This document shows positions 1-64,000 of a stretch of DNA of 64,000 nucleotides, piece after piece; position 1 is the stretch's first letter, and the number at the start of each line of letters is the position of its first letter. The stretch comes from Caenorhabditis elegans (Eukaryota; Nematoda; Chromadorea; Rhabditida; Rhabditidae), in NCBI RefSeq assembly GCF_000002985.6, contig NC_003282.8:1674001-1738000 (forward strand), given 5' to 3'. Position numbers and translations under genes: made by a program. The notes below the pieces were generated by a model that saw only the letters and a list, made by a program, of their open reading frames with translations, was not told the origin of the DNA and did no database searches.

Positions 1-2113
1 TGTCCTTTTTCTATGGTTTCCATTTTTATTGGCAATTGAACGAACCTACGCATCGCAGAATTACGAGTCCTATGAGACGAATGAATTTCCGACGTTTGTC
101 GAAATTTCGTGTGGAGTTATGTGGTTCCCGGTAGTTTCGGAGATCATAATTTTTGTGTTCACTTGGGGAATACCGTCGAATCTCCAGGCTTGCCAATACT
201 CACTTCTGCAGAAGACTAGTATGCAAAGAAACACGTGGTTTGTGATAATTGCCTCGTTTTCCGTGTGTTTCTCCGTTTTCTTCAAGTTACTGGAAATGGT
301 GAGTTTTGACCTCAAACAAGTTTTAGTTTTATTTTAAGAAATTCGGGTGAAAAATTTAAATTTTCAAAAAAAAATTTTGTTTCAAAAAAAGTGACTGAAA
401 ATTAAAAAAAAAAGTAATTTTGTTAAAACTGACGAAGTTTTTTTTAAAAAATGTCTTCTTTTTTAAATTTTCTGACGGAAATTTCCGTATTTAAATTTTA
501 CAAAATAATTTTGGCTGGAATTTTCGTATTTTTAATTACAACCTTCAAAAACAAAATACGATTTCAAAATTTCTGGCTTAAACTTTGGCGTAGGCTTAGG
601 TGTAGGCTTAGGCTCAGGCATAGGCTTAGGCTTAGGCGCAGGCTTAGGTTTATTCTCAAGCTTAGGCTTAGGCTCAAGCGAGGCTGGGAGGAGGGAAGGA
701 GAAATTTTTTCAGAATTTCTGGAATAAACCAAAAAAGGAAAAACGACGAAAAATGGGAGAGTTGATCTCAAATTTTCATTTTCACGAAATTTCAGCTGAA
801 AACTTTAATTTTATTATGCCTGAATAATTTCCCGCAAAATTCAAATTTCAAATTTTCAGAAAAAAATCCAAATTTGGAAATTTTCATATATTTTAAAATG
901 TTTTTAGAATCGGGAAATGATCTAAAAAATTTTTTTTATTTTTTAAATTTATTTAGATCATTTCCCGATTCTAAAAACATTTTAAAAGATATGAAAATTT
1001 CCAAATTTGGATTTTTTTCTGAAAATTTGAAATTTGAATTTCGCGGGAAATTAATCAGGCATAATAAAATTCAATTAGTTTTCTTTCAAAGTTCAAAACT
1101 GAAATTCTCAACCAAATTAATTTTTTTCAGAAAAACAAGGCAATGGAGATTCAATTGTACAATGATTACGTGTTCAGTGCCCGATTTCAAGTTCGTGAAA
1201 ATATCAAGACATGCCGATTTGCGTGCGGGCTCCTTCTCCTTTTCTTCACATTTTTCTTCATTTTCTTCATTTTCGATAGGAATTTGGAGACTAGCGATGA
1301 ATCTCGAATGGCTTCTGCGGCTAGAAGGGTAGGTTGGAAATATATAAAAATTTCAAAAATGTTTAATATTCTGAACAAAGTTATTCAGAAACCTTTTTTT
1401 TAAATTGTGCTGAAAATGTTCGAAGTGAGATATTTTTGAATTTCACGCTTTAAAAAAAATTTCAAATTTTTACTATTTTTTCAAAAATATTCAAACTTTA
1501 CAGTTAGACAATTAAAAAAGTTGTAATTAAAAAAATTCAAAAATTATGAAATAATTGAGTTTCGCGTCAAAATTTTTAATTTCCTGATTTGCTTTTCATG
1601 AAAAAATAAAAATTGCTTGAAGTGTTGAAAAAAAGGTCATAATTTTCTAATAGTTTTAAAAGAAAAAGTCCCTTTTCCCAATATCCAATATTTTTTCAGG
1701 AGTACTTATTTTTGATCTTCCCAATGTTTGCACTTGTTTATTCATTACACTTCTTAACCGCCAACTCTTCACTGTTTGAAACAGCCAAGCGAACTCTACA
1801 ACAGTACTACTATCAGGAACATGGTAAGCAACAGGGGTGGGCGCAAACGATTTTTTCCGGCAAATCGGCAAATTGCCGAAATTGCAAATTTCCGCCAATC
1901 GACAAATTACCGGAATTAAACATTTCCCTGTAAATTGGCAAACTGGGTACATTGCCGGAATTAGACATTTCCGGCGAATTGACAAACCGGCAAATTAACC
2001 GAATTAAAAATCCCCCTGGTTTAAATTGATTTTAATTAGTTTATTCTGCTGAAATTTAAAAATTTAACAGTTTTATAGGACGCCGTCTACGTGTCAAAAT
2101 CCGTGAATTTTAA
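1..2113 (+). CDS. Serpentine chemoreceptor, Sre-like, 5'-truncated by the window edge
   Basis: This is the 3' part of a seven-transmembrane chemoreceptor, expected in sensory-neuron membranes. Exons read by phase are 1(partial)-298, 1131-1328, 1700-1823 and 2079-2113, ending in TAA. The first exon is open from the window start and carries AIERTYAS followed by NYESYE, the ER/AS/YE pattern typical after TM3 of the Sre class. It is followed by two hydrophobic segments. Exon 2 contains NDYVFSARFQVRENIK, the cytoplasmic sequence usual before TM6 in this superfamily, then a Phe-rich membrane segment. Exon 3 is the last membrane helix. The tail is EHGRRLRVKIREF. All junctions keep frame (phases 0, 0, 1). 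Assignment to Sre rather than Sra, Srab or Srb is from motif memory. The gene is convergent with the next one. Confidence 0.72.
590..684 (+). repeat. Degenerate TTAGGC array
   Basis: About 95 bases of imperfect TTAGGC units, with variants such as TCAGGC and GCAGGC, lie in intron 1 of the chemoreceptor. The unit is the nematode telomere repeat. It is degenerate and intronic, so this is an interstitial array. Confidence 0.9.
806..1073. repeat. Intronic palindrome
   Basis: Two arms of about 120 bases are reverse complements around a spacer near 940. For example, ATCGGGAAATGATCTAAA on the left is mirrored by TTTAGATCATTTCCCGAT on the right, and the outer ends read TTATGCCTGA and TCAGGCATAA. It lies inside chemoreceptor intron 1 and could be a small foldback element. 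Confidence 0.8.
1850..2010. repeat. GGCAAATTGCCGG-type repeat copy
   Basis: Many copies of GGCAAAT, TTGCCGAA and ACATTTCCGG-like motifs fill chemoreceptor intron 3, beside GGGTGGGCGCAAACGATTTT. It belongs to the same family as the copy at 40,464-40,809, where both ends can be seen. Confidence 0.8.
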
Positions 2114-2346
2114 ATTCTATATTTTATTTTATTGGGACAAAAAAATCAATGTTATACATTTTGTGCATTATCGATTATTCACGAAGTTACAGAACGAATG
2201 CTCGAATAATGATGATCTTTATGCCCCGTGGCACACTACCCGACTAACCTGTGATCTACATACATACATACAATTAATTGACATATTTTTGTAAAATTTC
2301 ATGAAAATACATATTTTTCTTGTATATACATATTTTTGAAATTGAG

Positions 2347-2352
2347 AATAAA
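2347..2352 (+). terminator. Poly(A) signal AATAAA of the chemoreceptor gene
   Basis: A perfect AATAAA lies 234 bases beyond the TAA stop at 2111-2113. Confidence 0.55.
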
Positions 2353-2627
2353 TTATTATTATTTTTTAATTTCTGGCTGAAAATATATACTTGAACGCTT
2401 AGAAATTTCGAAAAATCTTTGAAAAAATTTAAATTTAAATTTCCCGCCAAAATTATTCGAACATTTTGTAAAAATTTCTAATCTAAAAATGTAGTATTTC
2501 TTGTCAAAATATTACGCATTCTGAAATTTCGTGAAACTTGTTCCAATTTTTTTCCAAAATTTTTTAGAACCATTGAAATTTCAGAAGCCACAACAATAAC
2601 CACAAACTACAATATTTATAGAAATAA

Positions 2628-2633
2628 TTTTAT
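2628..2633 (-). terminator. Poly(A) signal AATAAA of the peptide GPCR gene
   Basis: TTTATT on the + strand reads AATAAA on the - strand, about 87 bases beyond the TGA stop at 2720-2722. Confidence 0.6.
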
Positions 2634-2719
2634 TATTATTATTATTATTAAAACACACCCTGTTTGAGAAGTACCAACCAAAAAATACCGAAAAAATGAA
2701 CAAAAATTCCAAAAAACTA

Positions 2720-5700
2720 TCACAAAAGAGTCTCGTAAGGAGAATTTAAGGAGCATTTGTGCTTATTCCGAGGCTCCGAAATTGTGGCAATCGGCATTGT
2801 TTCAGAATGATTTGCATCTCCTCTACTCTGAAAAAATACTATTAATTGAAAATTGAGAAAAAATCGACAAAAATCCAATTTATTTGAAGCCTAAAATATA
2901 TTAAAACTATTTAATCAATAAGTGGAAAAATTATTTACAAAAGTTGATAAGATCGATAACTAGGCTTAGCCTTAGGCTTAGTCTTAGGCTTAGGCTTAGG
3001 CTTAGGTTTAGGCTTACGCTATGGCTTAGGCTTAGGCTTACGCTTTGTCTTAGGCTTAGGCTTAGGCTTAGGCTACAACTACAGAATTCAATTATATGGA
3101 AAACAGTCAAAAGTCCAAAAAAATCAATAAAGTCGAAAAAATCGATAATTACCATTTCAATTTCGAATCAATTTTATCCAAAATTTAAAAAATCTCACCA
3201 AAAAGCTCGTGTCGGTTTCCACGGATTTCAGACGTTCCACGTATTTTTCGTCTGCTCTCGGGTTCTGAAAATATTAGCGACTTTATTAAACAATTTTCAA
3301 AATTAACAACAAAAAATTTGGAAAAAAAGGAGCCGATAGAAAACTCACACATGGAACACAGAGTCGTTTGAAACGACACAGAATTTCACGGCGAAGAACT
3401 GGCTGACAGTACAGGTAAATTGGAAGGCGGGCGGCGCAAGCCATTGTTGTGAGCAGGGATACCAAATCGATTAGTACGATGTATAGGCTGAAAATTTTCG
3501 AGATTTTAGGATTAGGAAGTCTATATAAAAAAAGGTTTAAAATTTAAATTTAAAATTTAATTTGACAGCTCATAACTCAGCTGTACTGGATTTTATCAAA
3601 AAGTTGTCAATTAACAACATGTGCATGAAATCTTGTTCTATAATCAAAAACTAACCATTATTGTTGTATTTTAAATGAACCGTGATATGAAACACCAAAG
3701 TTAAAGAGTACAAAATATGGTGCATAGACCATTATTACATTTGACAGCTCATAACTCGACTAGATATAGTTTTATTAAAAATTTGCAATTAACAAAATTT
3801 GCGTTAGATCTTTTTCAATAATTTTGTACTTTGGAACTTTTTGATATTTTTCACGTAAACCAGAATATTTTCAATTAATGTAGAGAGAGTCCTAGATGCA
3901 CCATCTCGGCATTCAGAGGCAACTTCCTGCCACACTTTGGCAACTTATTTAGTGCCACTAAAATAAGTTGCCGAATTGCTGGCAGGAAGTTGGCGAGTTG
4001 TTGGCAGGAAGTTGCCACGTAGTGGCAGCAAGTGGGAAAGAAGGCTCAGCAACATCTAAATGTTGGCAGGAATGTGCAAAAGTTTGGCGGGAAGTTGCAA
4101 GTAAGCAAAGTTTGGCAGAAAGTTGCCTCTGAATGCCGAGATGACAAAAATATGTATTTTAATACATTTTGCAAAATAACACCCCAAACGGCAAAATGAC
4201 AATTTTCCAAAAATGAAAATTTCCGGCAAATCGGCAAACCGGCAAATTGCCGTTTTGCCGAACTCGTCGAAAAATTCCGGAAAATTAACAATTTGGTGAA
4301 AATGAAAATTTCAGGCAAATCAGCAATCCGGCAATTTTCCGATTTGTCGAAAACTTTCGGAACGGCAAATTGACAATTTGCCGAAAATGAACATTTCCGG
4401 CAAATCGGCAAAGTGCCGGAACTGAAATTTCCCGCCAAATCGGCAAACCGGCAATTTTCCGACTTGCCGAATTTGTCGAAAATTTCTGGAACGGCAACTT
4501 GACAATTTGCCGAAAAAAAAAAATTCCGACAAATCGGCAATTCGCTGGAGACAAAAAATTCCGACAAATCGGCAGTTTTCCGAATTGCCGAATTTGCCAA
4601 AACATTTCGGCCGAATTTGTCGAACATTTCTGGAACGGCAAATTGATAATTTGCCGAAAATAAAAAATTTTGGCAAATCGACAACTTGCCGGAATTGAAA
4701 ATTTCCGGCGAATTTGCGAATTGCCGAAATTAAAAAATCCCGGTAAATTGGCAAACAGGCAGTTTGCCGATTTGCCGATCTTGCCGGAGAAAATTTGCCT
4801 TGCCGAGCGGCAATTGTCGCTCACCCTTGCCCCAGAAGATAAACTGGTGAAGCTGAGAAAAAATTGATTACTTTTTTGTCGATGCACCATAACATTAATC
4901 TCAATTGAATCATCAAACCTACTCTGGATAGTCCACGACAAGCTCATTATTAGTCTGCTCCAGCGATGTCAGTGTCACATTGATAATATTCGACACAAGA
5001 TAACAACATCCAACCATCACCAGTGTCCTAGTAGCAGCACGGGCACTTGCCTGAAAAATTCAATTTTCTACAAAGCTACTATCCCCTTAAAACACAACCT
5101 TTCTCTTCTGCAAATCCTCAGTATTCCCATTAGTGACAAGGCATACTGTGGCAGTTGTGTAGGTCGTCAGTGCTTTCACAATTCGGACGTTCAGGTAGAG
5201 AAGGATAAAGAATGGGGCAAAGACTGTCACAAAGTTCCGGTACCAGAAACGGAAAAGGTAATGGTATTGAGTTTCCAGTACGAACGGGCGGAATTTCATG
5301 GTGGTTGCCATCATTTGACCCTCACATTGCTCATGGTGCACGAGCTGGAAAAATATATACTGCATCACCAGGCGGCAGGATGAAGGCAGTGCCTGCCTAG
5401 CCGCAAAATTAGGGCTCACATGTGGGCAAAACGATCCGAATCTCATAAGCGATGCGCGGAGCCAATTTGCACCAAATAGTGCCATACCCTATCGCACTAT
5501 CTGGTGCAAAAGCGTCCGACACTTTTTGGGCTCCACGCGCGTCGCTTTAAAGGTTTGGGTCGCGGCGTGAGAGCGGCGTGGGAGCCCTATCCAAAATATA
5601 GAAAACTGCGAATTGAGCAGTGCATAAATAGTAGGTATGCAAGTAGGTAAGTAGGTAGGCACATAGGTACCTTCGTGAGACCTACCTCAAACTCAATGGA

Positions 5701-8159
5701 AATGGTCCCTTTGCTCACAACTCCAAGAAATACTGCACATAGCGCAATGAATGATCGATTTCTAAAATTTGCATGTTTTTTTTTAAATTTCAACTCTTTT
5801 TTTTCCAAACATACTTCTGTGCAAATCTAAGATACGGAGAGTTTAGCGTGGCACAGTAACGTTCAAACGAGGCCGCAACAATAAGAAAGGAGGATGACGT
5901 CATCGCAATATGGGATACTGTCAATATGGGGATCATATAGGTGTACCTGTAAAATTTTTATGGTTTTTACCAAAAACATTGGGAGGAGTGACAAACCAAA
6001 TATTGACCAATATTGGTGACATTAGAACATCGGATAATACATTAACCGACATTAGCATTATATAGGCCATTGAGACGAAAATATCAAAAAAGGCAAGTAG
6101 CATCATGAATAGGTTTTCACGGCGGTGGCGGCGGCTGGAAATAAATATGAAATAGAAGATTTGGGATCACTGTTATTCTTAGATGTTTTACCCGATCATT
6201 TGTTATTGGTTGATGAAAACCCATATATTCTTTAAATTGCACTACGTACTAATTTCGGGATCAGCCAATTTTGTCTGTTACTCTTTTAAAAAAAATTAAT
6301 TCACGTTACAACTAAAATCTTTATCATCATTACTACATACAGTGCGCCCAACTTCTATAGCGCACCCCTATTTTATTTCGCTTTTCACCACTTTCTGACA
6401 CTTTTTACAAACAACTGCTAATGCGATTTGATTTCAAATGTCCAAAATTTTTATAAAAAATTCAATAGACTGAGGAGTCAATTTTCAAAAGAAGTATATC
6501 CGTGGAAACTCGTAGGATCTCTAAAATTGTCCTGAAACGCCTAACTTTATGTTAGAGGCCCCTGCGCGGCGCCCAGTACTTGAATCAGCACCATAATTAA
6601 CCAAGATGATCTAATACGTTCACTTGTTGCTGGAAAACTTTTTTTTTACGTCCTACGTGTCATATTGTGGATAAAGGTTTATGTTGTTTTCACAAGTGTT
6701 TCTTAATGATATATAATTTAACCAGCCGCCGACCGCGCCTACGGCGCGGGCAACGACTGGCGGCATTCAAATGGTTTGACACATATATAATATTTTCAAT
6801 CACTCAAAAACTTCTCATTATGGAAAATTGATACACTGAAAACATTGAAGCTATGAATATCTTATCAATTAACATTGTTATTTGTATGTATTTTTTTATG
6901 ATATCAAAAATTCACAAATACATAGATACATTCACAGAAGAACTTTATGTTACTTTTTTACCAAGACAGTAGTCTTACAGTACCACTACACTAACTTACA
7001 TTGTCCCTCACCAAGTCCAGGCCTAAAGGTCAAAACTGGAATTTTCCAAAACTACAGTAACCCTACCGTAATCCTACAGTACCCCTATAGTACCACTACA
7101 GTACCTTGACATTACCCCTCCCCCACCAATCACCAAATGTTGTTTTCAAAAAATTAAATTTTGAATTCTCGCCAAAATGTTTTCAAAAAATTAAATTTTG
7201 AATTCCCGCCAAAATGATTCCAAAAAATTAAAATTTGAATTCCCGCCAAAATGTTTTCAAAAAATTAAATTTTGAATTCTCGCCAAAATGTTTTCAAAAA
7301 ATTAAAATTTGAATTCCCGCCAAAATGTTTTCAAAAAATTAAATTTTGAATTCCCGCCAAAATGTTTTTAAAAAATTTTAATTTTAATTCCCGCCAAAAT
7401 GTTTTCGAAGAGTGAGTGGTTAATCGCGTACCTCGATCGATGTCGGGTGCGCATTCATCATAAGTAGCCTCAAAATGTTCTAAAATAATTTCTTGCGCTG
7501 AAAATTGTGACGTCACCCGTGACGTCAGAGACAAACGGAATAGCGCTTTATATATAGTAATGATGATGTCTAAATAACATAGCATACCAACACCAAATCT
7601 ACCATAAACATTACACAGATGTTCTAAATTCGTTAATGTAGTATGGTCCTGTTTGCACACAAATGTTTTATCTATAGTTTCATCTATGCGGTCTGTCTGC
7701 TGCCGGAATTGTGTGACGTGCACTCTTCACTCTTCGCAAAAATTCCCGCATTTTTTTGTAGATCAAGCCGTAATGGGACAGCCTGACACCATGTTTAATT
7801 GTGTTTAATTTAAAATAACACACTAATTAATAAAGGTTAAACACCAAGCTCAAACTTTACTGTATGTATATAATATTCAGGACATATATACGTTGTCTAT
7901 GTAATAATATATGTGCAATATTTTATACAAAGTTCCACTGTTGACCCATATGTTCTCTTACTCACCTTGTGACAAATAACCAAAACAGGAAAATATTCTC
8001 AATCATTGAAATAAATGAAATAGTCGAGCCGAATATCGAAACCATCCAGAATCTCATGACAAGCATATGGGGTTGCATGACTTCATAGATACAGTCATCT
8101 TCAATTTCTGTCTCATTTCCCGAAGTGGACGGTATTGTGGAGTTGAGGGGTAAATCCAT
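2720..8159 (-). CDS. Rhodopsin-class peptide GPCR, FMRFamide-receptor-like (FRPR/DMSR type)
   Basis: Nine exons, 408 aa: 8159-7966, 6134-5997, 5946-5815, 5761-5686, 5344-5099, 5050-4923, 3487-3349, 3264-3199 and 2827-2720. The ATG follows a TTTCAG acceptor directly, suggesting trans-splicing or a 5'-UTR intron. The N-terminus is extracellular with N-x-S/T sites (NSTI, NETE). TM1 is about 36-63. TM3 ends in ERY (139-141), the DRY equivalent. Exon 5 carries the long second extracellular loop with a Cys and TM5 containing FAPFFILLYLN. TM7 ends in RLPIYLYCQPVLRREI, the usual nematode FRPR signature in place of NPxxY. The Cys-containing, hydrophilic tail is about 65 aa. This should be a neuronal receptor for an RFamide-like or myosuppressin-like peptide; the ligand cannot be read from sequence. 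Two donors are weak (GTTTGT after exon 2, GTTGTG after exon 5) but are the only ones that keep frame. Confidence 0.85.
2960..3078 (+). repeat. Degenerate TTAGGC array in the GPCR gene
   Basis: About 18 imperfect TTAGGC units, with variants TTACGC and TTTGTC, lie in the last intron of the GPCR gene (2828-3198). Confidence 0.9.
3903..4142. mobile_element. MITE-like element with 23-base terminal inverted repeats
   Basis: The left end reads ATCTCGGCATTCAGAGGCAA and the right end is its reverse complement, TTGCCTCTGAATGCCGAGAT. The 240-base interior repeats GGCAGGAAGTTG several times. No ORF. It lies in the GPCR intron between 3487 and 4923. Confidence 0.75.
4197..4812. repeat. Expanded GGCAAATTGCCGG-type repeat
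   Basis: About 600 bases of alternating GGCAAATCGGCAAA and TTTGCCGATTTG motifs, each near-palindromic. All long ORFs here (up to 220 codons on the - strand) are products of this repeat, rich in CRFA and NLPICR strings. They are not counted as genes. Confidence 0.85.
6135..7965. other. Long first intron of the GPCR gene
   Basis: This 1.8-kb intron separates exon 1 (TM1) from exon 2 and is far longer than the other introns here. I see no exon that would keep phase. It holds a CTACAGTA-rich patch (about 6955-7110), a 37-base minisatellite (7137-7400) and a GGGACAGCCTG repeat fragment (7735-7795). Confidence 0.7.
7137..7400. repeat. 37-base minisatellite, about seven copies
   Basis: The unit begins AAAATGTTTTCAAAAAATTA and ends TTGAATTCCCGCC. 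Seven copies in direct tandem differ by a few substitutions (CTCGCC/CCCGCC, ATTCC/TTTTC). Confidence 0.9.
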
Positions 8160-8528
8160 CTGAAACCAAAATTGTATGAGATGAGGAGAAACCTATCAAA
8201 ATAGAAGATGAAAAGAATAAAATAACACAAAAATAAAAAAAAAACACAGAAAAAGAATTCGATTCACACACAAGGTTTGATGGCTTGCAGGAAAGAATGG
8301 AATTCAATTTGTGAAGCTCTGGAGTTGTTCCCAACAAAATAAGAGTGAGAATAAGAAAAGGGTATGAAGGAGGAACACTTGGATGATCATGATGAAGTTT
8401 TTTAGAGGGTTCTGTGGTTTCTGGGTTTCCATTAAGAAACTTTTCTAGGTTCACGCCCTTGGAATTTGGGAGGAATTTGGAGGTTTTGGGTTTCGAGGCA
8501 CTTGGAAAATGTTTAGATATGTTCGACT
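8160..8528 (-). promoter_or_regulatory. 5' flank of the peptide GPCR gene
   Basis: This is about 370 bases upstream of the GPCR ATG. The acceptor immediately before the ATG means the true transcript start lies upstream. No TATA box or recognised operator is visible. The ORFs here have no homology I recognise. Confidence 0.35.
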
Positions 8529-8962
8529 GAAAAATGCAACGATTTTTTTCGGGAAATTGGCAAATTGCCAGAATTGAACATTTCCGGCAAATTGCCGATT
8601 TGCTGAATTTTGCCGAAACACGGTAATTCGGTAAAACATTTTTTTTGGAAACTTCAGAAATTCAATTTTAATCGGCAAAATTGTATATGAATGTTCCTAC
8701 ATTTATTTTGAGAAGTAAGCGAATTCTACCAAAATATCTAACATAAAGAAAACGGGGGAAAACTTCAAAAAAGCACAGTTTTAGGCGTTTCCGTCTTATA
8801 AAAAATCCCTCTAAACACTTCCGGCAAATTGATATCCGGCAAACGGCAAACCGGCAAATTACCAGAATTTAAAATTCGCGGCAAATCGACAATTTGCCGG
8901 AATGAAAAATTTCCGGCAAATTTGCAAACCTCCAATTTGCCGATTTGCAAAATTTGCCGACG
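8529..8962. repeat. GGCAAATTGCCGG-type repeat copy
   Basis: Both flanks of GGCAAAT/TTGCCG motifs surround the family's conserved middle: GCAAAATTGTA, AATGTTCCTACAT, GCGTTTCCGTCTTAT and CTCTAAACACTTCCGGC. It is recognisable by comparison with 40,464-40,809. Confidence 0.8.
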
Positions 8963-10360
8963 AAAAATTTGCCCAACTGCTTTTTAAAAAAAATTTCTGC
9001 ATGAAAAAATTAGCACACTTTTTTGAAGTGTCGCATTGGTTTTATAGTGTTTAGTAAACAATAAAAACCATTTGAGAAATTTTCAAAAAAAAATTATGAA
9101 AAAATCTGAAATTTTCAGTTAAATTTTTTATAATATAAACAATGGTCGAAAAAAAAGATTCACCAAGTTTTTTAATTAAATTGAAACAAATTCCATTAAA
9201 AAAAAAGAAAAAAAAATCAAAATTAACAATTTTCAGGGAATTAAGAAAATCGGAAAATCAAAAAAAAAATTTCGTCAAAATTTTCTGATTTTTTATATTT
9301 TTTTAAAATTTGATATTTAAGAAAATATAAAATTTTGGCTTTTATGAATTTTTGATATATATTTTTTTACAAATTTTAAAAATTAAAAAAAAATTCCAAA
9401 ATAAACAATTTAATTTTGAAAACGAAAAATTGAGCAATTTTCGAAAAAAAAAACGATTTTTACGGTAAAAGAAAAGTTGATTTGTTTTTATATATTTCTT
9501 GAAAAATCAAATAAAAAAATTAATGAAAAATTAATTTAAATTTTTTTTTTCGAAAATTAAAGGCTTCTCATCAGTTTTCAGTCGGCATGGACAGGCACAG
9601 CGCCGCCGCGCCTGCCTGCTTGAGGCACATTCCTAGGGTTTATTAATGTGAATAAATCAAAAATCAAAATAACCAGAGCATGTTTTTCAAGCATTATTTG
9701 GAATTTGCATTCTTTATGTAAATACTGAGGATGTCCGGCGCGATCTCTCTTTTTCAGTGAAAACAGGAGAAAAAAATGCAATAACAAAAAGAGTCATTGT
9801 ATGAATTATTGATGTATCTGTTGCGAATCCAAGATTTTCTGCATTTCCAAAGTATAGTTAATATGTGATTTCTCAACAAAAAAAGACTGCCTACCTACCT
9901 ACCTATCGCCTTAATTTTGTTGGAGGTTTGAGTAAAAAGTAGGCACAACGTAGGCATAGGTAGGCGAAAGGCAATATGAGGTTTTTTTTTGAAGAGCTAT
10001 TTTTATTCTAAATTTTGAAAAGGTGATTAACATGTTCCCACGTTAAGCTTTGTCTCTGCTTGGGGCGATGTTAGTCATTAATTCGGATAGGGACAAGTGA
10101 TCGAAAATCACTGAAAAAACTTGAATTGAAAGATGCATGTATGATTTTTTGATATTCTTTTAAAAATGGACTGCCTTTTTTTAAAACTTGAATATTTTGT
10201 ATTTTTAAATTACAGAAAAAAAATTTTAAATTTTCAGAATTTGTTTTTTAAGATTTTTTTTCCAGTAAAAAGCTGAAACACTTCTCCATCGAAAATATCT
10301 TAAACAAAATTTTCAGAAACATTGACAAACGATTTCAATGTCTAAATCAGGCAGGAGTGG
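8963..10360. other. AT-rich gene-free stretch
   Basis: Mostly A and T runs. A GC-rich patch at 9580-9650 contains GCGCCGCCGCGCCTGCCTGC. CCTACCTACCTA and AGGTAGGC motifs lie at 9885-9970. I see no gene or RNA. Confidence 0.6.
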
Positions 10361-10692
10361 GCGGCAAAAGATTTTGCCAGCAAATTCGGCAAATCGGCAA
10401 ATCGCCGGAATTGGAAATCGGCAAAATTGTACGCATTCTATGAGCGTTCCTACATCTTTTTTGAAAAGTAAGCAAATTCTATGAAAATGTCTAAAAGGCA
10501 CTGTTTTAAGTGTTTCCGTCTTGTGAAAAACAATCTCTAAAAAAAATTAAATTTTCCGGCAAACCGGCAATCCGGTGAATTACCGGAATTGAACAATTCC
10601 GGCAAATCGGCAAAACCGGCAATTTGCCGATTTGCCAAGACCAAAAAAATTTTTCGACCAAAAAAAGTTGCCGAAATGCAATTGTCCACTCC
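10361..10692. repeat. GGCAAATTGCCGG-type repeat copy
   Basis: It starts with AGGAGTGGGCGGCAAAAG, close to the family end AGGCGTGGGCGGCAA, and ends near GTCCACTCCT. It has the conserved middle GTACGCATTCTATGAGCGTT. Confidence 0.8.
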
Positions 10693-11639
10693 TTATAAAG
10701 TGCAATCTTGATATCATAGTTTTTTGAAAAGTTGAGAACAATTTGAAACGAAAAAATCTGGCATTATTTCAGTCAAAAAATATTTTTTTTTCAAATAGAT
10801 GGTTTAATAACTTTAGAAACAATTTTGGATAAGTTCAATTTTTCTGAAAATTGTTTTTTTTTTCAAAAAATTTTGTGAAAATTGTTTTTGTGAATCATCA
10901 ATGTTTAAATTGACTTTTTCAGTATATACCAAAAAATTATAATATTTTCAGCAAAAAAAAACGATTCAAAAAATGCGAGGGAATTCCCCCGCAGACACAT
11001 ATTCCGGGAAAAGTATAATACATCGGCTTTTTCCACGAACATTACTAATTTTTAGGAATTTCTTTTGTTATATTTTGTGTATATATCGGCTTGCCTACTA
11101 GGTCATCTATGCCTGCCTGCGTACCTCCATTTTTTGATAAAAATACAAAAAAAAGATATTCAAACTGCGAATAATTGAGCTAGGCATGTAGACATGAAAA
11201 CGTGCCTGCCTACCATTTGAAACCCCAGAAAACAATGCTGAAACCTAATAACTTGCTTATTGTCTAGAGGCTTTTTGCTTTCTCACGGATATCATTATGC
11301 CCAAGCTTAAAATATATTTTGGAATAAAGTTTTATAATAAAAAAATAAAAAAACTTTGAGGTTAAACCTTCACGTTTTCGATTCTCTGAATTTTCAAATT
11401 TTGTGGTGACAAACTCTCAAAACTAATAAAAACAGCCCGTTCTTCGAGGTAAGCCAGGAAGAGAAAAGAAACATGGAATCTATCATAAAAGAGCCAATGA
11501 TGATTATAGGTGTATGCTGCGTTGAAATATTACAGAGCAGCATGTTTTAATGTAACGACTCTTGGATTTTGAAATTTAGGGGTCAAAAATCTAATTTCAA
11601 TCTTAGAAACACCTAATATCGTTTTTAAAACAGAAAAAA
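10693..11639. other. AT-rich gene-free stretch
   Basis: There is an AGGCATGTAGACATG/CCTGCCTACC patch at 11,085-11,215. Nothing else is recognised. Confidence 0.55.
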
Positions 11640-13790
11640 TGTTTAAAAATTTCACGTTTTCATTTCTCCTGCGATAAACTAATTCTGTGGTGACTCCACT
11701 TGGCTCCACCCTCTTTTTGAAACTTTGTATATTCGGTTTAAATAATAGTTCCATACATTTTCCATTATATATTCGGTTTATTACGCCAAAAGCTCACAGA
11801 AAATTCAAAAAATAGGCGTGGAGTTACCACCAACACAAAAATTTCGGAGAAACGGAAACGTGGAAATTTTAAAGAAATTTTTTGGGGGTTTTCAAAATAA
11901 AAACAAGAATTTGAATAATATGACCGAAAACCAGCTTGATGACTGTAAAAATGGAGAATGTCTCTATGTCTCACGTTTCTATTTCTCCCAAATTTTTTGC
12001 CAAGACCAATCCCATTTTTGTCATCTCGGCTACTTTCATTGTGTTTGAAGTTCAAATTTAACATTTTCACGATAAAATGCTGAATTTTGAAAAATTAGGA
12101 AAAGGAAGGGGTCAATAGGAGACACCACTGAGCTGGGAGACAAAAACATTTCGGAGAAACGGAAACGTGGAAATTTCAGACCTTTTTTTTGTTTTCTCGA
12201 TAAAAAACATTGATTTGGAGAGAAAAAATGTAGTTTCTGTCAAGTTTTCCAGCAAGAAACTTTTTTCACCAGCAAAAGTAAGGTGTTGTGGGTAATCCAA
12301 TAAGTTTCTAATAATATTAGTTTATCAGGTGTGGTGGTGGGGTAACCGGAGATAATTCAATATTCACCGAGAAAAAGAAAAGAAAGATCTTGCTGGAACT
12401 TGACTAATTGACAATTTGGGAATTGAATTCGAGGGCTTACACAAGTTTCTCTCTCATTACAAACATCCGCTTAGGGGATGTATCGAAATTGTAAGAAACG
12501 TTCAAAATATAGAGAAATATATGGTAACCATGTTTTTACATGCAAATAATACGAAAAAATTGAATTTTTTCCACATTTCCACTTCTCCAAAATTTTCTTC
12601 TTTTTTGTGAACATGATAAAATCCCTAACAAAAAAATTCAAAACACAAAGAACAAAAAATCATTATCCTCTACCGACAACTGCCGGTGACTTTGTAAAAA
12701 CGGGAGCAACTGACACCTTTATGAAAGGTGAAATGTTTATAATGTACAGGTGGTCGTTTTAAAACAACAGGAAAATTGTTTTGAACATGAAAAAACACGA
12801 AAAAAACACAAAAATTGGGAAAGAGTCATCACGGGAGTTTGAGATCAAAATTTCGAAGAAACGAAAACGTGAGATTTTTTGAACAGTCTAACTATTGTCG
12901 AAGTATCGAATTTCAAAGTTCCCGCCACATTTTCATTTCTCCCAAATTTGGAATCTCCAATTTCTGTTGGAGACTCCACCCGACCCCGCCCATTTTTCGA
13001 AACTTCGGTTAGTTTTCGGATTCAAAATGGGTGTCGAAGAAATTTTTTCGAAAGGTTTTAGTGGATAACGAGAAAATTTAGGAAAACGTGGGAAAGTGGG
13101 CGTGGCCAGTTAGAGTCACCACAGAATTGCGGATGAGGAATTTAGGGGCTTTGGAAACGTGTTGGAGATTTATGGTTTTTTTTTCGGCGAACAAAAAATT
13201 TGTGAATTTTTTTAGTATTTTTTTGTCACAAATTTCGTTCTCCGATAACCCCCATTTTGCAGTGCCTCCAGCTGGCCACGCCCAGAAAATTTGGGAGAAA
13301 TGGAAACGTGAGTTTTTTTTCGTTCTTTTTTCGTTTTTTACAAGCCGGTTTTCAGTTTTTATCTTCAAATTTTTGTTTTTATATTAAAGCCCCCAAAAAT
13401 TTATTTGAAATTTCCATGTTTCCGTTTCTCCGAAATTGAAATGCTAGTGGTGACTCCACCTGGCCACGCCCATTTTTTAAGTTTTCGTTGGGCGTTGTGA
13501 GTAAAAATCCGTATATAGAAAATGTGTGGAAATATTTTTTTAACTGAATAAAATAAAAATTCCAAGAAAGGGCGTGGTCAACAAGAGTCACTACAAACAT
13601 TAAAAAATGAAAATTTCGGGAGATCTAAAAACGTGACTTAATTTTGGAGAAAACCCCAGTAAATTAGAATTCATAACTTACTTTTTAAAAAATAATGTAA
13701 TAAGGACTAAATTCGCAGGAAAAAAAAATTGAAATAGAGACACATGTTCGAAGAAACAAATTTCGGAGAAACAAAAATGTGAATTTTTTT
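11640..13790. repeat. Cluster of alternating inverted units with GGAGAAACGGAAACGTG core
   Basis: About ten dispersed copies of a 25-30 base unit lie in 2.1 kb. Forward copies are near 11,846, 12,150, 12,852, 13,290 and 13,757. Reverse copies (CACGTTTCxxTTTCTCC) are near 11,652, 11,963, 12,572, 12,932 and 13,410. Many are followed by GTGGTGACTCCAC and GGCCACGCCC. No credible gene is present; the ORFs are short and repeat-derived. Confidence 0.75.
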
Positions 13791-15054
13791 TTAATTTGTT
13801 TGTTTTTTTTTTGATGATTTTCGGTTGGTAAAAAATGGAATGAATGAAGAAAATTTTCTGAGATAATGAAATTAATTTACGGCCGGAAACTTGAATAAAT
13901 GAGAAAAGACGACGGCGTTCTTTGTTTCCTTAATATATTTACAGAGGGAGAGGGGAAAGTTTTTCAATTTTATCCCAGCCAGACAAAAACTAAAATGTAA
14001 CATTTATTTTCGTGGAATGTCCAAATTTCTCTGTTTTTTTTTCGTGTCTAAAGCCGTCCTGGGGTATACGAGGTTACTAGTGCCCCCGCCCGCAAAATTA
14101 GATCTGCTTTTGAGAATAGGCCTACGGTTTTGTTTTTCGGTGTGTGTTTTCTTGATTTTTGAGACAATTTTTTGATGTATTGGAAAAAAAGTTTAGGTAT
14201 TAGATTAGAAAATTTGAAAAAAAAAAATTTAAAATGTTTTTTTTTCAGGAAAAAAACTGTCTGAAAAATTATATCGTAATTTTTTTTTTAATTTTCTCAA
14301 CTTTTATGTTCACAATTTACTGAAGGGATTTAAATTATTTAAATTAAAATTTTTTTTTGCAAACTTTCAGCTCTACAACCTTATTTTAGGTTACCACGGC
14401 CGTGTAGTCCCCGGGGACAAGTGGAACAATCCTAATTCGATTTTTCTATATTTTTTCAATGTAAAATTGATAAAACAAAATTGTATTTAGATTTAAAGCG
14501 GAAATTTGAAAAATTGAAAAAAAAACCATATTGTTTAAAAAAATGTTCAAAAATTTTTTTTTCAAAATTTATAGATTCGTTAAATAAAAGTCAGAACGGT
14601 AAAAACCAGAACTCAAACTTCTTTGTAGTCCACGTGTACTCGTGAGAAAATGAGTTTTCCCACTTAAAATTTGAAAATTTCCAAGCCTCTACTATCAAGA
14701 ATTCAAATCTTTTTCGCGTTTTGCATCAACTCTTTTTCTCCGGGGAAATCACGCACTTTTTTTAATCCAAATTTCTGCAAAATCAGAACAACAAGTGTTC
14801 TTTTTTAGTCATTTGAGATTTGTTAAGGATCACTGAAAAATGTAGTGGACTCCTAGAAAACGATGTAACTCATGAAAAAGTCAAAGCCCAAAAATGTTAA
14901 ACTTTTGTCTAATAGAAAAAGTTTGGGCAGTGTTTTTGATGAATTTTCAAGAAATTTGAAAAATTATTCAGCGAAAGATTTAAATTTAAAATAGAAATGT
15001 TGGGTTTCAACTGAAAAATTCAAAATTAATTAAGATGCTTCCGGAAAGTAAGCT
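13791..15054. other. AT-rich gene-free stretch
   Basis: GC patches occur at 14,055-14,105 and 14,392-14,425 (CGGCCGTGTAGTCCCCGGGG). I see no splice-coherent exons. Confidence 0.55.
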
Positions 15055-15325
15055 TAGGGCCTAAGCCTATGCCCAAGCCTAAACCTAAGCCTAAGCCTAA
15101 TACTAAGTCTGAGCCTGCGCCTAAGCATAAGCTTAAGCTTAAGTCTAAGCCTAAGCCTCAACCTGTGCCTAAGCATTACCCTAAGCCTAATACTAAGCCT
15201 AAGCCTGAGCCTAAACCTAAGCCTAATACTAAGCCTAAGCCTAAGCCTAAGCCTAAACCTCAACCTGTGTCTAAGCATAAGCCTAAGCCTGAGCCTAAGC
15301 CTAAGCCTGCCTAGACCTTAGCCTA
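15055..15325 (-). repeat. Degenerate TTAGGC array, reverse orientation
   Basis: About 270 bases of GCCTAA units on the + strand, the longest such array in the window. Variants (GCCTGA, GCATAA, ACTAA) recur in blocks, showing internal duplication. The KPKPKP-type ORF is an artefact. Confidence 0.92.
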
Positions 15326-15649
15326 AGTCAATAAATTATACATAACAAACAATACGTTCGGAAAAAAGTTGTAGAGCAAAAAAAAGTTTCTGTGGCGCCA
15401 GGAGAGAGGAAAAAGTAGACGGAAAGTAAACTCAAAGGTCCCCCTCCCCACAGAATTTTATTTCCTGTTTTATGATGACACATTCACCTCTGTGTGGACC
15501 ACTTTTATCTTTTTTTCTTTTCTTTTGTCGTGAATTCTTCTTTTTTGCAGGTTCAACTTGTGTATTGATACTTTCTTTGAAAAAGTTCACTGAATTCAAT
15601 TTTTTCTCACCGTTGCTAAAGTTAACTCAAAAATGTAGAAAATAGGCTA

Positions 15650-15960
15650 TATGCAGATAGGCAGGCATATGTGGGCAAGTAGGTAGGCAGGCATCAGGTA
15701 GGCACTTAGGCATCAGATAGGCACACTGGCATCAGGTAGGCCTGTAGGTATCAGGGAGGCACTTTGGCATCAGGTCGGCATGTAGGTATCAGGGAGGCAC
15801 TTTGGCATCAGGTCGGCATGTAGGTATCAGGGAGGCACGCTGACATCTTATAGGCATTTAGGCATTAGGTAGGCACGCAGGCATCAGGTAGGCACGCAGG
15901 CATTAGATAGGCGCGCAGGCATCATGTAGGTGCACAGGCATTAAATTGGCTCATAGGCAC
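15650..15960 (+). repeat. Minisatellite of AGGCATCAGGTAGGCAC units
   Basis: Roughly 20-base units of AGGCATCAGGTAGGCACxx are repeated about 14 times with drift (AGGTATCAGGGAGGCACT in the middle block). Related AGGTAGGC motifs occur at 5640-5690, 9885-9970, 11,085-11,215 and 16,770-16,960. Confidence 0.85.
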
Positions 15961-16977
15961 GCATTTTTTTCCCCTACAAAAATCATGTTCCACTGCACTT
16001 CTAATAGAGTATTTTTTACGGGACAAGAAAAAAAAACAAAAAAAAACCGAATTTTTCCTTGTTCCAAAAAAGGCGAAAAAGACAAAAAAGAAGAGGAATG
16101 TTGTGGGAAGAACAAGGATATCAAATTTGAAGACGTGGCACGGGCACACATACGGAAAGAAAAAAGACAGATGATGGAGAATACGCCATTTTTTTTAGGA
16201 ATGTGGAGACATGTTGAAGCAAAAATGGAACGAGCTTTTGCCTTGTGAGCCGAAACATTTTCAGCATTTTTTTCCACTTTGTGGGATCAAAATAACGACT
16301 ACAGTAACCCTTTTGCGTTGAAAATTCGCTTTTTCTGAAAACTTAAAATTTAAATTTCGCGCCAAAATAATTTTGACTTTCGCGCCGAATTTACTTGAAA
16401 TTTTGTTTTTCAAATTAAATTTAGAATTCAAATTTTCAGAAAAAAATTCGGTGGGAAGGGAATTTTGAAGGTTTTTTCTCAAAAGTTTATGGAAAAGTTT
16501 AAATTCTACGATTTTTTAAATTTTTCGGGGGACTTTCAAAACTGAATGTTTGATCATTTTTAGCACCATAACAATGATATCAGACATTTTTTTGCCATTT
16601 TCAAATACTGAAAATTTAGTTCCTGGAGACACTCATAAAACTCAATAAAAAAAGAAAATGTACTCGCAACATGATTTCATCCGCCGGGGCACCCCATTAT
16701 GTTGTTTCCAGATAGTTAAACACCTACACAAATTGCAAATATGTTGTTTGTACACAGGCGATTTGAGATATTTAGGTAGGCATGGAAATACCTACGTGCC
16801 TACAAGGTGACCTCAAGGTACACCTGTACAATTATCGGTCAATATTGAAAAAAAAACCAAAAAACCCTACAAAAACGCAAACATAAAACAATAATGTTAA
16901 AACATTAATGCTAAAAAAAAATAGGCGGTAGGTAGGCAGGCAGGCCTAAGGTAGGTATGTGACTTTATAACGTTCAA
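15961..16977. other. Gene-free stretch
   Basis: It contains AT-rich sequence, a CTACAGTAACCC motif at 16,298 and AGGTAGGCAGGCAGGC at 16,928-16,950. ORFs of up to 108 codons are Lys- and Phe-rich translations of A/T runs on both strands, so I do not call them. Confidence 0.5.
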
Positions 16978-17322
16978 GCCAGGAGTGGGCGGCAAACAAT
17001 TTTCCGGCAAATCGGCAAAATTGACAAAATCGGCAAATCGATGAACTGGCAATCGGTAAATCGGCACAAATAAATCGGCACAATGCCGATTTACCGAGTC
17101 TGTCAGAAAACGGCAAAAAAATTCGGCAAATCGGCCATTTGCCGGAATTGAAAACTTCCGGCAAGTCGGTAAACCAAGTCGGCGAGTTGTCGAATTTGCC
17201 AAAAAAAATTGCAGAACATGTATTTTGAAAAGTAAGCAAATTCTATGAAAATATTCAGGAAAATTTCCGCTTTGCCAAACATCAAAATTTCCGGCAAATC
17301 GAAAAACCGACAATTTGCCGTC
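16978..17322. repeat. GGCAAATTGCCGG-type repeat copy
   Basis: It begins CCAGGAGTGGGCGGCAAAC, one base different from the family terminus. It is filled with GGCAAATCGGCAAA motifs and the conserved AAAGTAAGCAAATTCTATG. Confidence 0.8.
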
Positions 17323-17718
17323 CATCTTTTTTTTTGGTTGATTTGGTCTAAAATTTTAGATTTTTTTTGCTAAAAACAATTTCCCGAAAAGAGCTCAAAC
17401 GTTAGCATATGTTACAAATTTAACACTGAAATTTTACATTTTTTTAACACAAAAATTTAAATTAATTTGAACACTACTGAAAATTTTCCAAATAATGTTC
17501 GGAAAACGAACTTTGGCTGGAAATTTGAGCAAAATGTTTAGATTTGTTAGAAATGTAAAATTTTTAAAAAATATCTTTAATTGATTGCGTCTAACTTAAT
17601 TCAATATAGCTTCATGGATTGAAAATCAAGAGAAAAAAGTTTCTTCCGTGTTCTCTAAACATTCATGGCATTACGAATTGGAATAAATAGATCCAATTCC
17701 AAACACTGGGAAAATTAA

Positions 17719-17724
17719 TTTATT
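17719..17724 (-). terminator. Poly(A) signal AATAAA after the orphan terminal exon
   Basis: TTTATT on the + strand lies 56 bases past the TAG at 17,780-17,782. It supports this being a genuine gene 3' end. Confidence 0.5.
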
Positions 17725-17779
17725 CGTCAAATTACAACTTGAAAACGATGAAGAATCGTGCCGCAAAAAAGATTAAATT

Positions 17780-17922
17780 CTACTTCTCGGCTTTGAGTCG
17801 GGGAGCAACAAGAGCCCGAGCTCGCCAAGTTAGTGATGGTGCATCAAGTAACAATTGAATAGTCGTAGTCACGTACAGCAATCCCTTCGAACTAATGACG
17901 TTTTTGCTTCGATCCTTACACC
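17780..17922 (-). CDS. Orphan terminal exon of an unidentified gene
   Basis: After a TTTCCAG acceptor (17,923-17,925) there is an open frame starting in phase 1: GG, then CKDRSKNVISSKGLLYV, then TTTIQLLLDAPSLTWRARALV, ending PRLKAEK and TAG. Base composition is balanced and non-repetitive, unlike the surroundings. An AATAAA follows downstream. I could not find upstream exons on the - strand. The next 0.8 kb is a palindromic insertion, and beyond it are AT-rich duplications. It is either the last exon of a gene split by a long intron or a remnant. The product is not recognised. Confidence 0.45.
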
Positions 17923-17978
17923 CTGGAAATTTAATATTACGGGGGGTGGACGAAATTGTTGAGGGAAGTTGACGATTT

Positions 17979-18772
17979 CACTGCAACTTTTTCCTCACGA
18001 GGGACGAGGAAAAGTGGTTTCTAGGCCATGGCCGAGGGGCCGACAAGTTTCAGCGGCCATTTATCTTGCTTTGTTTTCCGCCTGTTTTCTTTTGTTTTTC
18101 ACAGCTTTTTCCCGTTTTTTCTTATTAAAACTGATAAACAAATATTTTTTGCAGATGCCAAAAATGATTTCCAAGTAAAAAAATTATGTATTCAGTGGGC
18201 AAGCAGCGGTGAAAGTGGTCAATGCAATATGATGGATTACGGGAATACAAAACCTAAACTTTTTCTTAAACATGATAAATATGATGCTTAAATGCTGAAA
18301 TTACCTGATTTTCATAACGAGACCGCTGAAAAAGTTTTGAGGTTTCCAAAATTCAACTTTTTTGGTGAAAAAGTCGAGATTTTCGCACAAAAAGTTGAAT
18401 TTTGGAAACCTCAAAACTTTTTCAGCGGTCTCGTTATGAAAATAAGGTAATTTCAGCATCTAAACATCATATGTATCATGTTTCAGAAAAAGTTTAGGTT
18501 TTGTATTCCCGTAATCCATCATATTGCATTGACCACTTTCACCGCTGCTTGCCCACTGAATACATAATTTTTTTACTTGGAAATTGTTTTAGCATCTGCA
18601 AAAAGTATTTATTTATCAGTTTTATTTAAAAAAAAAAACGAAAAAAATCGATGAAAAACGAAAGAAAACAGGCGGAAAACAAAGCAAGATAAATGGCCGC
18701 TGAAACTTGTCGGCCCTCGCCATGGCCTAGAAACCACTTTTCCTCGTCCCTCGTGAGGAAAAAGTTGCAGTG
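17979..18772. mobile_element. Palindromic element, copy 1
   Basis: It begins CACTGCAACTTTTTCCTCAC and ends with the exact reverse complement. The two ~380-base arms mirror each other almost completely around 18,375. The flanks are GATTT on both sides, a candidate 5-base target duplication. There is no transposase; ORFs in the arms end within A/T runs. Two more copies lie at 56,230-57,021 and 58,210-58,921. Confidence 0.88.
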
Positions 18773-19381
18773 GATTTTTAAACGAGGAAATTTAACACAT
18801 TTGCCCTAGAAAATTTCAGCCAAATTATGGGCGGGGTCAATGGAAACTAGTATTTTCTTGCCTTCGAAAAAGTATCAAAATTGAATGTTTTGGAAAAAAC
18901 TTTTTTCAAAAATTTATCAAAGCATCAGACTAAGTTTTTGGATTCAAAATTTTTTTAAATCATTTTCAGACTAGTTGTAATGTTCTGAATATTGAAATAA
19001 AGCATACAATTGAAAACTCGCTGAAAACATTGAAAAGGCTGAAACTTCTGCTAAATGTAAAAAAAATTTTGGAACGTACGAAAAGTTTTCAGAAACAAAT
19101 CGAAAGAAGAAAAAAAAAATAGAAAATTAGAAAAAATAAAAAAAGAAGAAAAGAAGGAAAGAAGGGGAAAAAAAAGAAAAAAAATAGGAAAAAAATAGAA
19201 AAAATAATAAAGGAGAAAAGAAGGAAAGAAGGAAAAAAAGGAATAAAAAAATGTAAAAAAGTCCAAATTGTTTTGGAAATTTTTTCCGTACCGCCAAAAA
19301 ATTCCACATAAATTTTTGGATACTCAATACTTTTAATTTTTAATTTTTAAAAGAAGTTAAAAATTAATTAAAGTGTTAAAT
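18773..19381. other. AT-rich stretch with a polypurine tract
   Basis: Bases 19,095-19,260 are almost pure A/G on the + strand (AAGAAGGAAAGAAGGGG-like). Phe/Ser-rich ORFs on the - strand are its translation and are not genes. Confidence 0.6.
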
Positions 19382-20040
19382 TTTCAAAAAAAAAACGTTT
19401 GTCAAAAATGAATTAAAATTAAAAATTGTATAAGAATATTTGTTGAGGGGTAATTTTTTCACCAAGAAAAAACTTTCGAAAAACGAAACATATTTTTTTA
19501 AAGTGTTCAAAATCCTCGGTGAGTGTGACTCAATTGTCTGTTTGTTTTCTGGTCTTTTTCCCCTTTTTTTTGTAAAAAAAATTTGAAAATTAGCATACAT
19601 TTTTTCCTGTTTTTTTTTTCTGAAATTGGGAAAAATTATGAAAAAAATTGGTTTTAGTAAATCGTCCTTTGTTGTCAGTTGTCGCCTGCCCGATTTTTTT
19701 TTAACTTTCAAAATTTTCAACAATTTTTTTTTTAATTCGCAGTTTTTCTCACAGTCTATAATACAAAAAAAATCCTAATAGTAAGTTATATGTAATTAAA
19801 TAATTTTCAAATTCTGAAAATTCCAAAACTCCAAAACTGAAAGTCTTTGGAAATACTTTGTAAAATTTTGTGATTTTCTCTATCCAATTTCCTAATACGT
19901 CACTATTCCTTGCTTCCTCGTAAATTTTCTGGAAAAAAACTCCCAATTCAGTGAAATGTATTTTATCTGATTCTTCCAGACATATGTGTAGACAATATAC
20001 GATTCAGTGTCTATGTAGTGTGATTTCTGTAAAATCCACA
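19382..20040. repeat. Segmental duplicate A (pairs with 22,357-23,040)
   Basis: About 650 bases nearly identical to 22,357-23,040, including AATCCTCGGTGAGTGTGACT and CATATGTGTAGACAATATAC. On the - strand both copies keep an exon-like frame containing KIYEEARNSDVLGNWIEK then ITKFYKVFPKTFSFGVLEF. It may be a degraded coding remnant of unknown origin. Confidence 0.8.
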
Positions 20041-20419
20041 AACACTTGTTCAAGTTGAACGATTTCATCTAAATAAAACCAGCGCAGAAAATTGGATAAG
20101 GACGTCTTCAAGTTTTTTCCGGAATTTTGCTTAAATTGTCAGATAGTGTGTCTTTTTTATTCCTTGAAAAAATGCAGTTCATATTACAATACTTATTATA
20201 TATACTTAACAACAGAAAATGTTTCCAGAAATTTGTTTGAATCACGAGTGGGCGGCAATTATCGCAGTGGAGTACCGTCTGTTGGTTTTTTTTTTTACCT
20301 AAATGACAGAATACAGTCCTAATATACCTAATATAACTGTTAAAAAATTTATAGAATTTTTTATGATTTTTTACCAAGTTGTGTAGCTGGTGACTTTTCT
20401 AAAAAATGTATAGAAACAA

Positions 20420-20868
20420 AAAGTGCCTACCTACCATAACTACAGTAACCCTAACGTATACCTACAGTATCCTTACAGTACTACTACAGTACCTTGACAC
20501 TATCCCCCACCAACATACAACCCAATACCCTTTCAGAAGACGACAACAACTCAATTTTTCCAAAACTACAGTAATCCTACAATACTCCTACAGTACCTCT
20601 ACAGTACTACTACAGTACCCCAACCATATCCCCCCCACTAACCGCAAACTAATATCCCTTCAAAAGACAAAAACTCAATTGTTCCTAAACTACAGTAATC
20701 CTACAATACTCCTACAGTACCTCTACAGTACTACTACAGTACCCCGACCATATCCCCCCACTAACCGCAAACTAATATCACTTCAAAAGACAAAAACTCA
20801 ATTTTTCCAAAACTACAGTAATCCTACAATACTCCTACAGTACCTCTACAGTACTACTACAGTAAATT
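20420..20868 (+). repeat. CTACAGTA-rich tandem repeat, about 121-base period
   Basis: Three clear units begin ACTACAGTAATCCTACAATA near 20,570, 20,691 and 20,812. Each contains CTACAGTACTACTACAGTA and ends with AACCGCAAACTAATATC-like sequence. A diverged unit precedes them at 20,435. The long open frame through it is repeat-derived. Confidence 0.85.
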
Positions 20869-21106
20869 TCCACAATAACAAAAAATCGGTTTTAAACAAG
20901 AATCTAGTTATCTGCATTGAAAGATCTTCCGGCTTTAGAGAACCGAAATCAGATCATTTAGACATACCTACAGCGTTTCACCAATTCGTGACAACCTCTT
21001 TTCTGACTCCTGATGAATCTTGAACAATTGAGTGTACCGTTTACTTAGTTAGTATAATTACTCGACTATTCGGACTCTCCTCGGCGAGTCTACAAAAATG
21101 CTTACA

Positions 21107-21419
21107 TATTCCTATATGGTAACTCAGGTTTTTAAATTGAAAACAAATGTGGAAATATAGAAAAATATTTGTATTGTTTGAAAATAACATTCATATTCTT
21201 TGAAAAACTCGAGAAATATTTCAAAAACTGGTCGAAAGTTGGCATTTGCCGAAAAATTTAATTTGGCAAATTCATTCAGCCAATGAAAAGTTTCAGGCAG
21301 TTTTTGATATTTTTTCAAGTGTTTTTATGAGAATAAATGTTATTTTCAAACAAAGCAAATATTTTCTACATTTCCACATTTATTTTCAATTGAAAAAACT
21401 TGAGTTACCATATAGGAAT
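21107..21419. repeat. Palindrome with ATTCCTATATGGTAACTCA ends
   Basis: The ends ATTCCTATATGGTAACTCA and TGAGTTACCATATAGGAAT are reverse complements. The arms (about 130 bases each) mirror through GAAAATAACATT/AATGTTATTTTC around a centre near 21,260. Confidence 0.8.
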
Positions 21420-21865
21420 GGGCACTTTTGTAGATTCACCGCGGAGATTCGCCGCCAACCCCTATTTTCAACCAACTTTAGCCTTCCTCCACTTTCCAAC
21501 CATGTTTAGCCACTTCTTAACCAACTTTGCCCACTTTTCAATTATTTTTGGATCACCAGTCACTTTGCAACCAACTTTAGCAAACTTTGGTTTACTTTTC
21601 CCAACTTGTTTTCAGTGATTCAGAGCAAGATAATCAGACTAGCCGAGCCAAAAACAAGCATTTGAGACACGATTGATATAAAAACCCACTTCTTTTACTA
21701 AGATCTCTATAACCCAATAAAAAACCATACAACTTGTGTCACATTTTCCAACTACTAGAAACGTTCAGTGGGGAAATAGTTCACGGTGTGGATTGTTAAC
21801 AAAAAATTTTTTTAAAAACATGTTCCAAGAAATACGTGGCAATGATTTTCGTTGTTATATTTCAC

Positions 21866-23184
21866 TAGGGAACCGTCAGAAGGTGCCCATCAGACTTGCA
21901 TATGAGACCTATGCCATTATCGAATGTTTTAAAACGATTACTCGTGAATTTTTAGCGGCAAAACTTTAGAACCAAGCTCACGGCGGGCTCTCAAAGATCC
22001 TGAAAATAGCACTTTAACGAAGCATTGGAGGAGCCAATTTTCCAATTTCACTTTGGTAGCTGATATCTCAGCGGATAAATTTTTCACAGAAAAGTCATCA
22101 ACTGATAAGTTGTTGATATTGTTGTAAAGAACAAGTTTGTAGGTAAAAGTTTTTTACCAAAAAATTTTTGTTTGAGATAAAACCGCGTGAAGTGCAGCAA
22201 CGGTTGTTGTTATTTTTATGCTGCTATTCCGTTTCTAATGCTTTTCTCTCAATTTTTTTTTGGTAAAAAACTTTCAACTACGAACTTGTTCTATACAACA
22301 ATATCAACAACTTTTTAGTTAATGACTTTTCTGTAAAAAATTTATCTACGGAGAAATTTTCAAAAAAAAAAAACGTTTGCCAAAAATGAATTAAAATTAA
22401 AAATTGTACAAGAATATTTGTTCAGGGGTAACTTTTTCATCAAGAAAACACACACACATCTTCCAAAAAAAACTTTCGAAAAACGAAAAATATTTTTTTA
22501 AAGTGTTCAAAATCCTCGGTGAGTGTGACTCAATTGTCTGTTTGTTTTCTGGTCTTTTTCCCCTTTTTTTTGTAAAAAAAATTTGAAAGTTAGCATACAT
22601 TTTTTCCTGTTTTTTTTTCTGAAATTGGGAAAAATTATGGAAAAAATTGGTTTTAGTAAATCTTCCTTTGTTGTCAGTTGTCGCCTGCCACTTGCCCGAT
22701 TTTTTTTAAACTTTCAAAATTTTCAACAATTTTTTTTAATTCGCAGTTTTTCTTACATTCTATAATATTTAAAAAAAGTCCTAATAGTAGTTATATGTAA
22801 TTAAATAATTTTCAAATTCTGAAAATTCCAAAACTCCAAAACTGAAAGTCTTTGGAAATACTTTGTAAAATTTTGTGATTTTCTCTATCCAATTTCCTAA
22901 TACGTCACTATTCCTTGCTTCCTCGTAAATTTTCTGGAAAAAAACTCCCAATTCAGTGAAATGTATTTTATCTGATTCTTCCAGACATATGTGTAGACAA
23001 TATACGATTCAGTGTCTACGTAGTGTGATTTCTGTAAAATTTTAGGATCTTTGGTACCCGCCGTGAGCTTGGTTCTGGAGTTTTGCCGCTAAAAATTCAC
23101 GAGTAACCGTTTTAAGACATGCACTATCGAATGGCATAGGTCTCATATGCAAGTCCGATGGGCATCTTCTGACGGTTCCCTAGT
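21866..23184. mobile_element. Non-autonomous DNA element with ~150-base terminal inverted repeats
   Basis: The left terminus CTAGGGAACCGTCAGAAG and the right terminus CTGACGGTTCCCTAG are inverted. The homology runs inward through GCCGCTAAAAATTCACGAGT and CCAAGCTCACGGCGGG to about 22,015 and 23,041. Between them lies an inner hairpin (22,060-22,345, TTGTTGATATTGTTGTA mirrored) and segmental duplicate B (22,357-23,040). No intact transposase ORF is visible. Confidence 0.75.
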
Positions 23185-24660
23185 CAGCCAAATTCAACTT
23201 CGTTTTAGTTTTGGTTCAATTTTTTCTAAATAATCAAAGTTGACAACATTTTCAGGGAAGACTTTAAAAAAAGAAAAACACATTTTATAACAGAGAAAAA
23301 CAACGACAACGTATATATCTTGCTCCAGAAAACGTTCTCTAACAAGGGGTGCGCGGCAATTCTACAAAATGAGACGATTGAGCATGTTCCCCCGATATTT
23401 TTCATTAAAATTTAATTAAACAATATAGAGAAATACTTGCTTTATTTGAAAATAACTTTTATTTGATTTTTAAATACCGAGAAATTTTTTCAAAACTTGT
23501 CCGAAAGTTGAAAATTGTCGGTGTATATTGCCGTCAATTGTGAGCTGAAATTTGGCTCAAATATAACAACGAAAATAAATTTTTAAAAACTCAGAAAATG
23601 CCAAGCAATGGTGAAGAATGAATGAATTCTTGGAACTTGATTTTTTGATTTTTCGGTAAAAAATCCACACCGTGTCTAGTTTGCTTCCGCGCAAATTTCC
23701 ACAATAACAAAAAATCGGGTTTAAACAAGAATCTAGTTATCTTTATTCAAAGATCTTTTAGCTTTAAAGAACCGAAATTTGATTTTTTTTGAACACACCT
23801 ACACCTTTTTATGGCCACCTCTTCTCTGCCTCCTGATGATATATAAAAAATTTAATGTACCGTATTGCCAATACTTATTTTTGTATAATTATATTCAATT
23901 TACTTGATTTGTCTGAAATTTTATGAGAAGCTGAAAGTTTACAGACTCTTCAATTAGGAGTTGATTTGAACGAATATATCAAAAACTTAATTTTGGAAAA
24001 AACAAATTGTATGACTATTTTAAAATTGTATTAAGAGTTTGTGTATAATATTCTGAGTCGAAATGTGTCTTTTTTTAAATAAAAATCACTGGAAAATTGA
24101 AAATTTTAGACTTTTTAAGTTAGAGTTCCGAAAATTTATGAATAGACTAATTGAAGTATTGTAAATTCAAATATAATTCTTTAAAAAAACGTTTGAATTT
24201 TAGCATTATTCATTCATTTTCAACAAGATTTTCAACAAAATTTTCAAATTTCACAGCCATTTTTCGGTGAAATAAATATATTTACAAGTTTGGAAATAAA
24301 TATTTAAATTCAATTTTCAAGCCAAATATCAACAAAAACTGAAGATAAATCGAAATATTTTGCATAAAAATGTGCAAACAAGATTATTAATTTGCACGGA
24401 AATTCGAGAATAATTCAGAAATTTTGTTTTTCACTTTTGCAAAAAATTTCAAAAAAAAAAACATTCACTCGGTAATTTTGGTTTATTATCCTCATCGAAA
24501 ACCAAACACTTGGCTTTTATAAAAATTTTGTTTTAATAAATGTCTATTTCAGATAATTTTTGGCTCAAACTCTATAGGAATAACACTTCGAACAAAATTT
24601 GAATGGAGCCGGTGAGTTTTTTATCGGAAAGTGGAGGAAAAGTCAGAATTTATTTTCGGA
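23185..24660. other. AT-rich gene-free stretch
   Basis: At 23,694-23,790 there is a diverged copy of 20,877-20,960 (AATTTCCACAATAACAAAAA, TAAACAAGAATCTAGTTATC), extending the A/B duplication. Otherwise I see nothing. Confidence 0.5.
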
Positions 24661-25898
24661 CATTTTTATATAAATGTTAAATCACCCGTTTTTGAGAAAA
24701 ACGCGCCCAAACGTCCAGGTATACGGTAGACAAATTTCGTAAAGGTACCACTTCTCGGGCCGTGCCATGGCGCAGAAATGAGCCGAGAGGCCGGCGTGAT
24801 GCAGGCAGGCGTCAGGCACTGTGACCCCGCCTGCCTCTCCCATGGAACACCTACAGATAACAATGATCTATGTTTCAATTTCAACCACGTTTTCTGGAAA
24901 TTTCCCAGTGAAGGGAAATTTCTTCAGAGATCACAATCTCGAAAACGAAAGAGAGGAATGAAGTGCGCGCCCACCTCTTTTCGCTGTCGATATTTTTCCA
25001 CGTGTTGCGTTTTTCGAATAATAGCATTATACTTTGGTTGATTTAATTACGATTAGATAGTAGTGGTTTTTTTTTAAATCGATTTTATTTTTAAATTTTT
25101 TTGTTCGTGTTTTTGTTTTAGGTTTTAAGGCTTAAAAAAACAAATTCTGGTAGTTAAAAATATTTATTTCAATCTAGCGTTTAATATAAATGATGAGTTA
25201 ACACTAAATTTCAAAAAGAAAATTTTTTTGAAATATTTTCTTCTGTAAGATTCTTTCTGAATTTCAAAATGTTTTGCACTATTATCAAATTTTTAAAGAA
25301 AAAAATCAGTAAAATAATCGATTCCAGATCTCTCAAACGTTACTTTCCGCTGCGCGGTCGTCGGAAAATTTTATACTTGTAAGTTTCAAAATAGTTTTTG
25401 AAAAAAAAAATTTAGTTTTCAAAATTGATTACATTTTTACAGAATAGATGTTTAGAAATGTTGAAAAAAATTTCGAATTTTTTTGTAAATTTATTTAGAG
25501 AGGAAGAGTTTTTCAATATAATATATGTTTAAAAAAATGCCAAATTAAAAAATTCTCACAATCAGAAATGTTTCTTCGATTGAAAAAAAACAATTTTTCA
25601 AAAATGTTTGGTTAAAAATAGGAAAATATTAATTTTGAAACATTTTGCAAAAATAATGTAAAATTACAATTTTGAGAAAAAAATTCCGTAGGGTTTTTCT
25701 TCGGATTTGAAAAAAAACCATTTTTTGGAAGAAATTTCTTTTTAAAAATTGGAGTTTTTCGATTAAAAAAAAGTTTTAAAAATATGTTTTTTTCAAAAAA
25801 TTTTCATAAATTCTTTCAAAATTTGACAAAAATTTTTTTTTGAGTTTTCTAAAAATGTATTTATTTTTCCAAACTCTCAATAAATTCCAAATTTCAAG
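24661..25898. other. 5' flank of the glycosyltransferase gene
   Basis: A GC-richer patch at 24,690-24,990 contains GGCCGTGCCATGGCGCAGAAATGAG-like repeat sequence and GCCTGCCTCTCCCATGG. It is followed by about 900 bases of A/T-rich DNA leading to the TTTCAAG before the ATG at 25,899. No convincing exon. Confidence 0.5.
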
Positions 25899-28743
25899 AT
25901 GATAGTTTCCCGACGGATTCCAGTTCTCGCTTACCTATTTCTCAGTTGCCTCATCGCCCTCTACGCCTTCAAATTTCACCTCTCCACCCTAGTTGATGGT
26001 ATTATTTTTAACAATGGTATTTTTGTGATGAATTTTGTTTTTCTAAAACAACATTTGAATTTTCAGAAGACGATCCAACACCATTTGACTTTGCATTAAG
26101 CTTTCAGTTGAAGCCAGAGCTACCCGATGAGCTCCCGGCTCCAAATGTTTTAGTTCTCGTGACAACTATTGCTTCGGAATTTGAAATGAGAAATCAAGTC
26201 AGAAAATCATGGGCTAATTATACAAGTAATGCAGTTAGAGTCAAGTTTTTGATGGGAATTCCGGTATGTGTGTTTGAGAAAATTATATAAGAAAAATTTG
26301 AAAAACTGAAATATTTATAAAATATGGGTCACCGCGAATATAGTTGCTAGAAAAAGGGTTTCCTATTGTTAGTTAGAAACTTTTTTTGACAAGCCTGAAA
26401 AAAGTTGCAGCAGCCGACATCTCAGGGGTCAACTTTCTAAAAGCCGACCAGGGGGATGTCGGCGGCTATGTCTCAAAAACTGAATGTGCTGAAAAAAACC
26501 GTTCACAAACAAAATATGCAAAATAAGATTATATGTGTTTTGTCAATTCACAACACTCTTCTAGCACAACCCTGTGAAAAGTTATAGCAGCCGACATGTC
26601 AGGGGTCTACTTTCTAAAAGTTGACCTGTATGTTGTCGGCCGCTGCCTCTCTAAAGCTGACTGTACTAGCAGCAAATGTTCAATCTTTATTTTGTAAGTA
26701 GCCAACTTTTTTCTAGCAACCATGAAAAAATTTACAGCAGCCGACATTTCAAGGGCCTTTCTAAAAGTGGACGAGCGGGATGTCGGCTGCTATATCTCGA
26801 AACTTAATGTGCTATCAAAAAGTTTTTAATTTTAAAAAAATTTAAATATTATTCTACATTTTGTTGGTCCACAACCTTTTCCTTGCGCAACCCTGAATCG
26901 AGTGCTATAGCAGCCGACATTTCAGGGGTCACCTTTCGAAAAATTGACCCATAAGCTGTCTAATTATACTATAAAAATCCTTTTTTTTTCTCAAAAAAAA
27001 TTGTAGATTAACATTATTTTCATTTTGTTCCTTGACATCTTCTTTCTAGCTAAATTCCTTTTGACAAAAATTTGTAGTGGCCGACATCTCAGGGGTCATC
27101 CTCCTCGGACCTGTGCACTAGCAACTTTTTTAGTTAAAAACTGTTTTAGCATAACTTTGCCAATGCGGCCGACATTCCACGGGGCAACTTTTCAATAGTT
27201 AACCAGTGAGATGTCGGCCGCCATATCTCAAAATTTCAGGCCGATAAGCAACTCCCACTGATCCAGAAAGAAAGTCAAGAATTCAATGATTTAATAATAG
27301 CGGATTTAGATGAAGGCTATTATAGTTTAGCGTCAAAAACCATGGCAATGCTTATTTATAAAACTAGGGGAGTTTTTTTTTTTTAATATTTATTTTTGTA
27401 TTATATTTCAGCCAAACTTTTTGATTTTTCAGGTACTACCCGGACACCAAATGCCTTGTTAAAGCTGACGTGGACAATGTTCTAATTCTTCGAAATTATG
27501 AGCGACTTTGCGAAGAAGCAGGTAGCAAAATTTTGAGCTGAGCTCAAAAATTCTCTGAAAAATCGGAAAATTTCCAGTTGCCCCTCTAATTCTGGGAAAA
27601 TGCGATGTATCTAGAACGGTACTACGGAATACCACAAAATGGGCCGTGCCAGAATTTGTGTATTCCGAGCCAGTTTACCCGACTTATTGCTCCACGGGAA
27701 CTTATGTGTTGGCTGGGAAAACTGTGCCGCAGAGTCTTATCAAGGAAGCTATGAGTAGCCCATTTGCAAATTCCTTGAACTTCAGGTGAGTAGAAAATGT
27801 GTACAAGTATCTCAATATTGTAAATTGAAAATTTTCCTACATTTTATTAGTTGAAAAATTTTTTTAAACTGCACCTGGAAAGATGCTATAGCAGTCGACA
27901 GCTAACGAGTCATTTTTTTAAAAAATTGGCCCGCGAGATGTCGGGATCAGGAAAACGTTGTTAATAGTAAACTCTGAAAAAAGTTATAGCGGCAGACACC
28001 TTGCGGGTCAACTTTAGAGTTGGGCCCGCGAGGTGTCGGGCGCTGTAACGGAAAATATTTGTCAACTAGAAAAGTATAGTTAAACATTTTTCTAACTGAA
28101 TAAAAGAAGTTATTGCAGCCCACACCTTGCGGCCTGATTTTTGGGGTTTATGGCTTGTGTGGTGTCGGGCGCTGTAACTTTGCAGCAAAAAAGGCTAGCT
28201 TTTTTTGAAGCTACGGCAGCCGACAACTGACGGGATAAACTTTAATGTTCGGGCCCGTGAGATGTTGGTTGCTAAGCTTTTCAAGCGCAGCTAAAAAGGA
28301 GGGTTCTTCAATTAAACAACCTTTTTTCGTAACAGAGTTAACGCGGCCGACACCTCACGGGCCCAATTTTTCAAAAAAAAAACTCACCCGTAAACTGTCG
28401 GCTGCTATAACTTCTTTTAAGGAACTATTGGAAAAAAGTCTTCAATTAAAAAAATGTAGCAAATTTCTTCAAATTTCTCACCTATAATTTCAGAAAACTC
28501 TCGGAAGATGTGATATTCACGGGAATTCTCGCCGAAAAAGCCGGAATAAAACGCCGTCATATCAATGGGCTCTCGTTTTTCGAGATTCCCGAATTCTTTT
28601 GTCGAAATGGCTTCAAAACGACGTACAGTACCCATTTGTTGAGTGATAAGAATCCTGTCAAGAATTTCTATAAACTCATGAAAATCGAGGGAGTTCTATG
28701 CAGGTGGTGGGATCCGTATGCGGTTCGGAGGTGGCGATCTTGA
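25899..28743 (+). CDS. GT31-type beta-1,3-galactosyltransferase-like type II membrane protein
   Basis: Six exons, 323 aa: 25899-25998, 26067-26263, 27240-27367, 27433-27521, 27578-27785 and 28494-28743. The N-terminus has basic residues then a single signal-anchor helix (about 8-26), as expected for a Golgi type II enzyme. Motifs in order: LVLVTTIASEFEMRNQVRKSW (the GT31 R-x-x-x-R-x-x-W opening), FLMGIP, a DL-DEGYYSLASKTM segment equivalent to D-x-Y-x-N-L-T-x-K, KADVDNV with DVD (154-156) as the metal/UDP site, YPTYCSTGTYVLAG (the Y-P-x-Y-x-x-G-x-G region) and a late EDVIFTGILAEKAGI (E-D-V-x-x-G). It is likely to transfer a hexose to a glycan. The donor sugar and acceptor cannot be decided. 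The donor of exon 3 reads AG/GGGAGT instead of AG/GT; see findings. Confidence 0.82.
26400..27235. repeat. Hairpin cassette array in intron 2 of the glycosyltransferase gene
   Basis: About six cassettes, each with a left half GCAGCCGACATCTCAGGGGTC, a short spacer of TTTCTAAAAGT type, and a right half GGGATGTCGGCxGCTAT. They sit near 26,408, 26,588, 26,737, 26,907, 27,077 and 27,163. The arms pair to form stems of about 15 bp. Confidence 0.85.
27885..28405. repeat. Hairpin cassette array in intron 5 of the glycosyltransferase gene
   Basis: The same cassette design recurs five times: GCAGxCGACACCTTGCGGGTC, then CCCGCGAGGTGTCGGGCGCTGTAA-like right halves, near 27,886, 27,993, 28,113, 28,205 and 28,345. 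This intron belongs to the same gene but is separated from the first array by three exons. Confidence 0.82.
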
Positions 28744-28884
28744 TGGATTTTTTTGAGAATTGCTCAATTTTTTAAATATTTTTCTAATTTTGATTGGGTC
28801 GAAAAAATGACGGGTTTTATCGATTTTTAGATTTATTTTAAATAAATTTTTTTCAAAACCAGTTTTTTGCGTTTTTATCCTAAG

Positions 28885-28985
28885 ATTTAGGCTCAGGCTT
28901 AGGCTTAGGCTTAGGCTCAGGCTTATTCCTAGGTTTGGCGTCAGTGGGGGAGCGTTAGCTATTTAGGGTTAGGATTACAGCGTTT
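28885..28985 (+). repeat. Short TTAGGC array with associated flank
   Basis: About eight units of TTAGGC/TCAGGC are followed by GGCGTCAGTGGGGGAGCGTT and AGGGTTCCCGTTGG. The same flank occurs beside the array at 50,475-50,745. Confidence 0.85.
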
Positions 28986-30794
28986 TTTTCATTTTTCAAA
29001 GGGTTCCCGTTGGCCGATCAAAGCGAAATTTAACACAGAGACGTATAGGCCACTAAGAAGCTTCCGTGTAAAATTTCAAATTGATTCCATCAAAACTTAT
29101 GGAGCTTAAGGTGTTTTCAAAATGACCCTCAACTATTTTTTAAAATTTGAAAGTTTGGCGTTTTGTCAGTTTTCTGTCTAAGCTCACGAAAATTCAATGA
29201 CAGGAGGACGGCAGTGAAATAAGTTTTCTTGTGAATTTTGAGCCAATTTCGATTTACAGGAGCCGAGACATTAAGCTTCAAAATCCAAAAAAAGTTCGAG
29301 TCCGGGTGCGGGCGTCTAAATTTTTTTATGTGCTGTTTTTTGTTCACTCTGAAAACGCGCGTGTAACTTGACGGTGGGTGAATGGATTTTGATGCGGTTT
29401 TTTGCTGTCTCTTTAAGAAGCTTGCCCCACCTCTGTATGCTTTATTTCAGAAAGATTGGAGCTCTTTGAGCCGAGATATGAAGAGTATTTTCGAGTATCC
29501 TCCAAAAATCACGTTTTTTTTCTCATTTTTCGCCTCTTTTTTTTGCAGGAAAATTCGAGTTTTTGCGATTTTTACGAGATTTTTTAGCAGTTTATAGTAC
29601 TCGACGAGATGCGTCGAAAAACATACAAATCATCCAGATCCATCAGCTATGAGCTCTTTTAGAGAGCTCCAAAGTCAAATTCGCAGTTTTGACCTCCCCC
29701 CTCCCACTTCGGTGTGTTTTTTTCGTGTTTTTTCGCAAACCACCGCTTCGTGCGCTGTTCTCTTTGAGAAATCTTTGGTTTTAGGGTGAAATTCTTGTAG
29801 AAAAAGATTTTTTACACATTCTCAAGTAAAATTTATTCCGAAAAAATGATTTTTTCATTTTGAAAAACAAGGCAGAAAAAAAATTTTTGATTTTTTTTTC
29901 CAAAAACTTTTTTTTTCCCTTCTCGTAGGATGGCGGTCGTTTGAGATATTTTGATTTTGAGGAAAAAAAATGAAATTACAAATATTTCTAAAGCGATAGA
30001 GCAAAAAAATTTCGAAAATTGAGTGAAAACTCACTGAGATAACCGACCTTGAAGCAAGTTACTGCCGTTTTTGCGTTGTTCATTTTTCAACTTTGAGCGT
30101 TTATTATTCACTCAATCTGAGAACAATTTCAATTTTGTTTTTTTATATAGATTCAAAATTTGACGCTAAATCCGAAAAACTAAGTTTCAAAAAAATTTTA
30201 GTGAAAATTTTTTTCAGCACCGCCAAAAAATCGAGTTTTTCAGCACGGATTTTTTCGAATTTTTGCGATTTTTCACTCATTTTTTGATGAATCTTTGTTT
30301 TCTTTTCTGTGTTCAATGAACAATATTGATAAAAAATGAAATCTTTCAACAATTTGTGAAATTTTATTTTTGAAAAAATTTTGTGCCACTTTGAAATGTT
30401 TTCAAAAAATTAATTTTCTGCCTCTTGCCCAGAAAAAGTGGTTTGGTCTGGTGTTTCAAAATTAACATTTTTGAAATCCTTACATTTTTTTCATATTCCC
30501 CCAAATTTTTGTAACCCAATTCTCACTTTGAAGGGAGATACATGCGGGAGATACAGTTCGTTGAAGGGTTGGCTGCCAACACATCGCCACCCCACCCACA
30601 GGGAGACACACATTTACAACCCAATATATTCAAATATTACCTCCTGCTCTCAGTTTTCAAGATTTTATGATGATTTTTACTTCATCAGAAAGAACACATT
30701 CTCTTTCCTATTTGCAGGGATAGTGGAAGACAAAAACAAAAACAATATGGATTTAAAATCAGGACTTCGCCCCGATTTTAATAAAATATATGAA
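28986..30794. other. Gene-free repeat-derived stretch
   Basis: It contains moderately complex sequence with no splice-coherent coding signal. Short ORFs on both strands are Phe/Lys-rich. GAGCTCTTTTAGAGAGCTC at 29,649 is a small palindrome. Confidence 0.45.
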
Positions 30795-31971
30795 ACCCTC
30801 TTAAAAAGTTACAAGAAGGTTTTTCCTTGCGCTTGGAGCGCAAAAGAAAAGAAAAAGAGCTATTTAGACTTAGGGTACCCAACTGGAATAAAACATTGGA
30901 AATCCTTATGACACGCTTAAGCCTAAGGGCCCGAAAAAAAAACTAGGATGCCCAACTGGAATAAAATATTGGAAATCCTTATGACACACCGGCGGTATGG
31001 CGCGGCTTAAGCCTAAATAGCCACTTTTATCAAAATACATTTGAGCGAGGCGGTTGTAAACTATTCGTTCTTTAGCAAAAATAAAAAAAAAACTTTATTT
31101 AAACTTAAAAATAAATATCATATGTTATCACACCTGAGAATATCACGCCTTAATTTAGTAATCATTTTAGTTCATAAGTGTGAGAGAAAGAAAAATGGAT
31201 TAATCATCGGAATTAGATATCATCAGAGTGATTATATTCATCAAAGGTCCCACTTTACTTGAGGGTTAATTTGGTTGATATAAAATTCCTATCTCATGTA
31301 AAGAAAGGTTCGAATTCTGTACCTATGAATGCTGCCGATATTTGAATTCCTGTCTCATGGGAAGAAGGCCTTTCTTGTGGGAAGAACGGAGTTATAAAAA
31401 AATATACGCAGGTACAGAATTTGAACTTTTCTTCCCATGAGATAGGAATTTGAATATTGGCATTCTATAACTTCACTAAGAAAAAAATCTCCAAAGGTTG
31501 ATCGCAAATATGTAGAGATTGCTCGCATCCCTTCAAATATTACGAAATTTCCAAGTTTCTTAGTAATAATCTTCCTTCAGATTACTGAAAAATATCCACA
31601 GATTACTTTTGAGTTGCCTGAGAAGTTATTGTAAAACGCAAGACGAGCTCAAATGTATTTTGATAAAAGTGGCTATTTAGGCTTAAGCCGCGCCATACCG
31701 CCGGTGTGTCATAAGGATTTCCAATATTTTATTCCAGTTGGGCATCCTAGTATGTTTTTCGGGCCTTTAGGCTTAAGTGTGTCATAAGGATTTCCAATAT
31801 TTTATTCCCGTTGGGCATCCTAGTTTTTTTTCGGGCCCTTAGGCTTAAGTGTGTCATAAGGATTTCCTATATTTTATTCCAGTTGGGCACCCTAAGTCTA
31901 AATAGCTCTTTTTCTTTTCTCTTGCGCTCCAAGCGCAAGGAAAAACCTTCTTGTAACTTTTTAAGAGGGTT
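30795..31971. mobile_element. 1.2-kb palindromic element
   Basis: The outer ends AACCCTCTTAAAAAGTTACA and TGTAACTTTTTAAGAGGGTT are reverse complements. The arms of about 230 bases include CTTGCGCTTGGAGCGCAA and the internal repeat ATAAAATATTGGAAATCCTT, present two to three times per arm. The spacer around 31,041-31,640 has its own mirror (CCTATCTCATG/CATGAGATAGG). The right end runs straight into a TTAGGC array. Confidence 0.8.
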
Positions 31972-32172
31972 AGGCTTAGGATTAGGCTTAGGAATAGGCT
32001 TAGGCTTGGTCTTAGTCTTAGGCTCAGGTTTATTCCTAGGTTTAGGCTTAGGCTTAGCTTTAGGCTTAGGCTTAGGCTTAGACTCAGGCTTATTCCTACG
32101 TTTAGGCTTTGGCTTTGGCTTATTCCCAGGTTTAGGCTTAGGCTTAGGCTTAGGCTTAGGCTTAGGCCTATT
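31966..32172 (+). repeat. Degenerate TTAGGC array
   Basis: About 200 bases of TTAGGC units with TTTGGC, TTAGCT and GGAATA variants. The Gly/Leu ORF across it is artefactual. Confidence 0.9.
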
Positions 32173-32689
32173 TTTCGGACTTGCCTACTCGCCTATTTTG
32201 TGCAGTTTAGGTACGTTTTAGAACATGTTCCGCCAAATTTTTTTCCCGCGGTTACTTCACCAGATTTCTAATAATTTTGTTTCAAGTACGTACACACCAA
32301 TGTAATAATAATAATAAGAATAATGTCTCAATTTCTTTGTCTCTTTCTCTTGAATTCATTGTTCCCTCTTTAAAATGTTCCCTTAGCTACCTAGCCTCAC
32401 CAGCGCTTGCAAATTGTTATTTTTCGACCGAAAAAAGGCGCTCCGCCTCTTTTCACTCTATACTCCAGAATAAGTGAGGAGACGACGCATCCAACCGAGA
32501 AGTTGCCTACCTACCTCAATTATGAAACCGGATTCCGGGACGGGCTGGACCCCTCTCCGGATTTGACTCATTTTTGTTGTTACCTTAATTCGAGCTGTTT
32601 AGACTGTCTCTTTTTTCAAAAATAATTTTTTTGGTTTTTTGTTTAATCAATTTGCCACGTGTCATCGTTTTTTACGGAGCGTTTTCTAT

Positions 32690-33000
32690 GTGGCCGAGTT
32701 TTTGCATTTTCTCGGCCACCAAGCAAAAAGCGTAATCTTCGATAACAAAACTCTTTTTGAAGTGTGGCAGAGTTTACTACTTTTTCAAAGAGAAAAACAA
32801 AATTTTCGTAACGTGGCCGAGTTTTTGTATTTTCTCGGCCACCAAACCTAAAATCGATTTTTCAGAAGACAATTGCACATTTTTCAACGTGGCCGAGCGT
32901 TTCCTTTTCTCGGCCACCAAATAAAAAACTTTTTTTAAAGAAAAATAAATGTTTCAGATGATTGGCCGAATTTTCGGTATTTCTAGGCCACCAACTTAAA
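32690..33000. repeat. GTGGCCGAGTTTTT hairpin repeats
   Basis: Four to five copies of CGTGGCCGAGTTTTTGCATT followed by TCTCGGCCACCAA, near 32,690, 32,812, 32,890 and 32,963. Each is a self-complementary GGCCGAG/CTCGGCC hairpin. Related copies occur in the CC-domain gene region (52,310-52,460). Confidence 0.82.
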
Positions 33001-33296
33001 AGCTATTTTTTCGAGCTTGCTTCGTGGCCGAGTTTTTTGTTGTTTAAAAAAGTGGGAATACTCTGTGTTTTTCTAGGTCACTTGGCTGTTCCACCTAATT
33101 TTTGAGCTTTCTGCTCTCAGTGTAAAATATTAGCCAATATTTTGAAATTTCTGATTTTTTTTCAGAAAAAATGCTGGAAAGTGGAAAATCCACTTTTTCT
33201 CCAATTTTTCTTGCGATTTTTGGCTAAATTGCAAATTTCTAAAAAATCTCGTTCTTTTAAAATTTCAATCAATTATTGATTTTTCGTCCTTCCAGA

Positions 33297-34534
33297 ATGA
33301 CGCACGTGTTGCTCTTTTTCCTGACCGCCGGTATGGTTCTCTCGTGTGCTCCGCCGGGATTCGTACAGTCGAATGACCCGTCGCAAGTCGGAGCCCGGTG
33401 CTCCGACCTCATACTCTATCCCGTTTCGGCCGTTGATCAAACCGATCAATACAGGTATCATCAATATTATTGATTTTTATTGATTTTTCTTCTAAGTGCT
33501 GAAGCTTTAGATTCGACTATAGTGATGTTTCATTCGGCAACACTCATGCTCAGGGAGCAACTGTGGCGATAACGTGTACGACGGGCGGCCAAGCGGCCAC
33601 AGTTGAAGGATACGACCAGGTGAGTCCAGTTCCGTTGCCATTGGAGTTTCGGAAGACAAAAAGAGCAAAAAATAATTCGTATAGTGGTCAAGAATATGAA
33701 TTATTTAGTTTTTTTGTCCTGAAAATATAATTTTTCCAGGCCCAAATTCCGGGAAGACTTGCGAAATTCAGATAAAAATTTAATGTTCTTGAATTTTGTG
33801 CATTTTTTTTATTTCATAGAAAAGATTGAGAAATTTAACCAAAAATTTTAATGCAATTTTCTGCTTTAAAAAATCCAGAAAATTTTTCAAATTATCAGCG
33901 AAAAATCGGATTTTTAATCGAATTTCTTGGTAATTTGGTCTCGACGCGACACATGTTCCTTAAATGCAAAAAGGTGTGCGCCTTTAAAGAGTACTGTAGA
34001 TTCATACTTTTGGTGCAGCGGAATTTTCAACGATTTTTTGTTATTTTTCGATTCAAAATAGTATTTCATTTTTAAAAAATTACAAATGTAAAGTAAAAAG
34101 TACGAAAAACTATGAAAAATCGATGAAAATCGCGCAGAAACAAAAATTTGAAACTACAGTACCCTTTAAAGGCGCACACCCGTTTGTATTTAACGGAAAA
34201 TAATCGTGTCAAGACCGGGTAACGCATTTTTGGCTCCAAAATCGATTTTTTTTTTCTTAAATTTCCTCTGATTTTCGAAATTTCGGGGATTTTTTTAGAA
34301 TTTTAGAAAAAATTACAATTTTCGCTGAAAATCCGCAGACTTTCCGTATCTTTTCAGCTGTGAAAACTAAGAAACCACAAGGAACAATTATTTTTATTTT
34401 TCTTAATTTTTCAGCAAAGAGCTTCAATCTCAGCGGCTCCGTCTCTGCTCGCCACTTGCACAAACGTTGGCGGCTCCCAGTACACGTGGACGATCCTTGG
34501 CAGAATTTTGCAGTTCGTCGATTGCAGATTTTAA
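33297..34534 (+). CDS. Small secreted C6-like protein
   Basis: Three exons, 128 aa: 33297-33454, 33511-33619 and 34415-34534 (phases 2 and 0). The ATG lies one base after a TTCCAG acceptor. Residues 1-19 form a signal peptide (MTHVLLFFLTAGMVLSCAP). The mature part has a Cys pattern CSDL ... AITCTTG ... LLATCTNVGGSQYTW ... FVDCRF, with the alternating Thr/Ala/Val content seen in the nematode C6 domain (formerly DUF281). That family assignment is from pattern memory. The function of C6 proteins is not known. The second intron (33,620-34,414) holds a dispersed repeat shared with rpi-2. Confidence 0.75.
33940..34235. repeat. Intronic inverted repeat with GCCTTTAAAGAGTACTG arms
   Basis: GGTCTCGACGCGACAC ... 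GTGTGCGCCTTTAAAGAGTACTG is mirrored by CAGTACCCTTTAAAGGCGCACACCC ... GTGTCAAGACC. The same element type occurs at about 37,925-38,255 in rpi-2. Confidence 0.75.
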
Positions 34535-34671
34535 TTTCTAATTTCCCCCAATTTTTTTTTTGAATATTCTCCTCCCTAGAGATACTCGCCCATTGCAATA
34601 TTTTCGTCTTTCCATAACCTGCCACGTGTATATTTTCGCAATTTATGAACTCTTTCTGTTAAATTAACTCT

Positions 34672-34677
34672 AATAAA
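34672..34677 (+). terminator. Poly(A) signal AATAAA of the C6-like gene
   Basis: A perfect hexamer lies 138 bases after the TAA at 34,532-34,534. Confidence 0.5.
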
Positions 34678-34903
34678 TCGCTTGACGTTCCACGTGACCA
34701 GTTTCCCGGAGGAGAATACCGGTCAATTGCGTAGCTTGGCTAACCAATTACTGCACTTTTGACATAGCAGCGGTAGCAGCAGCAGCATTGAAACGAAAAT
34801 GATGACAAGTGTGAATTTTCATAAATATTGAGGGAAATCAAATAACTTAGCAGTATAGTCGCACAGGGGAAAATACAATAGAAGATCGAAAAACGAAACG
34901 ATT

Positions 34904-35742
34904 TTAGAGGACTTGTTCGATGTGCGGTGGGAAAGAGAGATGTGGAGTTGGTGTCTGCACGAATGGGAATCCTGGTTTGTCGGGACGGAACAGCTCGAAC
35001 TGTGAGCCGGCTTTGTTGATCACGGCGAGACGGACAACTCCGCCGGAGGATCCGTCACGGAAGGTGGCGAGTCCGACGGCTTGCTTCACGATCGCCTTGC
35101 ACTCCTCGAGCGTCAAGTTTGGTCTCCATTGACTGTCGAGGAAGCCCTGCACGAATGTGGAACCGGAGCCGGAAGCTGTCGATCGCTGGCGGGACACGAA
35201 TCCTCCGATTGGGATTGCGTAGACCTGGCCGCCGAGCTCCTCATCCCAGCCGGCGACGAGCACTGAGGCGGAGAGCTGCTCGCGGTAGTTGTAGAGGAAT
35301 TGGCGGAAAATCTGGCTCGAGCGGTAGATTGTCACTGGCTTGTTCTCTGTCATGCTGAAAAAAGTGATTATTTAAAAAAATTATTTTATTTAATTTTAAA
35401 ACAACTGAAAATTCCTTACGTATAAACATCAATATGGTACTTGGCAATATCGGCGATCGCTTGAGTGTCCGCTGCAGATCCAGAACGGCACACAACCATA
35501 TTATCGGTGATCGGGGTGATTTTGTTGGTGGCACGGGAGGTGATGAACGAGCCGGCGCTGGTTCTCGAGTCGGTTCCGACGACAACTCCACCGTTGTACT
35601 CCATAGCGATGAGAGTGGTCTGAAAATTGAGCTTTTAGTGGAAATTTCAATTTAAAAATCTCACTCCAGTGCTGATTTCTTCCTGTGGATAGAACCCGAT
35701 TGCCGGAATGGCTTTGCGCTTCTCATCTCGCATAGTATCCAT
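34904..35742 (-). CDS. pbs-1: 20S proteasome subunit beta-1 (PSMB6 orthologue)
   Basis: Three exons, 242 aa: 35742-35665, 35619-35420 and 35354-34904 (phases 0 and 2). Residues 1-26 are a propeptide ending STG. Cleavage exposes Thr27 as the N-terminal nucleophile (mature Thr1, TTLIAMEYNGG). In mature numbering Asp17 (GTDSR), Lys33 (TNK) and Arg45 (VCRSGSAADTQ) are all present. Arg45 is the residue that gives beta-1 its post-acidic (caspase-like) specificity. The length fits human PSMB6. It acts in the catalytic inner ring of the proteasome, degrading ubiquitinated proteins. The ATG lies three bases after a TTGCAG acceptor, consistent with trans-splicing. The gene is divergent from the CCHC gene. 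I recall pbs-1 as K08D12.1. Confidence 0.96.
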
Positions 35743-36266
35743 TATCTGCAAAATATCGACTTAAATTCATTTTTTAAAAGTTATTTTAACGTTAAGAAAT
35801 CAATAATAATGTATAAAAACAAATTTAGTAGTTATTTTTCAGAATAAAATCATTAAAAACGAGAAACCCGAGCAGAAAAAACATTGTCATCAAATCTCAA
35901 TGCAGCAAAAATGACGTTTGAATTGGCGCTCCACCGGACTGCCTGCACATCTAACTTTCCTGGCACGCGGCCAACATTCGATTTTGGGACGATCGACACG
36001 TTCTGGCCACATTTTCTTTGATTTTTTCTGATTTCGCCGACTTTTTTCCCGTTAAAACTGGTTTTTATAACTAGTTTTCCATGTATTTATTAGTTTTTGT
36101 CATGTTAGTCACTGAATATCCATGATTTCTCGCCCTCACTGTCTTGGATTTTTGTTTCTCTGAATTTTCGCCATTTTTGATTGAAATTGTGACATTCAAC
36201 CGTTTATTTTTTTGTAATTCCTCGCAACTGATAATTTCTTTTTTCTAAAATCAATTATTTGCAGTA
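35743..36266. promoter_or_regulatory. Divergent promoter region between pbs-1 and the CCHC gene
   Basis: 524 bases separate the two start codons. The middle (35,925-36,010) is GC-richer (TTGGCGCTCCACCGGACTGC, GGCACGCGGCCAACATTC). A GCAG acceptor precedes the CCHC gene ATG by two bases, so its transcript probably has a 5'-UTR intron or spliced leader. Confidence 0.5.
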
Positions 36267-36921
36267 ATGTCGGACAGAAATTGCTACAAGTGCCAACAGC
36301 CGGGACATATCTCCCGCAACTGCCCGAATGGCGAGTCCGATGGTGGACGTAGAGGAGGTGGAGGAGGTGGAGTGGTGTTGAATTTGGGGTGTTGAGTTGA
36401 TTTAGGTAAATACATTATCTCTTGATTTCTTACCGAATTGCAATAATTTTTGAAGTTCTGGAGAAGTGGAGGCGAAGAGAAATGTGTTTAAGCTGGCGGA
36501 GATTAGGAGTTATTTGATGATAAATTTACAGCGGAAATCTCGAGACTAATTTCATGTTATTTCAGGATCCACCTGCTACAACTGCCAAGAGACTGGACAC
36601 TTCTCTCGCGATTGCCCCAAGGGAGGATCCGGAGGAGGACAACGTGGAGGTGGCGGCGGCGGTGGATCGTGCTACAACTGCGGAGGACGTGGACACTACT
36701 CTCGTGACTGCCCATCCGCCAGATCTGAGGGAGGAAGCGGTGGCTACGGAGGCCGCGGTGGAGAAGGCAGAAGCTTCGGCGGACAAAAGTGCTACAATTG
36801 CGGACGCTCCGGGCACATTTCCCGCGAGTGCACCGAGAGTGGCTCGGCCGAGGAGAAGCGTTGCTACCAGTGCCAGGAGACCGGACACATCTCCCGCGAC
36901 TGCCCAAGCCAGACCAACTAA
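36267..36921 (+). CDS. CCHC zinc-knuckle nucleic-acid-binding protein (CNBP/ZNF9-like)
   Basis: Two exons, 36267-36366 and 36566-36921, give 151 aa. The exact donor in the Gly codon run is ambiguous (36,358 or 36,367), shifting length by three residues. Five C-x2-C-x4-H-x4-C knuckles are visible: [56 protein letters not shown] and [14 protein letters not shown]. They are joined by Gly-rich linkers including [10 protein letters not shown], an RGG-like RNA-contact segment between knuckles 2 and 3. Human CNBP has seven knuckles. The protein binds single-stranded G-rich RNA or DNA and promotes translation in other animals; here that is inference. I recall it as K08D12.3. Confidence 0.93.
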
Positions 36922-37278
36922 ATCAATCATCATTCCCCCCATTTTCGTTGTCTTTTCATTGTTCTGTAACTCGAAATAATGTATTCAACTGAAACTTTCG
37001 TTCACTCCTTTTTCCAATAATCCTCTTCCCCGCATCTCAAATATTATATGTGAATGCTGGTTGCAGCTATTATCCCCCATCCCAACCTCTGAACCTCTTG
37101 AACGAAAGTGGTAATAAATTGTTGATTAAAGTCGTCGTCTTGCGCTCCTCCTCTTTCGCATCGGAAGTGAAGGCGACGTGATGCTCTCACATGGGTTTCC
37201 ATAGCAACGCGCGCTCTCGCCGAGCAACTCGCGCTGCTCATTCACTCACTTTCGCATATTCTGCGGGAGCCTCGAACA
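36922..37278 (+). promoter_or_regulatory. CCHC gene 3' end and rpi-2 upstream region
   Basis: 357 bases. AATAAT at 36,977 may serve as the poly(A) signal. The last 120 bases before the rpi-2 ATG are GC-rich (CAACGCGCGCTCTCGCCGAG). No AG acceptor precedes the ATG closely, so rpi-2 probably has its own promoter rather than being a downstream operon gene. Confidence 0.45.
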
Positions 37279-40179
37279 ATGAGCTGTTGTTTTTCGAAAA
37301 AGCTTTTTGGGCGCCGGTCTAAACGTGAGGATCGCTACAAGGTCAGCGAGGATGCGGTGCCGAAACCGGAAGAGGGAGGTGAACCTCCAAAGTATTCGTG
37401 GTAAGTGGAATTTGTGGTCTCGCAGTGAATTTTTTAAAAAAATTCGATTTCGCTGCAAGACCTGTTGCAATCATTTTGATAGCGCCTCTCTGAGGTTTCT
37501 AGGTTTCGTTTCTTTAGATATTTAGGTCTGGAATTCAAAAAAAGATTAAAGGCGCATCGCTGCGGGACCCGAAAAATTAATTTTTAAGGGATCGTCGAGA
37601 AAAAGTTAATGCCGAAGACTTTACAATTGCGAATATCCATAACACGACTCTGAAAAAGGAGTCGAAAGATGGTGGACCACTTCAAATGGAGAATTGCACG
37701 GTACGGTTTAAAGGCGCACGTATCGTGGCGAGACCCGATAATTTCTTTTATAAACTGATACAATAATTTAAAGTGGAAAAGGAGTCTCAGCAATTTCCGA
37801 AAAATAAAAATATCGTTAAAGAAAAGAGCGGAATTTGAAATTCCCTTCCGCATTTTTTAAAACATTTAATTTTCAATAAGATTTTATCAATCTCCCGTAT
37901 ACTAAATTTTCCGATTTTTGATGTGAAAATACGGTACCCGTTCTCGACACGGCAATTTTTTTAAAACACAAAAACGTGTGTGCCTTTAAAGAGTACTGCA
38001 TACATACTGTAATTTCAAACTTTTGTTATTCCGGGGTTCTTATTAATTTTTCATCGTTTTTCTATCATATAAAAATATGTTTATTTACTTTTTAAAAACT
38101 AAAATATTAAAAAAAAACTCTAAATTTTTAATAGATTATGGAAAATCGATAAAAATTCCGCAGCAACAAAATTTTTAAAATACAGTACTCTTTAAAGGCG
38201 GACACCCGTTTGTATTTAACCGAAAATTACCGTGTGGAGACCGAATACCGTATTTTCGGCGCAAAAATCGCAAATTTTAACGTCTGGGTAATAAATTTGA
38301 AAAACTTTCTTTGAAAATTTAAATATCCGCTGATTTTTTTCAAAATTTCTTAACAATATTTTTTAGAAACATGTTTTCGCAAAATTTTCATTATAAAAAT
38401 GCAATTTATCTGAAAGTCCGCAAACTTTCGGGACCTTTTCAACATTGTAAAGCATTTTTTTTTGGAATTTTTTTAGAGACATTTTTTAATGCACACGTGT
38501 AGTCAGAAAGTCCCATTTCGGTTTGATCTTCGAAAAATGCGCGAGGTGAGACGCAGACATCTCATCTGATTTCGCGCATGGTTAAGAGCGTGTTGACGTC
38601 CCAATTTTTTTGGGAAAAAAATTCCCGCATTTTTTGTAGATCAAGTAGATCAAGAGTAATGGGACAGCCTGGGACCACGTGAATGCAGAAAAAAAAACCC
38701 TTCAATTCCAGGACTCAACAATCCTGTACCTCTACCAAACATCTCAAGTGATTATCGACGATTGCCGCCATTGCACCATCGTGCTCGGCCCAGCGGCGGG
38801 CAGCGTTTTCGTGCGTGATTGCGCGAATTGCACAATTTTCACCTCGTGTCAGCAGTTGAGAACACGTGATTGCACGAGCATTCGCATAAGCATTCTGTGC
38901 CCAACTGAGCCAATTGTGGAGAACTCAAGCGACATTCACTTCTTCCATTTGGCAATGCGGTACCCGGAGCTTAAAGGTGAGTGGGCTCCTTGTAGGTATC
39001 GACAATAATCGCCGCCAGGTCGATTTACGGCGCGCTGCGTGCCGCGTCGCGGTTTTCAGCCAAAAATTGAATGCAAGTGTCCGTGTGGAGTACACAAACT
39101 ATCCCACGCGTTGTCCGGCAGGCGATTGTCAATGGAGCGAGAAAAACGCTATGAGGGAGGCCTGAAGCTCGTTTGCAAATGTGACGCTTTTCGAAAATAA
39201 AATTTCAACGATTTTTGAAAACTCTTCTTTCGGCTCCAAAAGAGCAAAAAGATTAAATTTTTCCCAAAATTTTCAGACCAAATGCACGCTGTCGGACTAC
39301 GTCCATTCACAAATCGAATCGCGTCGGTGCACGACTTCACTCCGGCCGGGGTCAATGGAAAAGGCAACTTTCGAGTCACGCCAGAAGTCGTTCAAATTGT
39401 AAGTTTAGTTTCTACATTGCATTATATGGCTAAGAACGTGCTGACGTCACATTTTTTGGGCGAAAAAGTCCCGCATTTTTTGTAGATCAAACCGTCGATG
39501 GGACAGCCTGGCACCACGTGACTTTTTGAACAATAACCGACAGATTATCTTGAGCTCCTATCACTTTCACGTGGTGTCAGAACGCCCCATCTCGGCTTGA
39601 TCTACAAAAATTGCGGAGATTTACGCAGGCGAAAAATTCCCTCATTTTTTGTAGACCAAAGCGTGATGGGACATCCAAGCACCACTAAAACTTTTATTTT
39701 TCTAAAATCAAGTTTTGCAGTCCGACGGCCAAGAGGAGATTCTTCGGGCCAAGGGCGTAATCCTCAAGCCGTCTCCGGCGGACTTTATCCCACGATTCAC
39801 CGACACCACTGACCCGGATCCGACGTTCCTGTACGTGCTCGGCAAATCAGAGCCTGTTGATGAGCTCGGTGATCGCGCGATCGAACTTCTTCACGCGATC
39901 TACAAGTCGGGGATGCAGGTCATGGGCACTTGCGATCTCGAGACAAGCACCGTCGACTCGAAGTTGGTCCCGTTTGCCGGGCAAGCAGGTTGGTTTGGAC
40001 TTTTTTTGTGCACTCTCTTAAAATTCCCATAATACATTTCAGAGCGTATGATCCTGTTCCAACTGAAAGGGAACCTCGCCAACCTCGAGTGTGACGTGGA
40101 ATTTGACGTGATGTCCGAGAACGACCTGGTTCCACTTCGCAATCTTCTCATTCATCTGGAGGGAAAGAAAAATGGATAA
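37279..40179 (+). CDS. rpi-2: RP2 orthologue, ARL3 GTPase-activating protein
   Basis: Six exons, 341 aa: 37279-37400, 37589-37700, 38712-38976, 39277-39398, 39721-39988 and 40043-40179. All phases agree. Exon 2 has a TTTTTAAG acceptor. The N-terminus MSCCFSKK parallels human RP2 MGCFFSK, then PPKYSWDRREKV matches KQYSWDQREKV. Residues about 45-220 form the TBCC/CARP beta-helix (VIIDDCRHCTIVLGP, GSVFVRDCANC, SCQQLRTRDC, PIVENSS). The Arg in QQLR corresponds to human Arg118, the arginine finger that stimulates GTP hydrolysis on ARL3. The C-terminal 110 residues fit the NDPK-like domain. The expected role is ARL3-dependent lipidated-cargo release at the cilium base. Residue 2 is Ser, not Gly; see findings. 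I recall the gene as K08D12.2. Confidence 0.95.
37925..38275. repeat. Intronic inverted repeat, partner of 33,940-34,235
   Basis: TGTGCCTTTAAAGAGTACTG and CAGTACTCTTTAAAGGCGGA are inverted about 170 bases apart. They are flanked by TTCTCGACACGG and CCGTGTGGAGACC. Confidence 0.75.
38508..38690. repeat. TGGGACAGCCTGG-type repeat in rpi-2 intron 2
   Basis: GGTTTGATCT and AGAAAGTCCCAT on one side face CCCGCATTTTTTGTAGATCA and ATGGGACAGCCTGGGACCAC on the other. Further copies lie at 39,424-39,530 and 39,548-39,690 (intron 4) and 7,735-7,795. Confidence 0.75.
39005..39170. repeat. Copy of the GTGTCCGTGTGGAGTACAC repeat in rpi-2 intron 3
   Basis: It contains GATTTACGGCGCGCTGCGTG, GTCCGTGTGGAGTACAC and GGCGATTGTCAATGGAGCG. 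The same modules occur at 44,880-45,175, 51,365-51,600, 52,600-52,830 and 53,060-53,290. Confidence 0.8.
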
Positions 40180-40463
40180 GGATTAACTTCTCTAAACTCT
40201 CCACTTTCTCAGATCCTCCACCCAATCCCAAGTATTCAGAAATTCGCTTGAGGGACACTTTTAAAAACTTTTTATTGAAAATCTGTTGAAATTTTGTGTT
40301 TCTATGTAACTTTTTCCGAGCCCTCTTCTTATATCATTTTCCAAAACCCCAAATTCCCAGGTGTCCCAGTTTTGCCGTAGCTAAAACGTGCTTTATTTAC
40401 TCAATCTGAAAAATTTTGACGCATATGTCACCTGAAAATTATGTCCTAAATTTGATCGAAACC

Positions 40464-40809
40464 AGGCGTGGGCGGCAAACAATTTTAATTCCGGCAAGTC
40501 GGCAAATTGTCGGAATTGAACACTTTCGGCAAGCCGGCAAATTACCGATTTACCTAGTGGTTTTTCACATTTTTTTGGAAATTTCAGAATTTTAATTTTA
40601 AACGGCAAAATTGTACGCATCTTATGAATGTTCCTACATTTATTTTGAAAAGTATGCAAATTCTATGAAAAAGGCACAGTTTTTAGTGTTTCCCTCCTAT
40701 GAATAATTACTCTAAAAACTTCCGGCAAATTGATGTTCGGCAAACCGGCAAGTTGCCGGAAATTAAAATTTGCCGAATTCGCCGGATGCCAATTTCCGCC
40801 CACGCCTGG
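40464..40809. mobile_element. Full-length GGCAAATTGCCGG-family element with 14-base inverted ends
   Basis: The left end CCAGGCGTGGGCGG and the right end CCGCCCACGCCTGG are exact reverse complements, 346 bases apart. The inside carries the family's GGCAAATTGTCGG motifs and the conserved AAAATTGTACGCAT, GAATGTTCCTACAT and TTTTTAGTGTTTCC blocks. It is a MITE-like element with no ORF, and the reference copy for eight or more partial copies in the window. Confidence 0.8.
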
Positions 40810-41061
40810 TCGAAACTGTCTTCCTTCCCAATTTTAAAGCTTTTTCTGTATTTTTTTTTCAATTTGAACATTTAATTTTCCTAGTTTACATCTAATTCTA
40901 TCACTTTTGGTACTTTCCTGAAACTCAAGAAAAATCTCAAAACAGCCAAGAAATGGGAGGAGCCTCCTGAGATTAGTTTACCAACTAGAAATCCTCCCCA
41001 TGCTCCTTAGCTACACAATTTTTTTTCTGCGATTTTCTCAAATCCATCTTATCACAAAATA

Positions 41062-41398
41062 GAGGCCCCACGAAAAGGGGAGCAGAACGAAAAGGGGATC
41101 TGCAAAAAGGGGTTCTGCGAAAAGGGGAGCAACGAAAAGGGGAGCTGGCACTGTGCCAAACGCACAAAACGCTTTTTTATTCTCATTCAACGCACGACTT
41201 TGTTATAACCACACTCCGTTATTACGCATCGCGCGTTGTTTAGCGTAAAATACAAAAATAATGCGTGCGTTGAATGAGAATAAAAAAGCGTTTGGTGCGT
41301 TTGGCACAGTGCCAGCTCCCCTTTTCGTATCTCCCCTATTCGCAGATCCCCTTTTTACAGATCCCCTTTTCGTTCTGCTCCCCTTTTCGTGGGGCCTC
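41062..41398. mobile_element. Palindromic MITE-like element
   Basis: The ends GAGGCCCCACGAAAAGGGGA and TCCCCTTTTCGTGGGGCCTC mirror each other. The arms repeat CGAAAAGGGGAGC several times and then GCACTGTGCCAAACGC. The centre is near 41,225. ORFs on both strands (SPFRCSPFRR-like) are artefacts. Confidence 0.85.
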
Positions 41399-43429
41399 AC
41401 AAAATACTATAGTTACCTAAAAACGGTAAAACTGTTAAGAAATGGGCGGAGCTTAATAGGTTGTGTACTTAGCTTAGGAAATTAGTTGAGCCAAACTATT
41501 GATAAGTAGGCTCCGCTCATATCTTGGCTATTTTTCTTTTTTTTTAATATTCTTAACTACGGAATGATAGAAAAAGAAGTAACAAATATTTTGTTAGTTG
41601 AAAATTTTTGAATAGCACAAACGATAACTGAGATATAAGATGTCAATGTTGAACAATTGGGTGCAATACTACTCATAGAAGAAACACGGTAATTGTCGTC
41701 TCTATCAGAACAGACCCCCACTCTCTCCACAGAAATTTGTTTTTCTCTGAAAATGCCCATCGAATGTCCCCAAATGCACCTGAAATGTCTTTAACCTTCA
41801 TACAAATTGACCGTCACGAATAAAATTGAAGAAATTTGGCCGCCGGCGTCCTTCGGTCTTGCCTGTCAAGCGGAAATCATTGCACTTTTTACAACCATAC
41901 CATCTCGAGAGAGACATACATAAATAGCCGCCGAAATTGTCGAATTTTTTATTTATTTTTCACACACCACATACTGGAACTGGTTTGTTCTTTGAACGCA
42001 GCAGGAATATAGCAACAGAAAATAAAAGAAATAACAACAAATGAGGAACAAGAATATAAAAAATGGCAGTGAAAATTTGGTTTGATCATTGACATAGTTT
42101 GTGACCTTTAATTGCGGTCAGTATTAGTTTGGCGAAAAAAAAAAACGATGTTTAGAATCCGTATAGGGTGTGGCAATTGCAATTATACATGTCATCAAAA
42201 ATATGATACATACGTCAAAAAAAACGACGTGTACCTTTAAATTTTTGGGTAAAATAATTTTGAAACCTATTGAGAGTATTCAGCAAAAAGGCTGAGGCTT
42301 AGGCTTAGGCTTATGCTAAGGCTTAGGCTTAGATTTAGGTGGGCTGGTGCTGAACTTTAATTTTACATTGTTTATGGAAAAACGACAGTTTGAAACGATT
42401 TCAAGAAAAGTTGCTTTCAAATTTTCGAATTAAAAAAAAAATTAGATGCAAAAATAGATCATTTTTTATGACTCTCAAACGAATATTTTTTGCATGAATT
42501 GTAATATAGTTTGACATTTTTCAAAAACGCTTTTTTTATTTAAAAAAAACTGAAAAAAAGTTTTCGACTCATCTGAACTTATCAGAAAGAATTTGATTTG
42601 TATTCATTTTCCATGAGTTCAGCTTGAATTTTATAGTGTTTTGTGAACATGGATACAATTGTAGGTCATTTTCAAAAAACTTTTTGTTTTTTCGGGAAGA
42701 ATGTTTCACTTTTTTACTGTTGAAAACTTGAGTTAATTTTTTAAAAACATATGTTGAACTATGATATTTTGGAGTTCTGTAGTTATGAGAACAATTTTAG
42801 CTCTTATCCAAAATATACACTTTTTGTGCAGAATACGTCAGGGGAAATGAATTTTTAAGCCAAAAAAATGTTTTTCATCATTTTTCAGAAACAGCTTGAA
42901 GTTTTTTATTTTACAATTTTGCAGAATATGAAGCACATTCCAACCAATTTCAGCGTTTTCTGTGGAAATTGAATCACTTTTTTTTTTCGAATTCGTCATC
43001 ACATTCTCGAGTTGTAATTTTGCTTATTTGTTCTACATGTGACTATCTATGTTGGCGACTTTAGCCAATAGAAAATAGAGAATAACCTTGGGAAATTTTC
43101 GAAAAAAACTTTTTAAAATTTGGTGAAATTTTTTTCACAAAAAGCTTATTGCCGAAAATTCTAATTTCTACTGATTTTCGGTAACAGAATTTGAATTCTA
43201 AATTTTCAAGCTCAGTGTCTCAGCCCTCCAAAAAAATGAATTGTCAAAATTTCCAGTAATCAGTATTTCCAGCGATTTCCAAAATTGTTGAATTCCAAAA
43301 AATTTCTAATTGTAGATTGCCGGAAATCAGAATTGCCGGAAACTTAAATTTGGTATTTTTTGTAGTTTTAGGAGCCTAAATATTCATTCTAATGAGCTGA
43401 AAATTATTTATTGAAAAATGATTAAAAAA
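41399..43429. other. AT-rich gene-free stretch
   Basis: There is a short degenerate TTAGGC array at 42,293-42,335. The rest is A/T-rich with no coherent exons. Confidence 0.5.
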
Positions 43430-43700
43430 ATTTTAATCGGCAAAATTGTACGCATCCTATAAATGCTCCTACATCTATTTTGAAAAGTATGCAAATTCTT
43501 TAAAAATATCTGAAGAAAACGGGAAAACATTTCAAAAAGGCATAGTTCAGGTGTTTTTATAACAAATCCCTCAAAACACTTCCAGCACGTTGATATCCGG
43601 CAAATCGGCAACCGGAAAATTGCCGGAATTGAAAATTTCCGGCAAATCGGAAAATTGCCGATTTGCCAAATTTGTTTACAAAACAATTTGCCCGCTTTAT
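43430..43700. repeat. GGCAAATTGCCGG-type repeat copy
   Basis: It starts at the conserved AATCGGCAAAATTGTACGCATCC block and runs through CTCAAAACACTTCCAGC to TTGCCGATTTGCC. It is truncated at one end relative to the full copy. Confidence 0.78.
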
Positions 43701-44879
43701 GTTAGAAAATGACTAACCGAATACTAAAAAAACAAAGTGAAATTTGTTCAATTTAAGAAATATAATTACATTTGAACATTTCCCAAATTGCCCGGCAAAG
43801 GGCAATTCCGGCAATGGCCGGAGTAGCCAATTGCCGAAATTTTGCGAAGCCGGCAAAGCCAAAATTGACGATTGCCGATCTACAGTATTCTGCTCTACAG
43901 TATTAAAAATTGCACAGAAAATAATTTTCAGATCGACTTTTACCAGTTTGCCAGTTTTCTCAGGCTTCATCTCAGAAAAATCCCAAAAGTGATAGGTCAG
44001 CTTTCATGAGGAAGTGATAACAACTGTACAGTTACTCGCGGTCTCCCAGTCTCTATTTCCCGAAATTCAAAGAGTCAGCATTCAAAATAACAACCTGCAG
44101 TACAACACACTCATGTAATGACCATTCTCGAGTATCTATTGTCCATAGTCTTTGTCTTTTTTCTCTGGAAAAAAGGAAACATTGTTGAATGTGGTGTCCC
44201 CTTCTCTTCTTTTTCTTTTTCTTCTTTTCACTTCACAAGGGTACGTATTACACTGTAATACGTTCCAAATTGGTATGGAAGAAGGAAAAAAAAATCACAG
44301 AAGAGATGGAATAGCTGGGAGAAGAGAGATAGGTGCTGTTATCATGTTTGGTTCGAGAACCGACGACGACGATCTGAAGATGATTGATCTGATCTAAACG
44401 TCTACTTCGGCAAATTTGGGGGTTTCTTTGGTTTATCACCAGATATTTACGTTTTTGACCTGAAAACTAGAAATTGTCTTGTTCATAAACCATGAAAACG
44501 ATCAAAGAACTAGAAAAGTCTGCAATAAAGAAAAAACAAAGTGACCCCGCTTTGCCGCTGATGAGATCATAAAATAGTAATATACAAGTCCATCGGAACA
44601 TGTGAGAAATTTCTGGAAAAAAAGGCACTAAAACTATTCAACAGAAACACGCATAAGCTTTTCATTTTTTAGGTTTTAAAATTTATAAGAGCGGTTTTTG
44701 TCCCAAATCACAAATTGTTTGAAAAATTGTGAAATCTTGGGAGTTTTCACGACAGTGATCACACACTCTGTTACTAACTTCACCCAACTTTTAAATAGAG
44801 TGGATAGATCTGGGTCAAAACTTAGTCGGAACTTGACCAGAATTCAGTCAGCTTGCACGGATTTCTAGCTTCCCTCATA
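43701..44879. other. Gene-free stretch
   Basis: A GC-richer GGCAATGGCCGG/GCCGGCAAAGCC patch lies at 43,780-43,885. A CT-rich tract is at 44,195-44,240. No splice-coherent coding frame is seen. Confidence 0.45.
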
Positions 44880-45175
44880 AATTGAAATGGAGGAGTTTGC
44901 CGAGCTAGGCCATTTTTGCTCGGCCATATCTGGGGGAGATTTACGGTGCGTTGCGTGTCGCGGCGCGGCTCGATTTTAGTTGTAAAACTAAATACGTTTG
45001 TCCGTGTGGAGTTCACGACTTTCTCACCAGTGATGTCAAGTTTATTGTCGGCTCTCGGCTTGCGCCAAGAGCCACAAAAAACACCAAATTTTCGTAAAAA
45101 ATTCCAAGTTTTCGGGCCAGGTGTCACCGTTCTATTCGATCCGTGATGCAGGCTCATACATATAGACTTTCCTTT
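44880..45175. repeat. Copy of the GTCCGTGTGGAG repeat
   Basis: It contains GTTTGCCGAGCTAGGCCATT, GCTCGGCCATATCTGGGGGA, GTTGTAAAACTAAATACGTTT and GTCCGTGTGGAGTTCACG. It is the same family as the copies around the CC-domain gene. Confidence 0.82.
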
Positions 45176-45647
45176 GCAAATTTGAACAAACAATCGTTAG
45201 AGACCACAATGTGAGATTCAATCGAAAAAGTCATCGTTACCAGGTGCAAAATAACAAAGGACCGCAAAGAATGTTTCAAAAAGTTTGCAGATTGTCAACC
45301 TAACTTCAACAAAATCTAAAAGTATCGAAAAGTCACTAAAACAGTTTCGGAGACATTCTACGGGGCTCCAAACTAGAATTTATTCTGAAAATGAATATTG
45401 TTTTTGGTCCAAAAAACTCCCGAATAAGCAGAACTCACCATAGTATGTTTTGGCCTGAAAGCCAGACAATTTTTCATGGGCGCAGAAAACGATCACTGCA
45501 GAACTGTGCAATAAAACAGACTGACCTACAGCCACTACGATCATTAAAAATACGAGGTCGAGAACGGGTACAAAACACATCGACTACATTGCGACTCGGA
45601 GTCCTATGTACAAATAATTCAAATTTCGAGAATATGGCACATGCTCT

Positions 45648-45899
45648 CTAGGGAGGAACACATCTACATTTGAAGTTATCTGAAAGCGGAGGTTTTACGT
45701 ATATTTGTAAATTCGATACACTGTGAAATCTAATATATTCCCAAATATTGCCATGCTGTTGTGACTTGGGCTCCGGAGAGCCGGCGCATCCCAACTTTGC
45801 GGATGTATAGTTAATTAATTGGTCAGAATCACCCACGATCCCACAATTAACATCCGCCGCCGAATACTCACAATATCTTCCGTATTCTTCCAAGAACAT
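45648..45899 (-). CDS. Hypothetical 83-residue ORF
   Basis: A single open frame starts MFLEEYGRYCEYSAADVNCG and ends DNFKCRCVPP. Its composition is balanced and non-repetitive, unlike the A/T-rich ORFs nearby. It has five Cys and no signal peptide. Possible splice sites occur inside (GTGAGT 28 bases after the ATG, CTTTCAG near the end), so it may be an intron-containing fragment. No family is recognised. It could also be part of a degraded transposon. Confidence 0.25.
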   Translation of the reverse strand: MFLEEYGRYCEYSAADVNCGIVGDSDQLINYTSAKLGCAGSPEPKSQQHGNIWEYIRFHSVSNLQIYVKPPLSDNFKCRCVPP

Positions 45900-45949
45900 T
45901 CGCTCTAATAATCATTTAATAAACAATTATTATTTGAATTACCGCCAAG

Positions 45950-46285
45950 CAATGTAGGCGCGCTCTACGGACAACAACGGAGTGTCGTAGCGCGCTCTCT
46001 TTAGCCATTGCTCACATTAAGTATTGGCCTAAATTTGATGATGCAATTATCGCCACTCTCCTCCGATTCTCCCATCGTGTGATGCCGTACTCCTTCTAAT
46101 TAATTATTATTCGACTCCTGGCTGCCCTGCAGCACATTCTCTACGTTTTTCCTGATCAATAAACAGGTTTTTATTCGTACTAATTGTTCTGTTATATTCA
46201 CACCGCTCATCCCTCCTCTCGTTCCGTCCGTCGTCTTTTTTGTCACTCCGAGGTTCTGGCTACCTCTCGGATTGGAGTGTCAACA
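45950..46285 (+). mobile_element. Possible solo LTR-like sequence
   Basis: A GC-richer block starts TGTAGGCGCGCTCTACGG, contains GATCAATAAACAGGTTTTTATTC (a poly(A)-signal region) and ends GGAGTGTCAACA. This TG...CA layout with an internal AATAAA resembles a retroelement LTR. No second LTR, polymerase ORF or clear target duplication is visible. Confidence 0.3.
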
Positions 46286-46806
46286 CATGCTGCCCTCATC
46301 TTAGGAAACACCCACTTTTTATGAAAATCCGCAAGCTCTGCGTTACCTCAAAATATGCCACTAAAATTTTATAAAAAAAAACCTCCTTAAAATTCTGAAT
46401 AGCGTATAAAATTCCTTGTGGCTATTACGTTTCCATCCCGATAAAATGTACAAATGGCACAATAGTTCGGTAAAAATCAAACCAAGTAAACAATTGTTCG
46501 ATCGAATTTACGTCGATCTCAAATTTGTCCTCCCTCTTCCCAAATCAAATTAAAAGTGTTTAAAGAACCGAATCGTTTTTTTATGGTTTGTTTCGTACTC
46601 TCAACAATTTTCTCTCTCGCTCTCTTCTCGAACTTATCAATGACGTCTCCCAGAAAAGGCGGAGACTCCGTACGGTTTTTTTGGCGGCGGCTACTGGAAT
46701 CGCCCTCAGATTGCGCGAAATATTGTGCGTGAGACACAAAGGTCACTCTCGACACTTTATACACTATTTTCTACTCGCTGCTTTCAATCACAAACTTGGG
46801 TTTGGG

Positions 46807-46812
46807 TATAAA
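46807..46812 (+). promoter_or_regulatory. TATA box of the YGDE repeat-protein gene
   Basis: TATAAA in GGGTATAAAGGCTAC lies 65 bases upstream of the ATG at 46,877, a good spacing for a TSS near 46,840 with a short leader. A TTTTCTCTCTCGCTCTCTTC tract at 46,607-46,628 is a pyrimidine/GAGA-like upstream element. Confidence 0.55.
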
Positions 46813-46876
46813 GGCTACTCGTAATGGCCAGTAAGACCACTGTCGACTCGAATAGTGTCCATCAGCCAAAAACAAC

Positions 46877-48934
46877 ATGAAGGTGTTTGTATTCCTCTCC
46901 ATCGTTGCCATCGCTTCTTCTCGCTACGGTTAGTTTGTTCGTTTTCTTATAGTTTATTTTCTATTCTTTGTACTTTTAGTCGTGAAGAGAAATGCTTATG
47001 GAGATGAGCAAGTGACTCCAGCTCCAGCAGCTTCTGCACCAGCCCCAGCCGACGCTCCAGTAGAACAAGCCCCAGTTGCCGTCCCAGCCCCAGCTCCAGC
47101 CGCTGCTCCAGCCCCAGACTGCGGATCAGCTGCCCCAGCACCAGCTGCCCCAGCCGCCACTGATTCCGGATACAGAAGCAAGAGAAACGCCTACGGAGAT
47201 GAACAAGTGACTCCAGCTCCAGCCGCCGCCGCTGAAGCCCCAGCCGATGCCCCAGTCGAGCAAGCCCCAGTCGCCGTCCCAGCCCCAGCTCCAGCTGCTG
47301 CTCCAGCCCCAGACTGTGGATCCGCCGCTCCAGCTGCTGCTGCTCCAGCTGCTGCTGCTCCAGCCGCCACTGATTCCGGATACAGAAGCAAGAGAAACGC
47401 CTACGGTGATGAGCAAGTGACCCCAGCCCCAGCTGCTGCTCCAGCTCCAGCCGATGCCCCAGTTGAACAAGCTCCAGTTGCCGTCCCAGCCCCAGCTCCA
47501 GCTGCCGCCCCAGCCCCAGACTGTGGATCCGCCGCCCCAGCTCCGGCTGCTCCTGCCCCAGCCGCCACCGACTCCGGATACAGAAGCAAGAGAAACTCTT
47601 ACGGAGACGAGCAAGTGACTCCAGCTCCAGCAGCTGCTGCACCAGCCCCAGCCGATGCCCCAGTTGAACAAGCCCCAGTCGCCGTCCCAGCTCCTGCTCC
47701 AGTCGCTGCTCCAGATGTTGAGTGTGGATCCGCTGCTCCAGCTCCAGCTGCTGCTGCTCCAGCCGCCACTGACTCTGGATACAGAAGCAAGAGAAACTCT
47801 TACGGAGACGAGCAAGTCACCCCAGCCCCAGCTGCTGCTCCAGCTCCAGCCGATGCCCCAGTTGAGCAAGCCCCAGTCGCCGTCCCAGCTCCAGCTCCAG
47901 CTGCCGCTCCAGCTCCAGACTGTGGATCCGCCGCTCCAGCCCCAGCTGCTGCTCCAGCTGCTACCGACTCTGGATACAGAAGCAAGCGAAACGCTTACGG
48001 AGACGAACAAGTAACCCCAGCTCCAGCCGCCGCCGCTGAAGCCCCAGCCGACGCTCCAGTTGAGCAAGCTCCAGTTGCCGTCCCAGCCCCAGCTCCAACC
48101 GCCGCTCCAGCTCCAGACTGCGGATCCGCTGCCCCAGCCGCCACTGATTCCGGATACAGAAGCAAGAGAAACGCCTACGGAGATGAACAAGTGACTCCAG
48201 CTCCAGCCGCCGCCGCTGAAGCCCCAGCCGATGCCCCAGTCGAGCAAGCCCCAGTCGCCGTCCCAGCCCCAGCTCCAGCTGCTGCTCCAGCCCCAGACTG
48301 TGGATCCGCCGCTCCAGCTGCTGCTGCTCCAGCTGCTGCTGCTCCAGCCGCCACTGATTCCGGATACAGAAGCAAGAGAAACGCCTACGGTGATGAGCAA
48401 GTGACCCCAGCCCCAGCTGCTGCTCCAGCTCCAGCCGATGCCCCAGTTGAACAAGCTCCAGTTGCCGTCCCAGCCCCAGCTCCAGCTGCCGCCCCAGCTC
48501 CGGCTGCTCCTGCCCCAGCCGCCACCGACTCCGGATACAGAAGCAAGAGAAACGCTTACGGAGACGAGCAAGTGACTCCAGCTCCAGCCGCCGCCGCTGA
48601 GGCCCCAGCTGATGCTCCAGTCGAGCAAGCCCCAGTCGCCGTCCCAGCCCCAGCTCCAGCTGCTGCTCCAGCCCCAGATTGTGGATCCGCCGCCCCTGCC
48701 CCAGCTGCCCCAGCCGCCACTGACTCTGGATACAGAAGCAAGAGAAACGCCTACGGAGATGAGCAAGTGACCCCAGCCCCAGCTGCTGCTCCAGCTCCAG
48801 CCGATGCCCCAGTTGAGCAAGCCCCAGTCGCCGTCCCAGCCCCAGCTCCAGCCGCTGCTCCAGCCCCAGACTGCGGATCTGCCGCCCCAGCTCCAGCTGC
48901 TCCAGCCGCCACCGACTCCGGATACAGATCTTAA
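46877..48934 (+). CDS. Secreted Ala/Pro-rich precursor with ten YGDE repeats and RSKR cleavage sites
   Basis: Two exons, 46877-46928 and 46980-48934, give 668 aa. The N-terminus MKVFVFLSIVAIASSRY is a signal peptide. The rest is ten repeats of 57-70 residues. Each starts KRNAYGDEQVTPAP (KRNSYGDEQ in repeats 4 and 5), continues through DAPVEQAPVAVPAPAP, then usually a single Cys in DCGSAAP, and ends TDSGYRS. Each junction therefore reads SGYRS/KRN, an R-x-K-R furin-type site. Repeat 8 lacks the Cys segment. The protein ends after the tenth SGYRS. Interpretation: a secretory polyprotein cut into about ten similar acidic Pro/Ala peptides, or an extracellular matrix or cuticle protein. The function is unknown. 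Strong codon bias (CCA for Pro) suggests high expression. I believe it falls in the K08D12 clone set but assign no symbol. Confidence 0.9.
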
Positions 48935-49040
48935 AACCCTTCAAAATGTTGTTCACAAATCTCAGCGAACTGCCAGTCAAACTTCTCATCAGGAACTAAT
49001 AATCTAGATTCGATTTGATAAAAAGTATTCTAAAAAATGA

Positions 49041-49046
49041 AATAAA
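49041..49046 (+). terminator. Poly(A) signal AATAAA of the YGDE repeat-protein gene
   Basis: A perfect hexamer lies about 107 bases after the TAA at 48,932-48,934. Confidence 0.6.
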
Positions 49047-49198
49047 ATCGTTTAAAACTAAACTGATAACTGGTTTTTCTTTTTTTCTGTTTTGTTAGCC
49101 ACTAACGGTTAGCAAATGCTGCGTCATGTATTAGAAATCGCAAGTTGTGGACGGAAAACCTTTATCATTGAGAACACACAATTTAATTGAATCAGAAA

Positions 49199-50143
49199 TC
49201 AGTAACCACTGGATTCGACAGCAGTCTTGGATCCTCCCGAGTTTTCCACAGTCACAGCAGGCGCTTCAGACACTTCAACGACCTGTGCTCCTCCGCCAAC
49301 TGGAGCTTCATCTCCATACCCGTTTTGACTGGCTCGCTTCTTCCGATATCCAGAGCTTTCGACGTTCGATTGTGCTCCAGCGCCTTCTGGGGCCACGGTC
49401 GCCGGTGCTTCCTGGGGGAAGATGGAATATTATTGTGAATCGTGAAAAGGGCATGGCATTTTTATATGAGGGGCGAGCGGCAATTGCCGTTCAGCAAACT
49501 TGTTGATGGCAAATCGACAAAGTTAGCCGACTTGCCGGCCATGTTTATTTTTGGCAAGTTGCCGATTTGCCAAACACCAATTTGCCGGAAGTTTCTAGAG
49601 GGATTTTTTATGAGACGAAAACACTTATAACAGTGCATTTTTTAAAAATTTTTTTCCTCGTTTTCTTAAGAGATTTTCATAAAATTTAATTACTTTTCAA
49701 AATCTGATTAAAGTTGAAATTCTGAAATTGCCAAAAAAAAATGCAAAACCACAATTTGCCGGTTTGTCGGTAATTTTCAATTCCGGCAATTTGTCGATTT
49801 GCTGGAAATATTAAGTTCCGGCAATTTGTCGATTTGCTGGAAATATTCAGTTCCGGCAAGTTGTCGATTTGCTGGAAGTATTCAATTCCGGCGATTTGCC
49901 GATTTGCTGGAAATATTCAGTTCCGGCAATTTGCCGATTTGCCGGAAATTTTCAACACTTAAAATTCCAGAAAATTACCTCTACGGCCATCGAAGCCACG
50001 CGTGCACCTCCGCCAGCCGGTGTCACAGCTTCATCACCATAACTGTTGTCAGCCCGTCGTTTTCTAGTCAGACCAGCAGCAGTCACACAGCCAACAAGCA
50101 ATAATGTTAGAATAAGTCGGTTGGAAATGGAAGAAGCAGCCAT
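49199..50143 (-). CDS. Small secreted YGDE-module protein, convergent paralogue
   Basis: Two exons, 50143-49979 and 49411-49199 (phase 0), give 125 aa. Residues 1-23 form a signal peptide (ILTLLLVGCVTAAG core). It is followed by LTRKRRADNSYGDEAVTPAG, a dibasic site then a YGDE motif. Exon 2 has ESSGYRKKRASQNGYGDEAPV, a second site plus YGDE. The protein ends TAVESSGY before TGA. The layout SGYR-x-KR ... YGDE and the terminal SGY match the ten-repeat gene 265 bases away tail-to-tail. This looks like an ancestral or reduced form with two modules. The intron (49,412-49,978) carries a GGCAAATTGCCGG-type repeat. Probably secreted; function unknown. Confidence 0.85.
49480..49970. repeat. GGCAAATTGCCGG-type repeat in the YGDE paralogue intron
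   Basis: It includes a local tandem of four to five copies of a ~39-base unit (TCCGGCAATTTGTCGATTTG then CTGGAAATATTCAGT) at 49,780-49,950. Confidence 0.85.
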
Positions 50144-50474
50144 TTTGAACTTAGAAAACCAAATTTCAACTGTTTTAACTGTGAAATATTATTGCATAAA
50201 TTGAATTTCCATAGGACCTTTTTATAATCTCGACACAGATCCTGTTCTCAAGTATTTAGGTCATCAAACATTTCGAAAAAACAAATATTTTCATAAGTAA
50301 CTTGTTGCATTCCAGTTTAGACACTAATTTGAAGAAGTGTGTGGTCACTTAATTCGCTTTGTGAGTAGATGAGAAGTCTGAAATTTTAACTAGTTTTATT
50401 GTTAGTTTTGCTATTTGGAGTAAGTGGCCCACATTTTCTAAGAGGCTTGGGTGAGTAACAAGTGCATCGCAAGC

Positions 50475-50745
50475 ATAAGCCTAAGCCTAATAACCATAAA
50501 TAGCGTTGCTAACGCTCGCCACTGACACCAACAAGGGAACCCTCTGAAAATTGTTCTCCGCGTCTCTTGATTTTCAGTACTTTCTCAGACTTCTGTTGAA
50601 AAACTATATTTGTAAGCCGAAGCCTGAGCCCAAGTGTAAGCCTAAGAAAAAGCCTGAGCCCAAGCCTAGGCCGAAGCCTAACTCTAAGCCTAACTCTAAG
50701 CTTAAGCCTAAGCGCAAGCCTATGCCTAAGCCTAAGGCTATAATT
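50475..50745 (-). repeat. Two-part degenerate TTAGGC array (reverse)
   Basis: A short GCCTAAGCCTAA block at 50,475-50,490 is followed by GCTAACGCTCGCCACTGACACC and AGGGAACCCTCTG. A longer array of GCCTAA/GCCTGA units then runs over 50,613-50,745. The intervening flank matches 28,935-29,010 in reverse. Confidence 0.85.
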
Positions 50746-51059
50746 TATCTTGTCATTCTATAGATTTTTCTACAATTAATATCTCTGAATATATAATAGC
50801 GATATGCCTGACAGCAAGAGAAAATGAACGGGTTCCCGGATTCGGCAATTTATCGGCATAGCACACGTCAGCTCTCACCGCCCACGGATTTTAAGACTTC
50901 ATAAGTTAGTATCTTGCCAGTCCTAACAACACTTCGTGAAACGTTCAGAAATTGGGAGGAAAACTGCCAAATGAAGTGGTCTTAAATATTAATTACATCA
51001 AATTTATCATACAATTCGAGTTATTTTCTGAGAATTAGAGTTATTTTGTTGTCGACAAA

Positions 51060-51360
51060 TTCAATTTATATCCGGTTTGCCAATTTGCCGGAAAATTGTA
51101 TTTTCGCCAAATAGCCAATTTGCCGTTTGCCGGATGTGTTTAGAGGGATTTTTTATAAGAGGGAACCACTTAAAACTGTGCCTTGTTTTTTTTTAATTTT
51201 TTCCCGTTTTCTTTAGATATTTTCATAGAATTTGCATACTTTTCAAAATAGGTGTAGGAACATTCATAGCATGCGTACAATTTTGCCGATTAAATTGAAA
51301 TTCTAAAATTTTCAAAAAAATGTGCAAAATCACAATTTGCCGAAACTTTTCGGCAAAAAG
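51060..51360. repeat. GGCAAATTGCCGG-type repeat copy
   Basis: It contains GCCAATTTGCCGTTTGCCGG, GTTTAGAGGGATTTTTTATA and AGCATGCGTACAATTTTGCC, the family's conserved blocks in reverse order. Confidence 0.8.
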
Positions 51361-51364
51361 ATTT

Positions 51365-51775
51365 GTCACATTCACGCGGTTCTGGCCTTTCTCATTGAAT
51401 TTTCGCGCTCCATTGACAATCGCCCGCCGCGCAACGCACTGAAAAGTCGTGTACTCCACACGGACAAATGCATTTAGTTTTACAACTAAAATCGAGCCGC
51501 GACGCGACACGCAACGCGCCGTAGATCTACCCCAGATATGGCCGAACCAAAATGGCCTAGTTCGGCAAAAACTCTTCCATTTCAATTTATGAGGGAAGGC
51601 AGAAATCCGTTAACGGGGCCGTGAAAAGGAGAAAACTCGGTCAAAAAGCGTATTTCTAATTGTAAGTAGCTAGTAGAATTGTGAAAACAATTTTTTAAAA
51701 CTTTTTTATTCGGAATATTTTTTTGAAAAGTCGGCCGCCAAATTTTTCTAGGCCACACAGCCACCTTTTAAATTG
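51365..51775. repeat. Left arm of a large inverted repeat around exon 1 of the CC-domain gene
   Basis: It reads through GTGTACTCCACACGGAC, CTACCCCAGATATGGCCGAA, CCGTTAACGGGGCCGTGAAA and AAAGTCGGCCGCCAAATTTT. The right arm at 52,436-52,830 carries the same modules in exact inverted order. Confidence 0.85.
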
Positions 51776-52203
51776 ACAATGCAACGCACCGTAAATCTAC
51801 ACAAAATCTCTCCGACCCAAAATGGCCTAATTCGGCACACTCTGCCATTTCGATTTATGATGTGGAAGCCAGAAATCCGTGCTCATTCGAAGCTCTAAGC
51901 AATAGAGCTAAACAAAATGTTCCACGTGTGAATCCAGTTGTTATAATCGTAACGTATTAGTCAAGCATCTGTAATACAGCATCCGGGATCACTTGTTCTA
52001 TTTTGGAGACCGGTTCCCGGGGTGGCACAAGTTTTTTTTGAACAATATGGAAAATAAATAAGCAGAATTGAATAGGAACGAGACACGGAAAGGGCGGGTG
52101 ATCCTGTAAACACACATGGTCAGTCAGTGAGCGGGTGAAAATACAAAAGAGGCCGGCTCGCTGGCTCAGACGGTCAGTTCACTATCATCTTTCAGCACTA
52201 ATA

Positions 52204-53917
52204 ATGGCTTCTCCGTCGCTTTCCTATATTTTGATACTTTCTGTTTTGATCGCGGTTTGTACTGCTAAAAGTACTGCTGATAGTGAGTTTTTTAAAAAAT
52301 ACATTGATTGGATGGCCGAGGTTTTTCTCTTCCAGAAATTTTCTGTGAAATCTCTTCATTTTTCCAGACTATCCCAGACTAAATAATAGATAATTGCGCC
52401 GTGACCTAGAAAATGCAAAAACTCGGCCAGCAATTTAAAAGGTGTGGCCTGGAAAAATTAGGCGGCCGACTTTTCAAAAAAATATTCCGAATAAAAAAGT
52501 TTTAAAAAATCGTTTTCACAATTCTACTAGCTACTTACAATTAGAAAAAAGCTTTTTGGCCGAGTTTTCTCCTTTTCACGGCCCCGTTAACGGATTTCTG
52601 CCTTCCCTCATAAATTGAAATGGAAGAGTTTTTGGCCGAACTAGGCCATTTCGGTTCGGCCATATCTGGGGTAGATCTACGGCACGTTGCGTGTCGCGTC
52701 GCGGCTCGATTTTAGTTGTAAAACTAAATGCATTTGTCCGTGTGGAGTACACGACTTTTCCGTGCGTTGCGCGGCGGGCGATTGTCAATGGAGCGCGAAA
52801 AATTCAATGAGGAAGGCCAGAACCCCATAAAAAATTTAATGGTGACCGAGTTTTTTCTCTTCCAGAATTTCTCCGTTTTTAGGAACATTTTATAAGCAAA
52901 GGTTAAATAATAGATAATTTCGCCGTAGCCTAGAAAAAGCAAAAACTCGGCCTAGAAAAATTCGGCATAACTTCCACGATTCTATGGTCTCCATTTAAAA
53001 AAAAATTATCCGAGCGTTTTTGTGAAAATTGCAACCACTTGACCTAAAAAATCGCACGGGGTTCCTGCCTTCCCCATTAACTTTTCGCGCTCCATTGGCC
53101 TGCCGGACATTGGAAAGTCGTGTACTCCACACGGACAAACACATTTAGTTTTACAATTAAAATCGAGCCGCGACGCGACACGCAACGCGCCGTAAATCTA
53201 CCCCAGATATGTCCGAGCTAAAATGGCCTAGTTCGGCAAACTCTTCTATTTCAATTTATGAGGGAAGCCAGAAATCCGTGAAATCGCGGGGCCGAGTTTT
53301 CTCTTCTTCTACGCGGCCGCCACCTATCAATTTTTGAATTTTTCCAGTCGAAATTGTCGGACCATGTGTGAATAGTCACTGCCCACACACCTACGAATGC
53401 CAGCGAGATGAATGTATTCGAGAAAGACGTGAGTAATTTTTTCAATTTTTTAGTATAATTTTTGTGTAAAATTGAGTGAAAAGGCTTAAAATTAGTGTAG
53501 AAATTAGTGTAGAAAAAAATTTTTCTCAATGGAGCGCACTTGAAGACTGAAAAACTCGTAAATTCAAACTTCCCGCGAACCGTGTGCTTTGCAAATTCGC
53601 TCCACTGAGAAAATTCAAATTTCCGTGTTTTTCTGAGTTATTTCTAAGATTTATCGATTTTTAAAACTGAAATTGATAATTTTTGGGCAAAATTATCGAT
53701 TTTTCACTTAAATTATCGATTTTTCACTCAAAATATCGATTTTTACTCAAATTATCGATTTTTCACTTTAAATTATCGATTTTTTCACAAAATTTCCCCA
53801 ATTTTTCCAGCAAAAGCCCGTCCGGGAACCGTCTCAATTGGGCCGTGCATCAACACCCAATGTCCCGTCGGTCATTTCTGTTTGAACGGCGAAAATCAGT
53901 GCTATCCGTCGAAATAA
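52204..53917 (+). CDS. Small secreted protein with two CC-type four-cysteine domains
   Basis: Three exons, 52204-52282, 53348-53428 and 53811-53917, give 88 aa (phases 1 and 1). The ATG lies eight bases after a TTTCAG. Residues 1-21 form a signal peptide (YILILSVLIAVCTA). Exon 2 encodes IEIVGPCVNSHCPHTYECQR then DECIRER. Exon 3 encodes VSIGPCINTQCPVGHFCLNG then ENQCYPSK and the stop. Each exon thus carries one G-P-C-x3-x-C-P-x4-C-x5-C unit, matching the nematode CC domain by pattern; the exon/domain correspondence suggests duplication. It is secreted, and its partner is unknown. Intron 1 (1,065 bases) is almost wholly repeats. Confidence 0.78.
52436..52830. repeat. Right arm of the inverted repeat around the CC-domain gene's first exon
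   Basis: It lies within intron 1 and mirrors 51,365-51,775 (AATTAGGCGGCCGACTTTTC, CACGGCCCCGTTAACGG, CATATCTGGGGTAGATCTAC, GTCCGTGTGGAGTACACGAC). A further partial inverted copy is at 53,055-53,300. Confidence 0.85.
53660..53795. repeat. ATTATCGATTTTTCACT tandem in CC-gene intron 2
   Basis: Five or six units of about 20 bases (AAATTATCGATTTTTCACTC) lie immediately upstream of the exon 3 acceptor. Confidence 0.8.
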
Positions 53918-54419
53918 TATATTTTTTTGTTGCAAAATTTTAAATATATGTATTTGTATATATAAATCCAAAAGATGTTCATTCTGTTTCCATTCTAGAT
54001 CAAGCGAAATAGGTTTTTTTTTTCAGATTGGAGGGTTGGGGTAGGGGAGGGTGTTTTGGGAGACCGGAGAGAATCGGGAAATTTTTTTTTAAGGAAAAAG
54101 TCGAAATTTTTTGGAGTGATATATATATATAAAATAAGGCAAATACGATGAGAAAAACAGAAAAAAACACAGGTAAAATAGAAATAATAATAATAATAAA
54201 ACCATAAAATCACAATAAGGGTACAAATAATTTTGGTGGAAAAATTAGAGAAAAAAGGAAATTTTTTGTGTAGGCGGGGGGGGGGGGAAGAGGATGAGAA
54301 TTGGCACCCGATATGTGTGAAGTAAGCGGGAAAATTTTTTAAGGAATTAATACAAATTTGGGAAGGAAAATACCAATAAATCATGAAAAAATCAATAAAA
54401 CTATGAGAAAAACGAGGAA
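53918..54419. other. Intergenic region between convergent 3' ends
   Basis: No gene. An 11-G run lies at 54,277-54,287, with TATATATATA at 54,119-54,130 and ATAATAATAATA at 54,185-54,197. It would hold the 3' UTR of the exon at 54,420-54,617 if that exon is used. Confidence 0.5.
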
Positions 54420-54617
54420 TTATTGTAGTTGTTGTTGTTGGTCGACGGTGGTGGTGGTGGTGGTGGTGGTGGTGGTGGTGGTGGTTGCTGATTTTTTAAT
54501 TGAGTCTAGAAAACGAGAGGTTCCACGCTCGAGACGGCCCTTTTGCTCGCGAATTACACTTGATGCACGTTCTACGAATGAGTCGATTGATGATCGGATT
54601 GCTGACGTTGTTTCGGG
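54420..54617 (-). CDS. Candidate alternative last exon of the tyrosine phosphatase gene
   Basis: After TTTTTTTTCAG (54,618-54,620) the phase-0 frame reads PETTSAIRSSIDSFVERASS then VIREQKGRLERGTSRFLDSI, KKSA, about twelve Thr from an ACC tract, then VDQQQQLQ and TAA. The helical, charged sequence and acceptor make it a real exon candidate. The only nearby - strand gene is the phosphatase. Joining in frame is possible from TCC/GTGAGG inside phosphatase exon 7 (rc around 57,371). It could instead belong to an unseen gene. Membership is inference. Confidence 0.45.
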   Translation of the reverse strand, partial: PETTSAIRSSIDSFVERASSVIREQKGRLERGTSRFLDSIKKSATTTTTTTTTTTTTVDQQQQLQ

Positions 54618-54670
54618 CTGAAAAAAAAAGAAAAAACTTTTGAAAAATTGTTTTTTTCAAAAAATAAAAA

Positions 54671-55283
54671 TTCTGGAAAAAGTCGATAAAAATGGAAAAG
54701 AGCCTCATTTTATAGGTATATTGGCAAAAATTTAGCTGGAAATCAGGTTTTTTTTTGGAAAAAATTCAAAATCGGTAAAAATTTGAATTTTTCAAAATCA
54801 GACAAACGGTTACAATTATTCATAAAAGAACAATTTCTATCTTGAAAAAAGTCGTTAAAAATTGAAAAAAAAATTGCCTAATTTCATAAGTACATTGACA
54901 AAAAAATTAGCTGAAAATTCGAAATTGTTATGGAAAAAAATTCAAAATTTTGGATTTTCGCCAAAATTCGAAAATTTTGGAGAATTTTGGCGAAAATCCA
55001 AAATTTTGAATTTTTTTTCCATAACAATTTCGAATTTTCAGCTAATTTTTTATGTCAATATACTTATGAAATTAGGCAATTTTTTCAATTTTTAACGACG
55101 ACTTTTTTCCAGATAGAAATTGTTCTTTTATGAATAATTATTGTAACTGTTTGTCTGATTTTTAAAAATTCAAATTTTTACCGATTTTGAATTTTTTCCA
55201 AAAAAACCTGATTTCCAGCTAAATTTTTGCCAATATACCTATAAAATTAGGCTCTTTTCCATTTTTATCGACTTTTTCCAGAA
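54671..55283. repeat. 0.6-kb palindrome
   Basis: TTCTGGAAAAAGTCGATAAA and TTTATCGACTTTTTCCAGAA bound the element. The arms mirror through GGTATATTGGCAAAAATTTA and GACAAACGGTTACAAT/ATTGTAACTGTTTGTC. The centre is near 54,985. Confidence 0.85.
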
Positions 55284-56229
55284 CTTTTTTTTCGAAAAAA
55301 CTAATTTTTCAAAAAAAATCACAGAAATATTAATTTTTTCGCTTCAAAAATCGTTTTTTAAAATTATATTTTTCGCTATTATTGAAAGTAATAAATCCCG
55401 TTAAAATTGCTAATTTTTGTTAAAAATACTGATTTTTATTTATTTATTTTTCACTTGAAATAATGAAATTTGTTTTTAGTTTTCTGAAAATTTTAATTAC
55501 GAATTTTTTCATAAATTGCATTTTTTTTGAAATAAAAAATCTAATTTTCAACCAAATTTTTTAAACACCATTCAGACCAACATTTTGTTTTTATTTTAAA
55601 TTAAAAATTGGATTTCCGCTATCGAAATATCGAAATTTCGAGCTTAGGCAATTTTTTAAAATTAAAAAATTCAAATTTTCAGCTAAACTTTTTTTTGCAA
55701 AATTTCCGCGTTTTTAATTTACAAAAATTCAACAAATTTTAGATTTATTTTCCGAAAAAGAACGGAGAGATAATTATTTATTTTAAGTATAAATATCTAA
55801 AATATTTTGTCATTAGTTTGCATTTTTAGATACTTTTTGAGGAAAAAAAAAAACAATGAAAATATGTTTTTTTTGTTGTTTTTTTCACAGTTTAGACCCA
55901 AAATGTTTCTTTTTTTGAAAAAAAAACTAAGATTTCAGGCAAATTGTCACAAAATTTCCGTGTGAAATTACAAAAATCCTCTGAATTTTTGTTTGAAAAA
56001 TCGAAAATTGTCGAAAAAGTTTTCTAAAAATTATTGGTATTTTTTAAATAAGTTTTGCCTAATTTTTTTTGAATAAAAAAAACAGAATTGGACGGAAAGA
56101 AAATTTTATTAGTTTTTTCAAGATTTTTCGGGAAAAATTACGAAAATTGTACATTTAAAAGAAATCGAAAATATTTAATGGAGAAATTTCAAAACAAATT
56201 GGTGAAATTTTGTTTTATTTTGATTTTTA
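55284..56229. other. AT-rich stretch with A/T runs
   Basis: Runs of four to nine A or T are spaced roughly every helical turn. I see no coding signal. Confidence 0.5.
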
Positions 56230-57021
56230 CACTGCAACTTTTTCCTCACGAGGGACGAGGAAAAGTGGTTTCTAGGCCATGGCCGAGGGGCCGACAAGTT
56301 TCAGCGGCCATTTATCTTGCTTTGTTTTCCGCCTGTTTTCTTTCGTTTTTCACTGATTTTTCCCGTTTTTTCTTATTAAAACTGATAAATAAATATTTTT
56401 TACAGATGCCAAAACGATTTCCAAGTAAAAAAATCATGTATTCAGTGGGCAAGCAGCGGTGAAAGTAAGCATTGTAATATGATGGATTACGAGAATACAA
56501 AACCTAAATTTTTTCTGAAACATGATACATATGCTGCTTAAATGCTGAGACTACCTGATTTTCATAACGAGACCGCTGAAAAAGTTTTGAGGTTTCCACA
56601 ATTCAACTTTTTTGGTGAAAAAGTCGAGATTTTCGCACAAAAAGTTGAATTTTGGAAACCTCAAAACTTTTTCAGCGATCTCGTTATGAAAATCAGGTAA
56701 TTTCAGCATCTAAGCATCATATGTATCATGTTTCAGAAAAAGTTTGGGTTTTGTATTCCCGTAATCCATCATATTACAATGCCCACTTTCACCGCTGCTT
56801 GCCCACTGAATACATAATTTTTTTACTTGGAAATTGTTTTAGCATCTGCAAAAAATATTCATTTATCAGTTTTAATAAGAAAAAACGGGAAAAATCTGTG
56901 AAAAACAAAAGAAAACAGGCGGAAAACAAAGCAAGATAAATGGCCGCTGAAACTTGTCGGCCCCTCGGCCATGGCCTAGAAACCACTTTTCCTCGTCCCT
57001 CGTGAGGAAAAAGTTGCAGTG
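56230..57021. mobile_element. Palindromic element, copy 2
   Basis: Same termini and arms as 17,979-18,772: CACTGCAACTTTTTCCTCAC and its reverse complement. 792 bases. The flanks share TTTA, an imperfect target duplication. Confidence 0.88.
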
Positions 57022-57158
57022 TTTACAAGAGGATTTTTTTTCGATTTTAAAATCAATTTTTTTTTGAAATTTGATTTTTTTTTTTGGTTTTGCAACAGTT
57101 CTGCACTAAAAATATCCAATTTTTCCAAATTTTCAAGCTAAAAAGCGCCTTCTCACAT

Positions 57159-60100
57159 TCAAAATGCCGCGCTGCTGCCAAGATCCTCCGGCCCCATCGG
57201 GGCAGGCGGCTCTTCCGGAAAATCCGGCACACTTGCGGCTTCTTCTGTAGAAGTGTCCTCATCCATATGATTTGATGATGACTGATGATGATGTAGTTGG
57301 TTGTAATTCGCAATGGTCGCCGTTTGATCTGTCGATGGTCCTGTAGTTGGTGTTGGAGGTGCGATAAGCCTCACGGAGCCCGAAGATCCGACTGGAAGAT
57401 CAGCAGTGGCAACTGGTGGAGCAAGATCAAGCTTCGGCTCCTCGATGATTCCCAAATGTCGACGGCAGTAGGAGGCAATGCAGCGGTGAACGAATTGGAA
57501 TTGGTCCTGTAAGGAAGATTTTTTTTGAATTTTTATGTTTTCTTTTTCAAGAAAAAACATCAGTTTTCAGTGATTTTTCGTAATTTTCCGGAAAATTCTA
57601 TTTTTACTAATAAAATTACATCCGGAATTCCTTAAAAATGTGAAATTTTCGGGGAAAATCTTGTTTTTTTTTCAATTTTCTTTAAAAAAAATAGCCGTAA
57701 AAATAAAATTTCAAATAAATTTAAATTTTTTAAAAATGTATTTTTGGCTTATCTCAATTTTTTTGTCAAAATCTGGAAAATGACGTCATCTTGAAAAAAT
57801 GAAGTTTTTTCATCTTTTCTAGAAAATTGGGGGATTTTTATTAAAAATTTGCACTTTTTGCAAAATTAGACGAGTAAAAAAAATTAAATTTGTTATAATT
57901 TTGAAGGTTTGTTTTTCAAAAATTCAAGTTTCAGACAATAAATTCTAGTAAATTCCGTTTTATTTTCAGAAATTTGTTTTTAAAAATCGTGATGCGTTTT
58001 TTTTTCAAAAATTGAATTTTTTTTCAATTTCAAAAAAAATTTTCTGAAAAAAACTTTTCCGGGAAAACTTGTATTTTTCAGGTAATTTTTTGAAGAAATT
58101 TCTTCGATTTTTCTTCCAAAAAGTTGGAAAAAAAAATTAAGATTCGAAGAAAATGCACTGAATTTTATTATATTATTCCAGGAATTTTTTGAAATTCAGT
58201 TTTTCAGAGCACTGCAACTTTTTCCTCACGAGGGACGAGGAAAAGTGGTTTCTAGGCCATGGCCGAGGGACCGACAAGTTTTAGCGGCCATTTATCTTGC
58301 TTTGTTTTCCGCCTGTTTTCTTTCGTTTTTCACAGCTTTTTCCCGTTTTTTCTTATTAAAACTGATAAATAAATATTTTTTACAGATGCCAAAACGATTT
58401 CCAAGTAAAAAAAATTATGTATTCAGTGGGCAAGCAGCGGTGAAAGTGGGCATTGTAATATGATGGATTACGGGAATACAAAACCTAAACTTTTTCTGAA
58501 ACATGATACATATGATGCTTAGATGCTGAAACTACCTGATTTTCATAACGAGACCTGATTTTCATAACGGTTCAGCGGTCTCGTTATGAAAATCAGGTAG
58601 TTTCAGCATTTAAGCAGCATATGTATCATGTTTCAGAAAAAGTTTAGGTTTTGTATTTCCGTAATCCATCATTTTACATTGACCACTTTCACCGCTGCTT
58701 GCCCACTGAATACATTATTTTTTTACTTGGAAATTGTTTTAGCATCTGCAAAAAATATTTATTTATCAGTTTTATTAAGAAAAAACAAAAAAAATCGATG
58801 AAAAACGAAAGAAAACAGGCGGAAAACAAAGCAAGATAAATGGCCGCTGAAACTTGTCGGCCCCTCGGCCATGGCCTAGAAACCACTTTTCCTCGTCCCT
58901 CGTGAGGAAAAAGTTGCAGTGCAGAGATTCCCAGCTCAAAATTCCCCCCGCCGCTATTAACCTGCGTCTGAACCATACTGGCTCTCTGCTTCCGCAACGT
59001 CATAACCAATCCAAAAATATCAATACTATGAAGTGTCTCGGCTTTCATTTGTTCACGAATAAAATTAATCGCAATAATTGTGCCCGTTCTACCAACACCC
59101 GCACTACAATGTACAAGAATCGGTGAAGAATCTTGGGGGGACACTTCTTCATGAATATTCTCCATTAAATCAATCATATTCAATAGTTGCTTCTCTCCAG
59201 ACGGACATCCATGATCTGGCCATTCTCGATAATGAAGTTGATGAACTTTTCGACATTCTCCTGTTGTTTGATTCTCCATTTTTAGACATCTCATTAAATA
59301 TTCATCATCGTCAAAGAGTTTCTCCTCTTCTAAAGTGATCTCGTAATCACCGAAAAGTTCACTTTCACCGACTTGTTCTGGCCAGTATCTTTCGCATTTT
59401 ATCTTGTTCAACTCGACTAGTTTACACAGAATTACCACTAGTGAGACACGATGCTCGTCGATCATTTTCCACCTGAAACAATTTATATTTTAGAAGGGTT
59501 CTAGGCCGATTATCGTCGATTTACGGACTCGATTCTAAGCAAAAAATGTGAGAATAATACGAAAAAAAATTAAAAAGCTGTAACTATTCGAAAAATAAAT
59601 TCATTTCGAAAATCGAGCCCGTAAATCGACACCAACGCTACAGTAGTAACTTGAAGAATTACTGTAGTTTTCGCTACGAGATATTTTGCGCGTCAAATAT
59701 GTTGTGCAATACGCATTCTCAGGATTATGTGTTCCGGTAATAAAATCCATCAATTTCAGAATTTTTTCTTCTAGAAACAGTGTTTTTTATTCGAAAAAGT
59801 AGCCTGGGAAATGCTGATTTTCGGTGTAAAATTTTTTGTCGATTTTTTTGCGCGGGAGTTCAAAAATAATTTATAATTTTTTTTTTGTAAAATTAATTTT
59901 AAAAACGCTTTTATCGTCATTTTATGGCTGAAAATTCCAATTTTTCAGGATTTAAAGGTGGACTACGCTCAGTGGGGAAATTGCTTTAAAACACGCCTAT
60001 GGGGCCACCTATGACCGAATATCATGATTAAAAAATTCAAAAAAATTTTCTAGATTTTATATAATTTTTTTGTGAAAATTGCAAAAATCTCAGTTTTCCC

Positions 60101-63100
60101 CTAATTCCTATTTGAATTTCCGCCAATTGAATTTGTTCGCTGGAGCGCGCTTGCATTATTTTTTATTAATTTATAATCTTTTTTCTCATTATTTCACTGA
60201 TTTTCTTCATTATTTGTGTATTTTATCGGAAAAAGAGAGAAAAATTCAAGATAAATGCAAATTATTTATTTAAAAATCACTGAAAATGAGTGAAACTGTA
60301 AAATTATGAGTTCCGACGATAAAGCAAGCCTGAAATTAGCTTATTTCACAGTTTCACCCATTTTCAGTGATTTTTAATAAACAATTTGCATTTATCATGT
60401 ATTTTTCTCTCTTTTTCCGTTAAAAATACACAAAGAATGAAGAAAATCAGTGAGATAATGAGAAAATATAATAAATTAATAAAAATAATGCAAGTGCGCT
60501 CCACCGAACGAATTCAATTGGCGGAAATTCAAATATGATTTGGAGGAAAACTGAGATTTTTCCAATTTCCAAAAAATCATATAAAATCAGGGAAATTTTT
60601 TTGAATTTTTTAATCATGATATTCGGTCATTGTGGTACCATAGGCGTGTTTTAAAGCAATTTCGCCACTGAGCGTGGTCCACCTTTAAATCCTGAAAAAT
60701 TGGAATTTTCAGCCATAAAATGACGATAAAAGCGTTTTTTTAAATTACTTTTACAAAAAAAAATTATAAATTATTTTTGAACTCCCGCGCAAAAAAATCG
60801 ACAAAAAATTTTACACCGAAAATCAGCATTTCCCAGGCTACTTTTTCGAATAAAAAACACTGTTTCTAGAAGAAAAATTCTGAAATTGATGGATTTTATT
60901 ACCGGAACACATAATCCTGAGAATGCGTATTGCACAACATATTTGACGCGCAAAATATCTCGTAGCGAAAACTACAGTAATTCTTTATATGACTACTGTA
61001 GCGTTGGTGTCGATTTACGGGCTCGATTTTCAAAATGAATTTATTTTTCGAATAGTGACAGCGATTTTCCTTTTTTTTTTCGTATTATTCTCTCATGTTT
61101 TGCTTAAAAAAACGAGCTCGTAAATCGACACAACAGCGCTACAGTAGTCATTTAAAGAATTACTGTAGTTTTCGCGACGAGATATTTTGCGCGTCAAATA
61201 TGTTGTGCAATACGCATTCTAAGAATTATGTGTTCCCGTAATAAAATCCATCAATTTCAGAGTTTTTCTTACAGAAAAAAGTGTTTTTTTAATCGAAAAA
61301 GTAGCAAAATAGTGAATTTAAGAAATTTTAGGGGAACTTTTTATTCGTTTTTTAATTTTTTTTTAATAAAAAAAATTCAATGTGGAAGTTTCGGAGGCTG
61401 CTTTTTACTTGAAATGTAGATTTTTCAACGGAAAAACTGAAATTTTTCGTTTTTCATTTTTTATTTTCAATTTATTTTTAACTGAAAAATTGCAACTTTC
61501 ACTTGAAATTCATCATTTCCTTGTTTTTTTTTCAATTCTCAAGAAATCCTAAAAATTTCTGAAAAATAATTTATTTTAAAGTTTCATTTTGTTCGATTTT
61601 GAAGATAAAATCTTCAAAATTTCATTTAAATAATTAAAAAATGCTCGGAGGTTTTTGGAGTTTTCTATTAAAAATTTCAATTTCTGGCTTGATATTGTCC
61701 TTTTTTGTCAGAAATGTTTGCTGCTTCGGAGCTAACATGAAAAACTAATTTTTTTACACAAAATCCTGCATTTTCAAGCTAAAAATGCTCATTTTTGAGC
61801 TCCATAAGCCTATACCATTCGTCGAGTGTAGCCGGTAGCGGAGCCTGTGCCGCAATAAATTCAGTTTTTCCACCAGGCAATTGAATTAGTGAAGCGTTCA
61901 TATATCCTTCGGGGTTTTCACTGTCTTTTTGGATTTCCACACGATTTTTGTCATCTGAAATGGCGAAATTTGTGCTTAAAAATTGGAAAAAAACGGATTT
62001 TTTTTATTTCAAATTTTAGAGTTAATTAAAATGGGTATAGCGTCGTCAAAATTCGAAAATTTTTGAGAAATTTCATCAAATTTGGTCAATTTTTTTATTA
62101 AACAAAAAAAAAATCAGTGAAAACGTCAATAAAAACGTATTTAATTGCATTAAAAAATTTTTTCAGAAAAAAATTGCGGATTTTTTGCTAAAAATGGCCA
62201 GAAGGCTTCAAATTTCGTGAATTTTGAATATTTTTGCAATCTGAAATATTTTTTTTTGGTCAAATTTAAAGAAATTCTCGATTTTTCTGAAATGGGAGGC
62301 AGATAGCTCAGTCGGTAGTGGTGGCCGCTAGCAGTCTGGAGGTCACGAGTTCAAGTCCGGCCTCACCCCTAGGTTCACCCAGCCTCTATTGGGAAGTGGA
62401 GCAATCCACGACTGGATTATCGGCCACAGTCCCCGGCTAAGACGTGGCTTAAATTACAGCCCAGAGGGATCACCACCAGGCAATGTACCTGAATCCCAGA
62501 TCCGCAGTGCAAAGCACTTGAAGAACGGATCGTCCTTTAATCCTTTTTTTTAAAAAAACACACAGTTTTATGCGATTTTTCCCAAAAAAAAAGTGTCAAA
62601 ATTCTCGCTTTTCCTGCTTGAAAATGACGCTATACCACACTTTTTGGCGAAAAATTCGATGAAAATCAAAAATTTACACGGCAAAATGTCGCGATATCGA
62701 TTTCGAGCATAATGTTGCGGTGCGACGGCACACTCTGACCGATATTCGGCTTCCATTCGCAGTTTTTCCTGTTCCACTCGGATTTGCTGAAAAAAAATCG
62801 ATTTTTGTGGGTTTTTATCAGGTGGAAAATGGGGGAAAACTGGCTGAAATCGACCCTAAAATCACCAAAAATCAAGTGAAAATTGCTTAAAATCTATTTA
62901 AGTCGTTGAAAATGGTGCAAAATTTGGCGAAAAAGTGCAAAAAATCGACAGAATTCGTCGAAACTGTCAAAATTCCATTAAAATGAGGTTAAATATTCGA
63001 GAAATTCGCTAAAAATGCTTGAAAACCTATAAAAATTAACAAAACTGTCTATTCTCGGCAAAAAAAGTAGAAAATTGCCATAATTTAACGGAAAAAAATG

Positions 63101-63865
63101 AGGAAAATCGTTAAAATTAGACAAAAATTGCCGGAAATTCTCGAAATTGGCTATATTTCTAGGGAAAAAGTCATGAATAAATCGAAATCTGCGAAAAATT
63201 TCCAGAATTTTGGCAGTATTCGCTATAAATAGTTTTTTTGTTGAGAAACTCGTCAAAAATCGGAGAAAAATTGTGTGGAAACCAGTGAAAATGACCAAAT
63301 TTTGGCGAAAAGTGTCAAAAATCTGTGATTTTCGTTTTGAAAAAAGTTTCGACCGAAAATTGACAGAATTTGGCTCGAAAATCGCTAAAATTCGACCAAA
63401 CTTTGGCTAATTATCGTCGAAAATCGTAGAATTTCGCTGGATATTCCCTAAATTCGACCAAAATCCGTACATAAAATCTGCGCAAATAGTCCTGCGGCGT
63501 GTAGGCCTCCTCTTCCTTCAGAAATTCGCGCAAAAGCCCATCCATCGCCGGATTTTTCTCGAAAATCACAGGATTTCCGTTGGGAACTGTCGTCGCCGCC
63601 CGCTCCTCCTCACTTTCGAACTGAATTAGATCGCCGGTGGGTACTACTGAAAATTCGTGTTTTTTAGCCTAAATTTTCGCTATTTTCGAACCATTTGGAG
63701 TATCTTTGACTACTGGATTCGATGTAGGCAGTGGCGGCGGTGGGCTTTTTGGCTTTTGTTCCTGAATTTCCTGAAAAAAAACCAAATTTTATGGGTGAAA
63801 TCGGGTGAAAAACGAACTGGAGGGCCGCCATCGTTCCAGACGGATGCCGATGTGTCATCTGACAT
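57159..63865 (-). CDS. Non-receptor protein tyrosine phosphatase
   Basis: Seven exons, 469 aa: 63865-63818, 63770-63692, 63646-63471, 62786-62678, 61954-61816, 59472-58962 and 57506-57159. The ATG lies 19 bases after a TTTTTCAG acceptor and an in-frame TAA precedes it, so this is the start. The N-terminal 100 residues are polar with PKSPPPPLPT, an SH3-ligand-like stretch. The classical PTP domain spans about 105-372: NRYRDILPYDKNRV, YMNASLI, FIAAQAPLP, KCERYWPE, HYREWPDHG (WPD loop, Asp270), HCSAGVGRTG (nucleophile Cys306, Arg312) and QTQDQFQF (Q loop). All catalytic residues are present, so it should dephosphorylate phosphotyrosine. The tail is Pro/Ser/Asp-rich with LHHHQSSSNH. No SH2, FERM or membrane segment is visible, so it is probably cytosolic. 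The subfamily (PTPN12/18/22-like or other) is not decided. Exon 5 uses the donor TG/GTATAG. Confidence 0.9.
58210..58921. mobile_element. Palindromic element, copy 3, inside the phosphatase gene
   Basis: Same termini as the other two copies but 712 bases; its centre (58,545-58,585) is shortened and rearranged (the ATTTTCATAACG unit is duplicated). The flanks are CAGAG on both sides, a clean 5-base target duplication. It lies in the intron between exons 6 and 7, only 40 bases from the exon 6 donor. Confidence 0.9.
59507..61310. repeat. 1.6-kb palindrome plus a partial third arm in a phosphatase intron
   Basis: The left arm 59,507-60,300 and right arm 60,340-61,122 mirror each other (GTCGATTTACGG, CTACAGTAGT, ATTTTGCGCGTCAAATATGT, TAAAACACGCCTAT, CAATTGAATTTGTTCG). 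From 61,107 to 61,310 the left arm's outer 200 bases are repeated again in the left-arm orientation. No ORF. Confidence 0.85.
62294..62550 (+). mobile_element. tRNA-derived SINE-like element
   Basis: The head of about 73 bases (62,294-62,366) has a pol III A box TAGCTCAGTCGG (62,304-62,315) and a B box AGTTCAAGTCC (62,348-62,358). Its ends GGGAGGC and GCCTCAC pair with one mismatch. The stems are degenerate, so it is not a functional tRNA. It continues about 180 bases into an unrelated body (CACGACTGGATTATCGGCC, GCAAAGCACTTGAAGAACGG) and ends in a T run. It sits in phosphatase intron 4 in antisense orientation to the gene. Confidence 0.75.
62830..63470. other. Phased A/T-run intron (PATC-like)
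   Basis: Phosphatase intron 3 shows short A runs (GAAAATGG, CAAAATTTGG, GAAAAAGTG, CAAAAAATCG) recurring about every 10 bases for some 600 bases. This is the periodic A/T cluster pattern known from C. elegans germline-expressed genes. Confidence 0.5.
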
Positions 63866-64000
63866 TCGTTGTGTGTTTCGTTACCTGAAAAACGCGAAAA
63901 ATTGGCTTGCAATTCAAGTTTTTCAGTGAAAAATTTGAAAAAATCGGTAAAAATCCGGGATTTCCAGTAAATTCTCTGAAAATCGCAGCTTTATTTTGGA
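63866..64000 (-). promoter_or_regulatory. 5' flank of the phosphatase gene
   Basis: The only clear element is the TTTTTCAG acceptor 19 bases upstream of the ATG, used for spliced leader or a 5'-UTR intron. The promoter is probably outside the window. Confidence 0.4.

What the first reader, a model, noticed from the sequence alone, without database searches (positions are those of the whole stretch)
46877..48934. Ten-repeat secreted YGDE precursor with a furin-type site at every repeat boundary
A signal peptide is followed by ten near-identical Ala/Pro-rich repeats. Every boundary reads SGYRS/KRN, giving R-x-K-R. After cleavage each fragment would start with N-A/S-YGDEQV and end with SGYRS or its trimmed form. 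This is the layout of a polyprotein for peptides or of a processed matrix protein. I recognise no described family for the YGDE module.
Basis: partly seen in the sequence, partly recalled or inferred. Interest (0 to 1): 0.75.

Follow-up and report, generated by a model that had tools for sequence, protein, structure and literature searches.

The report
Worm skin protein with cut sites
The gene is the already named roundworm skin protein EPIC-2 (an epicuticlin); what seems not to have been pointed out is that its repeats, like those of its relatives in other roundworms, are bounded by a protease cut signal, which suggests the protein may be chopped into small pieces before the outer skin layer is built.

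Summary
Window 46877-48934 encodes a 668-aa protein of ten Ala/Pro-rich repeats, with RSKR at 9 of 9 internal boundaries. The gene is not new: it is C. elegans epic-2 (K08D12.6), one of three worm epicuticlins described in 2022 and studied genetically in 2024; epic-3 lies tail-to-tail beside it. So "no described family" is wrong.

The processing idea is the live part. I found no statement of it in the papers I could search, and comparison supports it. In 29 family proteins (several are fragments or near-duplicates), 75 of 75 non-terminal GYR motifs are followed by x-[K/R]-R. P3 takes ten residue types, P2 is K or R, P1 is always R. KR or RR also precedes the first unit in 25 of 25 proteins whose first YGDE has no GYR before it. 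20 of 29 proteins end at SGY or at GYR plus one residue, without KR; 9 end otherwise.

Best reading: epicuticlins are tandemly repetitive polyproteins, cut by BLI-4 (or KPC-1) into ~55-70-aa units with a Tyr near each end, then cross-linked into the outer cuticle. Cleavage is inferred, not shown. Main rival: an uncut disordered cross-linker whose basic motif serves binding.

The parts
46877..46928 (+). epic-2 exon 1: signal-like sequence (MKVFVFLSIVAIASSRY)
46929..46979 (+). 51-bp intron of epic-2
   Evidence: GTTAGTTT...TTTTAG
46980..48934 (+). epic-2 exon 2: VVKR plus ten epicuticlin repeats, TAA at 48932-48934
46985..46990 (+). dibasic KR before repeat 1 (V-V-K-R; no Arg at P4)
46991..47185 (+). 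unit 1, 65 aa, ends RSKR
47186..47395 (+). unit 2, 70 aa, ends RSKR; nucleotide-identical to unit 7
47396..47593 (+). unit 3, 66 aa, ends RSKR; 97% nt identity to unit 8 over 57 aligned codons
47594..47794 (+). unit 4, 67 aa (NSYGDE start), ends RSKR
47795..47989 (+). unit 5, 65 aa (NSYGDE start), ends RSKR (last Arg codon CGA)
47990..48169 (+). unit 6, 60 aa, ends RSKR
48170..48379 (+). unit 7, 70 aa, ends RSKR
48380..48550 (+). unit 8, 57 aa, ends RSKR; no Cys
48551..48745 (+). unit 9, 65 aa, ends RSKR
48746..48931 (+). unit 10, 62 aa, ends SGYRS-stop, no KR
49041..49046 (+). AATAAA, possible poly(A) signal of epic-2
   Evidence: read directly
49199..49411 (-). epic-3 (K08D12.7) exon 2: one RKKR boundary, then a YGDE unit ending SGY-stop
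   Evidence: tail-to-tail order stated in PMC11529277
49979..50143 (-). epic-3 exon 1: signal-like sequence, R-K-R-R site, first YGDE
   Evidence: splice inferred from frame and GT/AG (125 aa in all), not checked against an annotation

Best explanation
This is epic-2, an epicuticlin of the C. elegans outer cuticle. Shown here: a signal-like start, a dibasic site, then ten acidic Ala/Pro-rich units separated by R-S-K-R, and the same R-x-[K/R]-R pattern at every boundary examined in the family proteins found. Inferred: during secretion from epidermal cells a proprotein convertase (most likely BLI-4, possibly KPC-1) cuts after each [K/R]-R, and a carboxypeptidase may trim KR. The product would be about ten 5.1-6.2 kDa acidic units, each with a Tyr near each end (NxYGDE..., ...SGYR) and, in nine of ten, one Cys between. 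Such two-ended units could be re-joined by dityrosine (and disulphide) bonds at the cuticle surface. The gene would then be a tandemly repetitive polyprotein of the kind known from nematode polyprotein allergens and filaggrin. The identity as epic-2 is certain; the processing step is a prediction.
For: Identity: coordinates, length and repeat features match K08D12.6/Q8MXU8. Boundaries: looking upstream of every Y[G/E]DE, without requiring Arg or Lys, gave 72 of 72 internal boundaries as GYR-x-[K/R]-R in 27 proteins (EPIC-3 was mis-spliced in that script and gave no row). From the GYR side, with EPIC-3 corrected, 75 of 75 non-terminal GYRs in 29 proteins fit; 73 of these lead into a YGDE, two (P0016, P0027) run into other sequence. 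At these 75: P1 only R (0 bits), P2 67 K and 8 R (0.49 bits), P3 ten residue types (2.42 bits) (P4 Arg was required by that scan, but was free). R at P2 occurs in 6 of 29 proteins, K at P1 in 0 of 29 (Fisher p 0.023, not corrected for relatedness). Where the first YGDE has no GYR before it, KR or RR still precedes it, 25 of 25 proteins; in EPIC-3 and seven relatives this is R-x-R-R. 20 of 29 proteins end without KR, 7 within one residue after GYR and 13 at SGY (EPIC-3). Published Ascaris EPIC-1 boundaries are RKKR or RRKR. [quoted passage not shown]); epic-1/-2 are epidermal.
Against: No cleavage product was seen in anything I read. The site before unit 1 lacks P4 Arg in 17 of 25 proteins. GYR-x-KR-x(2-6)-YGDE could be conserved as one binding motif: Betschart et al. 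predict a molecular recognition feature there. C-terminally tagged EPIC-2 is found in cuticle and in a soluble fraction, which does not need cleavage. Mutants lacking epicuticlins have near-normal cuticle morphology with mild barrier and wound defects, so a strict need for units is not evident. 9 of 29 proteins do not end at SGY/GYRx: P0003 (labelled partial) stops inside a unit, P0016 and P0027 run past a basic site into other sequence, and P0005, P0009, P0012, P0024-P0026 look like fragments or gene-model run-ons (my judgement). kpc-1 RNAi gave no furrow-collagen phenotype alone or with bli-4, and PMC10538796 says direct proof of BLI-4 cleavage was not obtained for collagens either. Repeats and species are not independent data.
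Confidence: 0.6

Rival explanations
1. Uncut epicuticlin. The full-length disordered chain is secreted and cross-linked through Tyr and Cys; R-x-K-R is the basic core of a recognition/binding motif (GYRxKR...YGDE) alternating with acidic linkers.
For: Published view: disordered protein with recognition features at SGYRKKRNNAY and dityrosine cross-linking. Tagged proteins localise to cuticle. In 7 proteins checked, 0 or 1 Lys/Arg after the first YGDE lies outside the boundary motif, which also fits a polyampholyte linker.
Against: A charge or binding role does not by itself explain a free P3, K or R at P2 and only R at P1, nor the dibasic site kept before the first repeat without GYR, nor the R-x-R-R version there in EPIC-3 relatives.
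Confidence: 0.27
2. Partial processing: only the short stretch between signal peptide and repeat 1, or some boundaries, is cut; arrays of several units persist.
For: NPA arrays also hold units that are not separated (PMC3079579). EPIC-3 has R-K-R-R before unit 1.
Against: In EPIC-2 the internal sites (RSKR) match the furin consensus better than the first site (VVKR), so internal cutting should be at least as likely.
Confidence: 0.1
3. A secreted signalling-peptide precursor (neuropeptide-like).
For: Signal-like start, repeats, dibasic sites.
Against: Trimmed units of 55-68 aa; 0 of 75 boundaries have an amidation Gly at P3; the proteins localise to cuticle and the transcripts oscillate with the moult.
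Confidence: 0.03

Closest known systems
Epicuticlins (Asu-EPIC-1/2/3; Ce-EPIC-1 F11E6.3, EPIC-2 K08D12.6, EPIC-3 K08D12.7)
   Same: This gene is EPIC-2 itself: signal peptide, two exons, tandem KR...YGDE...GYR repeats, acidic, Ala/Pro-rich.
   Different: No difference in identity. The parts of the literature that I saw treat the basic tetrad as a hydrophilic patch in a recognition feature and do not mention cleavage between repeats.
Nematode polyprotein allergens (ABA-1, DVA-1, gp15/400)
   Same: Tandem arrays with regularly spaced K/R-x-K/R-R sites; a nematode-made polyprotein.
   Different: NPA units are folded, helix-rich lipid binders made in gut and reported as separated; epicuticlin units are short, A/P-rich and epidermal, and separation is unproven.
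Profilaggrin/filaggrin
   Same: Epidermal repetitive precursor cut into units, named with NPAs as the best characterised such polyproteins. PMC11529277 compares epicuticlins with filaggrin, but its Discussion does not speak of processing.
   Different: No sequence relation was tested or shown here.
C. elegans cuticle collagens with BLI-4-type sites
   Same: Same tissue, RxxR convertase consensus.
   Different: One N-terminal site releasing a collagen domain, not one site per repeat.

Membership tests
Epicuticlin | Signal-peptide exon followed by one exon of tandem repeats | tested here: met
   signal peptide by eye and from the papers, no predictor run
Epicuticlin | Each repeat has YGD(E) at its start and GYR at its end, one Tyr in each | tested here: met
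   10 of 10 units have two Tyr; sequences
Epicuticlin | Acidic, Ala/Pro-rich composition | tested here: met
   pI 4.21, A+P 53-62% per unit
Epicuticlin | Intrinsic disorder | not tested
   published prediction; no disorder program run here
Epicuticlin | Located in outer cuticle | not testable with these tools
   published for EPIC-2::mNG
Pfam GYR motif PF02756 | HMM match | tested here: not met
   no PF02756 row for 3 and 10 proteins at E<=1 (EPIC-1 is in both calls); so short a model may be lost in HMMER's filters. The literal tripeptide GYR is present.
Tandemly repetitive polyprotein | Tandem similar units with a convertase-type site at every boundary | tested here: met
   9 of 9 in EPIC-2; 75 of 75 in the family proteins found
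Tandemly repetitive polyprotein | Units physically separated in vivo | not testable with these tools
   needs Western blot or mass spectrometry
Nematode polyprotein allergen | NPA domain in each unit | tested here: not met
   EPIC-2 matched 0 Pfam families at E<=1
Neuropeptide precursor | Short units, often with amidation Gly before the dibasic site (recalled) | tested here: not met
   0 of 75 Gly at P3; trimmed units 55-68 aa

The most novel reading that the evidence does not exclude
Epicuticlins are a third class of animal tandemly repetitive polyprotein: the epidermis secretes a string of two-ended units, BLI-4/KPC-1 cuts it at every repeat, and the freed units, with a Tyr near each new end, are re-joined by dityrosine into the outermost cuticle. 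Cut-then-relink could make a sheet rather than a fibre, and would mean that C-terminal knock-in tags report only the last unit.
Probability: 0.45. Interest if true: 0.7.

Novelty: new variant of a known kind. Interest (0 to 1): 0.45.

Why it matters
If true, the structural unit of the nematode epicuticle is a ~60-aa fragment, not the long repeat protein assumed so far. That would change how the published C-terminal mNeonGreen localisations and repeat-number variation are read, add a non-collagen candidate substrate for BLI-4, and give a cuticle example of tandemly repetitive polyproteins, called rare in nature and of mysterious adaptive value (PMC3079579). It is testable with existing strains. 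The gene itself is already known, which limits the surprise.

Tried and rejected
Novel family: rejected. Neuropeptide precursor: disfavoured (no amidation Gly, long units). Long antisense frame (604 codons) over the array: I put it down to codon composition; not tested further. Pfam: no match for EPIC-2. In relatives, PF15929 Myofilin in P0003 and PF17548 p6 in P0013 pass their cut-offs and others (DUF1373, DUF2255, DUF6851 and more) do not; I take them for low-complexity matches. A search of the own genome with EPIC-3 exon 2 returned EPIC-3 and EPIC-1 only (7 matches); it did not return EPIC-2, so it does not exclude further paralogues. Structure prediction was not run. Ascaris sequences were not among the hits; only motifs quoted in PMC9612446 were used.

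Limits of the hit set: searches scored only the 7,997 and 7,995 candidates sharing most words, and their queries held KR. One search used one repeat without the boundary KR and found four new proteins, of Pristionchus type, 10 of 10 boundaries fitting (counts). P0004 had a weak E-value (2.2e-3) and was not returned. P0006/P0008 and P0012/P0025/P0026 look like near-duplicates or fragments; none was dropped from the counts. P0015 has two GY motifs inside units that lack Arg; they stand at no boundary. One search printed 'P4=R 2' for first sites because its expression took the first KR of RKRR; the figure of 8 is from the R-x-[K/R]-R list of the same call, without P0005, whose R-A-K-R lies further upstream.

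Proteins without an organism name: P0005, P0008, P0009, P0013, P0015, P0016, P0020, P0025-P0027. One search failed (term too short). One search stopped on a file-name error (mended) and mis-spliced EPIC-3 (mended).

Full report
IDENTITY. A pattern search placed the window at 1,674,001-1,738,000 of contig C4 in a 100,286,401-bp genome. A full-text search for YGDE with elegans led to two epicuticlin papers. PMC9612446 (outline, sections 3, 7, 11 and 17, part 1 of 2 of section 12, and passages seen) gives C. elegans K08D12.6 at chr IV 1720790-1723072 forward, 668 aa, ten repeats of 57-70 aa, motifs KRNAYGDEQVT and DSGYRS, one Cys per repeat except repeat eight, pI 4.21. That range is window 46790-49072. 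Length, repeat number, motifs, Cys pattern and pI are reproduced here. The same paper notes the WormBase names epic-1, epic-2, epic-3 for F11E6.3, K08D12.6, K08D12.7. The minus-strand gene at 49199-50143 has the same modules and is tail-to-tail with epic-2, as PMC11529277 says of epic-3.

WHAT IS KNOWN. PMC11529277 (outline with abstract, sections 7 and 12, and passages seen) reports C-terminal mNeonGreen knock-ins: EPIC-1 and EPIC-2 near the cuticle surface, in alae, annuli, interfacial cuticle and adult struts; epic-1/-2 transcripts oscillating in larval development and detected in epidermis; mutants viable with mild barrier and wound-survival defects. Tagged protein was seen in soluble cuticle preparations by Western blot, but the main text gives no size.

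IS CLEAVAGE IN PRINT? In the main text of PMC9612446 the strings furin, cleav, dibasic and processing do not occur; the basic tetrads RKKR/RRKR are described as hydrophilic regions and lie in predicted recognition features. In PMC11529277 furin occurs 0 times and cleav once, for the signal peptide. Four papers of the library hold the word epicuticlin; in the passages seen of the review PMC11304992 (12 of 17 places) and of PMC13181417 (10 of 10), convertase cleavage is discussed for collagens, ZP proteins or MLT-11, not for epicuticlins. Searches by gene and motif name, by BLI-4 with epicuticl- and by polyprotein/furin/profilaggrin terms listed nothing that I recognised as stating it; most papers in those listings were seen as listings only. 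The library holds open-licence PMC papers only; Bisoffi 1996 and all supplements were not read.

THE PROTEIN. Exon 1 encodes a signal-like MKVFVFLSIVAIASSRY; then VVKR, then ten units. All 28 Lys/Arg downstream of the first YGDE fall in GYRSKR boundaries or the terminal GYRS. Of eight proteins given to this test, six (EPIC-2, EPIC-1, P0003, P0004, P0010, P0011) have none outside, P0002 has one, and the EPIC-3 line is void because of a splicing slip; read from the corrected EPIC-3, that protein has two outside (one Arg, one Lys). The other 21 proteins were not tested for this. Units 2 and 7 are identical over 210 nt and units 3 and 8 are 97% identical, so a two-unit block was probably copied recently; unit 8 lacks the Cys segment. 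Other pairs differ mostly at synonymous sites (759 synonymous, 91 non-synonymous codon differences over all 45 pairs).

COMPARATIVE TEST. Three protein searches gave P0001-P0027; with EPIC-2 and EPIC-3 that is 29 proteins, from Caenorhabditis, Auanema, Diploscapter, Pristionchus, Steinernema, Gongylonema, Thelazia and sources without a name. Two scans were made. From every Y[G/E]DE looking upstream without requiring Arg or Lys, 72 of 72 internal boundaries in 27 proteins read GYR-x-[K/R]-R. From every GYR, 75 of 75 non-terminal ones in 29 proteins are followed by x-[K/R]-R, and the other 7 stand within one residue of the C-terminus. P3 takes ten residue types, P1' eight, P2 only K (67) or R (8), P1 only R (75). 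This is the pattern a convertase would impose: Arg at P1 and P4, basic at P2, free P3. The spacer from P1 to YGDE varies from two to six residues in the sequences seen. In 25 of 25 proteins whose first YGDE is not preceded by GYR, KR or RR stands just before that unit; in EPIC-3 and seven relatives (six Caenorhabditis species, one unnamed) it is R-x-R-R. The dibasic site thus goes with the start of a unit, not with GYR. 20 of 29 proteins end without KR, 7 within one residue after GYR and 13 at SGY; the other 9 end differently, in my judgement mostly as fragments or faulty gene models.

LIMITS OF THE TEST. Repeats within a protein evolve together and species are related, so 75 of 75 is not 75 independent trials; the P1-versus-P2 contrast (0 versus 6 of 29 proteins, Fisher p 0.023) ignores relatedness and would weaken if the Diploscapter-like fragments were merged. 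Two of three searches used queries containing KR and were capped. P4 Arg is part of the published GYR motif and may be kept for other reasons. In 17 of 25 proteins the first site has no P4 Arg and would be a poorer furin site.

MECHANISM. Convertases fit the place: of four C. [quoted passage not shown]), and mutation of RxxR sites impairs or blocks secretion of several cuticle collagens (PMC10538796, PMC13225626, passages), although cleavage by BLI-4 was not shown directly there and kpc-1 RNAi had no effect on the furrow collagens. After cleavage each unit would have Tyr at position 3 and Tyr as the third residue from its trimmed end. Antibodies to dityrosine label the Ascaris epicuticle, and the GYR and YGD tyrosines were proposed as its sites. 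So cut units could be re-linked end to end and sideways. This chain (cut, trim, relink) is inference; only the site pattern is shown.

COMPARISON. By working principle the nearest systems are the nematode polyprotein allergens, with regularly spaced K/R-x-K/R-R sites, and filaggrin; PMC3079579 (passages and section 19 seen) calls such tandemly repetitive polyproteins rare and their adaptive value mysterious. EPIC-2 is not a member of the allergen family by the test made: no Pfam match.

VERDICT.

Noticed in passing
window 47126-48940, minus strand: A 604-codon open frame runs antisense to the epic-2 array (Trp/Gly/Ser-rich); probably a result of Pro/Ala codon use on the other strand.
   Followed up: no
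window 47186-47593 and 48170-48550: Units 2-3 and 7-8 look like a recent block duplication (units 2 and 7 identical over 210 nt); unit 8 lacks the Cys-bearing segment.
   Followed up: partly
window 49752-49954: 35-bp tandem repeat (5.8 copies) inside the epic-3 intron; related-looking CGGCAAAT-type repeats recur elsewhere in the window.
   Followed up: no
window 575-674, 2961-3074, 15059-15327, 28887-28925, 31966-32167, 42289-42332, 50613-50740: Interstitial arrays of degenerate TTAGGC-type (telomere-like) hexamers.
   Followed up: no
P0003, P0013, P0014, P0011, P0012: Epicuticlin-like proteins of other nematodes carry misleading labels: Myofilin or p6 Pfam hits (P0003, P0013), SETD2 methyltransferase (P0014), DUF4794 domain (P0011, P0012; no DUF4794 match at E<=1).
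   Followed up: partly
EPIC-3, window 50143-49979, and P0017-P0023: EPIC-3 types put a full R-x-R-R site directly behind the signal-like sequence, where EPIC-1 and EPIC-2 have only KR.
   Followed up: partly
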